This document shows positions 1-64,000 of a stretch of DNA of 64,000 nucleotides, one piece after another. Location of the stretch: positions 5,491,383 to 5,555,382 of the forward strand of contig NC_049979.1 in NCBI RefSeq assembly GCF_000003815.2, in the 5' to 3' direction. The first letter of the stretch is position 1. Every line of letters starts with the position of its first letter. The position numbers and the translations under genes are program-made. The DNA comes from Branchiostoma floridae (Eukaryota; Chordata; Leptocardii; Amphioxiformes; Branchiostomatidae). A model generated the notes under the pieces. The model had not been told where the DNA came from and searched no databases. It saw only the letters and a program-made list of their open reading frames with translations.

Positions 1-659
1 CTCCCTTTGTCACATATTTAAGTAAATCTACCATACCGTGAAATTTATGGCACCACTACGGAAGTAAATGACAATATTAATTGACCTAAGATACTAAAGA
101 TGGTAAAGTGACAGCCACACAAATGGACTCATCAATGATGGATAAATATGTCCTGCTGGGGGCATTGACCTTGCAAAACTACATGTCAGTAAAATTAGAT
201 GCTTCAAAATTGAGATATTTTCCGTAACTCTTGACAAAGGTGGTAACTTTCTTTAAGTGTTGTAGAATCAGGATTTATTTTCCAGAAATAGTGGCAGTGT
301 TTAAGATATAACAGGACAGGATACCAAACACACAATAGGCTTTTATGAATTTTGCACAACACAGACAACTGAAAAAGAGAAATGCTTGCCACCTAGCAAA
401 AATATGGTAGTATTATTCAGTCTTTATCCTCAAAGGTCAAACAGAGGAAACATCTTTCTGACAAAAAACACAGCCTACGCATCTTGAGATGAGCCTCAGC
501 AAAATTATTGTTTTAATCAACAATAACAAATAGTCTTTCATCCATGAGACACACAGGCAACAGAAGAAAAGCTTGGATTAGCTCTGTTTTCCTTAGCATG
601 AAAGGATTAAGAGTAACTTAGCTGTAGGTAGAAACAAAATACAACTGATGGGGGCTCAC

Positions 660-3600
660 CATCGTCCAGGAGATTGAGAAGATTGACTACAGCGTCCAAC
701 GCCGCGTGTCGTACAAAACATTCCTCGTCATTGGCCAGCTCCACTAACTCTGGTAATATTGCACTCTTCGTATTTTCCAAACCTAAAAAAGAAAAATATC
801 ATCAGGATCCATCCAAGGCTTCTCTAGTTATGCTTTTAACAGACGGACAGACGGTACACGCTCAAAATATAACTTCTGCCATTNNNNNNNNNNNNNNNNN
901 NNNNNNNNNNNNNNNNNNNNNNNNNNNNNNNNNNNNNNNNNNNNNNNNNNNNNNNNNNNNNNNNNNNNNNNNNNNNNNNNNNNNNNNNNNNNNNNNNNNN
1001 NNNNNNNNNNNNNNNNNNNNNNNNNNNNNNNNNNNNNNNNNNNNNNNNNNNNNNNNNNNNNNNNNNNNNNNNNNNNNNNNNNNNNNNNNNNNNNNNNNNN
1101 NNNNNNNNNNNNNNNNNNNNNNNNNNNNNNNNNNNNNNNNNNNNNNNNNNNNNNNNNNNNNNNNNNNNNNNNNNNNNNNNNNNNNNNNNNNNNNNNNNNN
1201 NNNNNNNNNNNNNNNNNNNNNNNNNNNNNNNNNNNNNNNNNNNNNNNNNNNNNNNNNNNNNNNNNNNNNNNNNNNNNNNNNNNNNNNNNNNNNNNNNNNN
1301 NNNNNNNNNNNNNNNNNNNNNNNNNNNNNNNNNNNNNNNNNNNNNNNNNNNNNNNNNNNNNNNNNNNNNNNNNNNNNNNNNNNNNNNNNNNNNNNNNNNN
1401 NNNNNNNNNNNNNNNNNNNNNNNNNNNNNNNNNNNNNNNNNNNNNNNNNNNNNNNNNNNNNNNNNNNNNNNNNNNNNNNNNNNNNNNNNNNNNNNNNNNN
1501 NNNNNNNNNNNNNNNNNNNNNNNNNNNNNNNNNNNNNNNNNNNNNNNNNNNNNNNNNNNNNNNNNNNNNNNNNNNNNNNNNNNNNNNNNNNNNNNNNNNN
1601 NNGTCTGACAGACATCGAAACGTCAGCAGGTGAGAAAAACTGGTTGTGTAAAAAAAAAAGTTACAAGATATTTTGACAATATCGAAGACAGTGTAATCCC
1701 TGATAAAGGTGATGTTACATGGTAAAATGCTTTGTTGAAAGTAAACCCCAGTACTAGTGGACACACAAACTTGTAAAGCTTTACATTTATATACCAGACT
1801 ACAATTATCCATCCAAATTATCTTATGTAGTTACTTATACTTACATGTATGGTTCAAACTTGGTGGCTACCCTTCCCAGAATCTTACAGCTGGCCAGTCT
1901 GGACTGTACAGACTGGGACAACTGGCCTTTGGCAACTGCAATACCTAAAATCTGGGGATGAACAAAAAGTGACATTTTAATTCCAACTTCCTTACAAATA
2001 CCCAATCTGTATCTGTACGTATATAGCCGGTATAACCGCCCTTCGGCGTAACACACCAGCTTCGCAGGCACCCGGCGTGGCAGCAGCTGGATATATTACA
2101 CTGAAGGACCCATCACACCTAACTTTTGCACATCTGTCTGTAAGTGTTCTTTGAAACTATCCAGAGAAGATGCCCCATCTGTGCTTGGTGATAACATATT
2201 CCACTCTACGATTTGTACACATCAATCCTAGGTTGGTAACTCTAGTACTTGAAGGCATGACTGTTTCTAGTTCTTTTTTGAGCTGGTGTTAGATACTTAT
2301 CAGTCGGTATGTTCACCAGTTGACCACCAATGTAGTAATATGTACCGTTGCTATGACCAATACTTGTTATCATCAATCATTAATTAAAAAAGAATCTGTG
2401 GAGACAATTTCTTGGCACTTACCTCTCTTTTTATGACATCTTTTGGGAGACAGCCACACACAGATAGCAGTGTCTCTAACCAGGCGTTGGACACCACTGT
2501 AGAGACAAGGGCAATGCACAGCATTAAGCAACCATTTGTTTCTGTAAAGATTTCCCAGGGCTCAAAATTCATTTCTGGGATTAGGTGCACTGGTGCACCC
2601 AGCTTGAAAAATAGGGTGCACCAAAAAACTTTTTGGGTGCACCACTTAAATTTAAGTATAACCTAATAGCAAAACTTAGTTACAAGCTATTGAATTCTTA
2701 AACAAGTACCATGACAGACATTTTTATTATCTTTCTAACACTTAGATGTCCAGAATATGATGTACCAATGTATACTAGTATACTTTGATATCTTTATATA
2801 CATAAACCTAAGAAAATATTTGGGTGTACAGCTCCAATTTTGGGTGCACCCAGTATTTCGAGCCCTGTTTCCTCTGTAATTTATATAACGCTAGTTCACC
2901 TTTATCAGTGGGGTAACCTTTATCTGGAGTATTTAGAAATATCAAGTCGACAGACGAGTGTTTCAGACTGGAATCCTATGAAAATATTGCAATTTGAAAC
3001 CAACGCCCGTCGACTAGATATCCCGAAATATCTCGTTATCAGAAACAACAGATATACGTTACCATGTGGATAAAGGTGAAATACCATTAATTCTGTATGC
3101 AAACATTTTCTACCTTGTTGCTAACTAATCATCACGTGTTTGTACTTGATCAAATAAAGGTTTACATTTTGTGATCTCTATGTACAAGGCTATCAAGTAG
3201 GATTTACCAGCAGTACTTGATTACTTTACTTTCCAAAGTTTTCATTAGGACATAGTTCTGTTTCCATAAGGCCACACCAATTTAATTTGTTGGTTCATGG
3301 ATTTTTTAAAGTGAAAATGTAGCAAGCCGACATCATAAATGCAACAGGCAGGTAGGAAAACTTGAATATGACTGTATTCACTTAATCGTAAGTTAATGAA
3401 ACTGAGTGCACCAAGGCATACACCTGGTCTTTTGTTTTCATGTTGTTTTTCCTGTTAAGCATATTTTTCTATTTTTTTTTAAATCTGTGAACCAACATAT
3501 TAAATTTCAGTGTGGCCTAACCAACGTTTACATCTTTGGTGCACCTTTCCTCGTGCAATAAGAATCCCTTTGTTTCTGTGAAATTGTTTTTGCCTCAGTC

Positions 3601-6600
3601 TTAAATCCTCACTAAAAATAGACCTCATCAGGGATTTTGCTGTGCAATCTAGATGGAGTTGCATTGTTTGGTGAGATGCTTATCACAGGTTTTCACAGTA
3701 CGTCCAAATTTAGCATTTAATTATTGGCCCCTTTGGACAACCTGACTGGAAAAGCTGCTTATTTGAATATTTCCAAACTAATGTACAAATCCTTATTTAG
3801 ATAAAAAAAAGGAAGAGCAGAGTGTCAAACAATTTTTTCAAAAACTATTTTCAATGATGCTATCCGTCAAGTTAATTGATAAAAACAAAATTTCAAATTT
3901 GTGTCCCTTCATTTTGCGGTAGGCACTTGGCAATGTGACGCCTCAAGCTACTTCTGAATGCAAGTAAAATACACCCCTGATGTCAAGAAACGTTTTATCT
4001 CTTTATTCTCTTACTGAATACTAGGAGATTGGGGACTCTCTTAGATAACGCACGCAATACCATGGCAGTAGAGCAGAAGAAATGTTGTATTTGCATAACA
4101 ATTGTCCAGAAATATCCCTAGTTAGCTGCAGGGAAATATGTTCAAAGGAGATACGTGGCCAGGGGGTTAGCATACGTCAAAAGGTAAATACTACTGTGAG
4201 TCTGCTAAGTGAAGGGTAGACTACAGGCTTTGTTGAGCCAACCAAAAAGAAAGCTGGCCCAAATCCTGGGAGGAGTGTTGGCACCACTAGTTTGCCCGGG
4301 GACATTTGCAGGCATTGTAACATGTACCCTGGACACCTGTTCTGTTAGAAGTGTAGACATAGAGACAAACACAACAAAAGAAAATGTTTTGTATGTGTCA
4401 CTTTTGGCCTGTAGATCCTTTCTTTTGAAAAACAGTGACTTAAGTAGTTTGTAGTCTCTTGTGATCAATGAACAGGTAATACAACTTCAGAGAAAGTCCT
4501 GCAAGGTCTCGTAATATTTTGTTTACTAATCACTACACATCTTTAGTGTTGGTCAAGCCACACTGGAGTATCTGTGTGTGTCACAATAACTAAACTGCAT
4601 CAGTCCAGTAAAAATCTCTGACTCTGAGGTTAAGAGGAGTCAATGTGCACTGCAAGAGCTGTTGGCAATCCACTTCAGGATCAAAATACCACCTGCACAT
4701 GCAGGTTATTAGTGAAGGTAAAACTGGAACTGTGCAGGTGTTTCTGGTGTCTAACCATGTACAGGGTACAAGGATAAATGCACAAAACATAAAGTTGACA
4801 TTGAACAAGTGTCCTTAATATGCATTTCAGTTTACTTTGTTCAACTGTGTTGTAATATGTATCACTGGAGTTTTGGCCAGCCTTTTAAAAATTGAAAGAA
4901 AAAAAGGCAGTCCCTTAAACTATCGACCCCAATTTTTCATAACTGAAAGAGGAAACAAAAAATGTTTTTCCTAGGCCTAAGGGCCACGTCCTGACCTGGG
5001 TCCTTGACCTCCAGACTCATGATGATGGTCTGGAGGAAGGTGGATGAGTAGGTGATAGTCACCTGTTATGTCAATCCTTCCACATATGTGGTAAAACTAA
5101 ATAAATAAACTAGAAAGGCAACATTTTTGCAAACATGCAGAATGTTTTTCTTATAGTCTTGTGTCAAGCTACTTGCATACAATACAATACCATCAGGCTC
5201 GCCCCAAAGTAGTGTGTGCGATTGAAAAAAAGAGAATTAGGGCTTGGAGTGGGTTTATTCGAGTAGACAGTGCAGGTAAACAGCCCAGGTAGCCAGACCT
5301 GATGCACAGCTGAGCCTTTTCTGCAAACCTTTTCTGCTACAGTAAGTTTTCTCCTTCGGGAAAACATAATAGATAGATAAAGGAGCATGTCCTGACCTGG
5401 GTCCTTGACCTCCAGACTCATGATGATGGTCTGGAGGAAGGTGGAGGAGTAGGTGGAGATGGGGATGATCTCTCGCTCCAGGATGGACAGGAAGGAGATG
5501 GTGGCCGCCAGCTGGACGTCTGGTCCAGCCACGTGGAGCATCTCCTGCAGGGTAGATAATGAGAAGGGTCCAGTTTACAGTGTGTCTTATTGTAGCCTAG
5601 GTACCATCCAGATAGTAGTTCGCTTCTATGTTTGCTTCTGCTATCCGTCTGGGAGTCTGCACATTCAAACAGTTTGGTGCTAACGTCAGTGAATGAGCAA
5701 AGTAAGGAATGGGTTCTAGAGCGTTCGTTTGATGACAACAGGCCTCCCACAAGCGCACGGAATGCCTGTTCGAACGAGCGCTTGAACCAATTCCATAATT
5801 CACTCGTGTAGGGACTAATCAGAGCCTGTGTCCAAAATTTGGACGATTCCAGATGTTAGCGTGATCCCAAGCGGAACAGCAGAGAAGCGATATATAGTGT
5901 ATAATGAATGTCAGGGCTAGAAGCGACTGTATATAGTTTATAATGAATGCCGGAGCGAACTACTTTCCGGATGTTGCCCAGGCTAGAACTATTGTGGATG
6001 TAAAGAAAACCTATATCATGTGCTGACCTCACCAGTCTGGAACATGTCTATTTTAGCATATCTTATACAAAGTTACCAATAACTGTGGTCAATCACAGGC
6101 CGGTGTTATGACAATATGAAAATACAATATGGAACAGTGTTCTAGCCAGCCTGAAATTTTTTCTGTCTCCTGGATTCTGGAAATCCTTTCGAAAGCGCGA
6201 AGATCTACTTGGGGAAATGTTGAAATATAGACCCTCTGAAATGCTGTTTCCTTTATTTTAAGTGACAAATTTTGCTGGTAGACTCAGTTTGGTTCAATTA
6301 ATATCTTTACATACTGATTTTTGTCTGTCACAAAGGACGGAATGGGCAAAATTTTTGTCTGCCCCCAGCAGCAAAATTCCATCAAGGGACGGAAGGATGG
6401 AAGCTGGCTAGAACCCTGCTATAGAAAGATATAAAAGCCGTTACTGACCCTGACTTTGGGAACCACCCTTCGCATGGCCTCGGGTGCATTGTCCTGTATC
6501 AGCTGGGGCAGACTGTTCACCACACTGATGCGCTGCACCTCCTGACCAGAGCTGCACACAACATAGGAAACAAAAAATTATTAATTCGTTAATTTATTTA

Positions 6601-9600
6601 TTAATCTCAACTTCAAGACAAGTGGGTAGCCCCTTCAACATTTTGGGAGTTGATTTCCAAGGAGGCCCACCATACATGAACAACAAAACAAAACATGTTA
6701 CATTCATTAAAAGTAAAGACAGCCAGTCAGTGAACAACATACAGTATATACAAGTAAACCAAGGCGTCATGAACAAAATCAGTGGTCAAAGGTCAAACCA
6801 ATAACGTCCCGGAGGAGGTCAGAGGTCAATGTGCTGTGGTATGTGTCTTAGGGCAGCTTTGAACTGCCGTAGTGATGATGCATGACTAACGTCCGTAGAA
6901 CATTGTAGTACATTACCTCAGGATCCATACAATGGTTTATTTCTCAACTTGTCAACATGTCATACAGCTTGCAGCCTCATGGCTGAATTGATGTAACATT
7001 AATATTACATTCGGATATATATAAAGCAGGTTAAATTACTAAGAAGACTAAAGTAAACAAGACTAAAATGACAAGACTTAGTGTAGTTTAAAATACAAGT
7101 TTAGAGTAAATACATAATTTGAAGCTATTACTGCACATACTTTAGGTAATATTATAATGAAGAGAGGGCAAAAACTAGTGAACAGGTTTCAGAGACTATA
7201 TCCACATGCCTGTACGTATGTGTTACATTTGTCTTAGTGGGATGAGGAATTTAACAGTCTGGCGATGAATGTCACGCTGCTGTTGCGGCAAGTCAGTTCT
7301 AGCGTGTTCTGGTATGTGACTTAGTCATAAATCAATATTGAAGGAAAATTTCTATGAAACAATCAAATGTGTGCCAAGAAAAACCATACAATGCTACATT
7401 GTCCTAGATGCAAAACACGTCAATATGCATTTTTCTAATTGAAGAGATAGGTATTAAGTATTTCTAACATAGCTTATAAGGATGTCTCTCCCACTCCAGT
7501 AATGTACTGTACATTGCTTACACAAAGCTTATACAACTTTCAATGACTAGTTCAGCCGGAGACAGCTGTTGTATGGCGCAAGGCCAGCTTTGTGGGTAGT
7601 ATTGACTCCAGAGTCCAGAGTATTTTCAAACTTTCTGAAGCACGCTTTGTACTACAAGCTCCATCGGGAAATCAAGAGCGCTGCTGTTCAAACAACAGGG
7701 ACTGTTCATACAAATGTACCAGCAGATGTTAACTGTAACAACAATGACCTGGCACTGGTAACTACCTGTCCTTCACATTGCACAATCAATATTGGACAAA
7801 CATGGCAGCTACAGTAGTGAGTAAGGCACGATCTAGACACAGTTTTTACCGATATCTGCGAGCCGACAACCTCTCACCGACAGCTTTTTTTCAGCGTCTA
7901 GATGGAACTGCAATATCGCCATAAAGATATCGGCAGAATTTCTCCCGAAAGGTCCGGAGCATTCGCCCAATAGCTTAGCAGGGGTCCCCGATAGCTTAGC
8001 AAGGGTCCCCGACAACTTCCGCGTGCATGTAGATGCATCCCGACTTCGGGAGGGCTCATTAGCATATAACGCGGGCTCATTAGGCTATATAGCTGTTTAT
8101 GACTGCTGGCCAACGTTCCAGATCCCTCCCGACATCTCCACAGATATCGGTAAAGACTGTGTCTAGATTGGGCCTGAGTTTAGTTACTGTAGGCTGCGAT
8201 ATGGAGTATAAAATAAGGTCTCAGTCCTGTATTACTCCGAGTGTGTAGTCTCAAGGGGTGCAGGCCAAAAAAATGATTGGGCCCCCAAAGCGTGTTTTTA
8301 GGATGACCATAAATTCACTTTAATCAATCCAAACTGATATGAAGAGGATTTGATATGAAAGCTTGTGTATGATTCAAATGATTAAGCATGAAAGTTTTCT
8401 GACTCAAGCAATTGTCAGACTTTTATGTATTTTTGTTCCGAGTGCTGCGGTCAGGCCTTTTGTTGCTCTAGAGGACCTCTAGCGGACAGTGAAATGCGAT
8501 AAAAATTGCATTTTGGAATGTGATAAAAATTGTTACATGAGTTTTTATTTGGGTGACAATTTCTTTATTGCCTGACAAAAAATGTAGTCTTTATGTATAG
8601 TACATCTGTAAATTTTCAGAAGAGGAGATATAAATAGAGTTAATAGTCCACTACTTTAGGTTGTGGAAGTACATTTCTTTTGGTGTTATAGGTTATACTG
8701 ATACATTATTGTCACGGTTATCTTCCTGCCCCACCCACTTCAGTCAAGATAAAGCGATTTGGTCATACCATCTGGTTTATGTTACACCTTCTCCACAAAA
8801 GGTCTCAAACAAAGGCACTCAAACATTTCTTAACAGTTCATAGTCATACACTGTCTCATTCCACCATACTAGGCATCCATCTATCATAGCAGCCTGGCTG
8901 TCTTGTGAATTCTACAGATATTTGAACATCCATAACACTTCATTTCTGATGAATTGTCATTTTAGCTCACTGGTATAACTCACAATAGTTTAACAAATGG
9001 AAATGTTGGTTAAGAGTTGTGAGTAATAATTTGGTAATCAGAACATTTGGACAAGTAAATTATTCATTTGACCACTGAACAATTCTGTACTTCATCATGT
9101 AACATAAAGCATGTACAATTCTAGTTCATTCAGAATCTCATTCAGTTAACTAATCATTATAGATGAGTGTGTCTACAGCTAGTCTATACTTCATAGTATG
9201 GTTTCAAAAGCTAATATAATATATATAGGATTGAAGGATAGTTAGGATACTGCAATACGAGCCTTTAAAGTAAAAATTCTTTTCCTCTAAAAAATGCAAA
9301 CTGAGATTAGTGGTCATAAAATGAATAAAAACTGTGATCCAAAAGGTAAATACACATTTGTCCACAAAAGTGTTAATAATTTCGCATTAGAGTTTACTAG
9401 CATTCATGATTAGAATTCAAGTCAGCATCAGTTGTTAGTAACGTTACTAAAATATAGTAATAATTGTTACTTCAACTAATTAAGTGTTATCCCCCTATGA
9501 GGTGTCAAAAGGGTTCCCCTTAGAGGGATGTTGGTATCACCACTTGTTTCCGGGGCTATCAATTATCTCTATTGTGCACTTGTCAATCTGAATTACAAAG

Positions 9601-12197
9601 AACAGAATGATACCTTTACCTGCAAATAGTCTCAATTACAGCAACCCTAAACTAAAGACAAGGTACTTGAAAAAATTAAGTTATACAATGTACATGTATT
9701 GCTTATCACAAACTGGATAGGCTTGGAATGTACTCGCTATGAGTATGATAATTAACAACACAGAAGAAAAATCTACCACTCTAACTAAGAGTCTAACATC
9801 AAAACTGTACTGTAGTGTACATGTGACTGAATATTTCTCCATCTAGTATACAACATTTAGTCATGGTCCTCTCATTTAGTAATTTATCTACAACTGTCAA
9901 ACTGAAGAGTCTATTCTTAACAAATGATTGTTGCTGTTTCCTTAACTTGATTTACAAACATGATAATTAAATACCCATTGACCCCATTTAGAACTGAATT
10001 TGATTACAATCAAATATTATAATTGTTTTGTTTAATCTGGGCATTTCATGACCTACTAAAGTGTGTGTGTAAAGAGGTGCAGTCATTTGCAACTGGTTTC
10101 ATGGTATGCATATATAAAATGAGCTGAATTTGTACTTAGAGCTGTGTACCTAAGAAATTTTAGGTACGGGTACAGGGGTTTAGGTACAGGTCCACAATTA
10201 AGTTATAAAAGTGGACAATTGTCTTTTTTAGTGAGAAATTGTCATCTTTGTATAAGGATTTAGATATTTTAGCCTCAAAACAATGTTTTCTTAACTTTAA
10301 ATTCAATTGCAAGATTATCAGAATTGGCATCTTTAATTTGGAATTTACTTTTCTTTAGTCTGAAAAAGTGGTGTTCAACAGTGATTTAGTTTGTTTAGGT
10401 ACAGGTACACAGATGTTTAGCTTCGGACCTGTACCTGTACCTAAATAATTTCAAAGGTATGGTACCTATACTACAGGTACAGTTATTTAGGTACACAGCC
10501 CAGTATGCCCTGTTGGTGTGTATATATGATATAATACATAATATAATAGCGTATAGTGTACATGTAATATAATATATAATACAATATAAACATATAAAGC
10601 CATCCTGATATTGCCAACTCAATGTCAGTAGTGTCAGGAAAAACTGTGTATACATTATATACTAAAGTGTAGGTAGAATAAAATGTTTGCTGTACTATAC
10701 ATATATATGTCTGTAACCACCTGTAAAATGTCAGATGACAGATAAAAAATTCAACTAGTTTCCTATTTCAGTATTTGTGATCCATATGACTAAGAACTTA
10801 CCACTATCCACATTTGCTATTTCAACGTAGCCAGAGAAAATATTGGCTTTATTTTGCTTGGAATTGATAAATAACATAAGAGTATTTTAAGACCTCCAAA
10901 TTTTCCCTCTAACTTGTGAGTCTTCCCAACCAAGAGCTGTGTCGTTCTGGTGTGTTACACCGAAGGGCGGTTATACCGGCTATATAGATACAGATACAGA
11001 ACCATATTTACAGCATACTTAAGACTAGTACTACTGCGTGTTTGTATCATCAGTATATATTTTTGTGCTCACGTTTTCTGCCAATCTTCAGAACCTTTCA
11101 GTGTTTTAATTATATAACGTTACGTACGTATACGCAAAACTTCGGGATTTCAGAGTCAGTGTCAGCTAACCAGACAGTCACATATTTGAAGTGTTTGGCC
11201 ATTGGCCCAAAAATGCCATGCATGAACCAATATTTGTAGAGGCCTGTAACCACCCGTACAAAAACAGCAGTATAGTACAGTCTTCCTTCTTTTCTTTTCT
11301 TTGTTTTGTTCAAAAATTTTGCACCCTTATACATGTATGACAATAGGTCACCTTAGTGTAATACTTAATTCCACCTGTTTGACTAACCATGATTGGGCCA
11401 CATTTCTAAGCAAACATAAATGTAGAAATCCACACAAACCGTTTCGTCACAGATGAAATTATGATGGTACATATTTGCACTGAATAAATGTTAGAGGTAC
11501 CATAATTTATGCCAGAAATTTAGGTATCTACAATTTCTAGATTCATTCTGTATCTTGTGTTTATTGATGCACAAGTGTCACATCTGGCATGCTATAACCT
11601 TATAAATGTAAAAACACAATGTCACCGTGTTGTTCGTCTGTCAGTCATCGAGGTCTGGTTGGTGATGGTGATAAACAAAGGCCACAGAGTTCAATGTTAG
11701 TACCAGTTGTAAAAAGTCGACGGTAACTCTCACCTGAGCAGGTAAACAGCACGTTCAAGGTCACCTAGCTTCTCATCAACAGTCAAACGATCGATTTCTT
11801 CTTGTGTCTAGGGGTCAAATAACAAGACAAGTCAACGGAAAGATATCGCGGCATCGTCTAAACTGTTTAGGAGCGGTCAAAATGTTTTCACGGTTAACAG
11901 GAAGACAAAGAGGCTGCATCACAAGGCGACTGTGGCTCAGACAAACAAAACTTGAGATGTCGCCCTGAAAACACAGGTATGCACGGAGGTACCGTAACTC
12001 CCATGATCTCGACTGTGATCGAGTTCCGTAAAACGGCTAAACGAATTCATAGCTATATCCCTACAGGTATCTAACAGTTTTTAACACTACGTTCAACTTT
12101 ATAAATGGCTTACCTTTAAGCTCTTGGTGATTGTCCTCTCCAAACTAAGTTCCTGCAAGTCGTCTTCGACCTGCTCCAACCCACCTGAGAGATCCAT
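660..12197 (-). CDS. PPP4R4: PPP4R4 orthologue, 5' part (protein phosphatase 4 regulatory subunit 4)
   Basis: Seven minus-strand exons join in phase with GT/AG junctions: 12197-12114 (start ATG, 28 codons), 11807-11734, 6551-6449, 5544-5397, 2496-2423, 1951-1845 and 782-660. The reading includes EEIDRLTVDEKLGDLERAVY, LHVAGPDVQLAATISFL, VSNAWLETLLSV, SQSVQSRLASCKILG and ILPELVELANDEE, which align colinearly with the N-terminal third of human PPP4R4. In the known family this HEAT-repeat protein is a cytosolic regulatory partner of the PP4 catalytic subunit. The start is chosen because MDLSGGLEQVEDDLQELSLE matches the family N-terminus. The exon ending at 1845 leaves phase 2 and the one starting at 782 enters in phase 1, so about 37 residues are missing; they most likely lie in the N run. 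The remaining C-terminal exons are beyond position 1. A partial copy of the fourth exon lies at 4988-5055. Confidence 0.93.
884..1602. other. Assembly gap (719 N) probably hiding one PPP4R4 exon
   Basis: This is a run of N. The flanking PPP4R4 exons are out of phase with each other and about 37 family residues are absent between them, so one exon is expected here. The sequence just right of the gap (1603-1650) is a hammerhead-like repeat tail, not coding. Confidence 0.8.
1603..1655 (+). repeat. Fragment of hammerhead-like repeat (family B)
   Basis: The fragment reads GTCTGACAGACATCGAAACG and then continues to a CTGGTTGTGTAAA tail. It matches the helix, GAAAC and tail of the elements at 30971-31185, 56285-56545, 58127 and 59797. 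The 5' CUGAUGA part would lie in the N run. Confidence 0.5.
2556..2867. mobile_element. MITE with CAGGGCTC/GAGCCCTG ends
   Basis: The ends are inverted (CAGGGCTCAAAATT at the left, TATTTCGAGCCCTG at the right), and GGTGCACC motifs are repeated inside. There is no coding capacity. It lies in the PPP4R4 intron next to exon 2423-2496. A related element with the same ends is at 58757-59008. Confidence 0.6.
3269..3518. mobile_element. MITE with AAGGCCACAC ends
   Basis: The left end AAGGCCACACCAATTTAATT is inverted at the right as AAATTTCAGTGTGGCCT. A second family member is at 42234-42608. It is a non-coding intron insertion. Confidence 0.65.
4988..5055 (-). pseudogene. Partial duplicate of PPP4R4 exon 4 (3' half plus splice donor)
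   Basis: This copies the 3' half of exon 5544-5397 and its GTCAGG donor. On the minus strand it reads YSSTFLQTIIMSLEVKDP, identical in protein to the real exon. A possible acceptor (TAACAG) lies just upstream on the minus strand, at about 5068. It lacks the first half of the exon, so splicing to it instead of the real exon would remove about 30 residues. See findings. Confidence 0.75.
5593..5985. mobile_element. MITE, TAGCC...GGCTA terminal repeats
   Basis: The left end reads TAGCCTAGGTACCATCC with AGATAGTAGTTCGCTT following; the right end carries the inverse, with GAGCGAACTACTTTCCGG before GGCTA. Internal inverted pieces surround GTTCTAGAGCG. A diverged relative is at 45866-46110, and a right-end fragment lies near 27018-27132. 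Confidence 0.65.
6135..6419. mobile_element. hAT-like MITE, TCTAGCCAGC...GCTGGCTAGA ends
   Basis: Inverted ends CAGTGTTCTAGCCAGC and GCTGGCTAGAACCCTG flank an AT-rich, non-coding body. The flanking octamers ATATGGAA and CTATAGAA agree at 6 of 8 positions, consistent with a decayed 8-bp target duplication. The family recurs at 56990-57150, 57302-57543 and 61561-61901. Confidence 0.65.
6590..6960. repeat. Interspersed repeat tail in PPP4R4 intron
   Basis: An AT-rich start (TTAATTTATTTATTAATC) leads into CCCCTTCAACATTTTGGGAG and TTGATTTCCAAGGAGGCCC. A similar layout recurs at 41085-41300 (CTGATTTCCAAGGGAGCCC). It is probably a retroelement 3' tail; no protein is encoded. Confidence 0.4.
7830..8168. 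mobile_element. Fold-back MITE with 29-bp inverted ends
   Basis: The left end GATCTAGACACAGTTTTTAC, continuing into CGATATCTG, is mirrored at the right as CAGATATCGGTAAAGACTGT running to GTCTAGATT. Inside, GATAGCTTAGCAGGGGTCCC-like units are tandemly repeated (7969-8016). There is no coding capacity. Confidence 0.65.
8175..10130. other. PPP4R4 intron, no recognised feature
   Basis: This is AT-rich intronic sequence between coding exons 6551-6449 and 11807-11734. I read both strands and found no exon, RNA gene or clear inverted repeat. Confidence 0.5.
10140..10500. mobile_element. MITE with GCTGTGTACCTAA ends
   Basis: The left end AGCTGTGTACCTAAGAAATT is inverted at the right (TTATTTAGGTACACAGC). 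GGTACAGG and CCTGTACC motifs are repeated inside both arms. It is non-coding and lies in the long PPP4R4 intron. Confidence 0.6.
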
Positions 12198-12926
12198 CGT
12201 CCTGGCGAGAATTGGGTCACGCAAAGTGTACCTTGGGCTACCAGAAGCCCATCTGGGTCCTTATGTATACAAATTGAGGTTTCGATCCATGTGGAATGAT
12301 TCCTAAGTCACTCACGAGAGCAATTTTCGGCAACGTAAACAGCTCTGGTGTTCAAAACTATGCTCACGCCGCCATTCTGTGCGTCACGGTTACCCAGGGC
12401 CCATAGCGCGACCGTCTCGAGGCGACTGGACAGAAGTCAGCAGCTGATTCGCGCCGCCAGACAGCCCAACAGTAAGGCTAGCGCACCATTCAAACCGTAG
12501 CGCTTTCGAGTCAATATTTACTTCGCTGTTTGATAGCTATGAATTCTGACGCCTGTAATCATAGAAAATAATGGATCTAAGAAAATAAAATCAACATTTT
12601 CATTGATCTCCATATTTGTAACTACCATTCTGTCTTCCTTTGGTTACCGTCAATGTTTTAGTGACGGAGAAAATGTTGTGTGGCATTCTCAACTAAGTCG
12701 CCAGATGGCGCTAATATACGGCGTGTATGCGAGAAACTAGAGCGTACTTTATTCGAACACATACTGTAAGACCCTGTAACTGTGTTACAGTTAGTTACTT
12801 ACAGGACTGAACAGATTCGTTCGGTCGTTAGTTTCTTCGTAGGTTTTATTCTATTGCAACGGACCACAAAGAACAGGGTAGACACACATGGGCACAAAGC
12901 CCAAAGTCAGGTAGATACAGTCAAAG

Positions 12927-13075
12927 TACTCTCCAAGCAGAGGTCGAATCGCGCAGATATAACGTTAGTAGTAGTCGAAAAAATTACACTCGCGCTCTTC
13001 TAGGAAGAGCGCGAGTGTAATTTTTTCGACTTCTACTATATATCTGCGCGATTCGACCTCTGCTTAGAGAGTACA
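12927..13075. repeat. Near-perfect 150-bp palindrome
   Basis: Arms of about 74 bp pair around a centre at 13002 (GCTCTTC-TAG-GAAGAGC). The arms differ at only a few positions. They contain GAGGTCGAATCGCGCAGATA and its inverse. It is non-coding and lies about 730 bp upstream of the PPP4R4 start codon. Confidence 0.85.
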
Positions 13076-13210
13076 GTCAAAGGTTCAGCGTCTTGGTACT
13101 GAAGAGGATGCATGACTCTATCTTATTTGGCACGTCTTTTGTAGGTTTTGCGCATCTTTCTGTTTTGCTCTGTTCGCCTTCGACACGCAAAATCAGGTCA
13201 CATCTCAGTT

Positions 13211-13632
13211 TAGGGGTGGGTACCGGTACAAAAAATTCAGGTCCAGGTCCGGTTCAGGTCCAGAGGATCAGGTTTCGGTCCGGACCTGAACCTGGACCTG
13301 AATCAGTATGTGAAAACTTGTGAATAGACAATACCCATGACAATGAGTCTATTCCGCCATGAATAAATCTGGTTGATGGAGTATTTGAGTCCCACTGGCG
13401 TTTTAAAATCCTACAAGGCTAACTGCCACTATACGATTGATTTAAAACTTGGAGATTACAATAAACTGGTCTCTACTTCGCTCTTGTTATTTTCTTCAAC
13501 CATCCCCAAACGTAGGTATAACATCCGGTCCACCATCCGGTCCACCGGTTTTTTACAGGTCCGGTTTTTCTGGACCGGTCCAATAAAAAAACGGTTTTCT
13601 ACCGGTACGATGTACCGGTACCGGCACCCCTA
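13211..13632. mobile_element. hAT-like MITE, TAGGGGTGGGTACCGGTAC ends
   Basis: The ends TAGGGGTGGGTACCGG and TACCGGCACCCCTA are inverted. The arms are rich in GGTCCAGGTCC and ACCGGTCC motifs. The octamer ATCTCAGT flanks it on both sides, with one extra T at the left, fitting an 8-bp target duplication. Other copies are at 51670-52096, 53216-53300 (partial) and 61413-62111. Confidence 0.75.
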
Positions 13633-14099
13633 ATCTCAGTGTTTTCAACTGCAAAGAACACTCATCAATATGCTGTAGAAAACTGCACAGGTGCACAACG
13701 CCACCTACCGACCTGTTAATTCATTGTAAATCTTCATTGACATCCGACAAGCATTGCCCTTATCCGCTCATCATCGGCTGATAACTTTACTTCTAATTTC
13801 AATTAAAAATGTGGAAAAGGAAGCGGCACCTTAAAAAGCTTCTTTTATTCGCATCTCCTCTAGTAGCAAAAAAAAAAAAATTAGTGACGTTCTGCTGTGG
13901 ACTCCCAAACATGGTCGTGCAAGCAGAGGTAGACGACGCAAAACATATCTACATCAACTTTGTGAAGGTACAGTGCTCGGCTGAAGATCTGCTCAAGGCT
14001 ATGAAGGATAGGGAAGGACGGAGGGAGAGAGAGCCATGTCCATCCGTGCAACTAGCACGCCCGGACGATGATGATGATGAAGAAAAATGTTGATTTCAG

Positions 14100-17000
14100 A
14101 CCATATGACAATAAGAAATGGACTAACAACAAACCACTCTCCAGACGGTTAGAGCACATCTGTGGGTCTAAAAGTCAACCGGAAATAGTTCAAAGGGACA
14201 CGCACGGTTTACCTGTGTGTAGTAATGTACAACATGGTAGGCTTTGATACTTTATATGCCCCACTGTGTTATCGATTAAGAAGCTGAAACGAAAAGAAGA
14301 AATAAGATACCGACAAAAGACACGGAAAAGCTCCCGGCATACTAAGCACATTGTAGTCGAAACCAGACTCACATAAAAGAATCGAAGCTTTTTCTTGTAT
14401 TATTCAACTAAGTAAAACATTAATTGCAGGAAACGAAAGTGTGCTTTGATTTTGTCGTGTCATCAATGACGAGTGCGGAAGTATGCACAGAAAGTTTGTT
14501 GACGCACAACAAAGACTATGAGTTCTAACAGTTAGCATCGGTATTCGAACTTTTATAGTATACCCGGCTTTTGGCACATGCCTAGACCTAACATTGTGTC
14601 CTGGTGTTTTATTTCTTGCTTGCTTAAACATTTCATTTCAAACCATCTGGATTGACAAAATTGTCATCTTAATGTTACTAATTTAGTAATTGCTCATCCT
14701 CAATCATCGCCAAGTATCAACCGTAGTCATCTTCATCATCATCATCTTTGTAAGGAGCTTGTCATTGCCATGACTGGGGACATTACCTTGCCATGACTTG
14801 AATACAATCTATAGGAACAGGAAACGGCGTGCTGTCTCAATATGTTACTAAGCCCTGGCAGATGAAACTATCAGTTCTGCTAGCTAGGTAACATTGCAGT
14901 GGTTGGATTTCTTCCATTCGGATTTCATTCTTGGTGCATCACGCATGAGTTGTTTACGTCAATGTGGTAATATCAGACAAACAGCCGGGGGAGGAAGATA
15001 GCTGTATACCGACCACCCTAAGCAATCACGACAAGAGGTGCGGTGACAAAAAAGCCAGTTAATGATTGACAGAGAGGGGCCGACCTGACGGAAGGGCCCG
15101 AGGGTTGAACGTCAGCAATCGCGAGCGTGCATCATCTCCACAGCGGGACTCCTGCGTTTCCAGAGACTCAACTGTGCCCTGCTGGTCGCGCTAACAAACC
15201 GAGAGGCTGGAGACAAATTACTGACTGGGGGATGGTTTTAGATGGGATCCATGTAGACTACATTTCGCCTGTCGCATCCGGCCGATGAGTAGCACTTAGG
15301 GGAGCTTTCAGCAGGTGGGTGGGTGTTATTCTGTAGAGGGCTGCTCGCCTTTGTATAGCAGGGGTACACCTGTACCAGGACGTTAGCAATGGGTGGAACA
15401 TAAAAGTGTTGTTGTGGGAGGCAACAGTGTTCCGAGAAAGGACATCTCTTCCTCCCATAACAAAAGCAATTCATACGGAATTCAGTGAGGGGGAGGGTTG
15501 TGCCTACGTAATTGTGTGTATTGATTTATTTACTGGTCATTCATAAATCTTCGGTGTACTTATCTCGTGTCACTAAACAAGCTATGAAGTCACGCCAAAG
15601 TCAAGTAGTATCTCTTTTTTCCCCGAGGAGGCGTGTGTAGGTGTTTCCAAGATTAGACGTTAGACAAGAACACGTTTTCCGAAGACCCCCGGAAGCAGCA
15701 CAATCGTTTGAACAGCGCCGTCTTTGGTAAGAGGGCATTTTCCATCTTCCTTATGTTGTATGATGCTTAAGTATCTAGAACTACGCGTTGTTGTTGTCTG
15801 AGTGTTTGCTCTCAGGTAGACTCATCCGTTTTGGTGAATGTTCTACTGAAAATGTCGTTCCATGTTTATGTTTAGAAGGCAAAACTGGGGGTCGGAAATT
15901 ATTCCACTCGAAGTAGTTTACACGTTATGTTGATGGGGAGTGTACAGTTCACATGTTACAATCACGACCATTCAATAGCACCTGTGCTGTCCGTGGGTGA
16001 ATAAACAAAAATCGTCCTGGCTGTTTATCCTTTAATTAGCAACGCAGGCTCTTTCAAAGACAACAGAATCTGAACTGAAGATAAGCACGCCCCATTCCTT
16101 CCCTGCTTTGTCACACGGCAAGCCGAGTTTGCCCATGTGGTCCCGTTTGAGACAGACTGAATCAATCCACTCGTCTCTTTTGTTGATGTTGACGTTTATG
16201 ACCCCCGTCTTGGGCGTTACCTGAGTTAACAGTTCCCCATTCACATGGTGCAGTCTACAATGGTCGTCTGTTGCGGGGCAGCAGCAAGATAAAATACGAC
16301 ACTGCTTCCTGTGTCTGTGGAGATACCAAACTCCCGCCTGGCCGATAGAAATAGCTAAGGGGACTTTGGCCAAGTTTAATAGGAATAAAAGCCTAATAGG
16401 AGTTGATGGGCCTAGGAGTGAACTGACTGGCTGGCGGTGAGGAGACTAAGGAAATAATACTGATGATAATAGTCCTCTGGCCGGCCGACTCCCCTAACGT
16501 ACTATTGACTCTATTTGTCCAATGTCTACTACTAGTATTAGACCACCGATCCGCGGAGCCTGGTAGAGGCTAGAGATGACTTGTCTGTTAACCCTTCGAA
16601 TTCGGGTGTGGAGAGGGGTCCAAAAATAGTATTCAACTAACCTTGTTTGGGGCTTTGTTATGAGTGTTGTTATAAACATTGCGAGGCGAAATATGAATAA
16701 ACACAATCCGCTTTAACGTCATGTCTTTTTTTGGCTTGGAAACCAGTCACAACAAAATCGGTAACAAGCAAACAACTTGCTGTAGGGAACAACAGAAAAA
16801 CACTAGTCGATGTATTTGACCAAACATACCGCCGTCCGTAGGAAGGAAGGCGTTTAAAGCTTATTTAATGGGTATATACAAAGATCAGGAGTGAATGAAA
16901 TGGTTTGTTGAAGGTTAAGGTAGCGATCGACGGGAGGATATTTTTAGATTACATTCCTCTCGCACGAGTGGTGCAAACGTCACTCTGGTGTCACAAAAAA

Positions 17001-17650
17001 TCACCAAGTACGGATACTTTGTGGCTTAGTTGCCCTGCCCAGGAAAACACACAACTCTACGTCGAGGAGCCAGGCTCCGCTAACTAGGTTTGGGGAGGCG
17101 CGGTGTGGAATTCCGGTCAAATTTCATCACGTCCGGCATGCAAAGTCTAACCCCACGGGTGCATAAAGTACACATATCCTTGATCCTCTCCGGCAAACAC
17201 ACAAACACACCTGTCGACAGGATACGAATGTGACCCGAAAACATCACGCATGGCCCATGCGTCATCATCCCGTGCTGACGGAGGCTGAACCAGGCGTGGT
17301 CGGGCGTGGAATGTGTTTTCAAAAGCACCATACAACAACCTAGGGAAATAAAGGAGGTTGGAGGGTTTAGGGAAAAGGTTAGGTTTAAGTTGAATCGAAA
17401 AAGTCACTATATTATTTTCAAAACTCAGTGTAGCAAATCGATTAGACCAGGGCAATTGTACTTTAAGTCTTAACGTTTTTATATAAATACTGTAAAGAGG
17501 AAAACAATGCCTGGCAGCGAGGGATGTTGTTTCTCAGTCATCATGGTGATGAGTGGACGTGAAGAGTGCCAATGTTGTAAGTCAACTTCAATGTAACCCA
17601 CGGTAACTAGGCAACCCGAGTTTATTCCTCCATCCTGTCTCATTACATCA
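14100..17650. other. Intergenic region upstream of GPA2
   Basis: No supported gene is present. A piece at about 16500-16565 (GAGCCTGGTAGAGGCTAG) matches one arm of the fold-back element at 25877-26182. A TATATAAAT motif is at 17480 and an acceptor-like pyrimidine tract plus CAG ends at 17657. GPA2 transcription could therefore begin here with a spliced 5' leader, but I cannot show it. Confidence 0.45.
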
Positions 17651-17702
17651 CCCCGCAGGAAGCCCAGACCAGTCAGGAGCCTAAGTCGTCAGAACGGGCA
17701 CG

Positions 17703-20286
17703 ATGCAGAGACTACTGCCGTGGGTCCTACTGCTGGCGATACTCCTGTCCTCATCAGACATGGGCAGGGCGCAGGCCCCCTGGTACAGGCCCGGCTGCCA
17801 TCTTGTTGGTGAGCGTTCACAAAATCTTTTCAATTTCTACGACACAATTCAATTTCTAAGTCATCTTCACAATTTTTTTCTAAGTTCATCTTCACATTTT
17901 TTAAAAAGTTCATCTTCTCAAATTTTTTTCAACGACACTGTTTCAAGTTAAACTTTTGTAAATACTATTACTTATTACTTACCATTACTTATAGCGAATC
18001 AGAAAAGCAATTGTACTTAAATCTATTTTATCTTAGCCTGGTATCCAGTCGTATTATAGCTCCCGAATCTCTTCTGTCCTTTCGACAAATAGAAGAACTT
18101 TATTGCGCAACGATCGTACACGGTACAATGTATGGCAAAAAAAAAGAAGAAACAAACTATCCTACGTGATTACTAAAATAAGTATTAAACATAGTACATA
18201 TGCAGATTATGAATATAATAGGACAGAAGAGACTCGCGATCGGGAGCTATAGTACGGCTGGATACCAGGCTAATTCTATCTTATATCATGTCACTTTCAG
18301 CAGACGTCATCGGTGTCAAGACTGTGGTTGAAGCAGACAAATTGACAAGGCAACAGTGTTCAAACATCAACAGTTTTTCCCTCTCTTATTTTATCTTGAA
18401 TTATTTTCCCACTTTCCCACAGGAGTTGATAAGACCGTGGAGGTGCCTGGGTGCCAGAGACAGACAGTCCGAGTGAACGCCTGTAGAGGCTACTGTGAGT
18501 CCATAGCCTTCCCGTCCTCTGGCACCACACGGCAGGGCTCCAGTGGGAACCACGTCATCACGTCCAGAGCAACCTGCTGCGACATCGCCTCCACACACGT
18601 GGTAAGGCAGCTTCTGTATCCAATGTCATTGTCTTTACGTCATTGTGTCGTAATCTGTTCATAGTTGATCCTTTACATGCACTTTTCCTTGTTGGCTTAT
18701 TCCGATGGAGTGCCTTGACTTGTAATGATGATAGGTTGAGAGAAAAAAAGCGACCATCATTTCTGAGAAACGACGCGGTCGTGATCCTGACTAATAACTT
18801 GATCGCTAACGCGTCCGACATCAGATTAATATTTACCTCCATGAAAAATGGAGGTATAATTTTTGGTGTGTGTGTCTGTGTGTCTGATTGTGTGTCTGGA
18901 TGGATTGCGATGACATGCGTGTAGATGTTGTGAAGACGAAGGTCAATGTCAATTTTGGGCCCCCTTGTATGTAACCTAGGTACTGCAGCAGAACAAGGAA
19001 CAAGGACAAGGTGAACAAGGACAAGGTGATATATGTTTGGGCCCCCTTTCAGATTGCTCTGGTTGAGACAGATTCCACAACCTGCAATGTTTAGTGCCTT
19101 GGCCACATGCTGGCTACATACAGATTTCGACGTCGTTGGATTGCCCAGGGTTCATATCTGAGGATTTCCTATAAGATAAACTACTTCCATTCAGTTGTGC
19201 GTCTTATCAATGCACAGCCATTATAGTTTGCGTCTTGGTTCTACTGCAAAAAGTTTGCCATTTATTACACCAGCCACGTAATGACGTCAGAGCATATTGA
19301 CGTCATTTGAGTTGAGGCACGTCAATGACTAGCCGTGGTAACGTAACCTTTTGTACACTTTTCTTGTGTGTCTAGGTAACAGTGTCAGTGCAATCAGTAA
19401 TGTATTGTCGTTGCAATGTTGTTTATCACCATCTACAAAGGTCTCCGGGAATTTTTTACAGAGATGTTAACAGAGGTTCATCGAATATATTGACGTCATT
19501 TGAGTTGAATCACGTCACGGAGTAGCCGTGGTAACTTTACCTTTTGTACATTCTTCTTGTGTGTCTACTTAACAGAGCAATCAGCAATGTATTGTCGTTG
19601 GAATGTTGTTTATCACTCTACAAAGGTCCAAATGACAGAGGTGTTAACAGAGCTTCATCGATCCATCGACATTGCATTTCATGATGTTTGGTTCTTAAGC
19701 AGCTTGTTAACATCAACAGACAAACTTGAGTCTCACGGATGTATGCATTGTCTTAATCGTTTTCGGACAGGTTAACCTGACAGAAATTCACCTATATTGT
19801 CTGCATACGATGCAGATGCAGAGTCTTTTAAGATTAAAATCTCTAAATAGATCCTACGGTAGCATAAGATAGTATCAAAAGCTACCAGAGGAGTGCAGTC
19901 GGTCCAGGAGTGTGTTTGGCTACCTACATGGCAAGTGTACACCTCTTGCATTGGCTGAATACACCCCTTGTCCAGTTTAGTACTATCTTATGCCATCGTA
20001 GGATCTGCTTGGAGATTAGCAGAATGTCATAAAATGAAATTGACCGATGGATTGCCTAGTCACGCACCGGGTACGAGGCATCAATTTTTCAGTCAGCAAA
20101 CCAATCCAATGAAATGAAAATACTAAAAAGTGCTAGTAACGATTTTCATTCTCCGATTACTGATATTTTCTTCCCACTGTTTCCCACCAGGTGAACTTCT
20201 CGCTGCGCTGCGGAAATCTGCTGGTCCCCAAAACCCTGTACTCGGCAGCCAGCTGCTCCTGTAGCATCTGCGACGATAACCAGTGA
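17703..20286 (+). CDS. GPA2: Glycoprotein hormone alpha-2 (thyrostimulin alpha subunit)
   Basis: Three exons, 17703-17808, 18423-18601 and 20191-20286, join in phase to encode 126 residues. Residues 1 to about 24 form a signal peptide (MQRLLPWVLLLAILLSSSDM), followed by the mature start QAPWYRPGCHLVG. The cystine-knot core shows PGCHL, PGCQRQ, NACRGYCESIAFPS, ATCCDI, LRCGN and CSCSICDD: ten cysteines, the number and order seen in human GPHA2. NFS near the start of exon 3 is a potential N-glycosylation site. In the known family GPA2 is secreted and pairs with GPB5 to form thyrostimulin, a ligand of TSHR/LGR1-type receptors. The GPB5 gene lies convergently at 26184-28320, which supports the assignment. 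The stop codon is TGA at 20284. Confidence 0.95.
18034..18272. mobile_element. MITE in GPA2 intron 1 (TAGCCTGG...CCAGGCTA)
   Basis: Long inverted ends (TAGCCTGGTATCCAGTCGTA and its inverse), extending through GAGCTATA-like sequence, are flanked by ATTTTATCT and ATTCTATCT. These match at 8 of 9 positions and fit a 9-bp target duplication. The interior carries a TTTATTGCGCAAC...ATGTATGGCAAAA segment shared with the repeat beginning near 26400. Confidence 0.7.
18826..18905. repeat. Hairpin plus TG-rich microsatellite
   Basis: ACCTCCATGAAAAATGGAGG forms a small hairpin and is followed by a TGTGTGTGTCTGTGTGTCTG tract. It lies in GPA2 intron 2 and is non-coding. Confidence 0.5.
19282..19305. promoter_or_regulatory. 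Two perfect CRE motifs (TGACGTCA) in GPA2 intron 2
   Basis: TGACGTCA occurs at 19282-19289 and 19298-19305, 16 bp start to start. Further perfect copies are at 19491-19498, 21725-21732 and 21910-21917 within a tandem repeat. CREB/ATF proteins bind this octamer in animals; activity here is inferred. Confidence 0.4.
19298..19680. repeat. Tandem repeat, about 185-bp units, in GPA2 intron 2
   Basis: Units share ATTGTCGTTGCAATGTTGTT (starts near 19403 and 19589), a GTTAACAGAGGTTCATCGA segment, TGACGTCATTTGAGTTGA, and a GTAGCCGTGGTAAC segment. The same array with at least three units (starts near 21644, 21829 and 22012) appears in the duplicate contig. Confidence 0.75.
19838..20017. mobile_element. 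MITE with GATCCTACGGTAGCAT ends
   Basis: Inverted ends (AGATCCTACGGTAGCATAAG and its inverse TTATGCCATCGTAGGATCT) lie about 175 bp before GPA2 exon 3. Related copies are at 22250-22434 and 59431-59593. Confidence 0.65.
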
Positions 20287-20621
20287 CGTCATAGATGACC
20301 AGCAACAAGAAGAACCTTGCAGAAGCTTGTAGTCTTCATGGTCAGAAGATACTATTTTCACGACTCGTTTCAAAGATTTATTAATCGCTTAAAATATTGG
20401 CTCACAAAGTGTGAGTTACAGAAAATGTTCTAGTGTTATTCAAACGGCAATTACATGACGCAACAGAATTAATACAAGAGCCGTACAGGCCATTTTGTTG
20501 GTTGGCAACTACAATGAGGAAATGCCTATTCCGATGATGAGGCGTGTCGCCCTTGGGATGTAAAGTGGTAGGGATTGAAAGGAGGACAGTTGCAGAAACT
20601 TCGTCCAGAGCCCATACAGGA

Positions 20622-20627
20622 AATAAA
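20622..20627 (+). terminator. Candidate GPA2 polyadenylation signal
   Basis: AATAAA lies about 335 bp after the GPA2 stop codon and is the first such hexamer I noticed. Another (ACAATAAAGG) lies near 20886. Usage is unproven. Confidence 0.3.
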
Positions 20628-21137
20628 GACTATACGGAGAAATGCTTGTTGCAGCAGATCGTCGTTCTTTCGGGTTACACCTGTATGTAAGTTAGACACA
20701 CACGTTAGCTCCGACATCCACTCAAAACCTTGCCTGGGTACCATCCAATCATTAGACTTTGTAGTTGCATATAGTAAGATAACACGTTCTTGCAACACTA
20801 GTACTAGTACTTGAACTTAGATCATTCAGAAACTCAGAACTTTATCATCTTGACCTGTACTTAGCTTCTGAGAGTAGAAACGTACAATAAAGGTCTTAAG
20901 ATCTTCTTCATTCATTCATCCATTATCACCTAGCCCCGGTAGTTATCGAATGGTACCCAGGCCACTCATAGCCACTAAGTGGGTCTTAGTATCCATAAAT
21001 TACTTTCATGACCAAAGTGGTATTCCACACATGTACCGGGACTAATATTCCTACCTACATACTTAATGTCCAATTCACCAGACTAATGATGAATAAGGTC
21101 GATAGCTGATCCTTTAGGCCTAGGTATCAATTCCCAA

Positions 21138-21292
21138 CCCGGGCACGGCCGGGTAGCTTTCGGAAACGAAAAATATGATAAGAAAGGCAAGAAAACACAC
21201 ATATTTTAAAAGAAATTAGGAGCATAATTTGTATATATTCTTTGGAAGGAACTTTTATTTTTCGTTTCCGCAAACATCCCGGCCGTGCCCCG
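21138..21292. mobile_element. Fold-back element, CCCGGGCACGGCCGGG ends
   Basis: The left arm (GGGCACGGCCGGGTAGCTTT, then CGGAAACGAAAAATAT) is mirrored by the right arm (ATTTTTCGTTTCCGCAAACA, then CCCGGCCGTGCCCCG). It is a short non-coding hairpin between GPA2 and the gap at 21544. Confidence 0.6.
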
Positions 21293-21543
21293 TTTCGGAA
21301 ATGTGACCTAAGCCGAACTCTGCACGTTTGCTTAAATGAAACAAGAAAGCTTTTAAAAAAAGCTGGCCGGGGCGCATTTGGAAGGACTACCTCAAAATTT
21401 CATGTTGTGTTCCAGTAAAATGTGCATCATTATTAAACTAGAAGTTTATATCTAAAATCTATGGGAAGTTGGCTGGAAACCTTTTGTCACTGGTATAATT
21501 GGATTTTCCGGCGTACTTTTGTGGGCGGAATTGTATCCCTTGT

Positions 21544-21643
21544 NNNNNNNNNNNNNNNNNNNNNNNNNNNNNNNNNNNNNNNNNNNNNNNNNNNNNNNNN
21601 NNNNNNNNNNNNNNNNNNNNNNNNNNNNNNNNNNNNNNNNNNN
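21544..21643. other. Assembly gap of exactly 100 N
   Basis: A run of exactly 100 N is the usual placeholder for a gap of unknown size. It forms the left border of the contig carrying the duplicate GPA2 exon. Confidence 0.9.
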
Positions 21644-22824
21644 ATTGTCGTTGCAATGTTGTTTATCACCGTTTACAAAGGTCCTGGAATGACAGAGATG
21701 TTAACAGAGGTTTATCGAACATATTGACGTCATTTAAGTTGAAGCACGTCACGGACTATCCGTGGTAACTTTACCTTTTGTACATTCTTCTTTTATGTCT
21801 ACTTAACAGAGCAATCAGTAATGTATTGTCGTTGCAATGTTGTTTATCGCCGTCTACAAAGGTAGGTCCCGGAATGACAAATATGTTAACAGAGGTTCAT
21901 CGAAAATATTGACGTCATTTGAGTTGAATCACGTCACGGAGTAGCCGTGGTAACTTACCTTTCGTACATTCTTCTTCTGTGTCTACTTAACAGAGAAATC
22001 GGCAATGTATTGCCGTTACAATGTTGTTTATCACTCTACAAAAGTCCAAATGACAGAGGTGTTAACAGAGGTTCATCGATCGATGATATACACATCGACA
22101 TTGCATTCCAAGATGTTTGGTTCTTTAAGCAGCTTGTTAACATCAACATACAAACATGAGTCTCACGGATGTATGCACTGTCTTAATCGTTTTCGGGCAG
22201 GTTAACTTGATAGAAATTCACCGACTTTGTCTGCATAGCATGCAGCGTCTTAATCTCTAAGCAGATCCTACGGTAGCATAATATAGTATCAAAACCTGAC
22301 AGAGGAGTGAAGCCGGCCCAGGAGTGTGTTTGGATACCTACATGGCAAATGTACACCTCTTGCATTGGCTGAATACACCCCTTGTCCAGTTTAGTACTAT
22401 CTTATGCCATCGTAGGATCTGCTTGGGGATTAGCAGAATGTCATAAAATGAAATTGACCGATGGATTGCCTAGTCACGCACCGGGTACGAGGCATCAATT
22501 TTTCAGTCAGCAAACCAATCCAATGAAATGAAAATACTAAAAAGTGCTAATAACGATTTTCATTCTCCGGTTACTGATATTTTCTTCCCACTGTTTCCCA
22601 CCAGGTGAACTTCTCGTTGCGCTGCGGAAACCTGCTGGTCCCCAAAACCCTCTACTCGGCAGCCAGCTGCTCCTGTAGCATCTGCGACGATAACCAGTGA
22701 CTTCACAGCTGACCAACCGAAAGTAACACTCGGCAAGGAGAACCTCAGTGCAGAAGCTTGTAGTCTTCATGGTCAGAAGATAGTATTTTCACGACTCGTT
22801 TCAAAGATTTATTAATCGCTCAAA
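21644..22824 (+). repeat. Isolated contig duplicating GPA2 intron 2 to 3' flank (probable second haplotype)
   Basis: This 1181-bp segment lies between two 100-N gaps. It repeats 19403-20370 in the same order: CRE tandem units, the GATCCTACGG MITE, the intron end and GPA2 exon 3, then the 3' flank up to TTCAAAGATTTATTAATCGC. Differences are scattered substitutions and small indels, plus one more tandem unit. That pattern fits an allelic copy placed in series by the assembler. Confidence 0.75.
22605..22700 (+). pseudogene. Second copy of GPA2 exon 3
   Basis: It is preceded by the same CCCACCAG acceptor and encodes the same 31 residues (from VNFSLRCGNLLV to the CDDNQ end) and a TGA stop. Three nucleotide differences from 20191-20286 within the exon are all synonymous (a Leu, an Asn and a Leu codon). 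It has no exon 1 or 2 of its own. It is either an allelic copy or a tandem alternative last exon; it is labelled pseudogene only because it is not a complete gene. Confidence 0.7.
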
Positions 22825-22924
22825 NNNNNNNNNNNNNNNNNNNNNNNNNNNNNNNNNNNNNNNNNNNNNNNNNNNNNNNNNNNNNNNNNNNNNNNNNNNN
22901 NNNNNNNNNNNNNNNNNNNNNNNN
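22825..22924. other. Assembly gap of exactly 100 N
   Basis: This is the right border of the contig carrying the duplicate GPA2 exon. Confidence 0.9.
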
Positions 22925-23199
22925 TAGATTTCAGCAGAAGAAGTATAAATGTGTACTGTGTAAAATCTTATTGAGTACAGACTTTTGCTAGCTGTAAGTT
23001 TCTGTATATTACTGTGTCACTTGTATATATAGCAGAGAACAGTCTAAGGCGTCACTGAAACAGAAAGAAAATATTGTCTTGATCACATAACATCTTACTA
23101 GTACCAACAAAAAGCAAAAATCTACAAAAGTTCAGGTGTGACATCTTGCCAACTGCTTTGCTGATTGTTTAACAGTTAGCTACAATCCGTTGTTTTCTA

Positions 23200-23720
23200 C
23201 TATTCTTTGGAAATGTATGTTTTAATGTATTAGAATCCGATCCATCTTTTCAACTTGTACGATATTTTTACAATCAAAAATGCCCTGCATAATGCCTCGC
23301 ATCGGCTCAAGCACAGTGCACCATTAAACTATCTAAATTCTCGTCAATCCCCACACACTGGTTTTACTAAAAAAACTATATACCGTTCCTTGGAAATATG
23401 TTTCAATGTGTCCGAATTCATGATCACTATCTTTCCAAATTGTACGTTACTCTTACGATCGAAAATGTCCTGCAGGACCTCCTGCAGCTGCATATATAGA
23501 CGCACGCCCCCCTCCCACCCGCACGTAAACTGTTCCAATCGTTGCACAATAAACTTGACTGTATACCCTCCACAAAATCTTTCGTCAAATGTCGTGCTCA
23601 TTTTACTCACATGACACTACGCCTTAGAATGTAATGTTATATTTTAATACATCCGAATTCCAGAAAGATAACTTTACAAACTGTACCAATTTCTGTACGA
23701 TAAAAATCTCACCTCCTCCG
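23200..23720. repeat. Three diverged tandem units between GPA2 and GPB5
   Basis: A motif order of TTGGAAATRTGTTT, then GAATYC, then an AACTTGTACGATA-like block, then ATCGAAAATGYCCTGCA recurs near 23205, 23390 and 23625 with considerable divergence. Open frames across it (for example 23255-23614) have no recognisable domain and I do not call them coding. Confidence 0.5.
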
Positions 23721-23732
23721 CACCGTCAACGC

Positions 23733-23958
23733 CCGTGAGGGTATTTACCGGAATAACCCGAAATGACCCGGAATAACCCGGAATAACCGTAATATTTCTT
23801 GTTCCCATGGCCATATATACATTATTTTATGCCAAAATATTGCATTCTGCGATCTTAACTTATCAAAGCACACTGTATTTCGGTAGCTTTCATCCTTTAT
23901 TAAGGTTATTCCGGGTTATTCCGGGTTATTCCGGGTTATTCCGCTAAATACCCGGACC
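23733..23958. mobile_element. Fold-back element whose arms are GGAATAACCCG tandem repeats
   Basis: The left arm has several GGAATAACCCG-type units after GTATTTACC. The right arm has GGTTATTCCG units before GCTAAATACCCGGACCCG. The outer flanks CCCGTGAGGGTATTTACC and TAAATACCCGGACCCG are also inverted. It is non-coding. Confidence 0.65.
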
Positions 23959-24128
23959 CGTCAACGCTATCGCAAAATGAACCGTGCGATTTAACGACAA
24001 CTCCTCAAATGTTACATGACCAGTGTTTTACTGCAAATCAAGAAACATTTTCCTTTCCTAGACTTTGCTAATGAGCGCTGCAATGTTTTCTGTACGAGTA
24101 GAGGTCATGGATAAACAGTATTCTTACA

Positions 24129-24246
24129 ACGTTTATTTGAAGGGCTAAGAAGGGCTGAGAATTGTCGTAAAAACGCACGGTACATTGCGTTTATTTGAAG
24201 GGCTGAGAAGGGCTGAGAATTGTCGTAAAAACGCACGGTACATTTT
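24129..24246. repeat. Two-copy direct tandem repeat, about 59 bp
   Basis: GTTTATTTGAAGGGCT, then GAGAATTGTCGTAAAAACGC and ACGGTACATT, occurs twice in a row with one or two differences. Confidence 0.8.
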
Positions 24247-25876
24247 GCGACCATAGCAGACCCATCCAAGGACGAACCATTAAACCGGGCACAAAGCCGG
24301 GCGCCTTCGGCGCCCCGGCAAAAACAACACATTGCACCAAGGTCCCTCCGTTATAATGATAGCTGATGATGATTAGAATTGGACATATTCCGTGCTCTTC
24401 AATACGAAACATGTTCATTCATTCATTCATTCTTTTTTCATGTTATGTGTTGTGAGGGTTTAATCCCTAATTCATATTCCATCGGGATCCTAGTAATCTG
24501 CAGTTGATTTGTGAGAAGATTTTACTTTATCTGATGATTAAGTGTCATCGCAATTAATACGAAAGATTAACACTCAATGCAAGATTAGATTGGGCAGCTT
24601 TAATGGGAGGTCATCGGTTTTTAGCCTGACTAGATCATGCTTCTAGCTGCCCTCCCTTTTTAAACGAGATTGTTCAGAGCAAGGTCATTAGATCACTTCA
24701 AGGCAATGAAATAAGAAGTTGGAAATAATTACACACAGAGATAGCGATGGGCATTTTTTGAAGGCTGATAAGTTGCAGACAGGAGAGAGCAGTTGTCGTC
24801 GAGACGAGAGATTTCTGTCGTCTCTGTGTAGGCAGCCAGTGCCGCTGCTAATTTCCCTCTCGTGTAGGGGGGTTGTCATATGAAGAGTACGATGCCATAG
24901 CGCCCGGAGAACGGTACACGTTTAAGTGTATTAGCATGCTCCGTTAATAAAGCGATCTTCCATAGCATGGAGGCAACAGTTTTAGCATAAGACTTTCTCC
25001 AATCCTCTTAAAACATTTTGCTTTTTATACGCCCCCAGATTATGATACACTCGGATATGGCATCGACCGGCCAGAGTATGACATTGGTCAAATGGCAACC
25101 CACCAAAATAAAGATGCCTAAAGATTATAATTATGATAACCTGATATTGTCTCAATTTGTAACCACTGCTGTTTACGTATGAGAGTTGAGGATCAGATAG
25201 CAAAAGCCCATGTATTACTTTTGTATTAAAGATACTTGAATGATATACAATTTACCCACGTGATTGACATGAAACAACACAAGAGTTCGTGTGCAATAGC
25301 TCAACATTTATTTGTGTTTCGTGGCATGAAACTCAAATACAACTCCATTTTCTGGGACAAAGTAGGTTTCAGAACATCATGAGAGCTGCTGGTCAAACGT
25401 AACATTTATAACTGTTACATTCATTTACTAAAGTCTTTTGCCCATCTTCACGACAGGTGGACATTATTTATCCTTAATTGTTTTTCTCTTTAATTGGGGG
25501 TTGGGGGCATAATACCATCCGACCCGCGGTAGTACATTCTCGATCTTAGCGCTGACATTTCTGTTTCGAGATTCGAAAAGGGTGAGATTCATTTGCAGTC
25601 AATTATCATCTAGATTTACATGAAATACATACAAATTTCTATGCTGTTGAGGGAAGGCAAACTACTGGTCGCCAATGTCGAATGACTATGAACTCCACCT
25701 TAAAATTTGAGGTTGAATCAAAGCTTCACTACTACCACTAAGAGTCCTAAAGTAAATCGTCTCTCTGATCTATAGATCTATCATCCGCAATCGTCTTCCA
25801 ATTTGTTCGTCGGTAGTTTCCATGTGGCCGCTCGCCTCGCCAGACTTGGCCGGTCACCCCCGCTCATAAGCCAACC

Positions 25877-26182
25877 GGGTCACACGTGCGTATCATAGTA
25901 TATATTCAAGTCCGTATGATATCCGTATGGACTTAGCCTCTACTAGGCTCCACTGGTCGCCGGAAAAAATAACAGAACATTGAAAAATTGATTGATAGCA
26001 TGCCAGCGGAGTTAGTTAGGTCACAAAACATAGTCCTCTGACAACTAACTCCTCTCGCAATGTTATCTGTCTATATTTGTCCAATTTCTACTATTTTCCC
26101 AGCGACCTGTGGAGCCTGGTAGAGGCTAAGAATTCCATACGGACCTCATACGGACTTGAATACATACGCGCGTGTGAACCCA
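25877..26182. mobile_element. Fold-back MITE abutting the GPB5 stop codon
   Basis: The left arm (GGGTCACACGTGCGTAT, TTCAAGTCCGTATGA, TAGCCTCTACTAGGCTCCAC) is the inverse of the right arm (GTGGAGCCTGGTAGAGGCTA, CATACGGACTTGAATACATA, CGCGTGTGAACCC). The right end lies 1-2 bp from the GPB5 stop at 26184-26186, so the proximal GPB5 3' UTR would be made of this hairpin. Half of an arm recurs at about 16500. Confidence 0.7.
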
Positions 26183-26183
26183 C

Positions 26184-28320
26184 TTATACTAACGTTTCGC
26201 AGGACGTGTTGTGGGCGTGGCACATGGCGCACCTGCAGGACACGGCGTTGTGATAGACGTAGGTGGGGTCGACGCCCGGCTGGCAGTTCTGCAGCTGCGT
26301 GATCCTGGTCTCCACGCGGTCATACGTGCACACCGTGTGGCTGGACGTCCGGAACGGCGGCGTCAGGTGCGGGATCTGAGAACGACAACACAAGTCAGTC
26401 AAGTCAAGTTTATTGCACAACAATTGCATCAGGTATAATGTATGGCAAAAAAACATGTATTACTAGGAACTACAAACTAACTACATTAGTATACTAATCT
26501 AATATCATTACTTAATAGAGAATATGGTGGTACAGTGTAGTTCACATTGTTATGGCACGATTTCTCTTTTGCATAGCATTATACATATATTGGCCTAGGT
26601 GAACAGATATCATGGAGTCAGGACATGATAGAAGTACATTGAATATTTCTCTACTTGTTTTAGGCAATGATGTTTTGTTGTTACATATGGTCAATGTCCT
26701 TTTCCTTTCTTTATTTTGATAAGGACATAACAACAGGAAATGATAGAAGTCTACAATACTATTGCAAATTCTTGACCGGGGGCTACTTGCAGGCAACATG
26801 AAAGGGAACAAACAAACAAAGAGTGTAACGTTATAACAGTATAAAATATGTCTACTATAGTCTAAAAGCTAACTCTAAACTGTAGCTTGTTGGGTTCGAC
26901 TTCTTTTCCTGAGACAGTGGAAGACGAAGGATCCCACCTTTTCTATAATGTGTGGGTTCTGTGATGTTAGGAGGCGGGTAGTTTTCTTATACTGTAGTTT
27001 CAATGTACAGTCGCTTCTTGCTCCGACTTTTATTATACACTATACACTATATACAGTCGCTTCTCGCTCCGACTTTTATTATACACTATATGCGAACATA
27101 GGAGCGAACTACTACCTGGACTGGACCCAGGCTACATCACCATGGGATATGACAGGCTCGATACGGCACACCATAACTTTTACATGGACTTTACACCATG
27201 ACTTTTTTCAAATCTTGTCAGCATCAGTCCATTGAAAACGAGAAAAATGTATAGAACGTAGTTATAGTCAAGAAGGACAGTGTACAACTACCACGAGTAT
27301 AGTTCTATGCGCCTTGTCACGTTTGGTATCAGGGCGGTTGTAAATGAAAGACGTATGTCCACGACACGGTATCTATCTTTTGCATATTCACCAACGTTTG
27401 TTACTTAAGTCAATCAATGAATGCATCATAATGTATTTGTATTTCTTTCCCAAAGCCAGCCCTTTTTAATAGCCACAGCTAGTTAGGCGACCTTAGCTGA
27501 CTGTAATATCAGCCAAACGAATAAATGATTGAAAAAATGAACGGATCGTTTGCAGGCATCATTACTCAGTATGATGCATGGCGGCTGCAGACGCGGTCAG
27601 TTCTCGTCAATATCAGTCATATAGATATACATGTACTTAAATCTATCTACAGCTGCGGAAACAATCAACTGCGGAAGCTACTAGTACTTCATCATAGACC
27701 GTCTCACAACTCATGTAATTCCTGATAGCAATTATTACCATAACGCCGAAATATCCGACGTCTAAGAATATTGCTTACTGATAGAATCCAATGATTTGCC
27801 TAGAACCGATTTAACAAAACACCACATTACATCTCTACAATACCAGACCGCAGCATGGAGCCTATGGTGATCATACATCTATCACGGAACATCTGAATAT
27901 TCGCCACGACTGATTGGCGTGTGCGTGAATGGCGGGGACTACGTCGATAGGAAACACTTTCAGTCTAAGGCTACAGACAAAACCAGCTGTCTTTCTTTCC
28001 GAGCATCATTATACCGCACAAAAGTCCAACTTATGTATCATAAACATTGTATTTAGTGTATCCGAGACGGGTCTTTTCGTCAATGAGGTGAGAAAAAGTC
28101 ACGGTCTTACCTGCCAAGTATCACAGCGGCCCTTGCAAGCGTCTACACTGATTTGTTGCCGCTCGCATCCGTCCTTCTCGGCGTAGAGCGACACGTCTCT
28201 CCAGACGTCGCAGCCCAGGGACGAGTCGGTCCGGACCGGCAGGACGGTACACAGGAGGAGCAGACCTCCAGCACACAGGGAGAAGGTCAGCACGGGTAGA
28301 TGCATATGGTCACAAAACAT
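26184..28320 (-). CDS. GPB5: Glycoprotein hormone beta-5 (thyrostimulin beta subunit)
   Basis: Two minus-strand exons, 28320-28111 (70 codons) and 26375-26184 (63 codons plus TAA), join at a phase-0 GT/AG junction. A hydrophobic signal peptide (LTFSLCAGGLLLLCTVLP) precedes SSLGCDVWRDVSLYAEKDGC, DACKGRCDTWQ, VCTYD, NCQPGVDPTYVYHNAVSCRC, AMC and SCETLV. This matches human GPB5 block by block: ten cysteines, CxGxC knot motif, PGVDPxYxYxVA-like segment and CET-hydrophobic end. NTS near the C-terminus is a potential N-glycosylation site. Two in-frame ATGs (28320 and 28305) could start the protein, giving 133 or 128 residues. The known role is a secreted partner of GPA2 in thyrostimulin; the GPA2 gene is convergent 5.9 kb away. 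Confidence 0.95.
26400..27000 (-). mobile_element. Retroelement 3' tail in GPB5 intron
   Basis: Read on the minus strand, this shares blocks with 31640-32090 on the plus strand: AAGAAGTCGAACCCAACAAG, CTAAACTATRYC-like sequence, GTTTGTTTGTCCCTTTCATG and TTGCAATA near an AATAAACTTGACTTGA-like end. Two dispersed copies in opposite orientation and an A-rich tail suggest a LINE 3' region. Confidence 0.5.
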
Positions 28321-28449
28321 CGTCTGCAGCGAGAGTGAGAGAGAGAGCGTGTAAGGACTCGGGGAACGGACCAGCACATGTGCGTGGAAGGGGGTGTCAC
28401 GGTTATGGTTGGGCGCTCTTAATCTCTCCTACACCCACACATCTCCAAC

Positions 28450-29820
28450 ACCCACATTGTAATCATCTTTGTGACGAAACAACAATTCCGTCTGTACCTT
28501 TAAGTTCACAATAAGATGCCAGTGTCGTCAATGGATCGAACGATCGAATAAATGAATGGACGGATGAATAAATGAATGAACGAATACGTGCGATCGCGAT
28601 GATGTCACGGTGACGCAGTGGTAGGCAAAAAGCAGGTGTTTGGCAAACGATTGATTTACACATTTACCGGTAATTTGATCTGCTAATCTAAATATCAATT
28701 TCTAATCCAATCTACTGACGTCCTGGTAGGCACCAACCGCCGAATACCCCAGAAATAAACAACAACAACGATCAACAGCGATCGCTCGTATGGATGAATT
28801 TAAAACCAGTCTACATTTTACAGAAGTCATTGTCTTTCAGCCTTAAGCTTTCCATGTTAAATAACTCCAGAAAAAAACGCTCGATGCTGCTTCTTACTAA
28901 GCTCTGACAAATACATACTGCTCTATTGAGATCGATCACTGCTTCCCACAGAAACAGTTGGTAGTCCCTGTACTATTATACATTCCAAGCATCGTGCCGC
29001 ACAAAAGTCTCTTGTCTGTGTTTTGATTGCTGGTTTCTCAGGAGGTCACGAACTCTTTTTTTCCGAATAGATTGATGGTCCTCGTTTTCCACGGTTATTA
29101 AAATGATCCGAAAACAGCAGTGAGAAGAAAATCAGCAAAATTCGGCTGCAAAGTTCACAAAGATGTATTCAGACGAATGTCACAAACCAGAAAAATGAGT
29201 TAAGTCAACAAAGTGGAGAAAGCTTTTGCTCACCAGTATACCCGATCACAAAAGATCATAGGCAACACACAAACACCAAATAAAGCCAAAATCTGCTAAT
29301 AAACTTTCTCCAGAACGACTCTGATATGAGTGTGTGAATCTATGCCAATCCCAGATACCGAAGACAGATGCCCTTTCCCGGTGGATGGTAATTCAACTAC
29401 GTCAATGGTTCCTTGATTCATTAGATTTGTAACGTGCCGTAAATGCTCAAACAAGATTCCCTAAATTTTGCTGAAAAGCGCTAATTTCCGCCCGGCGATA
29501 TATCGGCACATCAGTGGAACCCCGGCGTAGCGGCCTCCCCACCACAACAGCCCCGGGCTCCAGGAGATATGGAACTAATGGCCTTCTCTGGCTGCGGTGT
29601 CAGTGACGGAGAGATGAATGAATATCCCTTCCTCACATGTTATCCCCTAGAGCAGGGTAATTAGTTTGAAACGCGGACGATAACCACTTAAGTAGTAGAA
29701 ATGCATGCTCTCGATATAGAATGATAGGCAGATATCTGGCTAGGAGGTTGGAGGAATAGAACTGCAACAGTAAGCTCTCGGATCGTTTCTCTGGCATACA
29801 AGGCTTTAATTTGCCCTAGA
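28450..29820. other. Intergenic upstream of GPB5, no recognised feature
   Basis: This would contain the GPB5 promoter and any 5' UTR exon. A GA-rich tract (28330-28350) lies just upstream of the start codon. I found no other gene, RNA or clear repeat. Confidence 0.4.
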
Positions 29821-29825
29821 CAGCC

Positions 29826-30007
29826 GCAAAGATGGACAACGCAGCAAAGACTTAAATCCTTTTTTTCAATAAGAAGAGATAACGGCATAAGAATCAAATG
29901 TCGCACTGGGTATGTAAAGTGCGACAAGTTGTAAGCAGAATCGAAAATCCCAAACATACACTTATTTTAAAAAGGATTTAAGTCTTTGCTACGTTGTGCA
30001 TCTTTGC
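29826..30007. mobile_element. Fold-back element with about 39-bp arms
   Basis: GCAAAGATGGACAACGCAGC, then AAAGACTTAAATCCTTTTT, is mirrored at the right as AAAAAGGATTTAAGTCTTTG, then CTACGTTGTGCATCTTTGC. The body is AT-rich and non-coding. Confidence 0.7.
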
Positions 30008-30149
30008 TGTAACTCGATCCATGAACGTCTTTTGCTGTTTATGAATGCCCATGCAAAAGTGAGAAGTCTGCACACACTGCGAAATCTATGAAACACCAGA
30101 TATGGTCCTTGTTTTTTCTGTCGTTGAGTTAGGCGAGTATGGTATACAT

Positions 30150-30310
30150 TTGTGGACAGTTGCATGTNTGTTAAACTAAGAATCAGCTGTCACAAATTGC
30201 GAATCGAATCAGAAAGACATAACCGTACTCCTCTAGAGCGAAGAATCTGTCAATTTTGTGGTTTAGGTAAAGTAGAAGACGAGGTACATTTTACATTTAC
30301 ACAAATGGGC
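30150..30310 (+). mobile_element. LINE reverse-transcriptase 3' fragment
   Basis: The frame reads KLRISCHKLRIESERHNRTP, then ERRICQFCGLGKVEDEVHF. This is the RT-associated zinc-binding type of motif found at the C-terminus of CR1/Jockey-like LINE ORF2 proteins. An ambiguous base lies at 30168, and coding similarity stops after about 45 residues. Confidence 0.7.
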
Positions 30311-30494
30311 AATAAGGTCTCCATTCCTTCATTCCTTCATTCATTATTATCAAGCCATGGTTGTAGATTTGCTGGTTCACATAATGTTCCAAGACGTCAC
30401 CATTGAAATGTTATTACAAAGTGTGGCACTGAAGAGATAACTGAGGTTCAGATGAAGAAAACCTCCAAGTCCACTCATATCGAAATAAGGAATA

Positions 30495-30660
30495 CGCGTC
30501 GTGTGTGGTGTAACTGGTAGAGTTAGAGGTCCCGAGTTCGATACCCGTCGTGCCCCCGACGTTGTGCCCTTTGGAAAGGCACCTTCCTCACTTCACCCAG
30601 GTGCAAAAATGCGTACCTGACTTCGGTCGGAGAGGTCAAAGAAAAGACTACCTTTACCTT
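30495..30660 (+). mobile_element. tRNA-derived SINE-like element
   Basis: GTGTAACTGGTAGAG resembles a pol III A box and GAGTTCGATACCC a B box, spaced as in tRNA-derived SINEs. A tRNA-unrelated tail follows (CCTTTGGAAAGGCACCTTCC). It does not fold as a complete tRNA. Confidence 0.55.
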
Positions 30661-30970
30661 CTGTCTGTACCGTGTATGTGGCACTGTTAATATAAGTTAC
30701 TAACTTGAGTGCAGTGCCACATTGTCATCGACTGTCTAAAAAGCAAATAAAAAACAAAACAAAGAAAGGAAGTGTAACATCGTAAGGACCCATAGACATG
30801 TTTGACTACTTATACATATTTACGCCATAAACATTGCTGTGCATCGTGATTACATCATTTGATACATACACCATAAATGACGGACATCAAATAGCATGAG
30901 TAGGTGCATGTGTACATTTGTTACCTCCCTATTGCCCCCTTGAATGCGCACATACTTCTTACACTCTTCA

Positions 30971-31185
30971 TATAGTAAGGTATTTTAGGCACAACCAGGG
31001 AGTACTTACTTCCAACGTTTCGATGTCTATCAGACACTATCATCAGGGTAGAATGACTAGAAACTACTTCTTGCTGCTACTTATAGTTTCCTGTCATTCT
31101 ACCCTGATGATGGTGTCTGATAGACATCGGAACGTTGGAAGTGTTAAAAAGTACTCCCTGGTTGTGCCTAAAGAACCTTACTATA
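30971..31185. mobile_element. Fold-back repeat with hammerhead-like cores (family B)
   Basis: The ends TATAGTAAGG and CCTTACTATA are inverted. Each arm carries CTGATGA, a GGTGTCT/AGACATC-type helix with GAT loop, and GAAAC or its variant: the minus-strand core is at 31046-31017 and the plus-strand core at 31104-31133. The tail reads ACTCCCTGGTTGTGCC. A sister copy is at 56285-56545. Confidence 0.75.
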
Positions 31186-31539
31186 AGAATATATTGCCAA
31201 CCTGATGATCGAAGTTATTTACGGTTCTTACACTCTTGTTCCGGAAAAATGACATCCATTATTATGGGATCATTCGGTGCCATGCGCTATTCTGTGTAAC
31301 ACAAACTCCGCTATTTAGGGCTGTAACTGGCCGGCGGATGTTGGGCGGGCTGCTATAAGCAACATTTAATCAGGCTAGCCATGCGCGTACTCTGTAAAGA
31401 TGATAGATGGAATCTCTGAGCTCTGCATGCTATCTTCTGTATCTTAACAGAACGTCAATATGAATCTGAAAGCAGTAAGTAATAGAAGGCAGTGATGCCC
31501 ATCATGTGGTGCTGTGTTGGTCCGAACTCATATATACTG

Positions 31540-32095
31540 TAGTAGTTTATGACAGTTGACCGATTATCGCAATACCAAATCATTGACTTTCAACGAACTA
31601 CCAAAACGCCAAACACGCTATTGTGTAAATATTTCCCCGTGTTTACAGACAAACATAAAACTACATTCCTCCTCCTAACATCACAGAACCCAAACATTAT
31701 AGAAAAGGTGGGATCCCTTTCCTTCCACTGTCTCAGGAAAAGAAGTCGAACCCAACAAGGTATAGTTTAGAGTCAACTTTTAGACTAGGGTAGATACGCT
31801 GCGGGTCACGGAGTGGACTCCCAGAGAATGGAGGAGACACAGAGGGAGGCCATGTACCAGGTGGAGAGACAACCTGCAGAAACATTTAGACCCCACCTGG
31901 CCACAGACTGCAAGATGCAGAAGAGTCTGGAACAGTTCAAGGGAGGGGTTCCTCAAAGAGAGCGACAATACCCTGCCATGAGAGTGAGACACATTATGTG
32001 TCATATTCTACACTGTTTGTTTGTTTGTCCCCTTTCATGTCAACTATATAATTAACCCTCGGGCAGGAACTTGCAATAAACTATTATGATTATTA
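31540..32095 (+). mobile_element. LINE-like 3' end
   Basis: Shared blocks with 26400-27000 (opposite strand) include CCACTGTCTCAGGAAAAGAA, TCGAACCCAACAAGGTATAG and GTTTGTTTGTCCCCTTTCAT, ending in TTGCAATAAACTATTATGAT. Short open frames (31813-32055) look like eroded coding sequence, but I cannot assign a domain. Confidence 0.5.
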
Positions 32096-32099
32096 GCAT

Positions 32100-35000
32100 G
32101 AAAGTTCATCTGTGTTGGTAGAATACATTATAGGAAAAATGCTGACACTTCACTTCCAACACTAAATTAAACTATAGGGACGTCACTGCTGGAGATAGAA
32201 CTTAAGGGTCATTCTATGAACAAGGTCGACAGAGATTGACCAAAACTTTAGGGGGGTAAGTCCCTATAGTTTAATTCAGTGATGGAAGTAAAGTGTTAGC
32301 ATTTTTCTATATCATTATTATTACATCGAAAAGGGGCGTAGTTGTTGCATGTTACGGTTGGTGATAGATACAGTAGCATGTGCGTGGTGAGTACTTTTGC
32401 CCCATGGCCGTACCTTGACGTTACGCGTAGTGTATCTATCGGAACAATCGGACCACTCAATCTGTACTGTTGAATCGGAGAAAATACGCATGTTGCTTAT
32501 TGATTCGGTGTGTGCCTTTCCATCAACATATATGCCACTCATATTTAATTTTCATACTTCATTTAGCCCAAATTAACCATGCTGGAAGCGAGGCAATTCA
32601 AGCCAACTGACCACTCTATACCACGAACGCTGGACTTATGATGAATGGGTGCACCCTATTGCCTGACACAACTACATTGTATATGGTTCGCAAGCGTCTG
32701 AAAATGATAAAAACGATAGATATGGGTTCTTTATGTAATGTCATATTGATTTTTTCTTAGTTTCCATCGATCGGATCCACTTATGAACGTTTATCAACCA
32801 ATGATAGGTAGATCATAGATTCATTTATGAACCATCTATCTACGGATGAACAATAGGTCTAAATGTGTAAGCTGGATAGAAAAATAGAAGAATTTGGCCA
32901 AATAGGGACAAATAAGTTACCATGGTTTTATAGTCAGTCTTTTGCAGTCTATCAAGCTAGTCAGCTCACTCATAGGCCAATTAACTCCTATTAGATTTGT
33001 ATACCTAACTTATCCAAATTCACCTATTACTATTCGCCAAGATGGGAGTTTGGCAGAGTCTAGACTACTCCAATCTTTAGCGTACCAACACATACATGAA
33101 AATGCAAAGGAAAAGTTGTGGCACGCTGTGAGGGCATGGAAGACTGCCCCCCCCCTCTCATCACTCCAAAGTAATTCTCCCCAGAGATGGGAAGTTGATG
33201 ATGACGGGTGGATTTGCGTGCTATTTGAGCCCTAATGGACCGCAGTGTGCGCACAGGGAGTAAAAAGGGAGTCATGTCACGAGAGCTTAAGACACACTCC
33301 ATGGTCTGGTAAATTTCGCCTTAGGAGGCAAGCCAACCCAAAGTTATTACAAGTGAACCTTTCCCCAGGATGATATCATGCGTCCATATATCACACGAAC
33401 ATTGATCCGCCTGAGCACAAGCTGTACTTTGCCAAATTACTTACAAGACGAAGTTGATCTTCCCCAATATCAGCAAAGTACGGAAGTAGCCTTCAGCTTA
33501 CAGCCCACCTTGAGAGATCTTGAGACGGGCGCACGCCAAGATGTTGTCGGATGAAGGGATACCACGAAGTCGACTTATCAGTCATACAGCACACAAATCC
33601 GACAATCTTTCGACGATATCCCTGACTCACGTGCACTGTCCTTCCTTCTTCAGTCATAAAAGTATTTTTAGAAAACGGTGGTAAATTGCTATGCCCTTTA
33701 GGCGCGGCGGTTCTGCCAAAAGGTTTGTTCCTGGAATTTCCTGATTGCTAGTACGCTCATGCCATAAGACCGGCGGCAACAGGGATTACATGTACATGTA
33801 TCTGGCCAATACTACAGCGTACAGCTGTTGAAAAACCCTCTCGGAAGTTAACACTTATACAAACTTGTAACACATTCATGGCTGCCCTTCAACTAGACAA
33901 GTCTCCTGGTTGCGTACTTACTTACTTCTCAGTCGATCTATTCTTAAACATCTGGCAACACCACCTTTACGGAAAACACCACCTCTACTGACCAACTTAC
34001 GAAAAGAGTCTTTTCTATAGCTCAAACTCGTTGACGATATATCTTAACTGAGTATGAATTTCTAACTTGTACTGAGGCCAAATGTTAACAAACGTACCAG
34101 ACGGCACGATAGTCGTCGACTTAGATCGATTGATCTTTTATACACATCTCTCGTCGGGATACACTGAATGAAAGCATTTGATACAGTCATAATTCGGAAT
34201 AAAGAGCGAAATGGCGCGAAAGATACCATGTAGGGTTGGGTGAATGATTGTATATGTACACATCACGGTGATCAGAGGGCAACACTACTGGAAAAGGGCA
34301 AAGCCAAGAAGCCGGCCCGTGGCCAATGTTCAATTTAACCGACATGATCCATGTATCAAAATGATACTAAAACTAGTACTGGGCTGACAGTCTGGTGCTG
34401 ATGTGCACAGGTGGACCTGACTGGTCAGACAGGGTATGAAACTAACCACTCAGTTGGATGAAGATAGATTAATTATAGGTGGAACACCCCCCTCCCCTCA
34501 CTCATGATAAAAAGCTTACAATTGTGTTCAACCTCGTGCCAGTGGTGAGACAGGGCATAGAGTTCGACAATAACGTTTACCAGCAAAGTCGTCCACTTCG
34601 CTCAACACGACCCTGAACAAGTTTGCTCACTTCACAACCCAGAACGACATACCTGTGTGTTCTTTCAGCTCGACAGGTACTGGCGAATACGTCTATACAG
34701 GGTTGGGTCGGCCTGAATTCCTCCGCAATCTCTCCTGCCCATTGAAGGATCTAAAAGCAAATATTTGGCCACACAGCTTGCACGTTACACAAGTGGATTT
34801 CGTTGCCAAAATACGACGTCGTCTCTACAACGGACACCCACGTCATCAGTTGATGGTCCTACCCCGCCGTGCTACCGGCTACAAACGCGCGTATGAAATC
34901 TTTTTAAACACTAGTGTTCCTAAGTTTCTGTTGCTAGTGTTTGTTAGCGGTTGTGATCGTGCTAAGTGATTATCTTCTTGATGGGCACTCTTACCAACAC

Positions 35001-36880
35001 AGAGTGACCTTGGTCTGCTATCTTCACCTTTATCGTAACACAACTTGAGAACTTTGTGTCCAACACTCAGATGTTTGGTTATTATTATCATCACGACATC
35101 CATGGCAATATCGTATGTTTGAATCAACGGAAATTGTGCATGGAAGCCAGCAATCAAAAGTTTGACGTCACCAATTTGTCATGGCATTTCGTGACGTTCC
35201 CTAGCAGGGATACAAGCGCCGCCTCTTCAGTTTAACCTTTCAGTGGGCAATATCTGCGAGTGAAGGCCAGAGACGGTAATTTCCCGAAGGTGATTAGGAG
35301 AAATGAGCATGAAGTCGAAGATGGTGCAGTCTGATAAGCCCTGGAGGATGCAGCAGGATTGGAGCAATATTGTTCATGCATGCATGCGTGCGTGCCGTGA
35401 CACCAAGGAGTTTAAAGTAACTACACATTGCCAGAATGAATATGCTTAGTTCCCTGGCCAAGCACAACTGATCCACCAAAATGTTTTATTACCTTGGCGA
35501 GATTAAAGGCTTACGAAGTCGTGCAGATCTCCAGCACACGTTAAAATTGAACAGTTATCCCTGTCTTGTTAGATTAGGAGGCTAGCTCACTTTATGCACA
35601 ATATTGCGATAGTTTGTGTGGAATAGCGACGACACTCGTTTCTATAATCCTTTGGGTATTAAAGTTTAACGCTTATTGAAGGTGACGGTCTACCGAGCCG
35701 GCTCAAGCCTCAGTCCACCTTGATTTAAAACAAAGAAACAGTGATGATAAACTTGTTATTACGGAACAACGGCAAATGACGCACTATCATTTATGCTTTC
35801 ACTCAGTTACTGGCCTCCAGTCATTTTCGCCAACACGCTGTATCTTTTTAACTCCTAGTGCAATTGTCATGGTTGGGGAAGATACCACGCAATTTCGATT
35901 GGCAGGTTGGTGTCTGAAAAGTTATAAACTTTTGAACAAAACTTGTTAGAATCTCAGAATCCCAAATAACTACCGACTGCCGTGCGATAGTTATTTGTTT
36001 GTCTGTTTGTTTGAACCTTTGTCTATCCAAGAAAGCTCAAATCCTGCAGACCGCTTTTCATTGAGGTCATGAGGGAAGAGGCAAGGATCAGACAGAGTAT
36101 TTAACAGATGCAATTTACATCATTTAAAGTCCTATTGAGTCTCATAAGTCTATATAACGGAAGGTGCCGTAACCACGGCATACCCGCAACTTCGGCCTAA
36201 TTTTTAATTGTCTCATTATGCAGAGGTGAGGCATGTTTGTTTTCATCAACAGTGCTGAATAAAAATGCGAAGACACATGTAAATGTACAGAGCTGTCGTC
36301 TGGATAAAACACGGTTTTGTGTGCAATAACCGATTTCTGCGTCACCGTTACAAAGATTAATGATCTGATGTAATCTGAATCGCAAGCATAATGACGTAAC
36401 TCAATAAATGTAGTCTTAAGATGTATGAAAACGAGCAAAAACCACGAGAAGATACCACGCAACTGTCATAAATCCCCTCGGAGAAGGATTTGGATAACAT
36501 CCGATGATCGTCGGTCCGAAATTAATGTAATGTACCAATATCAGTAGCCTGAATGCTCCAAGCCCCACGATCTTAAGGTGGTCCGAGGTTAAGGTGCTAA
36601 AAGTTATTATAAAGGCCCATTGGCTTCACCAAGGAGGTTATAGTTATACCTTTTTGGCTGCACTGACCGACCTGTCAAGTCCTGTTAGGCAGCCGCAAAT
36701 ATGATCAAGTTGGAGCAACCTCCTTGGTGGTAAACGTTAGTTTATGTGTTCTGGGTTCACTTGAAATAAATTTCGCTACAATTTATTTTACCTTTCTACA
36801 TATTTACCCCAGGACACATGGAAATCTAATATCATCCACCCTCCGCACCTTGGGATAAATGCAGTGTCGTCGTAAATAAC
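32100..36880. other. Gene-free intergenic stretch
   Basis: I read this on both strands and found no supported gene. Open frames at 32942-33235, 34655-34969 and 36142-36462 have no recognisable domain. A small inverted pair (CACCAAGGAGGTT near 36627, AACCTCCTTGGTGG near 36718) suggests a minor fold-back element. Confidence 0.4.
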
Positions 36881-36913
36881 GACATGAGACGTGTGCCGAA
36901 TTACGGCAGCAAC

Positions 36914-36985
36914 ATGGCTGCCTCCAGGACAGAAGTCGAAGTTTTGTCGTCTGCGTCCGTCTTTAAGTTTGTTTTTAATACATAG
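36914..36985 (+). other. Upstream ORF candidate in the AP4M1 leader
   Basis: AACATGGCTGCC has a strong animal start context and opens a 23-codon frame ending at TAG 36983-36985. That is 23 bp before the AP4M1 start at 37009, whose context (AAAATGA) is weaker at +4. Relevance depends on the transcription start, which I cannot see. Confidence 0.35.
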
Positions 36986-37008
36986 ATATGTAATGAGTGC
37001 AGTTTAAA

Positions 37009-40000
37009 ATGATCTCACAGTTTGTCATCCTATCTCAGCACGGGGACATCTTACTGTTCAAGGACTGTATCCTCGCCATATATAGATTTTAGCTTAGATA
37101 TTGTTTGGGACCGTTGGGTTGGGGAGGGGGGCATATATCAACTCTGCTGAGGTTCTCCTATCTTTGACTTAACATTGAGCCAATGTTATGAGCATAGAAC
37201 ATGTAACGTTAACTATATTGCATTTGCATGATCAAAGAGAAGCTATAGATTACATGCTTAGTATTCCAAGCTTTTGACGAACTATGCCAGATGGTATTTA
37301 GATTTCAGGTTAAATGATTTTCTATCGTATGTTGATTCCTGTTTTCAGACAGTTGTGTCCAATTTGGTCACGTACTTAAAAGTTTGTCTTCTTTGGTACA
37401 GTAGAATTGCACATCCCATTTGCCAGCGTACTTCATGCAATTATCTAGGTGGTGCAATAATACAGAGTTTATCCAGCTGGACCACACCGATTCCGTGCAA
37501 CAGAAGTTTGCGGTAATCCGTTGTGCAATTAACTGGCTTCTACTGTACTAGAATTTGAAGGCCAATGAACACCTCTCCTCCTCTTAATATAGAAAATGTT
37601 CGCATTTCTCTTTCACTTTGTAATACAGTTAACGTTACTTACAAAAATGCATCTAAAAGGCTCTTAAGACGACTTCTTGACAACTATTACTATCAGACAG
37701 AGGTGATGTAGGGAAGGAGTCCCCGGAGCTGTTCCTGCAGAAAATAAGGGACTTATCAGGTGGACTGGCACCTCCGACATTTGTAAGTCATCCAGTCTTG
37801 TAGACATATTTCAAAAACTGTGCGTGACATGTCTTTTGTATTTACTGTCATTAATCATTGTTATTCACTTCTTCCGACTAGTAGCAATGTTTCTTAATTA
37901 GGGAGTGTTCGCACGTTGGATTTGTAATCTGACTGCCCGGGTTCGGCGCGGGTTTGAATCCCAGGAGTCGGGATGTTGTTTCTTTCTGTTCTACTCGCTC
38001 CTCTGGTTGTTTCACTAAGTTCACAAAGGATGACAGTTTTGTTTTGTTCTTGTTGCAGCATCATGATCATGAATGAGAGCAAGATGTATGTAGTATATGA
38101 TAAATGCCGGAGCAAATTACTTTCCGCGCCTGGCGCCTGGCCCTTGCCGGTCATGTGATGCGTCACGACAAGATGGCCGGAAGGGGTCTTCTCTGGCGGC
38201 CTGACGACAAGAGAACACGTGGCCGACCATCCCTGACCCTTGAGAGGGTGATTGAGGAAGATGTTGGCCTCCAAGATGGAAACCTCCTCTCTGTCATGCG
38301 AGACAGAGTCGTCTGGAGGGATTTCATAGTGTCACCAGACGGATGACTGAACTGAACTGACCGTTTTTTGTTCCTGTTGCAGCATCATGATGGCATCCAC
38401 TACATCCACGTCAAACACAGCAGCCTGTGCTTCATGGCCACCACCAGGAGTAACGTCTCACCGTTCATGGTTATTGAACTCATCAATAGGTAACCATTAT
38501 GAAGAAACCATCGTCCTACGCTGGGACATCCAATGGTGAAACTGCCTGTCTGGACATACCCTGCTTTCTCAACCGTCACCCTTAGTTCTCGATTGATCGC
38601 CCTGCTTATAAATATTAATGAGCTCACCTTTATATATGCGAGATCCCTTTTGAAAACTGAAAGGCCTATTCTCTGATTGGCTGATGGCTGGTACAAATGT
38701 ATGTGGCGATGCCCACAGGAACGAAGAGTGGCGGTTGAGAAAGCAGGGTACATCCAGACAGGCGGTTTCACCATTGGATGTCCCTGCGTAGGAGGATGGA
38801 ATAAACGTATGCAGTGCTGGGTCTGCCTAAACACCTCAAACAACCTCAAACGACTCTAATATGCAGTTTACATGGGCAACTACCTTGTGTGGCACTCTGG
38901 ACACATTGTGCATTTATGAATTAAAACAAAGGCAGCTATAAGTCAGAATTATTTACCAGCTATTTAGAGTTAGTCACTGCTGGTTTCGAGATCAAAGGAA
39001 TTTAAGGCTGGAAAATACTTAGTTTTTAAGTATAAGTTGACAATGCTTAAACAATGCATAAACAATGACAATGCATAAACAATGTTTCCAGAGTGCCATA
39101 CAGGGTTGTTGCCCAATGTATACTAGATATTAGAGCCGTTTGAGATCATTTGAGGTGTTTAGGCAGACTGTGCAGGGATTGTCTGATTACTGTGAAGGAA
39201 AACCTGGAATCAGGATCAGTGAAATTGTAACCATTGCTTGTCACAACCGGTACAATGGCCTAGTGGGTAGAGTGTTCGCTGAGACTTCATTCGGTAGGTC
39301 ATGAGTTCGTTCCCTGTCTGAGTCATATCAAAAAGGTACATGCTGCTTTCTCTGCTTAGCACTCAGCACTAATGAGGAAGAGTATGGGAGTTAAACACAC
39401 ATCACTACCAGCAGACCAGCCCCCTGCTGTAGTGTCTTGCACAAATGTGTGGCCCAAGGGCTACTCGAAATGGAGATAGGCACCACCCCTAAGGATCTGT
39501 TACAGACGTATGGGCAACTCTAATGTCTTTTAATTATCAGTCTTAAGAGGGACTCCATCGAAACGAGGAGAAGGGCATAAAAGGATCAACTATGAACAAA
39601 AGATTAAGACACAATGACGTAAGACAACGTTGAATACAGAAACTGTCCGTACCACGTACCACATCTGCCAAGATGTACGGGCAACAAATTCTGTCTTATA
39701 CTGCACATGCTGTGCCCTGTACCCTAATGTAGCTCTGTACCTGTAAACATGTACCTACCAGCAGGGTAGCTTGTAATTGCCTGGTGGGAAATGCATCTTT
39801 GGGGAATATCATTCCATAAGGCCACAGCAAGTAAATTTTATGGATGACATCCGCGCGCTCATTAATTTTCGCCTGATTTCAGAAAAAAAACAAGATTTCC
39901 TTTTCTTCTTCAGAGATGGTCAACATGACGACAAAGTACCAAAATGGGAAAGTATGTTGTGTTGTAGCAGGTAATGATTGTACTTGTAGAGGTGACACTA

Positions 40001-43000
40001 GCCAGGTAGCCATGACTGTAGTTATAGAAGTGAAACCAGCTGGATAGTTGTAAAAGTGGCACCACTATGGAAGTCATGAGTGTAGTGGTCATCTTGGTAA
40101 GTGATACCAGTCTACTACACTAGCGTCACTTTTGCTACACTAGTTCACGTCTTGAATACAGGAATGAATGGTTTGTTGTCAGTGCTACCTTGTTTTGTCA
40201 CTTCAACTCTTGTTTTAACATTTATGGTGTCTATTTTGGAAATCTCGCCATCTTGTTTTTTTTTACCTATCTTGTTTTTTTTTTGCCCTATCTCATTATT
40301 TTTGCAGTCTGCAGAGGATGTCATCCATAAAATTTACTTGCTGTGGCCTAATATTCATTCAGAGTATTTTTATGTACATATATTTCAATCTACGTCGATG
40401 TAGGTTAGACATCCAGGTAATAAGATACGCCAAAATGTAGTTACTCAAGCAGCTGGATATGGTTTTGGACCTTGTATTCCACCCTTTTTTTTTGCATGAT
40501 TTATAGTTAGAATAAACCTGTTCTTCAACTAGATCTCTTTTACATATCAATTCAAAGCTAGGATATATAAACCCTCTCCAACAAGATCTCTTTAGTGTCA
40601 CTGACAAAAACTACTGGATAGCAGTTGAAATGTCTGACTGTTTCCAAAACCATATCCAGTTGCTTGAGTAACTGCTTTTTGGCGTACATTTCAATCTGTT
40701 TCCTACTTTTCAGAGTGGCAAGCCTGTGTAAGGATTATTGTGGAGTCCTGTCAGAGGAGGCCATCAGACTTAACTTCCCACTGGTGTATGAGATACTAGA
40801 TGAAGTCATTGTAAGTATGTAATAATGAATGGTTTATTGATATCACAAACAACACATCGCTCTTGCAGTCCTAGGAGTGAATTGTGGTGAACATTTACAT
40901 ATTGTACATGGATACAATTATCATACGCACTACTAGTTCTACCCAGTATGAAGGGTTGAGGTTCATTGCTGAATTGGAAATTGGAGCTTCATTGCACATA
41001 ACAAAAACTTATGTTCAGAGAAAATTATTGGCATAGAATAGACTTAATGAGAATAAACATAAAGAAAAGATATTTATCTTATTTATTTATTGATCTTATA
41101 GGGTGGTCCCTTCAGTCTAGCAGACTGATTTCCAAGGGAGCCCTGTGACAATCAACATAAACAATAATCATACAACATAAAAAATGTAAATAATCGAACA
41201 TAGGAGTAATAAAGTATGTATTAGCTCAACATAACTGAAAACTAACAGTTCAAAATCATTAACGATACATAATTTTTCATGATAAGAGGAAATCAAGAAA
41301 ATCATGCATTCTACTGAAATGAAATGAAATAGAATTTGTAAGTAAGAAATGAATACACAAGTATTTCTTCAACTAACAAAGATAATGGCATTACATTTAC
41401 ATGATGAGTAAACCAGTTTATACCACAAGCTTCCTTTAGACTCAAACTAGGACGTTTTATTATGAACAAAGTATAGGGAATAAAATTGGAAACTTTTTTC
41501 GTTGTGTTTTTTATTTCTGTAGGACTTTGGCTACCCGCAAGGCACATCCACAGACATGCTGAAGGCATACATGGAGAACAGTCCTGTACTGGTGAGGGAG
41601 GGCACCACGCCAGGCTTGGTCAGTTCTGCCAGTTCTTACCTCCGTGCAATAAGCGGTATTGTTTTTAGTGTGTCTGTTTGTGTGTGTGTGCTTCCATTCT
41701 CTAGGCATGTTACTTATTGTTAGGGACACCAAATGCAACAGGAAGTTTTTGTTTTTAAAAAATTTGATATCAAGAGTCATCAAAAATCCTGTCTTGAATT
41801 ATTTCCTGTTACACTGTAAATGCAGAAACTTTTGCTGTGGTTTTACGTTTCCGTTTTTTGCGGTGGCTTCACCGCATCAGTACCTAAACTTCACCAAACT
41901 AAAATGTATTTACAGTTTATGTTTCTGTTGCCTCATGCCTGCTACTGAGAACATTAGACAGATTCAGTGAGTAATTGAATAATAAATAAAACGAAATTCA
42001 TAAAAAATTGTTTTATTATGAGATCTTCAATGAGGAGGTTCAGGTGTATATGGACTAAATGTGGTTGAGTATTTGACCAATTGTGAAGAAATATACTCAT
42101 TGACCAAATAGGTGACAGTTTCTCCATGGGTGTCCATGCTAATTGGAACAATTTGTTGTCAGAAAATGAGTTCTCAGTGGAATGTTTTTGCCTCCAGAGT
42201 CATCTATATTCAGAGTAAGAGAAACCACACAGAAGGCCACACCAATTTTATTTGTTGTTTCTCGGATTTCCCGACCCTAATTTTTCTGATTTGAAAAAAA
42301 AAAAACTTTTCAAATTGATGGCCACACCTCGTGTTGACAAAATTTCACAGCGTCTCCTTTCGCAAATTGTTTAAAGGCCTCAAATTCCAGTAGCTGTACG
42401 TGCCTATTTTGAACGGTACATTTATAATTTTTCTTCAAACTATGGACTTGCTACCAGGGACCCCTTAAATTAACTGTAACTTGAGTAAGCCCCTTGATCT
42501 CTTCTACCCCTGACTTTTTGTCAAAGTGTAAAAAACCTTTTTTGATGTGACCGATCCAATGTTTTTCTGAAAAAATCTGAGAAACAACAAATAAAATTAG
42601 TGTGGCCTGAGACTCTCTAGGAGACATTGGACCTGTGTGGATATTGTTTCCTGAAAGCAGTGATACTAAAAGGCAGCCATAGCATTTTTGTGTTCAGTCA
42701 TAGCAAATGTTATACTTTTCTCCTAAATCAGAAGAAATAAATTGGTAAATCCAAGGACAAAGAAGTTAAATTGGCTTGATCAATATTGATGCATATGCTT
42801 GTTTGGGATATGAAATTAGGAATATGTGGTGCAGCAAAGGCCACATTGTTTTTTTACACTATCATTGTCAGATTGTTCCAGCTTTCAGGAACGTTTTTAT
42901 GGCCTGCTGTCCACAAATATACAAATATCCTGACTAAGAGTAAGACAGACAAAAGTATGATCCTGACATCCATCCACTGATGGCCCTGTACAGAGTAAAT

Positions 43001-43501
43001 CCTGGTGGATATTGAAACCACTCAGCTCTGTGTTGCCATTGGCAGAAGTTTACATCAAGCTAGGCAGGAGGATACTGTAAATGCATTTAAGTTGGTGGAG
43101 ATTTAATTTCGCCTTACCGGGAAAATGGACTTTTTGTGGTGGTTTTAATTTCACGGTGGTACATGTACCATGCACTGTAGTCTCTTATTGTCATGGAAAA
43201 ATGTTGCCGGTGGTTTTAAATTCGCAGTGACGCGGCCGCCGCGAGAAACGCGAACATAAAACCACCGCAAAAGTTTCTGCATTTACAGTATTCTCTGTCC
43301 AAATCACTGCCAGACTTTCCTCTACTGTAGTAGGCTAATGGAGTACTTTGGAGTTGAATGTGATGCATTTTCAACTGTAGTTGAACTTTTTTTGACATTT
43401 TTGTTTTGAAAACAAGAAAGGTACTTAGTATACCCAATTTGTATACATCATCCGGGCGTGCAACCAGCACGCTTGGATGCTGATACCCAATTTACAAGCT
43501 C

Positions 43502-43537
<36 letters not shown>

Positions 43538-46500
43538 AGTGTGTGTGTGTGTGTGTGGTGTGTGTGTGTGTGTGTGTGGTATGTGTGTGTGTGTGTGTGT
43601 GGTATGTGTGTATGAGTGTGTGTGTGTGGTGTATGCATATGATTGTGTGTGTGTGTGTGTATGAGTGTGTGTATGTGTTGTATGTGTGTATGAGTGTGTG
43701 TGTGTGTGTGTATGAGTGTGAGTGTGTGTGTGTGTGGTATGTGTGTATGAGTGTGTGTGTGTGGTGTGTGCGTAAGATTGTGTGTGTGTGTGTGTTTGTG
43801 TGTGTGTGGTGTGCGTATGTGTGTGTGTGTGTGGTATGTGTGTATGAGTGTGTGTGTGTGTGTGTGGTGTGTGTGTATGAGTGTGTGTGTGTGTGTGGTG
43901 TGTATGTGTCTGTCTGACTGTCTGTCTCTGTATGTATATATGCACAAATGCATGTGTGTGTCTCTTTGTATGAAAAAGATGATTCAAACAAGTATCAAAG
44001 AGTATCAAAGGTAGAAGCACTATTTGATGTATGTTTGAAATGGTCAGAAGATCCCCCTGCCTGTGACTATGAAGTGAGTCAGCTACAATCACTACACATG
44101 TAGCTGTGCGTTACTGTTTGTTGTGTTAAACCAATGCAGCAAGAAAGCTGTTCAATTTGTTGGAAAAGTGCAGGATAAATGGAATACGACTGTTGAGCCA
44201 TAGACATGGTTTACAAAGTTAGATAAATGTCTGATTGTAGGTCTAACCATGAAACAGTCGCAATAAAAAGAATAAGTAATATGTACTTTCCCTCGGGTGA
44301 TATTAGGGCCATATTGATGATATATGCAGGATCTTGCAGGATAAAAGCAGTAAAATCTGATGACTATGTCCTGTGCATCTATCTTTTTCCAAACATTGTC
44401 ACATCTCAGCGGTCTCTGTTCTTGTTAGCTTACAATGTCATGCATCAACATTCCTTTAGTGAACTCAGCACAGCTTCTTTGCATGATAAAACCCATTAAT
44501 GTTGCAAATGGGAGTTTCTGCTTACCTACCATTTAATGCAACTTCATGAGAGCAGTGTATGCTTTGGCTTACATCAATTACGTTCTACTTGTAATTGATG
44601 TATGGGAGAAATGCCATCCAAACATGTTTTCTACATTTCTGCAATGTCATGAATAGCCTTACTCAGTTACTGGAATGTAGTCTTCCTATATGTTATAGAA
44701 GATATTGTTCTTGCTGTACACATGAAACAGGGTCTGTCCTAATGCTAAAGATATCAGTAGCCCAGGGCCCCGGATATTGACATTTGAGCACTGGGAGGAC
44801 CTTGCAAATGACAGATCCAGCTGGAGATGCACACTATCCAGGCAGCTAGAATCAGGAGAAACCAGACTGATGTGCATGGCAGAAGAATTTAAGTGGATCC
44901 TGCATAAAGAACTCTGCAACAGACCTGAGTCAGCTTACAGATGTGCCCTATGTGGCAGAGACTGTCATTCTCGTAAGGACTGTTTAGCCACAGTTGACGC
45001 TGTAGGGCTGATATCAATTGGGATTGTACCATGGTCAATATTGACTGAAGGAATGTCAGGTACATTTTGCACTCTTCCAACTGAGATTAGTCACTGCCTA
45101 TGGAGACTCACACTAACAACACGTTGTTTCCTTTCCAACTAGTTTGGTGCTGAGAGAAGAATGGTTCCTTCCACTGCAGCCAACAAGTCTATCATGGGAA
45201 CGGCCGTCAGTCAGGTGTGATTTCACCTTCTATCTGTTTGACACAGTTTTGACCCAGTTCTTCAATTGAAATATGGCCATTATACCATATTAGTAAGTGG
45301 CAAAGTTGTTTCGCTCTGTTTTTATAAGTAACAAATTTCCCGCAAGCGCCACACATCAATAAAGTACTAGTAACCAACTAGATAGGCTGGTATTTGCTTA
45401 TGAGCGAATTCAGCATATTTCACTCCACCCACTTTCTTATGAAAAAATGGACTGTTTTTTAAAAATTGAATGTGAAAAAAATCATCCCCTGTGAGAATGG
45501 ACTCTTTATAGTGTACATTTTATGTTGCAAAATTGCCCCAAATCCCTGTCCTTTGAACTCATTCAAGCTGAACTCATTGTTACCATCTAGGTTCACATAA
45601 TAATGGATAAAATTGTATTTGAAAACAAGACTTTTTGCCATGCAGGGGAGGAAGAATGAGATATTTGTGGATGTGTTGGAGAGACTGACCGTCCTGATCA
45701 GTACCAGTGTAAGTAGAATGAATGAATGATATAATTACATCCATCATCGAATTGAATGTGCAATTGCATAACAGTGTTCTGTATTCGTAACCGAAATATT
45801 TACAACAACGTTTACACCGTTTTGGCGAGGGTCTGTCACCATCCCCAGGGCAATTAGCCTGGGTACCATCCGGATAGTAGTTCGCTCCTACTATGTATGT
45901 TTGCTTCTGCTATCCGTCTGGAGACGTGCGCATTCAAACCATTTGGTGGTGACGCCAGTTAATGAGCGAATCAAGGAATGCGTTCTAGAGCGCTCGTTCA
46001 ATGACAAGCAGACGCAGGGCTTTTCCGGTGTTGGAACGCCTGTTCGAACGAGCACTTGAGAACCCATTCCATAATTCGCTCATATGTGGGGACCAATCAT
46101 CGCGTGCTTCCAAAATTACAAAAATCAAAACAGGGAGTGGGAGAGTATGTTTTATGTACATAGGAGTGTATGAATGATGAGTCCAAATTTCTCAGCACAT
46201 CCCAGGAATCTTTTTAACTAGACCTTTTTCCTGCTGCCCCCACAGGGAAGTGTGCTGCGTGCAGACATTGATGGCATCATACAGATGAAAAGCTTCCTGG
46301 TTGGCATTCCAGGTAATACTGTAAATGCAGAAACTTTTGCGGTGGTTTAATGTTCGCGGTTTTGTGTGGTTGCTACTTCGCCACGAACTTAAAGCCACTC
46401 ACTCACTAACTCACTCAGCTCCGCTTGCTCCAGGGAGGATCGTAGTGCCATGGCACCCAGATCTCCAGGTTGTTCTGTCTCTGGTTACCTCCCAGGCTGT

Positions 46501-49500
46501 GGCGATGGAGAAGCCACCGTGAACAATTTTCCATAGCAGTAAGAGATTAAAGTGCATGGTGCTTCCGCAAACTTAAAACCAACGCGAAAACCAAGTCCTT
46601 TTTCCCGCTACCGAGAAATTAAATCCCCACAAACTTAAATGCATTTACAGTATGTAAAGAATGTTTGTAGTCGAAGCAATTAACTCTCAACTCTTGCTCT
46701 GTGTTGGGATAACTTTGCTCTATTATTAAGCAGTAGTCCTCAGCACTAGCCTGTGGCCAGGATTAGACGTGTGGTTAATTTCCTTGCCAGGATATTGGTG
46801 TAATGACAGCCAGGATGCACATTGAAGTGGCTGATCAATAGTGTGCAGAAAAAGGGCCACATCCGGCAGAGTAGGCAAAATTTGGGAAGGAAGTGATAAA
46901 GATGGCCTATATAAAAGAACATGAATTGCTGCATATCAGATTCACTAAAGTAATAAATATGCTATAATATCTTTTAACACAGTAGCTGCTACAGCAATTT
47001 TACCCGTTATAGCCACTGCTCCACACAGGAAAAACACATTGAACAATCTTGATAATGGTTTCTGATTTGTCAAGCTCGGAAAATGTGAGATAACAGACCA
47101 ATGCACCCTTGTGCAGTATGGGTGCGTCAGTATGCTCACATTACCTCATTTACAAGTATTACTAACCATATAAAGCCACAGGCCTGCAAGATTTGTCAAG
47201 CACGGAATGGTTTCAAGCTCAGTATATAGTACAGTGGACTCATTCCTCAGATAACCGACAATATATAATACCAGGGCATTATGCACTGGAAAGGTATATA
47301 AGTGCGAGCTTCACAAACTTGAAACTGGTTTGACAGGCTGAATGAATATTCAGAAACTTGAACTATGCGGCTCCAGATGTCTTACTGAGGGATGACTGCG
47401 GTGTGATAGATGTCAGTTAGCTGAGGAATGAGTCCACTTTACTATATCAAATGGTTTCAAGCTCAGTTTGGAGACACATGGAGATGAGCTAAAATGTGAA
47501 GAGTCAAATGTTGCATTGGGAGTAAAATATTAATGTTTGACAGTCCAAACTGGCTCCCAGTAATTCCACAGAGGTTCCAGCCCTACCTTAGTGGTTGCCT
47601 AGGAGACCTTAAATCAGCCAGTGAAAGTGCAGTAATGGAATCTCTGCAGGTGGGATGGCATCACCTCATGTTTTTGTCACCCCATCTTAAGGTATTACCG
47701 GTAGCATGATTAAGTGCATGATTACTAATACATAACAGGAGCTGAAAGTAGTTGCAAGTGGTATAAGGAAAGATATTATTCACATGTTATTTGATGGGAA
47801 AATGTCAGTAAATGGGTGGATTGGTTTACAGTCACCATAGGTTTACAGTCACTATAGATTAATAGATTAGATTTAAGAGTAAGTTAGCTCCTGGATGAAT
47901 CATAGTCTGTGTAACACAAACTCCGCTGTCAAGGGCTGTAACTGGCCCCTCCAGATGTTTGGCAGGCTGCTATAAGCGAGATTTAATCAGGCTAGATGTA
48001 TCAATGGTGTACTTGGGCCACTTTTATTTAGAAACTCTGCCAAGACATTATCATGACTTTCGTCATGGTTTTCCTCAACTTCCTACAAAGATGAAAATGT
48101 TTAGAATCCCAAGAAACTTGCAAAATGACAAAGACGATGGAAAAAGTTTGTTGCTGACTATAACTCACTACCCTTTGGCAGTAATTTTATAATAAATGGT
48201 AATTCAGTTATGCACCAACCTGATGAAACTTCATGGACAATTTTCTACTGTTTGTGACAAGCAGTGGGCAATCAGATGTCCTGACCACTTGTTACCAAAG
48301 CAATGCTCCCTCTCGTATCAATCTTAATAATTTTTCTTCAAAGGGTGATGTGAGGGTAAGTTGTCTTGACCTGCTGAGGTTGGTAGAAACATCTGGTGTA
48401 CGTATCTGTCTATTCAGCCATTGGATGCCAGGACCATCTGTTCATGTTATGTGTTCCTCATCATGACCATTCCTTTAAACTGAATGGTGATAAAAGCTAC
48501 CCCCAGAGAGGAAGTTGTCTTGACCTGCCGAAGTTGGTAGAAACATCTGGTGAATGTCTCCTTACCCCAGCCATTGGATGTCAGGGCCATCTGTTGATTA
48601 ATGTTACGTGGTACTCATTATGACCTTTAAACTAAATGGTGATACTAGCTACACTCCCAGATTCACAACTGTCAGGAAAACAATACATTTAACATGACCT
48701 CCATTTTGCCACAGCAATTCATTTTTTTTACTTTCCAGATCAAAGAATGATGCTGAAATTTTAAAAAGTACATGGGCAACTGAGGAGTAGATTAAAAAGA
48801 AATACACTAATACTCTATTAAGGGAGGGAGCGAGCGAGGGAGCGAGCGAGGGAGGGAGGGAGCAATAGAGCGAGGGAGCGAGGGAGTGAGGGAGAAAAAA
48901 CGTAATACAGTATACATGGTTTCAATATTTCCATCGTTACCATAATGGATACCTGGAGTATGACTGTGAAGCATCGAAATTTGCAGCCGCTTTCCCTCTT
49001 TACCATTGGTTCTCAATAACAAGGTGATAAGTTCAGATGTTTGTACGTCATAGACAAGTGTTCTTATGCGTCGATGAAAGTTAGAGCAGTTACTCAAGCA
49101 ACTGTATATGATTTTGGAAATGGTCAGATGTTTCAGATAGCATCCACTATCTTTTGTCTGTGACACTGAAGTGATCTGGAAGCAACTTGTCTTTTTTTAT
49201 CAAAACGTATTAGGGTTTAGGACTTTAGGGTATAAAAAAGACAAGTTTCTTCCAGATCACTTCAGTGCCACTGACAAAAGATAGTGGATGCTATCTGAAA
49301 TGTCTGGCTGGACCGTTTCCAAAATCATATCCAGTTGCTTGCGTAACTGCTTTTTGGCGTAAGTGTTCTTATGTTATGGGAGATTGATACAGCTTGAACG
49401 ACCCGTCTAATGAATAGACTATAAGATGAATGGATGTTTGTTGTTGGGTACTCATTAACCTTCCTCCACAAGAGTAACATGCAGCATGCTCTTAAATCAA

Positions 49501-52500
49501 GTGATGGGTCAAGGGGCGCACCATTTGTCAAAGTGATGTAACTTTTGTGGATTTAACTAATATCAATCTAAGATATAAAGATTTAATAGAAAGCCCAGAG
49601 AATTTTATTTCTTATGATCTTTTGTCTTCCCCAGAAATCAAGATGGGACTAAGTGAAGATCTGACGGTGGGGAAAGAAGACAAAAGGGGTAGGTTTGTCA
49701 GCTTCCCATCCTGTATTGATATAAAGGGTGACTTTTCTTGAGTTGCCTGTTGTACATTTGTGACAAGTTGAGCTGATACGAACTTCTCATTGTCAACAGC
49801 CTTTGGATGCTTTATTATAGTCCATTAGCTGATATTACAATTGACAAGCTTTACAATTGTATTCAGATAATCTTCCTGAACATAGTGTAAAAATACGAAC
49901 ATAACACATAACGTTACTAGTACATATAGTTATTTACAATTCATCGTAGTTATTCACAGTTTGTCTAATCAAGTTGAATTTTTCATATGTCTAAGGAGCT
50001 CCTGCCTAAATCTTACCCTACTAGCAGATTGTACATTGTTTGGCAAATCATTCCATGTAGATATGGGTCTATATATGAAAGTCTTCTTCAGGGCATTAGT
50101 TCTCGGTTTCGGTAGTCTGTAAGTGTGCTTGCTGGCATGATGTGTCTTGTAACTTTGTTGCTGTGTGACAGGAGACAAGTGGTTGTAGAGAACTGCTGGT
50201 TCTCTCTGCCTCTTCAATATACTAGTAGTCTCTCCATTCCTTCCTTAACCCTCCACATTCATCAAACATGAGTAGTTGCCCCAGAAAGATAATCTCCCGG
50301 ATAGTGCCCTAAGATGTAATAAGTCATGTTAAATCATGTGTGTGTTCCTGCCTCATGCATTAGCAAAATCAATCAATAAAGCCCTACATGATCCGCATTG
50401 CATGGTTAAACACTCAAACATGATTTAATTCTTTTATGGGATGTCTGAGAAACGGTTAGTACTGCCATGCACAGATGAACGAAAAGGCCTTGTGAACAAA
50501 TAAAGTACATGTTTTTATACCATTTACTCACAGCCTCTCCTTCACCTTCACTTGACAACTGTCTATCTTTTTAGTTTTAATTTCCCCATGAATCTACCAG
50601 ATCTCAATCAGGCACCATTCCATTATAATTTTGATTTCCTCCCCTATTTATTTTTATTGCTTAGTTATACACCCATTCCATTGTCATTTTGAAATACGAT
50701 CACCTCACGTATAATATTATGTGTTATATGATGTGCAGGGGGCTTTTAACTAGGATTTTATTATAGAGTGTCAAAATTTCTTGGTGAGTTGCGGCAAGTG
50801 ATATAGGCACAACTATTGTAGGGGGTCCAGGGGCATCCACCTCCATAGTGCAGATCAGAGTTTTTTGAGAATTTTAAGTTAAATTGGTGCATTCTAAGAT
50901 ATCCTGAAGGGCAAAATTACTGTCAGAGAGATCACAGTAGAAGGCTGTGACCACAAATGACCTCGTGGCATCCCTGGTCAATCAGAATTCCATGCTTGTC
51001 AGAGGATCTGCTCCCCAGTGCCTCCAATTTTTTGTTATTTTAAGAAAAGCTTGTCTAAATGACGCCTGGATGCATGCCTAAATAAGGGCCTGTTTCCATT
51101 GTAAATGAGGAAGTATTCTAACTTTGGTTAGTGAAAATTCTTATTTATTCTTTTCTTACTCAGATCCCTTCCCTTAAACAACAGAATTTTCAGCACCAAG
51201 GTCAAATAATGGTCTTTGAAAGTCAACAATCTTCTAAAGTTTTTTTTACACGAAAAATGCCCTGAACTGCCATGAAAGATTTATTTCAGAAATATGTATT
51301 CATGTTGTGATCTTTTGGAAACTGGACGTAATTCTAGCAAGACGCAAGAGTGGTAAGTGCGGTAATAGAAACATCCACTGTCTAGCATGTCATTAAAGTT
51401 AAGACAAGTTAGATGGCAAGATGTGCAGAAGCAATGACTCATCTTCACTTGTGGAAAGTCTCAGCATTTATCACTGTCAATTGTTTTGCAACAGGTCCTG
51501 CATTAAATGACCACATGTCCCGGAGACAGACTCCAAAATGCACTTGCCTGTCTCAATCTTTGAATCCTAAATATCTGCCAGAAGGGCCTGTCACATCCCT
51601 AGGTTCACACTGGTTCATATCTGTAGTCACTCATTCTCAGCCTCTCCATCACAGCATTACACTAACTACTAGGGCTGGGTACTGGTAGAAAGCTGTTCTT
51701 TCTCATTGGACCGGTCCAAACAAAACAGACCTGAAAAAAAGCGGTGGACCAGATGTTGGACCTATTGGAAAATGAACAGACTACATGATCAGGCATTCAC
51801 ATGTTTTGGGGCTTACCCTTCAAAGAGAATAACAAGGGTGAAGTAGAGTAGAATCTATATATAGTCATCTGTACAAAGTTTTACAGTCAATCGTACAGAG
51901 GCAGTTAGCCTTATAGGATTTTAAAATGCCTGAGGGAGTCAAATACTCCACAAAACAGATTTCTTTGTAGCAAAATGGACCATAGTTTTGCATTGAGTAT
52001 TGTCCATTCACAGGTTTTCACATACTGAATCAGGTCCATCCTCTGGACCTGAACCGTACCTGGACCTGAATTTCTGTACCTGTATACCCACCCCTACAAC
52101 TACACTAGTGGCAAAAGGCAGTTACTCAAGCAACTGGACATGATTTTGGAAACAGTCAGATGTTTCAGATTGCATCCACTATCTTTCGTCAATGACACTG
52201 AAGTGATCTGGTAGAAAGTGGTCTTTTATACCCTAAGTATGAATGCAAAAGAGCTAAGGACAATTTTGGATGTCCAATAGGAAACAAGGTAAGACAAAGT
52301 CAAGCTGAAGACATTTTCATTCCAATTAAAGGAAATAAAGGTAAGGTAAAGTCAACCTAAAGACAATTCAGACCGTTTCCATAACCATATCTAGTTGCTT
52401 GAGTAACTGCTTTTTGGCATATCTTATTACCTGGATGTCTAACCTTCATTGATGTAACTACACTAGCACTAGGCAGATTATTTTCCAGGGGCAGTTTGGC

Positions 52501-55500
52501 CACCAGAGGGTTTCCTTCCTCTGTCACTGTTAGGGGAGATGTAACTCTCCTGGCCAATTATCCACCCTACTTTTGCAGAATTTTACTTCAGTCTGTACCC
52601 CTATTGAAGGCCTAGTGGAAGCTAGGATATTTTGGTATGGAGAGTTTGTTACCTTTGCCAAAATTGATTTAGCACTCATCTTAAATCACCTTTTGGCCTT
52701 GAAAAAATTTTATGAATGAGTGAATGAAGAAAGTTCTGAGTAGTTCTGAATAGTCTGAGTACAAGTACTAGTTCTTGTGAAGTAAGAGCGAGTTATCTTT
52801 CAACATTCAACTACAAAGTCGAATGTATGCTAGTATGTACAGGTTCGACTTCTCGCTTCTTAAAACAGTCGTAAATGTAATGGCAGATGGTGCTTGAGAT
52901 ATATGGTTTATCTAATTGCAATAGAATGTAAATTTGAATTTTTCTATTCTATGCTCTGTATTTATGATTGGTTTTGCACTGTTGTCACACAACCTATCAC
53001 TAATATTCCTGATCATGTACATGTAGTGGACTACTTTACAACTTATCTCTGACGGCAGGTTTTAGATTACCAAATGGAGTGTAGTCAGCTGCCAGCGATG
53101 GCTGTATCCTCTCCATCAGTTGTTGTTCCGGAGGTTTGATGTCCATTAGCCGCGACAGGGGGCTCCTGACCCTGTGGTTCCTCCATTACTCATCTTATAC
53201 ATTGCATTTATATTAAGGGTGGGTATTGGTACGGTGTACAGGTACAAAACCCTTTTTTCCTATTGGACCAGTCCAGAAAAAACGGACATGAAAAAAATTA
53301 GGTGGACTGTATGTTGGACCTATTGGTCATGCTTTAGTACACATATGAAGTATTTTTAATATGTCCATAAGTTTAGGTTGCTTTAACGGGTGTACATATA
53401 ACTTGTAACAAGGAAAAAGTGCACTGTATTTGAAAAAAGAATAACGTTTTGTGCAAGACGTCCAAAATGTTCACAAGTAAGTCTGGTAACATGCATTGGC
53501 ATAATACCGGTAGTAAGACTTATACCGGTAGATTAAAAATACTGGAACTTAAAGAGATCTACACATGCAACAATAGTTATTTCTGAGCTGTGCACACTTC
53601 AGACATCTAGGTGTCCAATACACCATTTACAAAGCATCGATAACAATGCATTCGAAGACAACAAGGCCAAAAGTTTTCAGTATCTTTTTCGGGGTAGGCA
53701 GCTGGTCATGGGACGAACACACTGTCACATTCATTGCCAAATTTATAGATCATAATTACACATGCTCACGGCACAAGACGAACATGATTCAACAACAATC
53801 TTGAATTTCTGTTGGTGACCTACAACTCATGTAAAAGTGTGAAGAACCGTTGCATAATAGCCCGGATCTACGACTGAATGGGCAAAATTGAACGTACGCA
53901 GCCATTTTCCCGCCATTTTTATATCTACGCTAGCAGTGAAGTGTTACGTCATAGCGGTTGTGACGGACAGAAGTTAAATGAAAATTCTTGACAGTATACG
54001 TCCGTTTTCTCATGACATTTTGTATGCTCATGCAGGTTTATGTTTTATGCATTTACTGACACTAAAGGAAGGAACATCAGAGGATGTATAAATGTACATA
54101 GCGGCAGTTAATTGTGCCGTGTTTCTTCCTACCGGTATTTTTTACCACCTCCCAACCACGCGCCCGTTCGCCGTGTAATTCCGCGGCGTGTTACAATTAC
54201 AATATTACGCTTTTAGCAGGACAAGAGTGGCAGAAAAGTTACACAGAAGAAGTGGCAAGGGTTACCTATAACAGCAACATGTAACTGGAGAAAATGATGC
54301 GTTGACAATTTGTCAATTCAGTATGGCTAGAAAAATCGTCGTAAACGTACCGGTATTATGATAATAGATGTTATATTGAATTGCTAAAAACAACTGGGAA
54401 AAGTATTTTGTGTGTGTATCAAGATAAATTGGTACTGTATACAAGAAGAAGAACATTGTGCTACATCTATGTAAAAAAAAACCATAGAAAGAAACCATTA
54501 GTTTTGCAAATACAATCCATGATGGCTCACCAATGTGAAATGGGGCCTTGTGACATTGTACTCTGTGGCTGTTACAACCAACAAGCCATTTAGAATATTT
54601 TAATGGTTTTTCTGTGCCCTGTTGTCACATATTTGTGGTATCAGGTGTTTAGCAGTGACCCCCATTATATGGAGTGTTAGCTTGTAGCATTGGGAATCAT
54701 AAAACCATCATGCCCAGCAGTCATTTGTGTATATTTGGTAATTATGAAACATTGAACCCTCCAAGGTAGAACCTTACTTTTTAGCTTGAAGCCTTAGTCC
54801 TTGCCATCTATGTTTGTGATCAATTCCATTGTCAAGAAGCTATTTAATTACGGCAGACATACGGTAGGGATGTGCTGAATTTACCATGTGTCCAAGAACA
54901 TTGGGAAGATTTTTAGATATAGGACTTTTGTCACCAGCCAAGAATCTGAAGGATGTCATGTAGTAAGGTTGCCAGTGAATCTTCAGAAGATTCTAGTTTC
55001 AGCAGCTGCACTGCACAAGGATCTATGACATGTGCCGATTCTATACATGTACATGTAACATGTAACTTACATGTACTTTGTCTTGTTTTACTTATGGGAT
55101 GTCATGTCTTCTAGCCACCTGTCTCACCTGTCTCACCTGTCTATGAAAGTTATTAGACCGAACTTTTGAACAGAGCATTATTTAACATTCAAAATGTATG
55201 GATGAACCATTGAGCTTGAAGAAAGCTTGAATCAAACAGAGTAACCAGGAAAACTTTTCAGGTCTCTACAGAGCCTAGATTTCATTAAATCATTGCATTT
55301 TCCATTCAAAATAGTAAAATTAGAGCAGGGAGGAATTTCTGTACCCCTAGTTGTCTTGTTGTCATAGTTGGACAAAGTGTATCTTTTTCTAGTAGAACTA
55401 GAAGGCAGGAAGGGCAATGTCAGTAATTTCTGGACATTTGTCCATCACTGGTTTTCAGCTCACCCTATGTTCGCTTTCTGTTCAAAGTTATAATTTGTTG

Positions 55501-58500
55501 TAAATTTCTGTTGTTATACTTTGTGTTGTTTTAATGTGAACTCCAGGAAGACTAGTGTATGGAGATCTAAATAAACCAAACCAAACTGAACCAAACCTTA
55601 AGAACTTTCCAGTCACATGTTTGTCAGCTGGCTACCACACCTTACTTCTTGATCCATCCCTGCCCACGCTAATCCCCAAGACCCAACTTGTTTATATATA
55701 TTCTACATAGGAAGAGATATTCCCAAGTGATTAAGGCCTATAATTGTTATAGCAATTAGCGCTACGTTTTCAGTCACTCACCAAATGATTCACTAGGCTG
55801 CACACATGGTAGATAATTTCCTTTATTAAACACTAAGCCGTTCCTAGCCGTAAATCACGAACAGTTTTTCATTCCTGTTGCCTGCAGGTTATCACAGTCA
55901 TGCTCACGTCGATGAGTGTAGCTTTCACGAGAGCGTGGACTTGTCTGAGTTCGGACAGAGCAGGGTGCTGACAAATCATGAACAATGTTTTTTCCTGTTG
56001 CCCACAGGTTATCACAGTCATGCTCACGTCGATGAGTGTAGCTTTCACGAGAGCATGGATTTGTCTGAGTTTGGACAGAGCAGGGTGCTGACAAATCATG
56101 AACAATGTTTTTTCCTGTTGCCCACAGGTTATCACAGCCATGCTCACGTCGATGAGTGTAGCTTTCACGAGAGCGTGGACTTGTCTGAGTTTGGACAGAG
56201 CAGGGTGCTGACTATCCACCCGCCGCAGGGAGAGGTAAAACAGGTTCCACTTCATCCGTAAATAACCAGGTTGACAATTATTCATATAGTAAGATTCTTT
56301 GGGCACAACCAAGGAATACTTACTTCCAACGGTTCGATGTCTATCAGACACCATCATCAGGGTAGAATGATTGGAAACTACTTCTTGCTGCTATTTATAC
56401 CCGGTGTAGATGGCAATGCAGCAGCAAGAATATAAATAGCAGCAAGAAGTAGTTTCCAGTCATTCTACCCCGATGATGGTGTCTGATAGACATCGAAACA
56501 TTGGAAGCAAGTACTCCCTGGTTGTTCCCAAATAACCTTACTATATGAGGCTCCACTTTAAGTTTGGAAGTCCACTTTTCCCATTTTGACAAGTGCTAAT
56601 ATTTTCAATATAAAAGCACTTGGTGCAAAGTCTTGACATGTGATTGACAAGTATGATGTACAGTAACTTGTAAAATATGATAACATTGTATAATCTTAAC
56701 TTTCATGAATATTCATTTTGAAACTTTTCTGCAGGAAGAAATTTCTGCAGTAGAAATGTAAATTCCTGCAGGAAGAATATTTTCTGTAGGAATTTCTGCA
56801 GGATTAACCTCATTATTAGCAATGGTAGTAGGTTATTAAGTTCTTTTATGCATTTTATGTTGTTTTAAAACTGTTAAACCAAGCCAATTTTATTAGATAT
56901 CTATCAGACCACTATTCCGGTCAGTGACACTCCACCAGTGGATTATGAATGGAATTCTTGTCGTGGTTTGATGATCCTAGGAAACATGTTGAAAACTAGA
57001 CCTGGTGAAATGCTATTTCCTGCATTGTGAGAGAAATTTTGCTGGTAGACTCAGCTTGTTCAATGCCATCTGTTTTGGTGAAAAACTCCATAGCGGTTTC
57101 AGCAAACATAGGACTGAATGGGCAAAATTAAATGCTGGTTAGAACCCTGCACTCCACCAACATAGCTACACGAGACAAGTGGAGCTTGCACTCAACCAAG
57201 CGAAAGCACATCCAACTGGTTCAGTATTTCATCTGTCAAAGACAAATGATTATACATCCATCATTACATTCAGCATGTGTTTCGGGACAGGTAGATAGTA
57301 GACTACATACCAGGGTTCAAGCCAGCTTGGGATGTCCTCTGTGACGGACAAAAATTGACATGTAAAGATATTAATTTAACCAAGCTGAGTCTAACAGCAA
57401 AATGTGCCTTTCAAAATAAAGGAAATAGTCTTTCAGAGGGTCTAGATTTCATGCTTCCCGGACCCCTTTGGATTGTCACGCTTTTGATAGAATTTCCATT
57501 CAAAATCCAGGGGACAGAAAAAAATTCAGGCTGGGTAGAACGTTAACACTGCTACATACTTATGTGTGTTAACGAACCGTCATCCAGTGATTGAAGGAAA
57601 GCCTGCAATGGGAAATGAAGCAAGCCAGGGTTGATATAAATCAGATACTATCTAATCAGCACTTCACATTGGACAAGCTATAATTGTCTATTAGATTACA
57701 CAAATGGGTGATTAGAGACAAACACTAATAAAAGTCAATCAGAAGAGCTTTGCTGCTAATGATGTGACACTTAACATGTGCTATCATTAGCTACTAATTA
57801 GTTTTTTGAAATTAAATGATAGGATTTTGTTATCAATTTCAACATATGTCCCTGCTTGATATGTGTATCCGATTGGCAGGGAGTTTCATGCCATACGCAG
57901 TACATCTTCTGAGTCAATATGGCTGTCTCATTAATATTGATGACGCTGTAGCTACAAGACACCGTTCAGTTGATCATCTATGAGAAGTTGTTGTGGGAAG
58001 CAACATAGATGTAGGTTTCAAGGAACCTTCTTCAATGCAGTTCTGACTGGTTCATATTGTACTGCAGGACAGGTGTTGCTGCCCAAAGTTCAGATGCAGT
58101 CACAAAATGGCACTGTCAGAATTGCCCTGAAGAAGATGACACACAGTCACCGAAACGTTGGTGAGAAAAAAGCAATGTTTGTGCAAAAGGAGTCTCTTTA
58201 TTCAGTACTGTTAATAATACCTGTACGTATGTGGCTTTGTACAAAAAAGTCCCTAACTACACGCTCTAAAAACAAAACGTTTTCCACAGACAGTGGTGAC
58301 GTAAATCATGACGTAAGTAATATCTTTGCAAATCATGCTTCAGCTCCAGGGCCAAGAGAGATACGCTTTTTTTAGCAAAACAGCTGTCATCAGTTGTTGC
58401 TATCAGTCACAGCGTTCATCCCTGTATCATGGTCTGTCTAGTAGTGTTCTCTGTTTGACAGAAAAGAATGTAAGGAAGATGAAGTAATGAAATCCAAGCG

Positions 58501-61500
58501 TTCCTAATAGCACACTGCACATTTGCGAAAAATTGCATATGTTCATCATTAGCCTTAATCCATAGAACGTTTTGCTCAAAGCCATGTCATCTGAATGATT
58601 GCTATTAGATTAGCCTTAGGTACCAAAAACAGAGTTTTCTTTGTTGACAAAGTAATTTTTTATCAGGTTGCAATTTTCTTTATTTTTGTGAGATGGTTGT
58701 AAGTCAGAGCATTAATATGTAAGTCTTTTGATTATCCTTCACCATCATTCAGCTTGCAGGGCTTGAAATAACACCTGTATTAGCACATGCAGGTTACTGC
58801 AGGTAAAATTAGAACTGTGCAGGTATTTCTGGTGTCTACCCGCACCTAACCTGTTCTGGTCCATGGAATGGGTTTTTACTAACTGCATTGACTGTTACCA
58901 CCTATGTAGTATAAAAGTAATAATGGCAATGGTTTCTGAACTGATTTTAGTTAGATCATTACAATTCTAAGTGATGCGGGTATGCAGGAAAAGGTCTTTC
59001 GAGCCCTGGCTTGGCTTCAGTATATCTATAATTGCTTGTTCACCAAAAAGCAACTGGATATGGTTTTGGAAATGGTCAGATGTTTCAACAACTATCCATT
59101 GGTTTTTGTCAGTTACACTGAAGAGATCTTGTTGGTGAGGGTTTATATATCCTAGCTGCGATAGATCTCTCACATATCAATTCACAGCAATGATATATTA
59201 TATTATATATTATTAAACCCTCTCGAACAAGATCTCTTCAGTGTCACTGACGAAAACTACTGGATAGTAGTTGAAACGTCTGACCGTTTTGAAAACCATA
59301 TCCAACTACTTTTTTGCGTATCTTATTACCTGAATGTCTAACCTACATGTAAATGAAAATGAAATAATTACAGTCTGCGCAGTTTATTTTGTTCCAAAGG
59401 TACTTAAACAAGAGCTAAAAGACATAATGATAATCTCCAAGCAGATCCTAGTAGTATCAAAAGCTGCCAGAGGAGTGAGGCTAGGCCGGCTTAGGAGTGT
59501 GTTTCGATGGCAAATGGACACCTCTTGGCTGACTACACTCCTTGGCCAGTTTGGTACTATCTTAATGCCATTGTAGGATCTGCTTGGAGATTACATAATG
59601 AAGTTATAGGACCTGGTCTTAAAAACATGTAGAACTTGTCTGTTGTTTGTTCAGTTTCCATTGATAAAGTACCAGGCATCAGGAGACCTGCCTTCCCTGC
59701 TGCAACTTCGTCAGAGCTTCTACATTTTGTAACTGGAGTTCTGCTTCTCACCACTATATGTAAGCTGCAGAACTCCAGTTAGAAGCACTGGCAAAGGTGT
59801 CTGAGAGATATCAAAACGTAAGCAATGTAAGTACCTGGTTGTGTAAAGATAATTCTCTTATATCCTGTTGTTTGTACAGTTTCCGTTGATGAAGTACCAG
59901 GCATCAGGAGATCTGCCTTCCCTGCTGCCCTTCAGACTCTTCCCAACAGTCAACGACCAGGACAGCTCAAGGTCAGGCCCATTCCACTTACAAACCATTA
60001 ACCTCCCAGCTCTGGTCTCAATCAAACACTGTCAAACCCCGCTAAATACTTCTCAAGGGAAATTTGGACCTGTGCAGGTATTTCTGATGTCTACCTGCAC
60101 CTAACCTGCACTGGGCCATGTACTAGTACTGGGTTTTATACATGTATACAAAATGTAAATGTCTTAGCTGCATTGACTGTTAATTACAACTTATAAAATA
60201 TAAAAGAAAAATAGCAATTGTTCCTGAACAATTCAAGTATGATCCATATTTCCTTACTTCCATACTTCCAAAATTTGCCTGGTGCAGGTAATTTTCAATG
60301 TTACCTGCACCAGTGCAGGTATGCAGAAAAAAGTATTTCAAGTCCTGACTAACAAACCATTAACCTTCCAGCTCCGGTCTCAATCAAACACTGGCAAACC
60401 TCTCCTTAATACTTCTCAAGGGAAATACGTGCAGCTGCGTCAAAGGCTCAATAAGCCACAAAGTGCCCCTCGCTACTGTGGGTGAGGACGATAAAGGTTT
60501 AAGAGAGAGAAAGAGAAATATTGCCATTGACATTAAAACTCTTGCAGCACATGTACAAAAGGTTGAATTGTCGTTTTTTACAGTCAGTATTTCAACCTCT
60601 AACCAAGGAGGTTTTGATAAAACTTGACATTGCTCTAACTTGACATAGTGAAAAAGATTGAGTGACAAAATAACATCTAATTGTTTACAATAATTGATTA
60701 GTTATTACACAGAGAAACATTCACTACTGTACACAAATTACCCGTCCTGGTTCAGGAGCTCTACATGGTACGGTAATGCGCTGTTAGTGAAACGAGAAGT
60801 TCTACACCGGAAGTGAGAGAATTTGTCATTGTTTCTTAAGTCAGTAGTTACCTATTATGAGTAACCCCTCATCTAGTTGGAAGCCAATTACTGAATTTTT
60901 CAGAGTTGACGAGAATTCGTTTGGCCGGAATAGCTTCTCTATAATTCAGATTTGACTGATGAAGGGAATTGGTGTGGCAAAACAGCGCTGATGGAGTAGC
61001 TCGAAGATACAATTTGTCACGTATGACATCCTCGTAGGTCATCATACCTATTTTTGGGTTTTACAGTTATTTTTTTGGGTTTTACAGTTATCTTTTTGGG
61101 TTTTACAGTTATCTTTTGAGCTTTTCCATCCTGAGGTAGCCTTTTGGTGCTGAAATAGAAGTATTCATCATCGGATTTGGCAGCAAGAAGTGATTGAATC
61201 ACATAAGAGTCCTTCTAACCCGAGTCTACATGTTGAAGAATTAAGCAGCATGCCATTTATATATAGCAGTTCCCAATAAAGTTGTTTTCTGTAAGATTTC
61301 GTTTTTATGAATGGCAGTATCAAAATGCAGGTTCACCACTACTATGGAGGTTGTTGTGAGCACTTTGGAACTGATTTGGAAGATCTGCAGCATTCATCAC
61401 TAGCCTGGGTACTAGGTGTGGGTACCGGTACATTGTACCGGTACAAAACTGTTTATTCTTGTTGGACCAGTCCGGAAAAAAACGATTAGAAAATAAACAG

Positions 61501-63495
61501 ATTTATATATGTTGGCAGGCATTCACGCATTTTGGTTCCAAGAAAATAGAAAGAGTGAAGCAGGGCTCTAGCCAGCGACCGTTTTTCCATCAATTGACGG
61601 AAATTTGCTGCGTCTGACGGAAAAATTTTACCACCAATCCGTCAACCTTGACGGACAAAAATCCTTGGTGGAAGCTACAGGCGGCTTGGGGACGCCATCC
61701 ACGGCCGTAAAAGCCACACTCTGTTTGTTTTGCTATTGTTATTATTGTTGACAATGTGTGTCGGTGCCCTTTTGCATATGATAATCTCATTAAAACCCGT
61801 TTTTCAAGGTCTCAGTTCAGTCCTTCTAATTAATTTTCGCGGTTTTCGCGACGATTGTATTATTGGCTGACGGAAAAAATTTCGAGCTGGCTAAAGCCCT
61901 GGAGTGAAGTAAAGGAGAGTCCATGTTAACTTCGACCAAGTTTGACTATCGATAGGATTTTAGATGTGGAAGTCACTGAACAGAATTATTGTTTTGTGTA
62001 TTGCCCACTCACATGTTTTCATGGACAGTCAGGTCCAGGTGCAGGTTATCCTGATCTGCTGGACCTGGACCGTACCTGGACCTGAATTTTCTGTACCGGT
62101 ACCCACCCCTACTGGGTACTGTTGTTTTACTGCTACTGGCGATCCTATACCAGCAACCTCAACAAAAAAAGAGGAAGCCAGCATCGGAGCGTAGGCAGTA
62201 AATTGGATGGCACCCAGGGTAGTTTATTACTAGTGAATGACATAAAGAAAAAATCGTCTGACTCATCTAATGTTAACGTACAAAAGGAACTTATTTCCTA
62301 CCTTAACTATGTAGCCTTGTGCCCAAATGCACATCTGCCTGCATTCCCAAATGAACTAATAATGCCACCTACTTCTTAGTTGCCAAACTGCATGCCTTTC
62401 CTTCACTCAAGTGGCATTACTTCAGATTGTCATTGGAAGCAACTAAGTTAAGCATTGTACAGAGACCCCACAAAGCTTTGATCTCTTTGAGCAAGGACAT
62501 TATATAGAAGCTTTGAGCAACAAACTGATGGTTTGAATTTTCAAATGAAATTCAACCTTTCTTTTACCTTTTTGAATTTAATTTCTGAAGAACGATCCAC
62601 AATATTTCTTCTTCACAGTTTGTGCAGTAGATGAGATTTGTCCATTGGTAACATGTACATATTAGAAGCAATTTTTTGCGACTTATTATATTTAGTACTT
62701 GACATGTTCCGTTCTGTACAGGGACATGGAGCTGGTGCTGAAACTTCGCTGTGATGTCCCTTCTACGAGGTCAGCGATCTCTAAATCATTCTCCCATCAT
62801 TGTTTCATGTCTTGGAATATCAGCTTGTGATTTAGCCTGGGTACCAGACTGCTGTGCTATAGTCGCTAATCTCTTCGGCCCATGAAAGATCTTCCCCGCT
62901 GCCAGACATAGCACGTGGGCCTTGATTAGAAAACGGTTGCCAATTACCTCTGGGTGCTAATAGATATCAGGTTTGTGACCTTCCAAGGCATAAGGGCTTA
63001 GCAGGAAAGAACGAGGGTCTGGTATATCCTGGCTACTTGTGATTGTGTGTATCATATATTGTCGGTATCTGTATCATAAGGTAACTGACATTGTACCTTT
63101 TGTCTGTTCCTGTAGTCATGCCGTCAATGTGATGGTCAGAGTTCCCGTTCCAAAAGCAACAACCAGGTAAATACGTACTAAAAACAGTGTCTGTTTCTTT
63201 GTTTCGCACTGAAAAGAAGAAAAATAAATACATGACAATGAATTATAAAAGAACATAACAGTGCAGGGGAGGCCAAAAGCTCCTGCTTATGAGAAGGCCT
63301 CCCTTTACAAACGTGTGTCTGATTCTGAAGTTGGCAGATTTGTCTGACCGATTTTCATGAACCTCTACTATTGACAGCGTGTCACAACAGCTGAGTGGCC
63401 CAGGTCAAAGTGTAGAGTTCAAGGCACAGGAGCACCTGGTGGTCTGGAGCATCAAGAAGTTCCCAGGTGCCACAGAGCTCACAGCCAGATTTAAG
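37009..63495 (+). CDS. AP4M1: AP-4 complex subunit mu-1 orthologue (3' end beyond window)
   Basis: Fourteen exons join in phase with GT/AG junctions: 37009-37066, 37697-37782, 38383-38489, 40714-40810, 41523-41591, 45143-45214, 45646-45708, 46246-46312, 49635-49688, 56128-56234, 59880-59971, 62722-62769, 63116-63166 and 63378-63495, giving 363 codons. Residues 1 to about 140 are the longin-like mu N-domain (MISQFVILSQHGDILLFKDY; IHYIHVKHSSLCFMAT). The mu homology domain follows: NEIFVDVLERLTVLI, GIIQMKSFLVGIPEIKMGL, VDECSFHESVDLSEF, HPPQGE, FPLMKYQASGDLPSLLPFRL. It matches human AP4M1 (453 aa) throughout; about 90 C-terminal codons lie beyond 64000. The known role is cargo-signal recognition in the AP-4 coat at the trans-Golgi. 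About a dozen residues expected between exons 5 and 6 were not found. Exons 10 and 11 have extra copies nearby. Confidence 0.95.
37905..37975 (+). mobile_element. tRNA-like SINE fragment
   Basis: GGGAGTGTTCGCACGTTGGA, followed 20-30 bp later by a B-box-like CGGGTTTGAATCCC, resembles a tRNA-derived SINE head. It lies in AP4M1 intron 2 next to a LINE fragment. Confidence 0.4.
38110..38346 (+). mobile_element. LINE reverse-transcriptase C-terminal fragment
   Basis: The frame reads LALAGHVMRHDKMAGRGLL, WRPDDKRTRGRPSLTL and VMRDRVVWRDFIVSPDG, then a stop. This is the typical C-terminal sequence of LINE-encoded reverse transcriptases. It ends 36 bp before AP4M1 exon 3 and is not part of that gene. 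Confidence 0.75.
39243..39420 (+). mobile_element. tRNA-derived SINE-like element
   Basis: GGCCTAGTGGGTAGAGTGTT is A-box-like and GGTCATGAGTTCGTTCCC is B-box-like, at tRNA-like spacing. A non-tRNA tail follows. It lies in AP4M1 intron 3. Confidence 0.55.
39818..40351. mobile_element. MITE with AAGGCCACAGCAAG ends
   Basis: About 35 bp of inverted terminal sequence (AAGGCCACAGCAAGTAAATT, then TTATGGATGACATCC) is mirrored at 40316-40350. AATATCATTC lies at the left flank and AATATTCATTC at the right, a possible decayed target duplication. Confidence 0.7.
40426..40687. mobile_element. Fold-back repeat with hammerhead-like core (family A)
   Basis: The arms TACGCCAAAATGTAGTTACT, then CAAGCAGCTGGATATGG, mirror CCATATCCAGTTGCTTGAGT, then AACTGCTTTTTGGCGTA. 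A degenerate core is at 40601-40631 (CTGACAA, AACTACT-GGAT-AGCAGTT, GAAAT). The left arm has lost its core. Sister copies are at 49086-49352, 52106-52450 and 59045-59340. Confidence 0.7.
41085..41300. repeat. Interspersed repeat tail in AP4M1 intron 4
   Basis: TTTATTTATTGATC, then CTGATTTCCAAGGGAGCCC, resembles the segment at 6590-6700. It is non-coding and probably a retroelement tail. Confidence 0.35.
41813..41916. mobile_element. Short MITE, ACTGTAAATGCAG ends
   Basis: CACTGTAAATGCAGAAACTT at the left and AAAATGTATTTACAGT at the right are inverted. GGTGGCTTCACCGC sits in the middle. Longer family members are at 43073-43290 and 46317-46652. Confidence 0.65.
42234..42608. mobile_element. 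MITE with AAGGCCACACC ends
   Basis: AAGGCCACACCAATTTTATT, then TGTTGTTTCTC, is inverted at the right as GAGAAACAACAAATAAAATT, then AGTGTGGCCT. Same family as 3269-3518. Confidence 0.75.
43073..43290. mobile_element. MITE with TACTGTAAATGCA ends
   Basis: TACTGTAAATGCATTTAAGT at the left and AAGTTTCTGCATTTACAGTA at the right are inverted. Both arms contain GGTGGTTTTAA or its inverse. Confidence 0.75.
43500..43920. repeat. TG/CA minisatellite
   Basis: About 420 bp of TGTGTG interrupted at intervals by GTATGAGTGTG and TGTGGTGTG. It produces long open frames of Cys-Val or Thr-His runs on both strands, which are not genes. Confidence 0.95.
44777..45040 (+). mobile_element. LINE C-terminal zinc-finger fragment
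   Basis: The frame reads WEDLANDRSSWRCTLSRQLE, SGETRLMCMAEE, then NRPESAYRCALCGRDCHSR. This is the C-terminal sequence common to LINE endonuclease/reverse-transcriptase proteins, including the CxxC finger. The reading decays after CHSR. It ends about 100 bp before AP4M1 exon 6. Confidence 0.75.
45866..46110. mobile_element. MITE fragment related to 5593-5985
   Basis: TAGCCTGGGTACCATCCGGA, TAGTAGTTCGCTCC, TTGCTTCTGCTATCCGTCTG and GTTCTAGAGCGCTCG follow in the same order as the element at 5593. The right terminus is not recognisable. Confidence 0.6.
46317..46652. mobile_element. MITE inserted next to an AP4M1 splice donor
   Basis: TACTGTAAATGCAGAAACTT at the left and TAAATGCATTTACAGTA at the right are inverted. 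The left end begins 4 bp after the last base of AP4M1 exon 8 (46312), so the donor reads GTAA followed directly by the element. Confidence 0.75.
47224..47447. mobile_element. Inverted-repeat element flanked by 18-bp direct repeats
   Basis: Ends ATATAGTACAGTGGACTCAT (then TCCTCAG) and CTGAGGAATGAGTCCACTTT (then ACTATAT) are inverted over 27 bp with one mismatch. AATGGTTTCAAGCTCAGT occurs at 47206-47223 and again at 47450-47467. Confidence 0.7.
48340..48650. repeat. Two-copy tandem repeat, period about 155 bp
   Basis: AAGTTGTCTTGACCTGC, then GGTTGGTAGAAACATCTGGT, then AGCCATTGGATG, occurs near 48358 and 48513, each followed by TTTAAACTGAATGGTGAT-like sequence. It lies in AP4M1 intron 8 and is non-coding. 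Confidence 0.7.
48826..48896. repeat. GAGCGAGG-type simple repeat
   Basis: This is a purine-rich tandem of GGGAGCGAGCGA and GGGA units. Confidence 0.9.
49086..49352. mobile_element. Fold-back repeat with hammerhead-like cores (family A)
   Basis: Long inverted arms start CAGTTACTCAAGCAACTG and end GTTGCTTGCGTAACTG. The plus-strand core is CTGACAA 49271-49277, helix AGATAG/CTATCT with loop TGGATG, then GAAAT. The minus-strand arm has the same helix followed by GAAAC. Confidence 0.75.
49969..50217 (-). mobile_element. LINE reverse-transcriptase C-terminal fragment
   Basis: Minus strand reads HTYRLPKPRTNALKKTFIYR, PISTWNDLPNNVQSA and RFRQELLRH. The 'R-x-WN-x-LP' block and following FRQ-L are typical of the extreme C-terminus of many LINE ORF2 proteins. 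It lies in AP4M1 intron 9 on the opposite strand. Confidence 0.7.
50220..51660. other. AP4M1 intron 9, no recognised feature
   Basis: AT-rich intron sequence. No exon, RNA gene or clear inverted repeat was seen. Confidence 0.45.
51670..52096. mobile_element. hAT-like MITE, TAGGG(C/G)TGGGTAC ends
   Basis: TAGGGCTGGGTACTGGTA at the left and TACCCACCCCTA at the right are inverted, with GGACCTGAACC motifs near the right. It is opposite in orientation to the copy at 13211-13632 and nearly the same length. Confidence 0.7.
52106..52450. mobile_element. Fold-back repeat with hammerhead-like core (family A)
   Basis: GGCAGTTACTCAAGCAACTG at the left and CTAGTTGCTTGAGTAACTGC at the right are inverted. 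The minus-strand core lies at 52192-52162: UUGACGA, an AGAU-containing helix with UGGAUG loop, then GAAAC. Confidence 0.65.
53214..53300. mobile_element. Partial hAT-like MITE
   Basis: TAAGGGTGGGTATTGGTACG, then TTGGACCAGTCCAGAAAAAA, matches the left part of the 61413 element. No matching right end was found. Confidence 0.5.
53310..55850. other. AP4M1 intron 9, no recognised feature
   Basis: This is mostly AT-rich. A short CACCTGTCT triplet repeat lies near 55115. No other feature is supported. Confidence 0.45.
55888..55976 (+). pseudogene. Extra copy 1 of AP4M1 exon 10 (5' part)
   Basis: It has its own acceptor (TGCCTGCAG) and reads in phase with exon 9 (RG|YHSHAHVDECSF). It lacks the last codons and the normal donor. 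It could be silent, or joined through to the next units as extra coding sequence. Confidence 0.65.
56008..56096 (+). pseudogene. Extra copy 2 of AP4M1 exon 10 (5' part)
   Basis: The acceptor is TGCCCACAG. One Val codon is Met here (HESMDLSEF). It is in frame with copies 1 and 3. Confidence 0.65.
56285..56545. mobile_element. Fold-back repeat with hammerhead-like cores (family B)
   Basis: Ends TATAGTAAG and CTTACTATA are inverted. The plus-strand core is CCGATGA 56470-56476, helix GGTGTCT/AGACATC, GAAAC 56495-56499. A mirrored core lies on the minus strand near 56330-56362. It lies 50 bp after AP4M1 exon 10. Confidence 0.75.
56990..57150. mobile_element. Truncated MITE of the GCTGGCTAGAACCCTG family
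   Basis: GAAATGCTATTTCCTGCATT, TTTTGCTGGTAGACTCAG and GCTGGTTAGAACCCTG appear in the same order as the internal and right-end sequence of 6135-6419. The left end is missing. Confidence 0.5.
57302..57543. mobile_element. MITE, CAGGGTTCAAGCCAGC end
   Basis: CAGGGTTCAAGCCAGCTTGG at the left and AGGCTGGGTAGAACG at the right are inverted. The interior is the inverse of the 6135 element body. Confidence 0.5.
58060..58190 (+). repeat. Single-arm hammerhead-like repeat (family B)
   Basis: CTGAAGA 58127-58133, helix GATGAC/GTCACC with an ACACA loop, then GAAAC 58152-58156 and GTTGGTGAG. The helix sequence differs from the GGTGTCT/AGACATC type yet remains mostly paired. Confidence 0.55.
58757..59008. 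mobile_element. MITE with CAGGGCTTGAAAT/TTTCGAGCCCTG ends
   Basis: The termini are inverted and related to 2556-2867. Inside are GCAGGT repeats. A diverged copy lies near 60060-60347 (CTACCTGCACCTAACCTGCA, then a TATTTCAAGTCCTG end). Confidence 0.6.
59045..59340. mobile_element. Fold-back repeat with best hammerhead-like core (family A)
   Basis: The plus-strand core is complete: CTGACGA 59247-59253, helix AACTACT 59255-59261, loop GGAT, AGTAGTT 59266-59272, GAAAC 59273-59277. The minus-strand arm (59110-59080) has CUGACAA, a mostly paired helix and GAAAC. The arms are about 100 bp. Confidence 0.75.
59431..59593. mobile_element. MITE with TCTCCAAGCAGATCCTA ends
   Basis: TAATCTCCAAGCAGATCCTA at the left and TAGGATCTGCTTGGAGATTA at the right are perfect inverses over 20 bp. 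Same family as 19838-20017. Confidence 0.8.
59638..59703 (+). pseudogene. Partial copy of AP4M1 exon 11 with its acceptor
   Basis: CTGTTGTTTGTTCAG, followed by codons FPLIKYQASGDLPSLL, then sequence unlike the real exon. It duplicates the intron end and first half of exon 59880-59971. Reading on from it meets a stop within about 10 codons (QLRQSFYIL), so inclusion would truncate the protein. Confidence 0.75.
59790..59870 (+). repeat. Hammerhead-like repeat tail between exon 11 copies
   Basis: GGCAAAGGTGTCTGAGAGAT, then ATCAAAACGTAAG and TACCTGGTTGTGTAAAG, matches the helix and tail of family B with a degraded core. It sits between the partial and complete exon 11. Confidence 0.5.
61047..61112. 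repeat. Three-copy 21-bp tandem repeat
   Basis: TTTTTGGGTTTTACAGTTAT is repeated three times with near-perfect identity. Confidence 0.85.
61413..62111. mobile_element. hAT-like MITE with perfect 8-bp target duplication
   Basis: TAGGTGTGGGTACCGGTAC at the left and GTACCGGTACCCACCCCTA at the right are inverted. CTGGGTAC occurs immediately outside both ends (61405-61412 and 62112-62119). It contains a second complete MITE at 61561-61901; without that, its length (about 350 bp) resembles its relatives. Confidence 0.85.
61561..61901. mobile_element. hAT-like MITE nested inside 61413-62111
   Basis: CAGGGCTCTAGCCAGC at the left and GCTGGCTAAAGCCCTG at the right are inverted. GAGTGAAG is present on both sides (61553-61560 and 61902-61909), a perfect 8-bp target duplication. 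The body has repeated TGACGGA motifs. Confidence 0.85.
62833..63035. mobile_element. MITE, TAGCCTGG...CCTGGCTA, with 9-bp target duplication
   Basis: TAGCCTGGGTACCAGACT at the left and GGTCTGGTATATCCTGGCTA at the right are inverted. CTTGTGATT flanks both sides exactly (62824-62832 and 63036-63044). Related to 18034-18272. Confidence 0.8.
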
Positions 63496-63499
63496 GTCA

Positions 63500-63760
63500 G
63501 TTTCAATTTATTTATTTATCCAGGAAAGTACACATGTCATCGCCTACTGGCGTTTTTCAATGCCTCCTGGGGGGCCGGGAAGACCCCAACATAGAATAAC
63601 ACAACATTACAACAACTGGTCAAAATGAAATCAAAGGTCAACTTAAATAACTTAATGTTCATTTCCTAAGTCGTCAACTATTTACAATACAAACAACTCA
63701 AGATAACTTAATATAATAATAGTAATAAGGTCAGTGTTGCAGCTCTGCATTGTTGCCTTT
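63500..63760. repeat. Interspersed repeat tail after AP4M1 exon 14
   Basis: AATTTATTTATTTATCCAGG, then CCTCCTGGGGGGCCGG, is an AT-rich lead with a GC-rich core similar in layout to 6590-6960 and 41085-41300. It is non-coding. An AAATC tandem follows at 63846-63870. Confidence 0.35.
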
Positions 63761-64000
63761 CATCATCACATTGACATGTAGTTGTTATGTTAGTGAGAGG
63801 CAGAAAAATTTGTTGTGAGTTATCTTTTATACAAACGGACTATCAAATTAAATCAAATCAAATCAAATCAACCAACCAAGCTGTATTGTTTGGGACATTT
63901 GAAATTTGGCTTCAATAGTCCAACTAAGTGTATTCTACTAGGGTTTGTTGTAGCTGTGCCAGAGTAAAATACATTCTGAGTTACATTTACTCTTTTTCCT

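Follow-up and report, generated by a model that had tools for sequence, protein, structure and literature searches.

The AP4M1 gene and its repeat array

The stretch of DNA analysed here, 64,000 nucleotides of Branchiostoma floridae contig NC_049979.1 (positions 5,491,383 to 5,555,382; hereafter the window), carries exons of a gene which its sequence matches identify as AP4M1. In a tblastn search using an approximate human AP4M1 sequence, exons were found on the + strand from 37009 to 63498, several of the matches being weak on their own, and a further exon was found just beyond the window (C1:5555385-5555591, profile positions 193-259). Exon boundaries were placed by eye. A 157-residue peptide, hand-spliced from the exon preceding the array described below, the exon of the array's third unit and four later exons, matched human AP-4 mu over residues 1-156 (E 1.4e-39) and, more weakly, AP-2 mu (1.3e-19), AP-1 mu (7.1e-15) and AP-3 mu (9.5e-4); its match to Pfam Adap_comp_sub had an E value of 1.1e-33. 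The gene name and the mu-homology domain proposed in the first-pass annotation of this DNA were thus borne out. A literature search in a limited collection returned nothing on AP4M1 in amphioxus, or on exon duplication, splice sites and tandem repeats in combination in Branchiostoma.

Tandem Repeats Finder (TRF) reported an array at 55852-56212 with a period of 120, 3.0 copies and 94% matches; its score of 643 is the highest of the 23 TRF rows in the window, the next being 636. The array consists of three head-to-tail units of 120/121 bp, every one of which runs from the last part of an AP4M1 intron through a strong 3' splice site into the exon, taking in its first 85 nt, in agreement with the annotation's description of three repeat units with acceptors. 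The features of the region are as follows; splice scores are to be read as ranks only.

49635..49688, + strand: upstream AP4M1 exon (tblastn), ending in KEDKR and the first base of a Gly codon; donor GT at 49689
55852..55972 (121 nt), + strand: unit 1, with the left intron edge, acceptor 1 and the first 85 nt of an exon copy
55886..55887, + strand: AG of acceptor 1, score 8.25
55965..55972, + strand: GTGCTGAC at the unit 1/2 junction, exon-derived and branch-site-like (YTNAY scan; putative function), its A 37 nt before exon start 2
55973..56092 (120 nt), + strand: unit 2, with an intron piece, acceptor 2 and a copy of the exon start with one V to M change
56006..56007, + strand: AG of acceptor 2, score 10.57
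56085-56092, + strand: GTGCTGAC at the unit 2/3 junction, likewise branch-site-like, its A 37 nt before exon start 3
56093..56212 (120 nt), + strand: unit 3, with an intron piece, acceptor 3 and the start of the authentic exon
56126..56127, + strand: AG of acceptor 3, score 10.57, predicted main site
56128..56234 (107 nt), + strand: authentic AP4M1 exon, phase-1 start; donor GT at 56235
59640..59703, + strand: second partial duplication in AP4M1, an acceptor copy (ending at 59654) with 49 nt of the next exon, followed by a stop (by eye)
59880..59971, + strand: next authentic AP4M1 exon (FPLMKYQASGDLPSLLPFRLFP...)

The three exon starts (55888, 56008 and 56128) are spaced exactly 120 nt apart. 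Every unit closes with GTGCTGAC, and units 2 and 3 start directly after it. The exon goes on past unit 3 only (TATCCACCCGCCGCAGGGAGAG followed by GTAAAA), and the exon end and donor (56234/56235) are therefore reached from unit 3 alone, both being absent from units 1 and 2. Depending on the acceptor chosen, the exon would measure 347, 227 or 107 nt. It starts in phase 1 and completes a glycine codon, within residues RGY that are also found in human mu4. The protein built from unit 3 (exon end TIHPPQGE) aligns to human mu4 without an insertion at the array site; immediately after RGY the window and human residues differ (HSHA vs GPGI), and the AP-2 mu alignment shown starts at query residue 14.

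When the window was compared with itself at a lag of 120 (every 7 bases, n=8,842), median identity was 26% and the 99th percentile 37.5%; within the array identity reached 97.5%, as against 55% at best elsewhere in the window. A chance origin of the repeat is excluded. The array sequence matches the 513-Mb assembly at one place only, and no microhomology was seen at its junctions when the flanks were inspected by eye.

Splice signals in the three units

Acceptors and donors were scored with approximate human frequencies, so that only the ranks of the scores given here are meaningful. The 11 other assigned acceptors of AP4M1 scored from -0.42 to 10.01, and among the 385 AGs of the preceding intron the 99th percentile was 5.25 and the best value 8.19. 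All three array acceptors are strong by this measure, and the score therefore cannot settle which of them is used. A YTNAY motif is present upstream of each of the three, and the CTGAC at the unit junctions is a good match to the branch-site consensus. At each unit's exon start CAG is followed by GTTATC. As a donor, CAGGTTATC scored -0.9 with the same matrix, under the 90th percentile (-0.43) of the 406 GTs in the preceding intron; the 12 scored donors of AP4M1 ranged from 1.51 to 6.15.

Differences among the units

In the intron parts, units 2 and 3 are identical over 35 nt, while unit 1 differs from both by 6 substitutions and 1 indel in 36 aligned columns (hand count), several of the changes being clustered. 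The annotation's 'nearly identical' overstates the likeness of unit 1 in its intron part; a 'recent' origin, as it suggested, fits units 2 and 3 and fits the intron edge of unit 1 less well. The polymorphism and splice variants that it also raised may exist. The exon parts have 4 variable sites, all of them transitions, with 3 differences between units 1 and 2, 3 between units 2 and 3, and 2 between units 1 and 3. A single change among the exon copies, the V to M in unit 2, is nonsynonymous, and among the units pN was 0.000-0.015 vs a pS of about 0.14.

Units 1 and 3 differ at 6 of 35 intron sites and, in the exon, by 2 synonymous (of about 14 such sites) and 0 nonsynonymous changes. Fisher tests, all post hoc and resting on only 4 variable exon sites, gave p 0.0076 for intron vs whole exon (6/35 vs 2/85; 0.059 if the clustered intron changes are counted as 4), p 0.0016 for intron vs nonsynonymous changes (62 sites entered, the site count being about 66) and p 0.053 for synonymous vs nonsynonymous changes; on the same few sites, if only transitions occur, finding 3 of 4 changes synonymous has P 0.13. 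Across 55888-56212, then, the intron part of units 1 and 3 has changed far more than the nonsynonymous sites, a pattern in which an edge effect of homogenisation and coding constraint are indistinguishable. Homogenisation of all but the left edge of the array would explain the quiet exon part, yet synonymous sites differ.

Other duplications in AP4M1 and its relatives

The second duplication within AP4M1 (59640-59703) is 94% identical over 64 nt to the acceptor and start of the next exon (59865-59928), and its acceptor scores 4.66 vs 1.79 for the authentic one (ranks only), though the copy runs into a stop. Local duplications in AP4M1 were found at junctions in 2/6 cases vs 0.75 expected, with no significant enrichment (P 0.17). 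TRF analysis of 19 stretches of 10 kb (183,754 called bases), taken at round coordinates on 5 contigs and hand-picked rather than random, yielded 16 arrays of period at least 40, covering 3.9% of bases; in five of them the period lay between 80 and 200 with 2.5 copies or more. By chance coverage without selection, arrays would be expected to cover about 0.95 of the 24 AP4M1 junctions placed within the window. By itself, the AP4M1 array looks ordinary for this genome.

At 12 exon loci of the AP-mu family TRF found no array at the matches; one array of period at least 40 (L032, 67 bp x 2.8) lies outside its match. Two AP-mu paralogues were considered as bearing similar boundary repeats and rejected, each being a pair of whole diverged exons. 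In an AP-2-like mu gene (C14:11957472-11957821, minus strand; L025) two adjacent, complete, homologous exons of 129 and 132 nt (SATGKSSIAIDDCTFHQCV..., AATPGKTSVAIDNCTFHQCV...) lie 47 nt apart. This pair, the Pfam counterpart (65-100) of the AP4M1 array exon (65-96), may represent mutually exclusive exons. A second candidate for mutually exclusive exons, judged from sequence, is found in an AP-1-like mu gene (C15:6158376-6158658, + strand; L030), in which adjacent homologous exons (SLNGHVLQSEIVGAIKMRVFL..., VSVNGVVLRSEIVGGIKMRIYL...) are about 39-40 nt apart and the first has an unusual acceptor (ACGAG). A further pair of Adap_comp_sub matches about 24 kb downstream of AP4M1 (C1:5579820-5583207, minus strand) resembles delta-COP in its residues.

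Two other features of the window were recorded. An inverted repeat at 56282-56548, which begins 48 nt beyond the AP4M1 exon, has 118-nt arms that are 92% complementary, and 24 nt of its sequence are found again, on both strands, near 31022-31105; it is probably a hairpin-type mobile element. An open frame at 18356-18664 matches cystine-knot families (E 4e-5 for Pfam DAN; E 6e-4 for Glycoprotein hormone, a match that does not reach that family's cut-off) and is possibly a glycoprotein-hormone-like exon.

Interpretation of the array

Tandem repeats that span intron-exon boundaries are known in lancelet genes and have been termed mirages (PMC3087553), a class that the first-pass annotation did not name. 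The AP4M1 array is a minisatellite-like tandem repeat (three units, 94% matches, score 643) lying across an intron-exon boundary of a protein-coding gene (acceptors ending at 55887, 56007 and 56127), and we consider it very likely that it is such a mirage, a short duplication of the boundary in which units 1 and 2 are spliced out and acceptor 3 is mainly used. A piece of roughly 120 bp, comprising 35-36 nt of intron end and 85 nt of exon start, would have been duplicated head to tail, and one copy would then have been duplicated again; we infer this order from the fact that the intron parts of units 2 and 3 are identical. The first two units would now be decoys: splicing of the pre-mRNA would mostly join the donor at 49689 with acceptor 3, the units between would be removed as intron, and the protein would be of ordinary length. 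Acceptor 3 is favored here as the only one of the three to be followed directly by a complete exon of the usual size (107 nt vs 227 or 347) with its donor. Regular splicing to this site appears most likely by analogy with the published report on BflGb6, a lancelet globin gene of like build (PMC3087553). Four observations count against this reading. The upstream acceptors show no clear decay (8.25 and 10.57 vs 10.57, compared by rank); units 1 and 3 are quieter in the exon than in the intron, which is not expected of neutral decoys unless conversion homogenises them; local duplications, as given above, are not significantly enriched at AP4M1 junctions; and the matches at the 12 AP-mu exon loci bear no TRF array.

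The principal alternative is that acceptors 1 or 2 are used in some mRNAs, so that mu4 would gain 40 or 80 residues where this exon begins. The array is indeed in frame and free of stops, as had been claimed together with a unit length divisible by three, and the protein read from acceptor 1 contains two extra blocks of 40 residues, each with the intron-derived NHEQCFFLLPTG. An open frame as a sign of coding was nevertheless rejected, and with it the annotation's step from open frame to protein extension: the exon part of the units owes its open frame to the coding sequence of which it is a copy, a repeat period has a 1-in-3 chance of being divisible by three, and among intron stretches of 36 nt taken at random 49% lack a stop in a given frame. 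Apart from the frame, the three strong acceptors, each with its upstream YTNAY, would allow such isoforms, as would the scarcity of nonsynonymous differences; the blocks would moreover be inserted immediately ahead of the last, complete copy, at a place where the window departs from the human residues after RGY and that precedes the start of the AP-2 mu alignment shown. On the other side, the low pN rests on the 4 transitions for which P was 0.13 and p, between units 1 and 3, 0.053; a repeated block in a conserved fold would probably be harmful; and published lancelet arrays of like anatomy are reported as leaving splicing regular (PMC3087553, PMC3902484). Such isoforms are therefore unlikely, and the protein-extension idea has little support. 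The fuller version, in which the extra units are translated into isoforms with one or two additional 40-residue blocks under protein-level constraint and unit number varies between haplotypes, we regard as very unlikely; if it held, a trafficking adaptor would differ in length among individuals.

That the assembly has expanded one real unit, or stitched two haplotypes together, is highly improbable. Short tandem arrays are error-prone and N runs occur elsewhere in the window; the draft version of a BflGb6 haplotype was called aberrantly assembled (PMC3087553), and unit numbers in lancelet PGBD5 vary by assembly version (PMC3902484). Against an error stand the private differences of the units, the single genome match to the array and the fact that the PGBD5 arrays were, as reported, upheld by reexamined and new reads (PMC3902484).

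It is extremely doubtful that the 120-nt pieces are removed as small introns or stepwise, in the manner of the Rogers model of intron gain. The CAG followed by GTTATC supplies each unit with an AG/GT, potato RdRp is a reported case of intron gain by tandem duplication (PMC4974935), and mirages have been proposed as a source of gained introns (PMC3087553); the CAGGTTATC donor, however, ranks under the 90th percentile of the GTs in the preceding intron and below all scored AP4M1 donors, and AG/GT mini-introns were rejected for want of a usable 5' splice site. A complete tandem duplication with mutually exclusive exons was rejected, since units 1 and 2 both end without a donor.

Comparison with known systems

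The array as a mirage is best compared with BflGb6, whose repeat likewise joins an intron 3' end and the 5' part of an exon (exon 2) in tandem, with AG/GT in the units; these number 6 and 3 in two haplotypes, and BflGb9 also has a mirage (PMC3087553). In BflGb6 some units are near-identical and boundary units less homogenised (PMC3087553); in AP4M1 the intron parts fit this pattern, units 2 and 3 being identical and unit 1 divergent, and the exon parts, where each pair of units has 2-3 differences, do not. The AP4M1 array differs from BflGb6 in its 120-bp unit (vs 150-160 bp), which is a multiple of three and open in frame, and in having three units in the one assembly analysed. Adh3 data and the authors' own RT-PCR are said to suggest regular splicing despite mirages (PMC3087553).

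As a control, TRF was run on 4-kb regions surrounding the 9 listed globin matches, which are the best candidates and not all globin genes. An array of period at least 30 was found at 1/9, and none at the other 8/9 loci among these matches. The array, on C18, has 4.2 copies of 158 bp, contains CAG followed by GTTACTCCGTGACTACCCAGAG (CAG/GTTACTCC) and overlaps the start of the globin match; from its unit length and content, we take it to be that of BflGb6.

Lancelet PGBD5 has 2x60 and 3x108 bp arrays at splice sites, with 7 and 6 units in another assembly version; the repeats entered a gene model as a 57-residue insertion, which the authors left out (PMC3902484). As in AP4M1, imperfect repeats (3x108 bp) lie over a splice site of a conserved protein; the 108-bp repeats abut the 5' splice site, whereas those of AP4M1 carry the 3' splice site (PMC3902484). 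In the potato RdRp case, the duplication is reported to have copied the parental junction's branch site, tract and 3' site (PMC4974935). The AP4M1 units resemble intron gain under the Rogers model in having a branch-site-like motif, a pyrimidine tract and a 3' splice site in the duplicated piece, and differ from it in having no credible donor by the score used. With tandem exon duplication and mutually exclusive exons they have a local exon copy in common; units 1 and 2, however, are incomplete, without exon end and donor.

The AP4M1 array is very likely a new example of a known lancelet repeat type, the mirage. Being in frame, stop-free and provided with three strong acceptors, it offers a clean natural test of how one of several near-identical 3' splice sites is selected, and of whether new exons or introns arise from arrays of this kind. 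With it, AP4M1 joins the short list of lancelet genes with duplicated splice boundaries, namely Adh3, the globins, TnC and PGBD5 (PMC3087553, PMC3902484), Adh and TnC being cited as further cases in PMC3902484.
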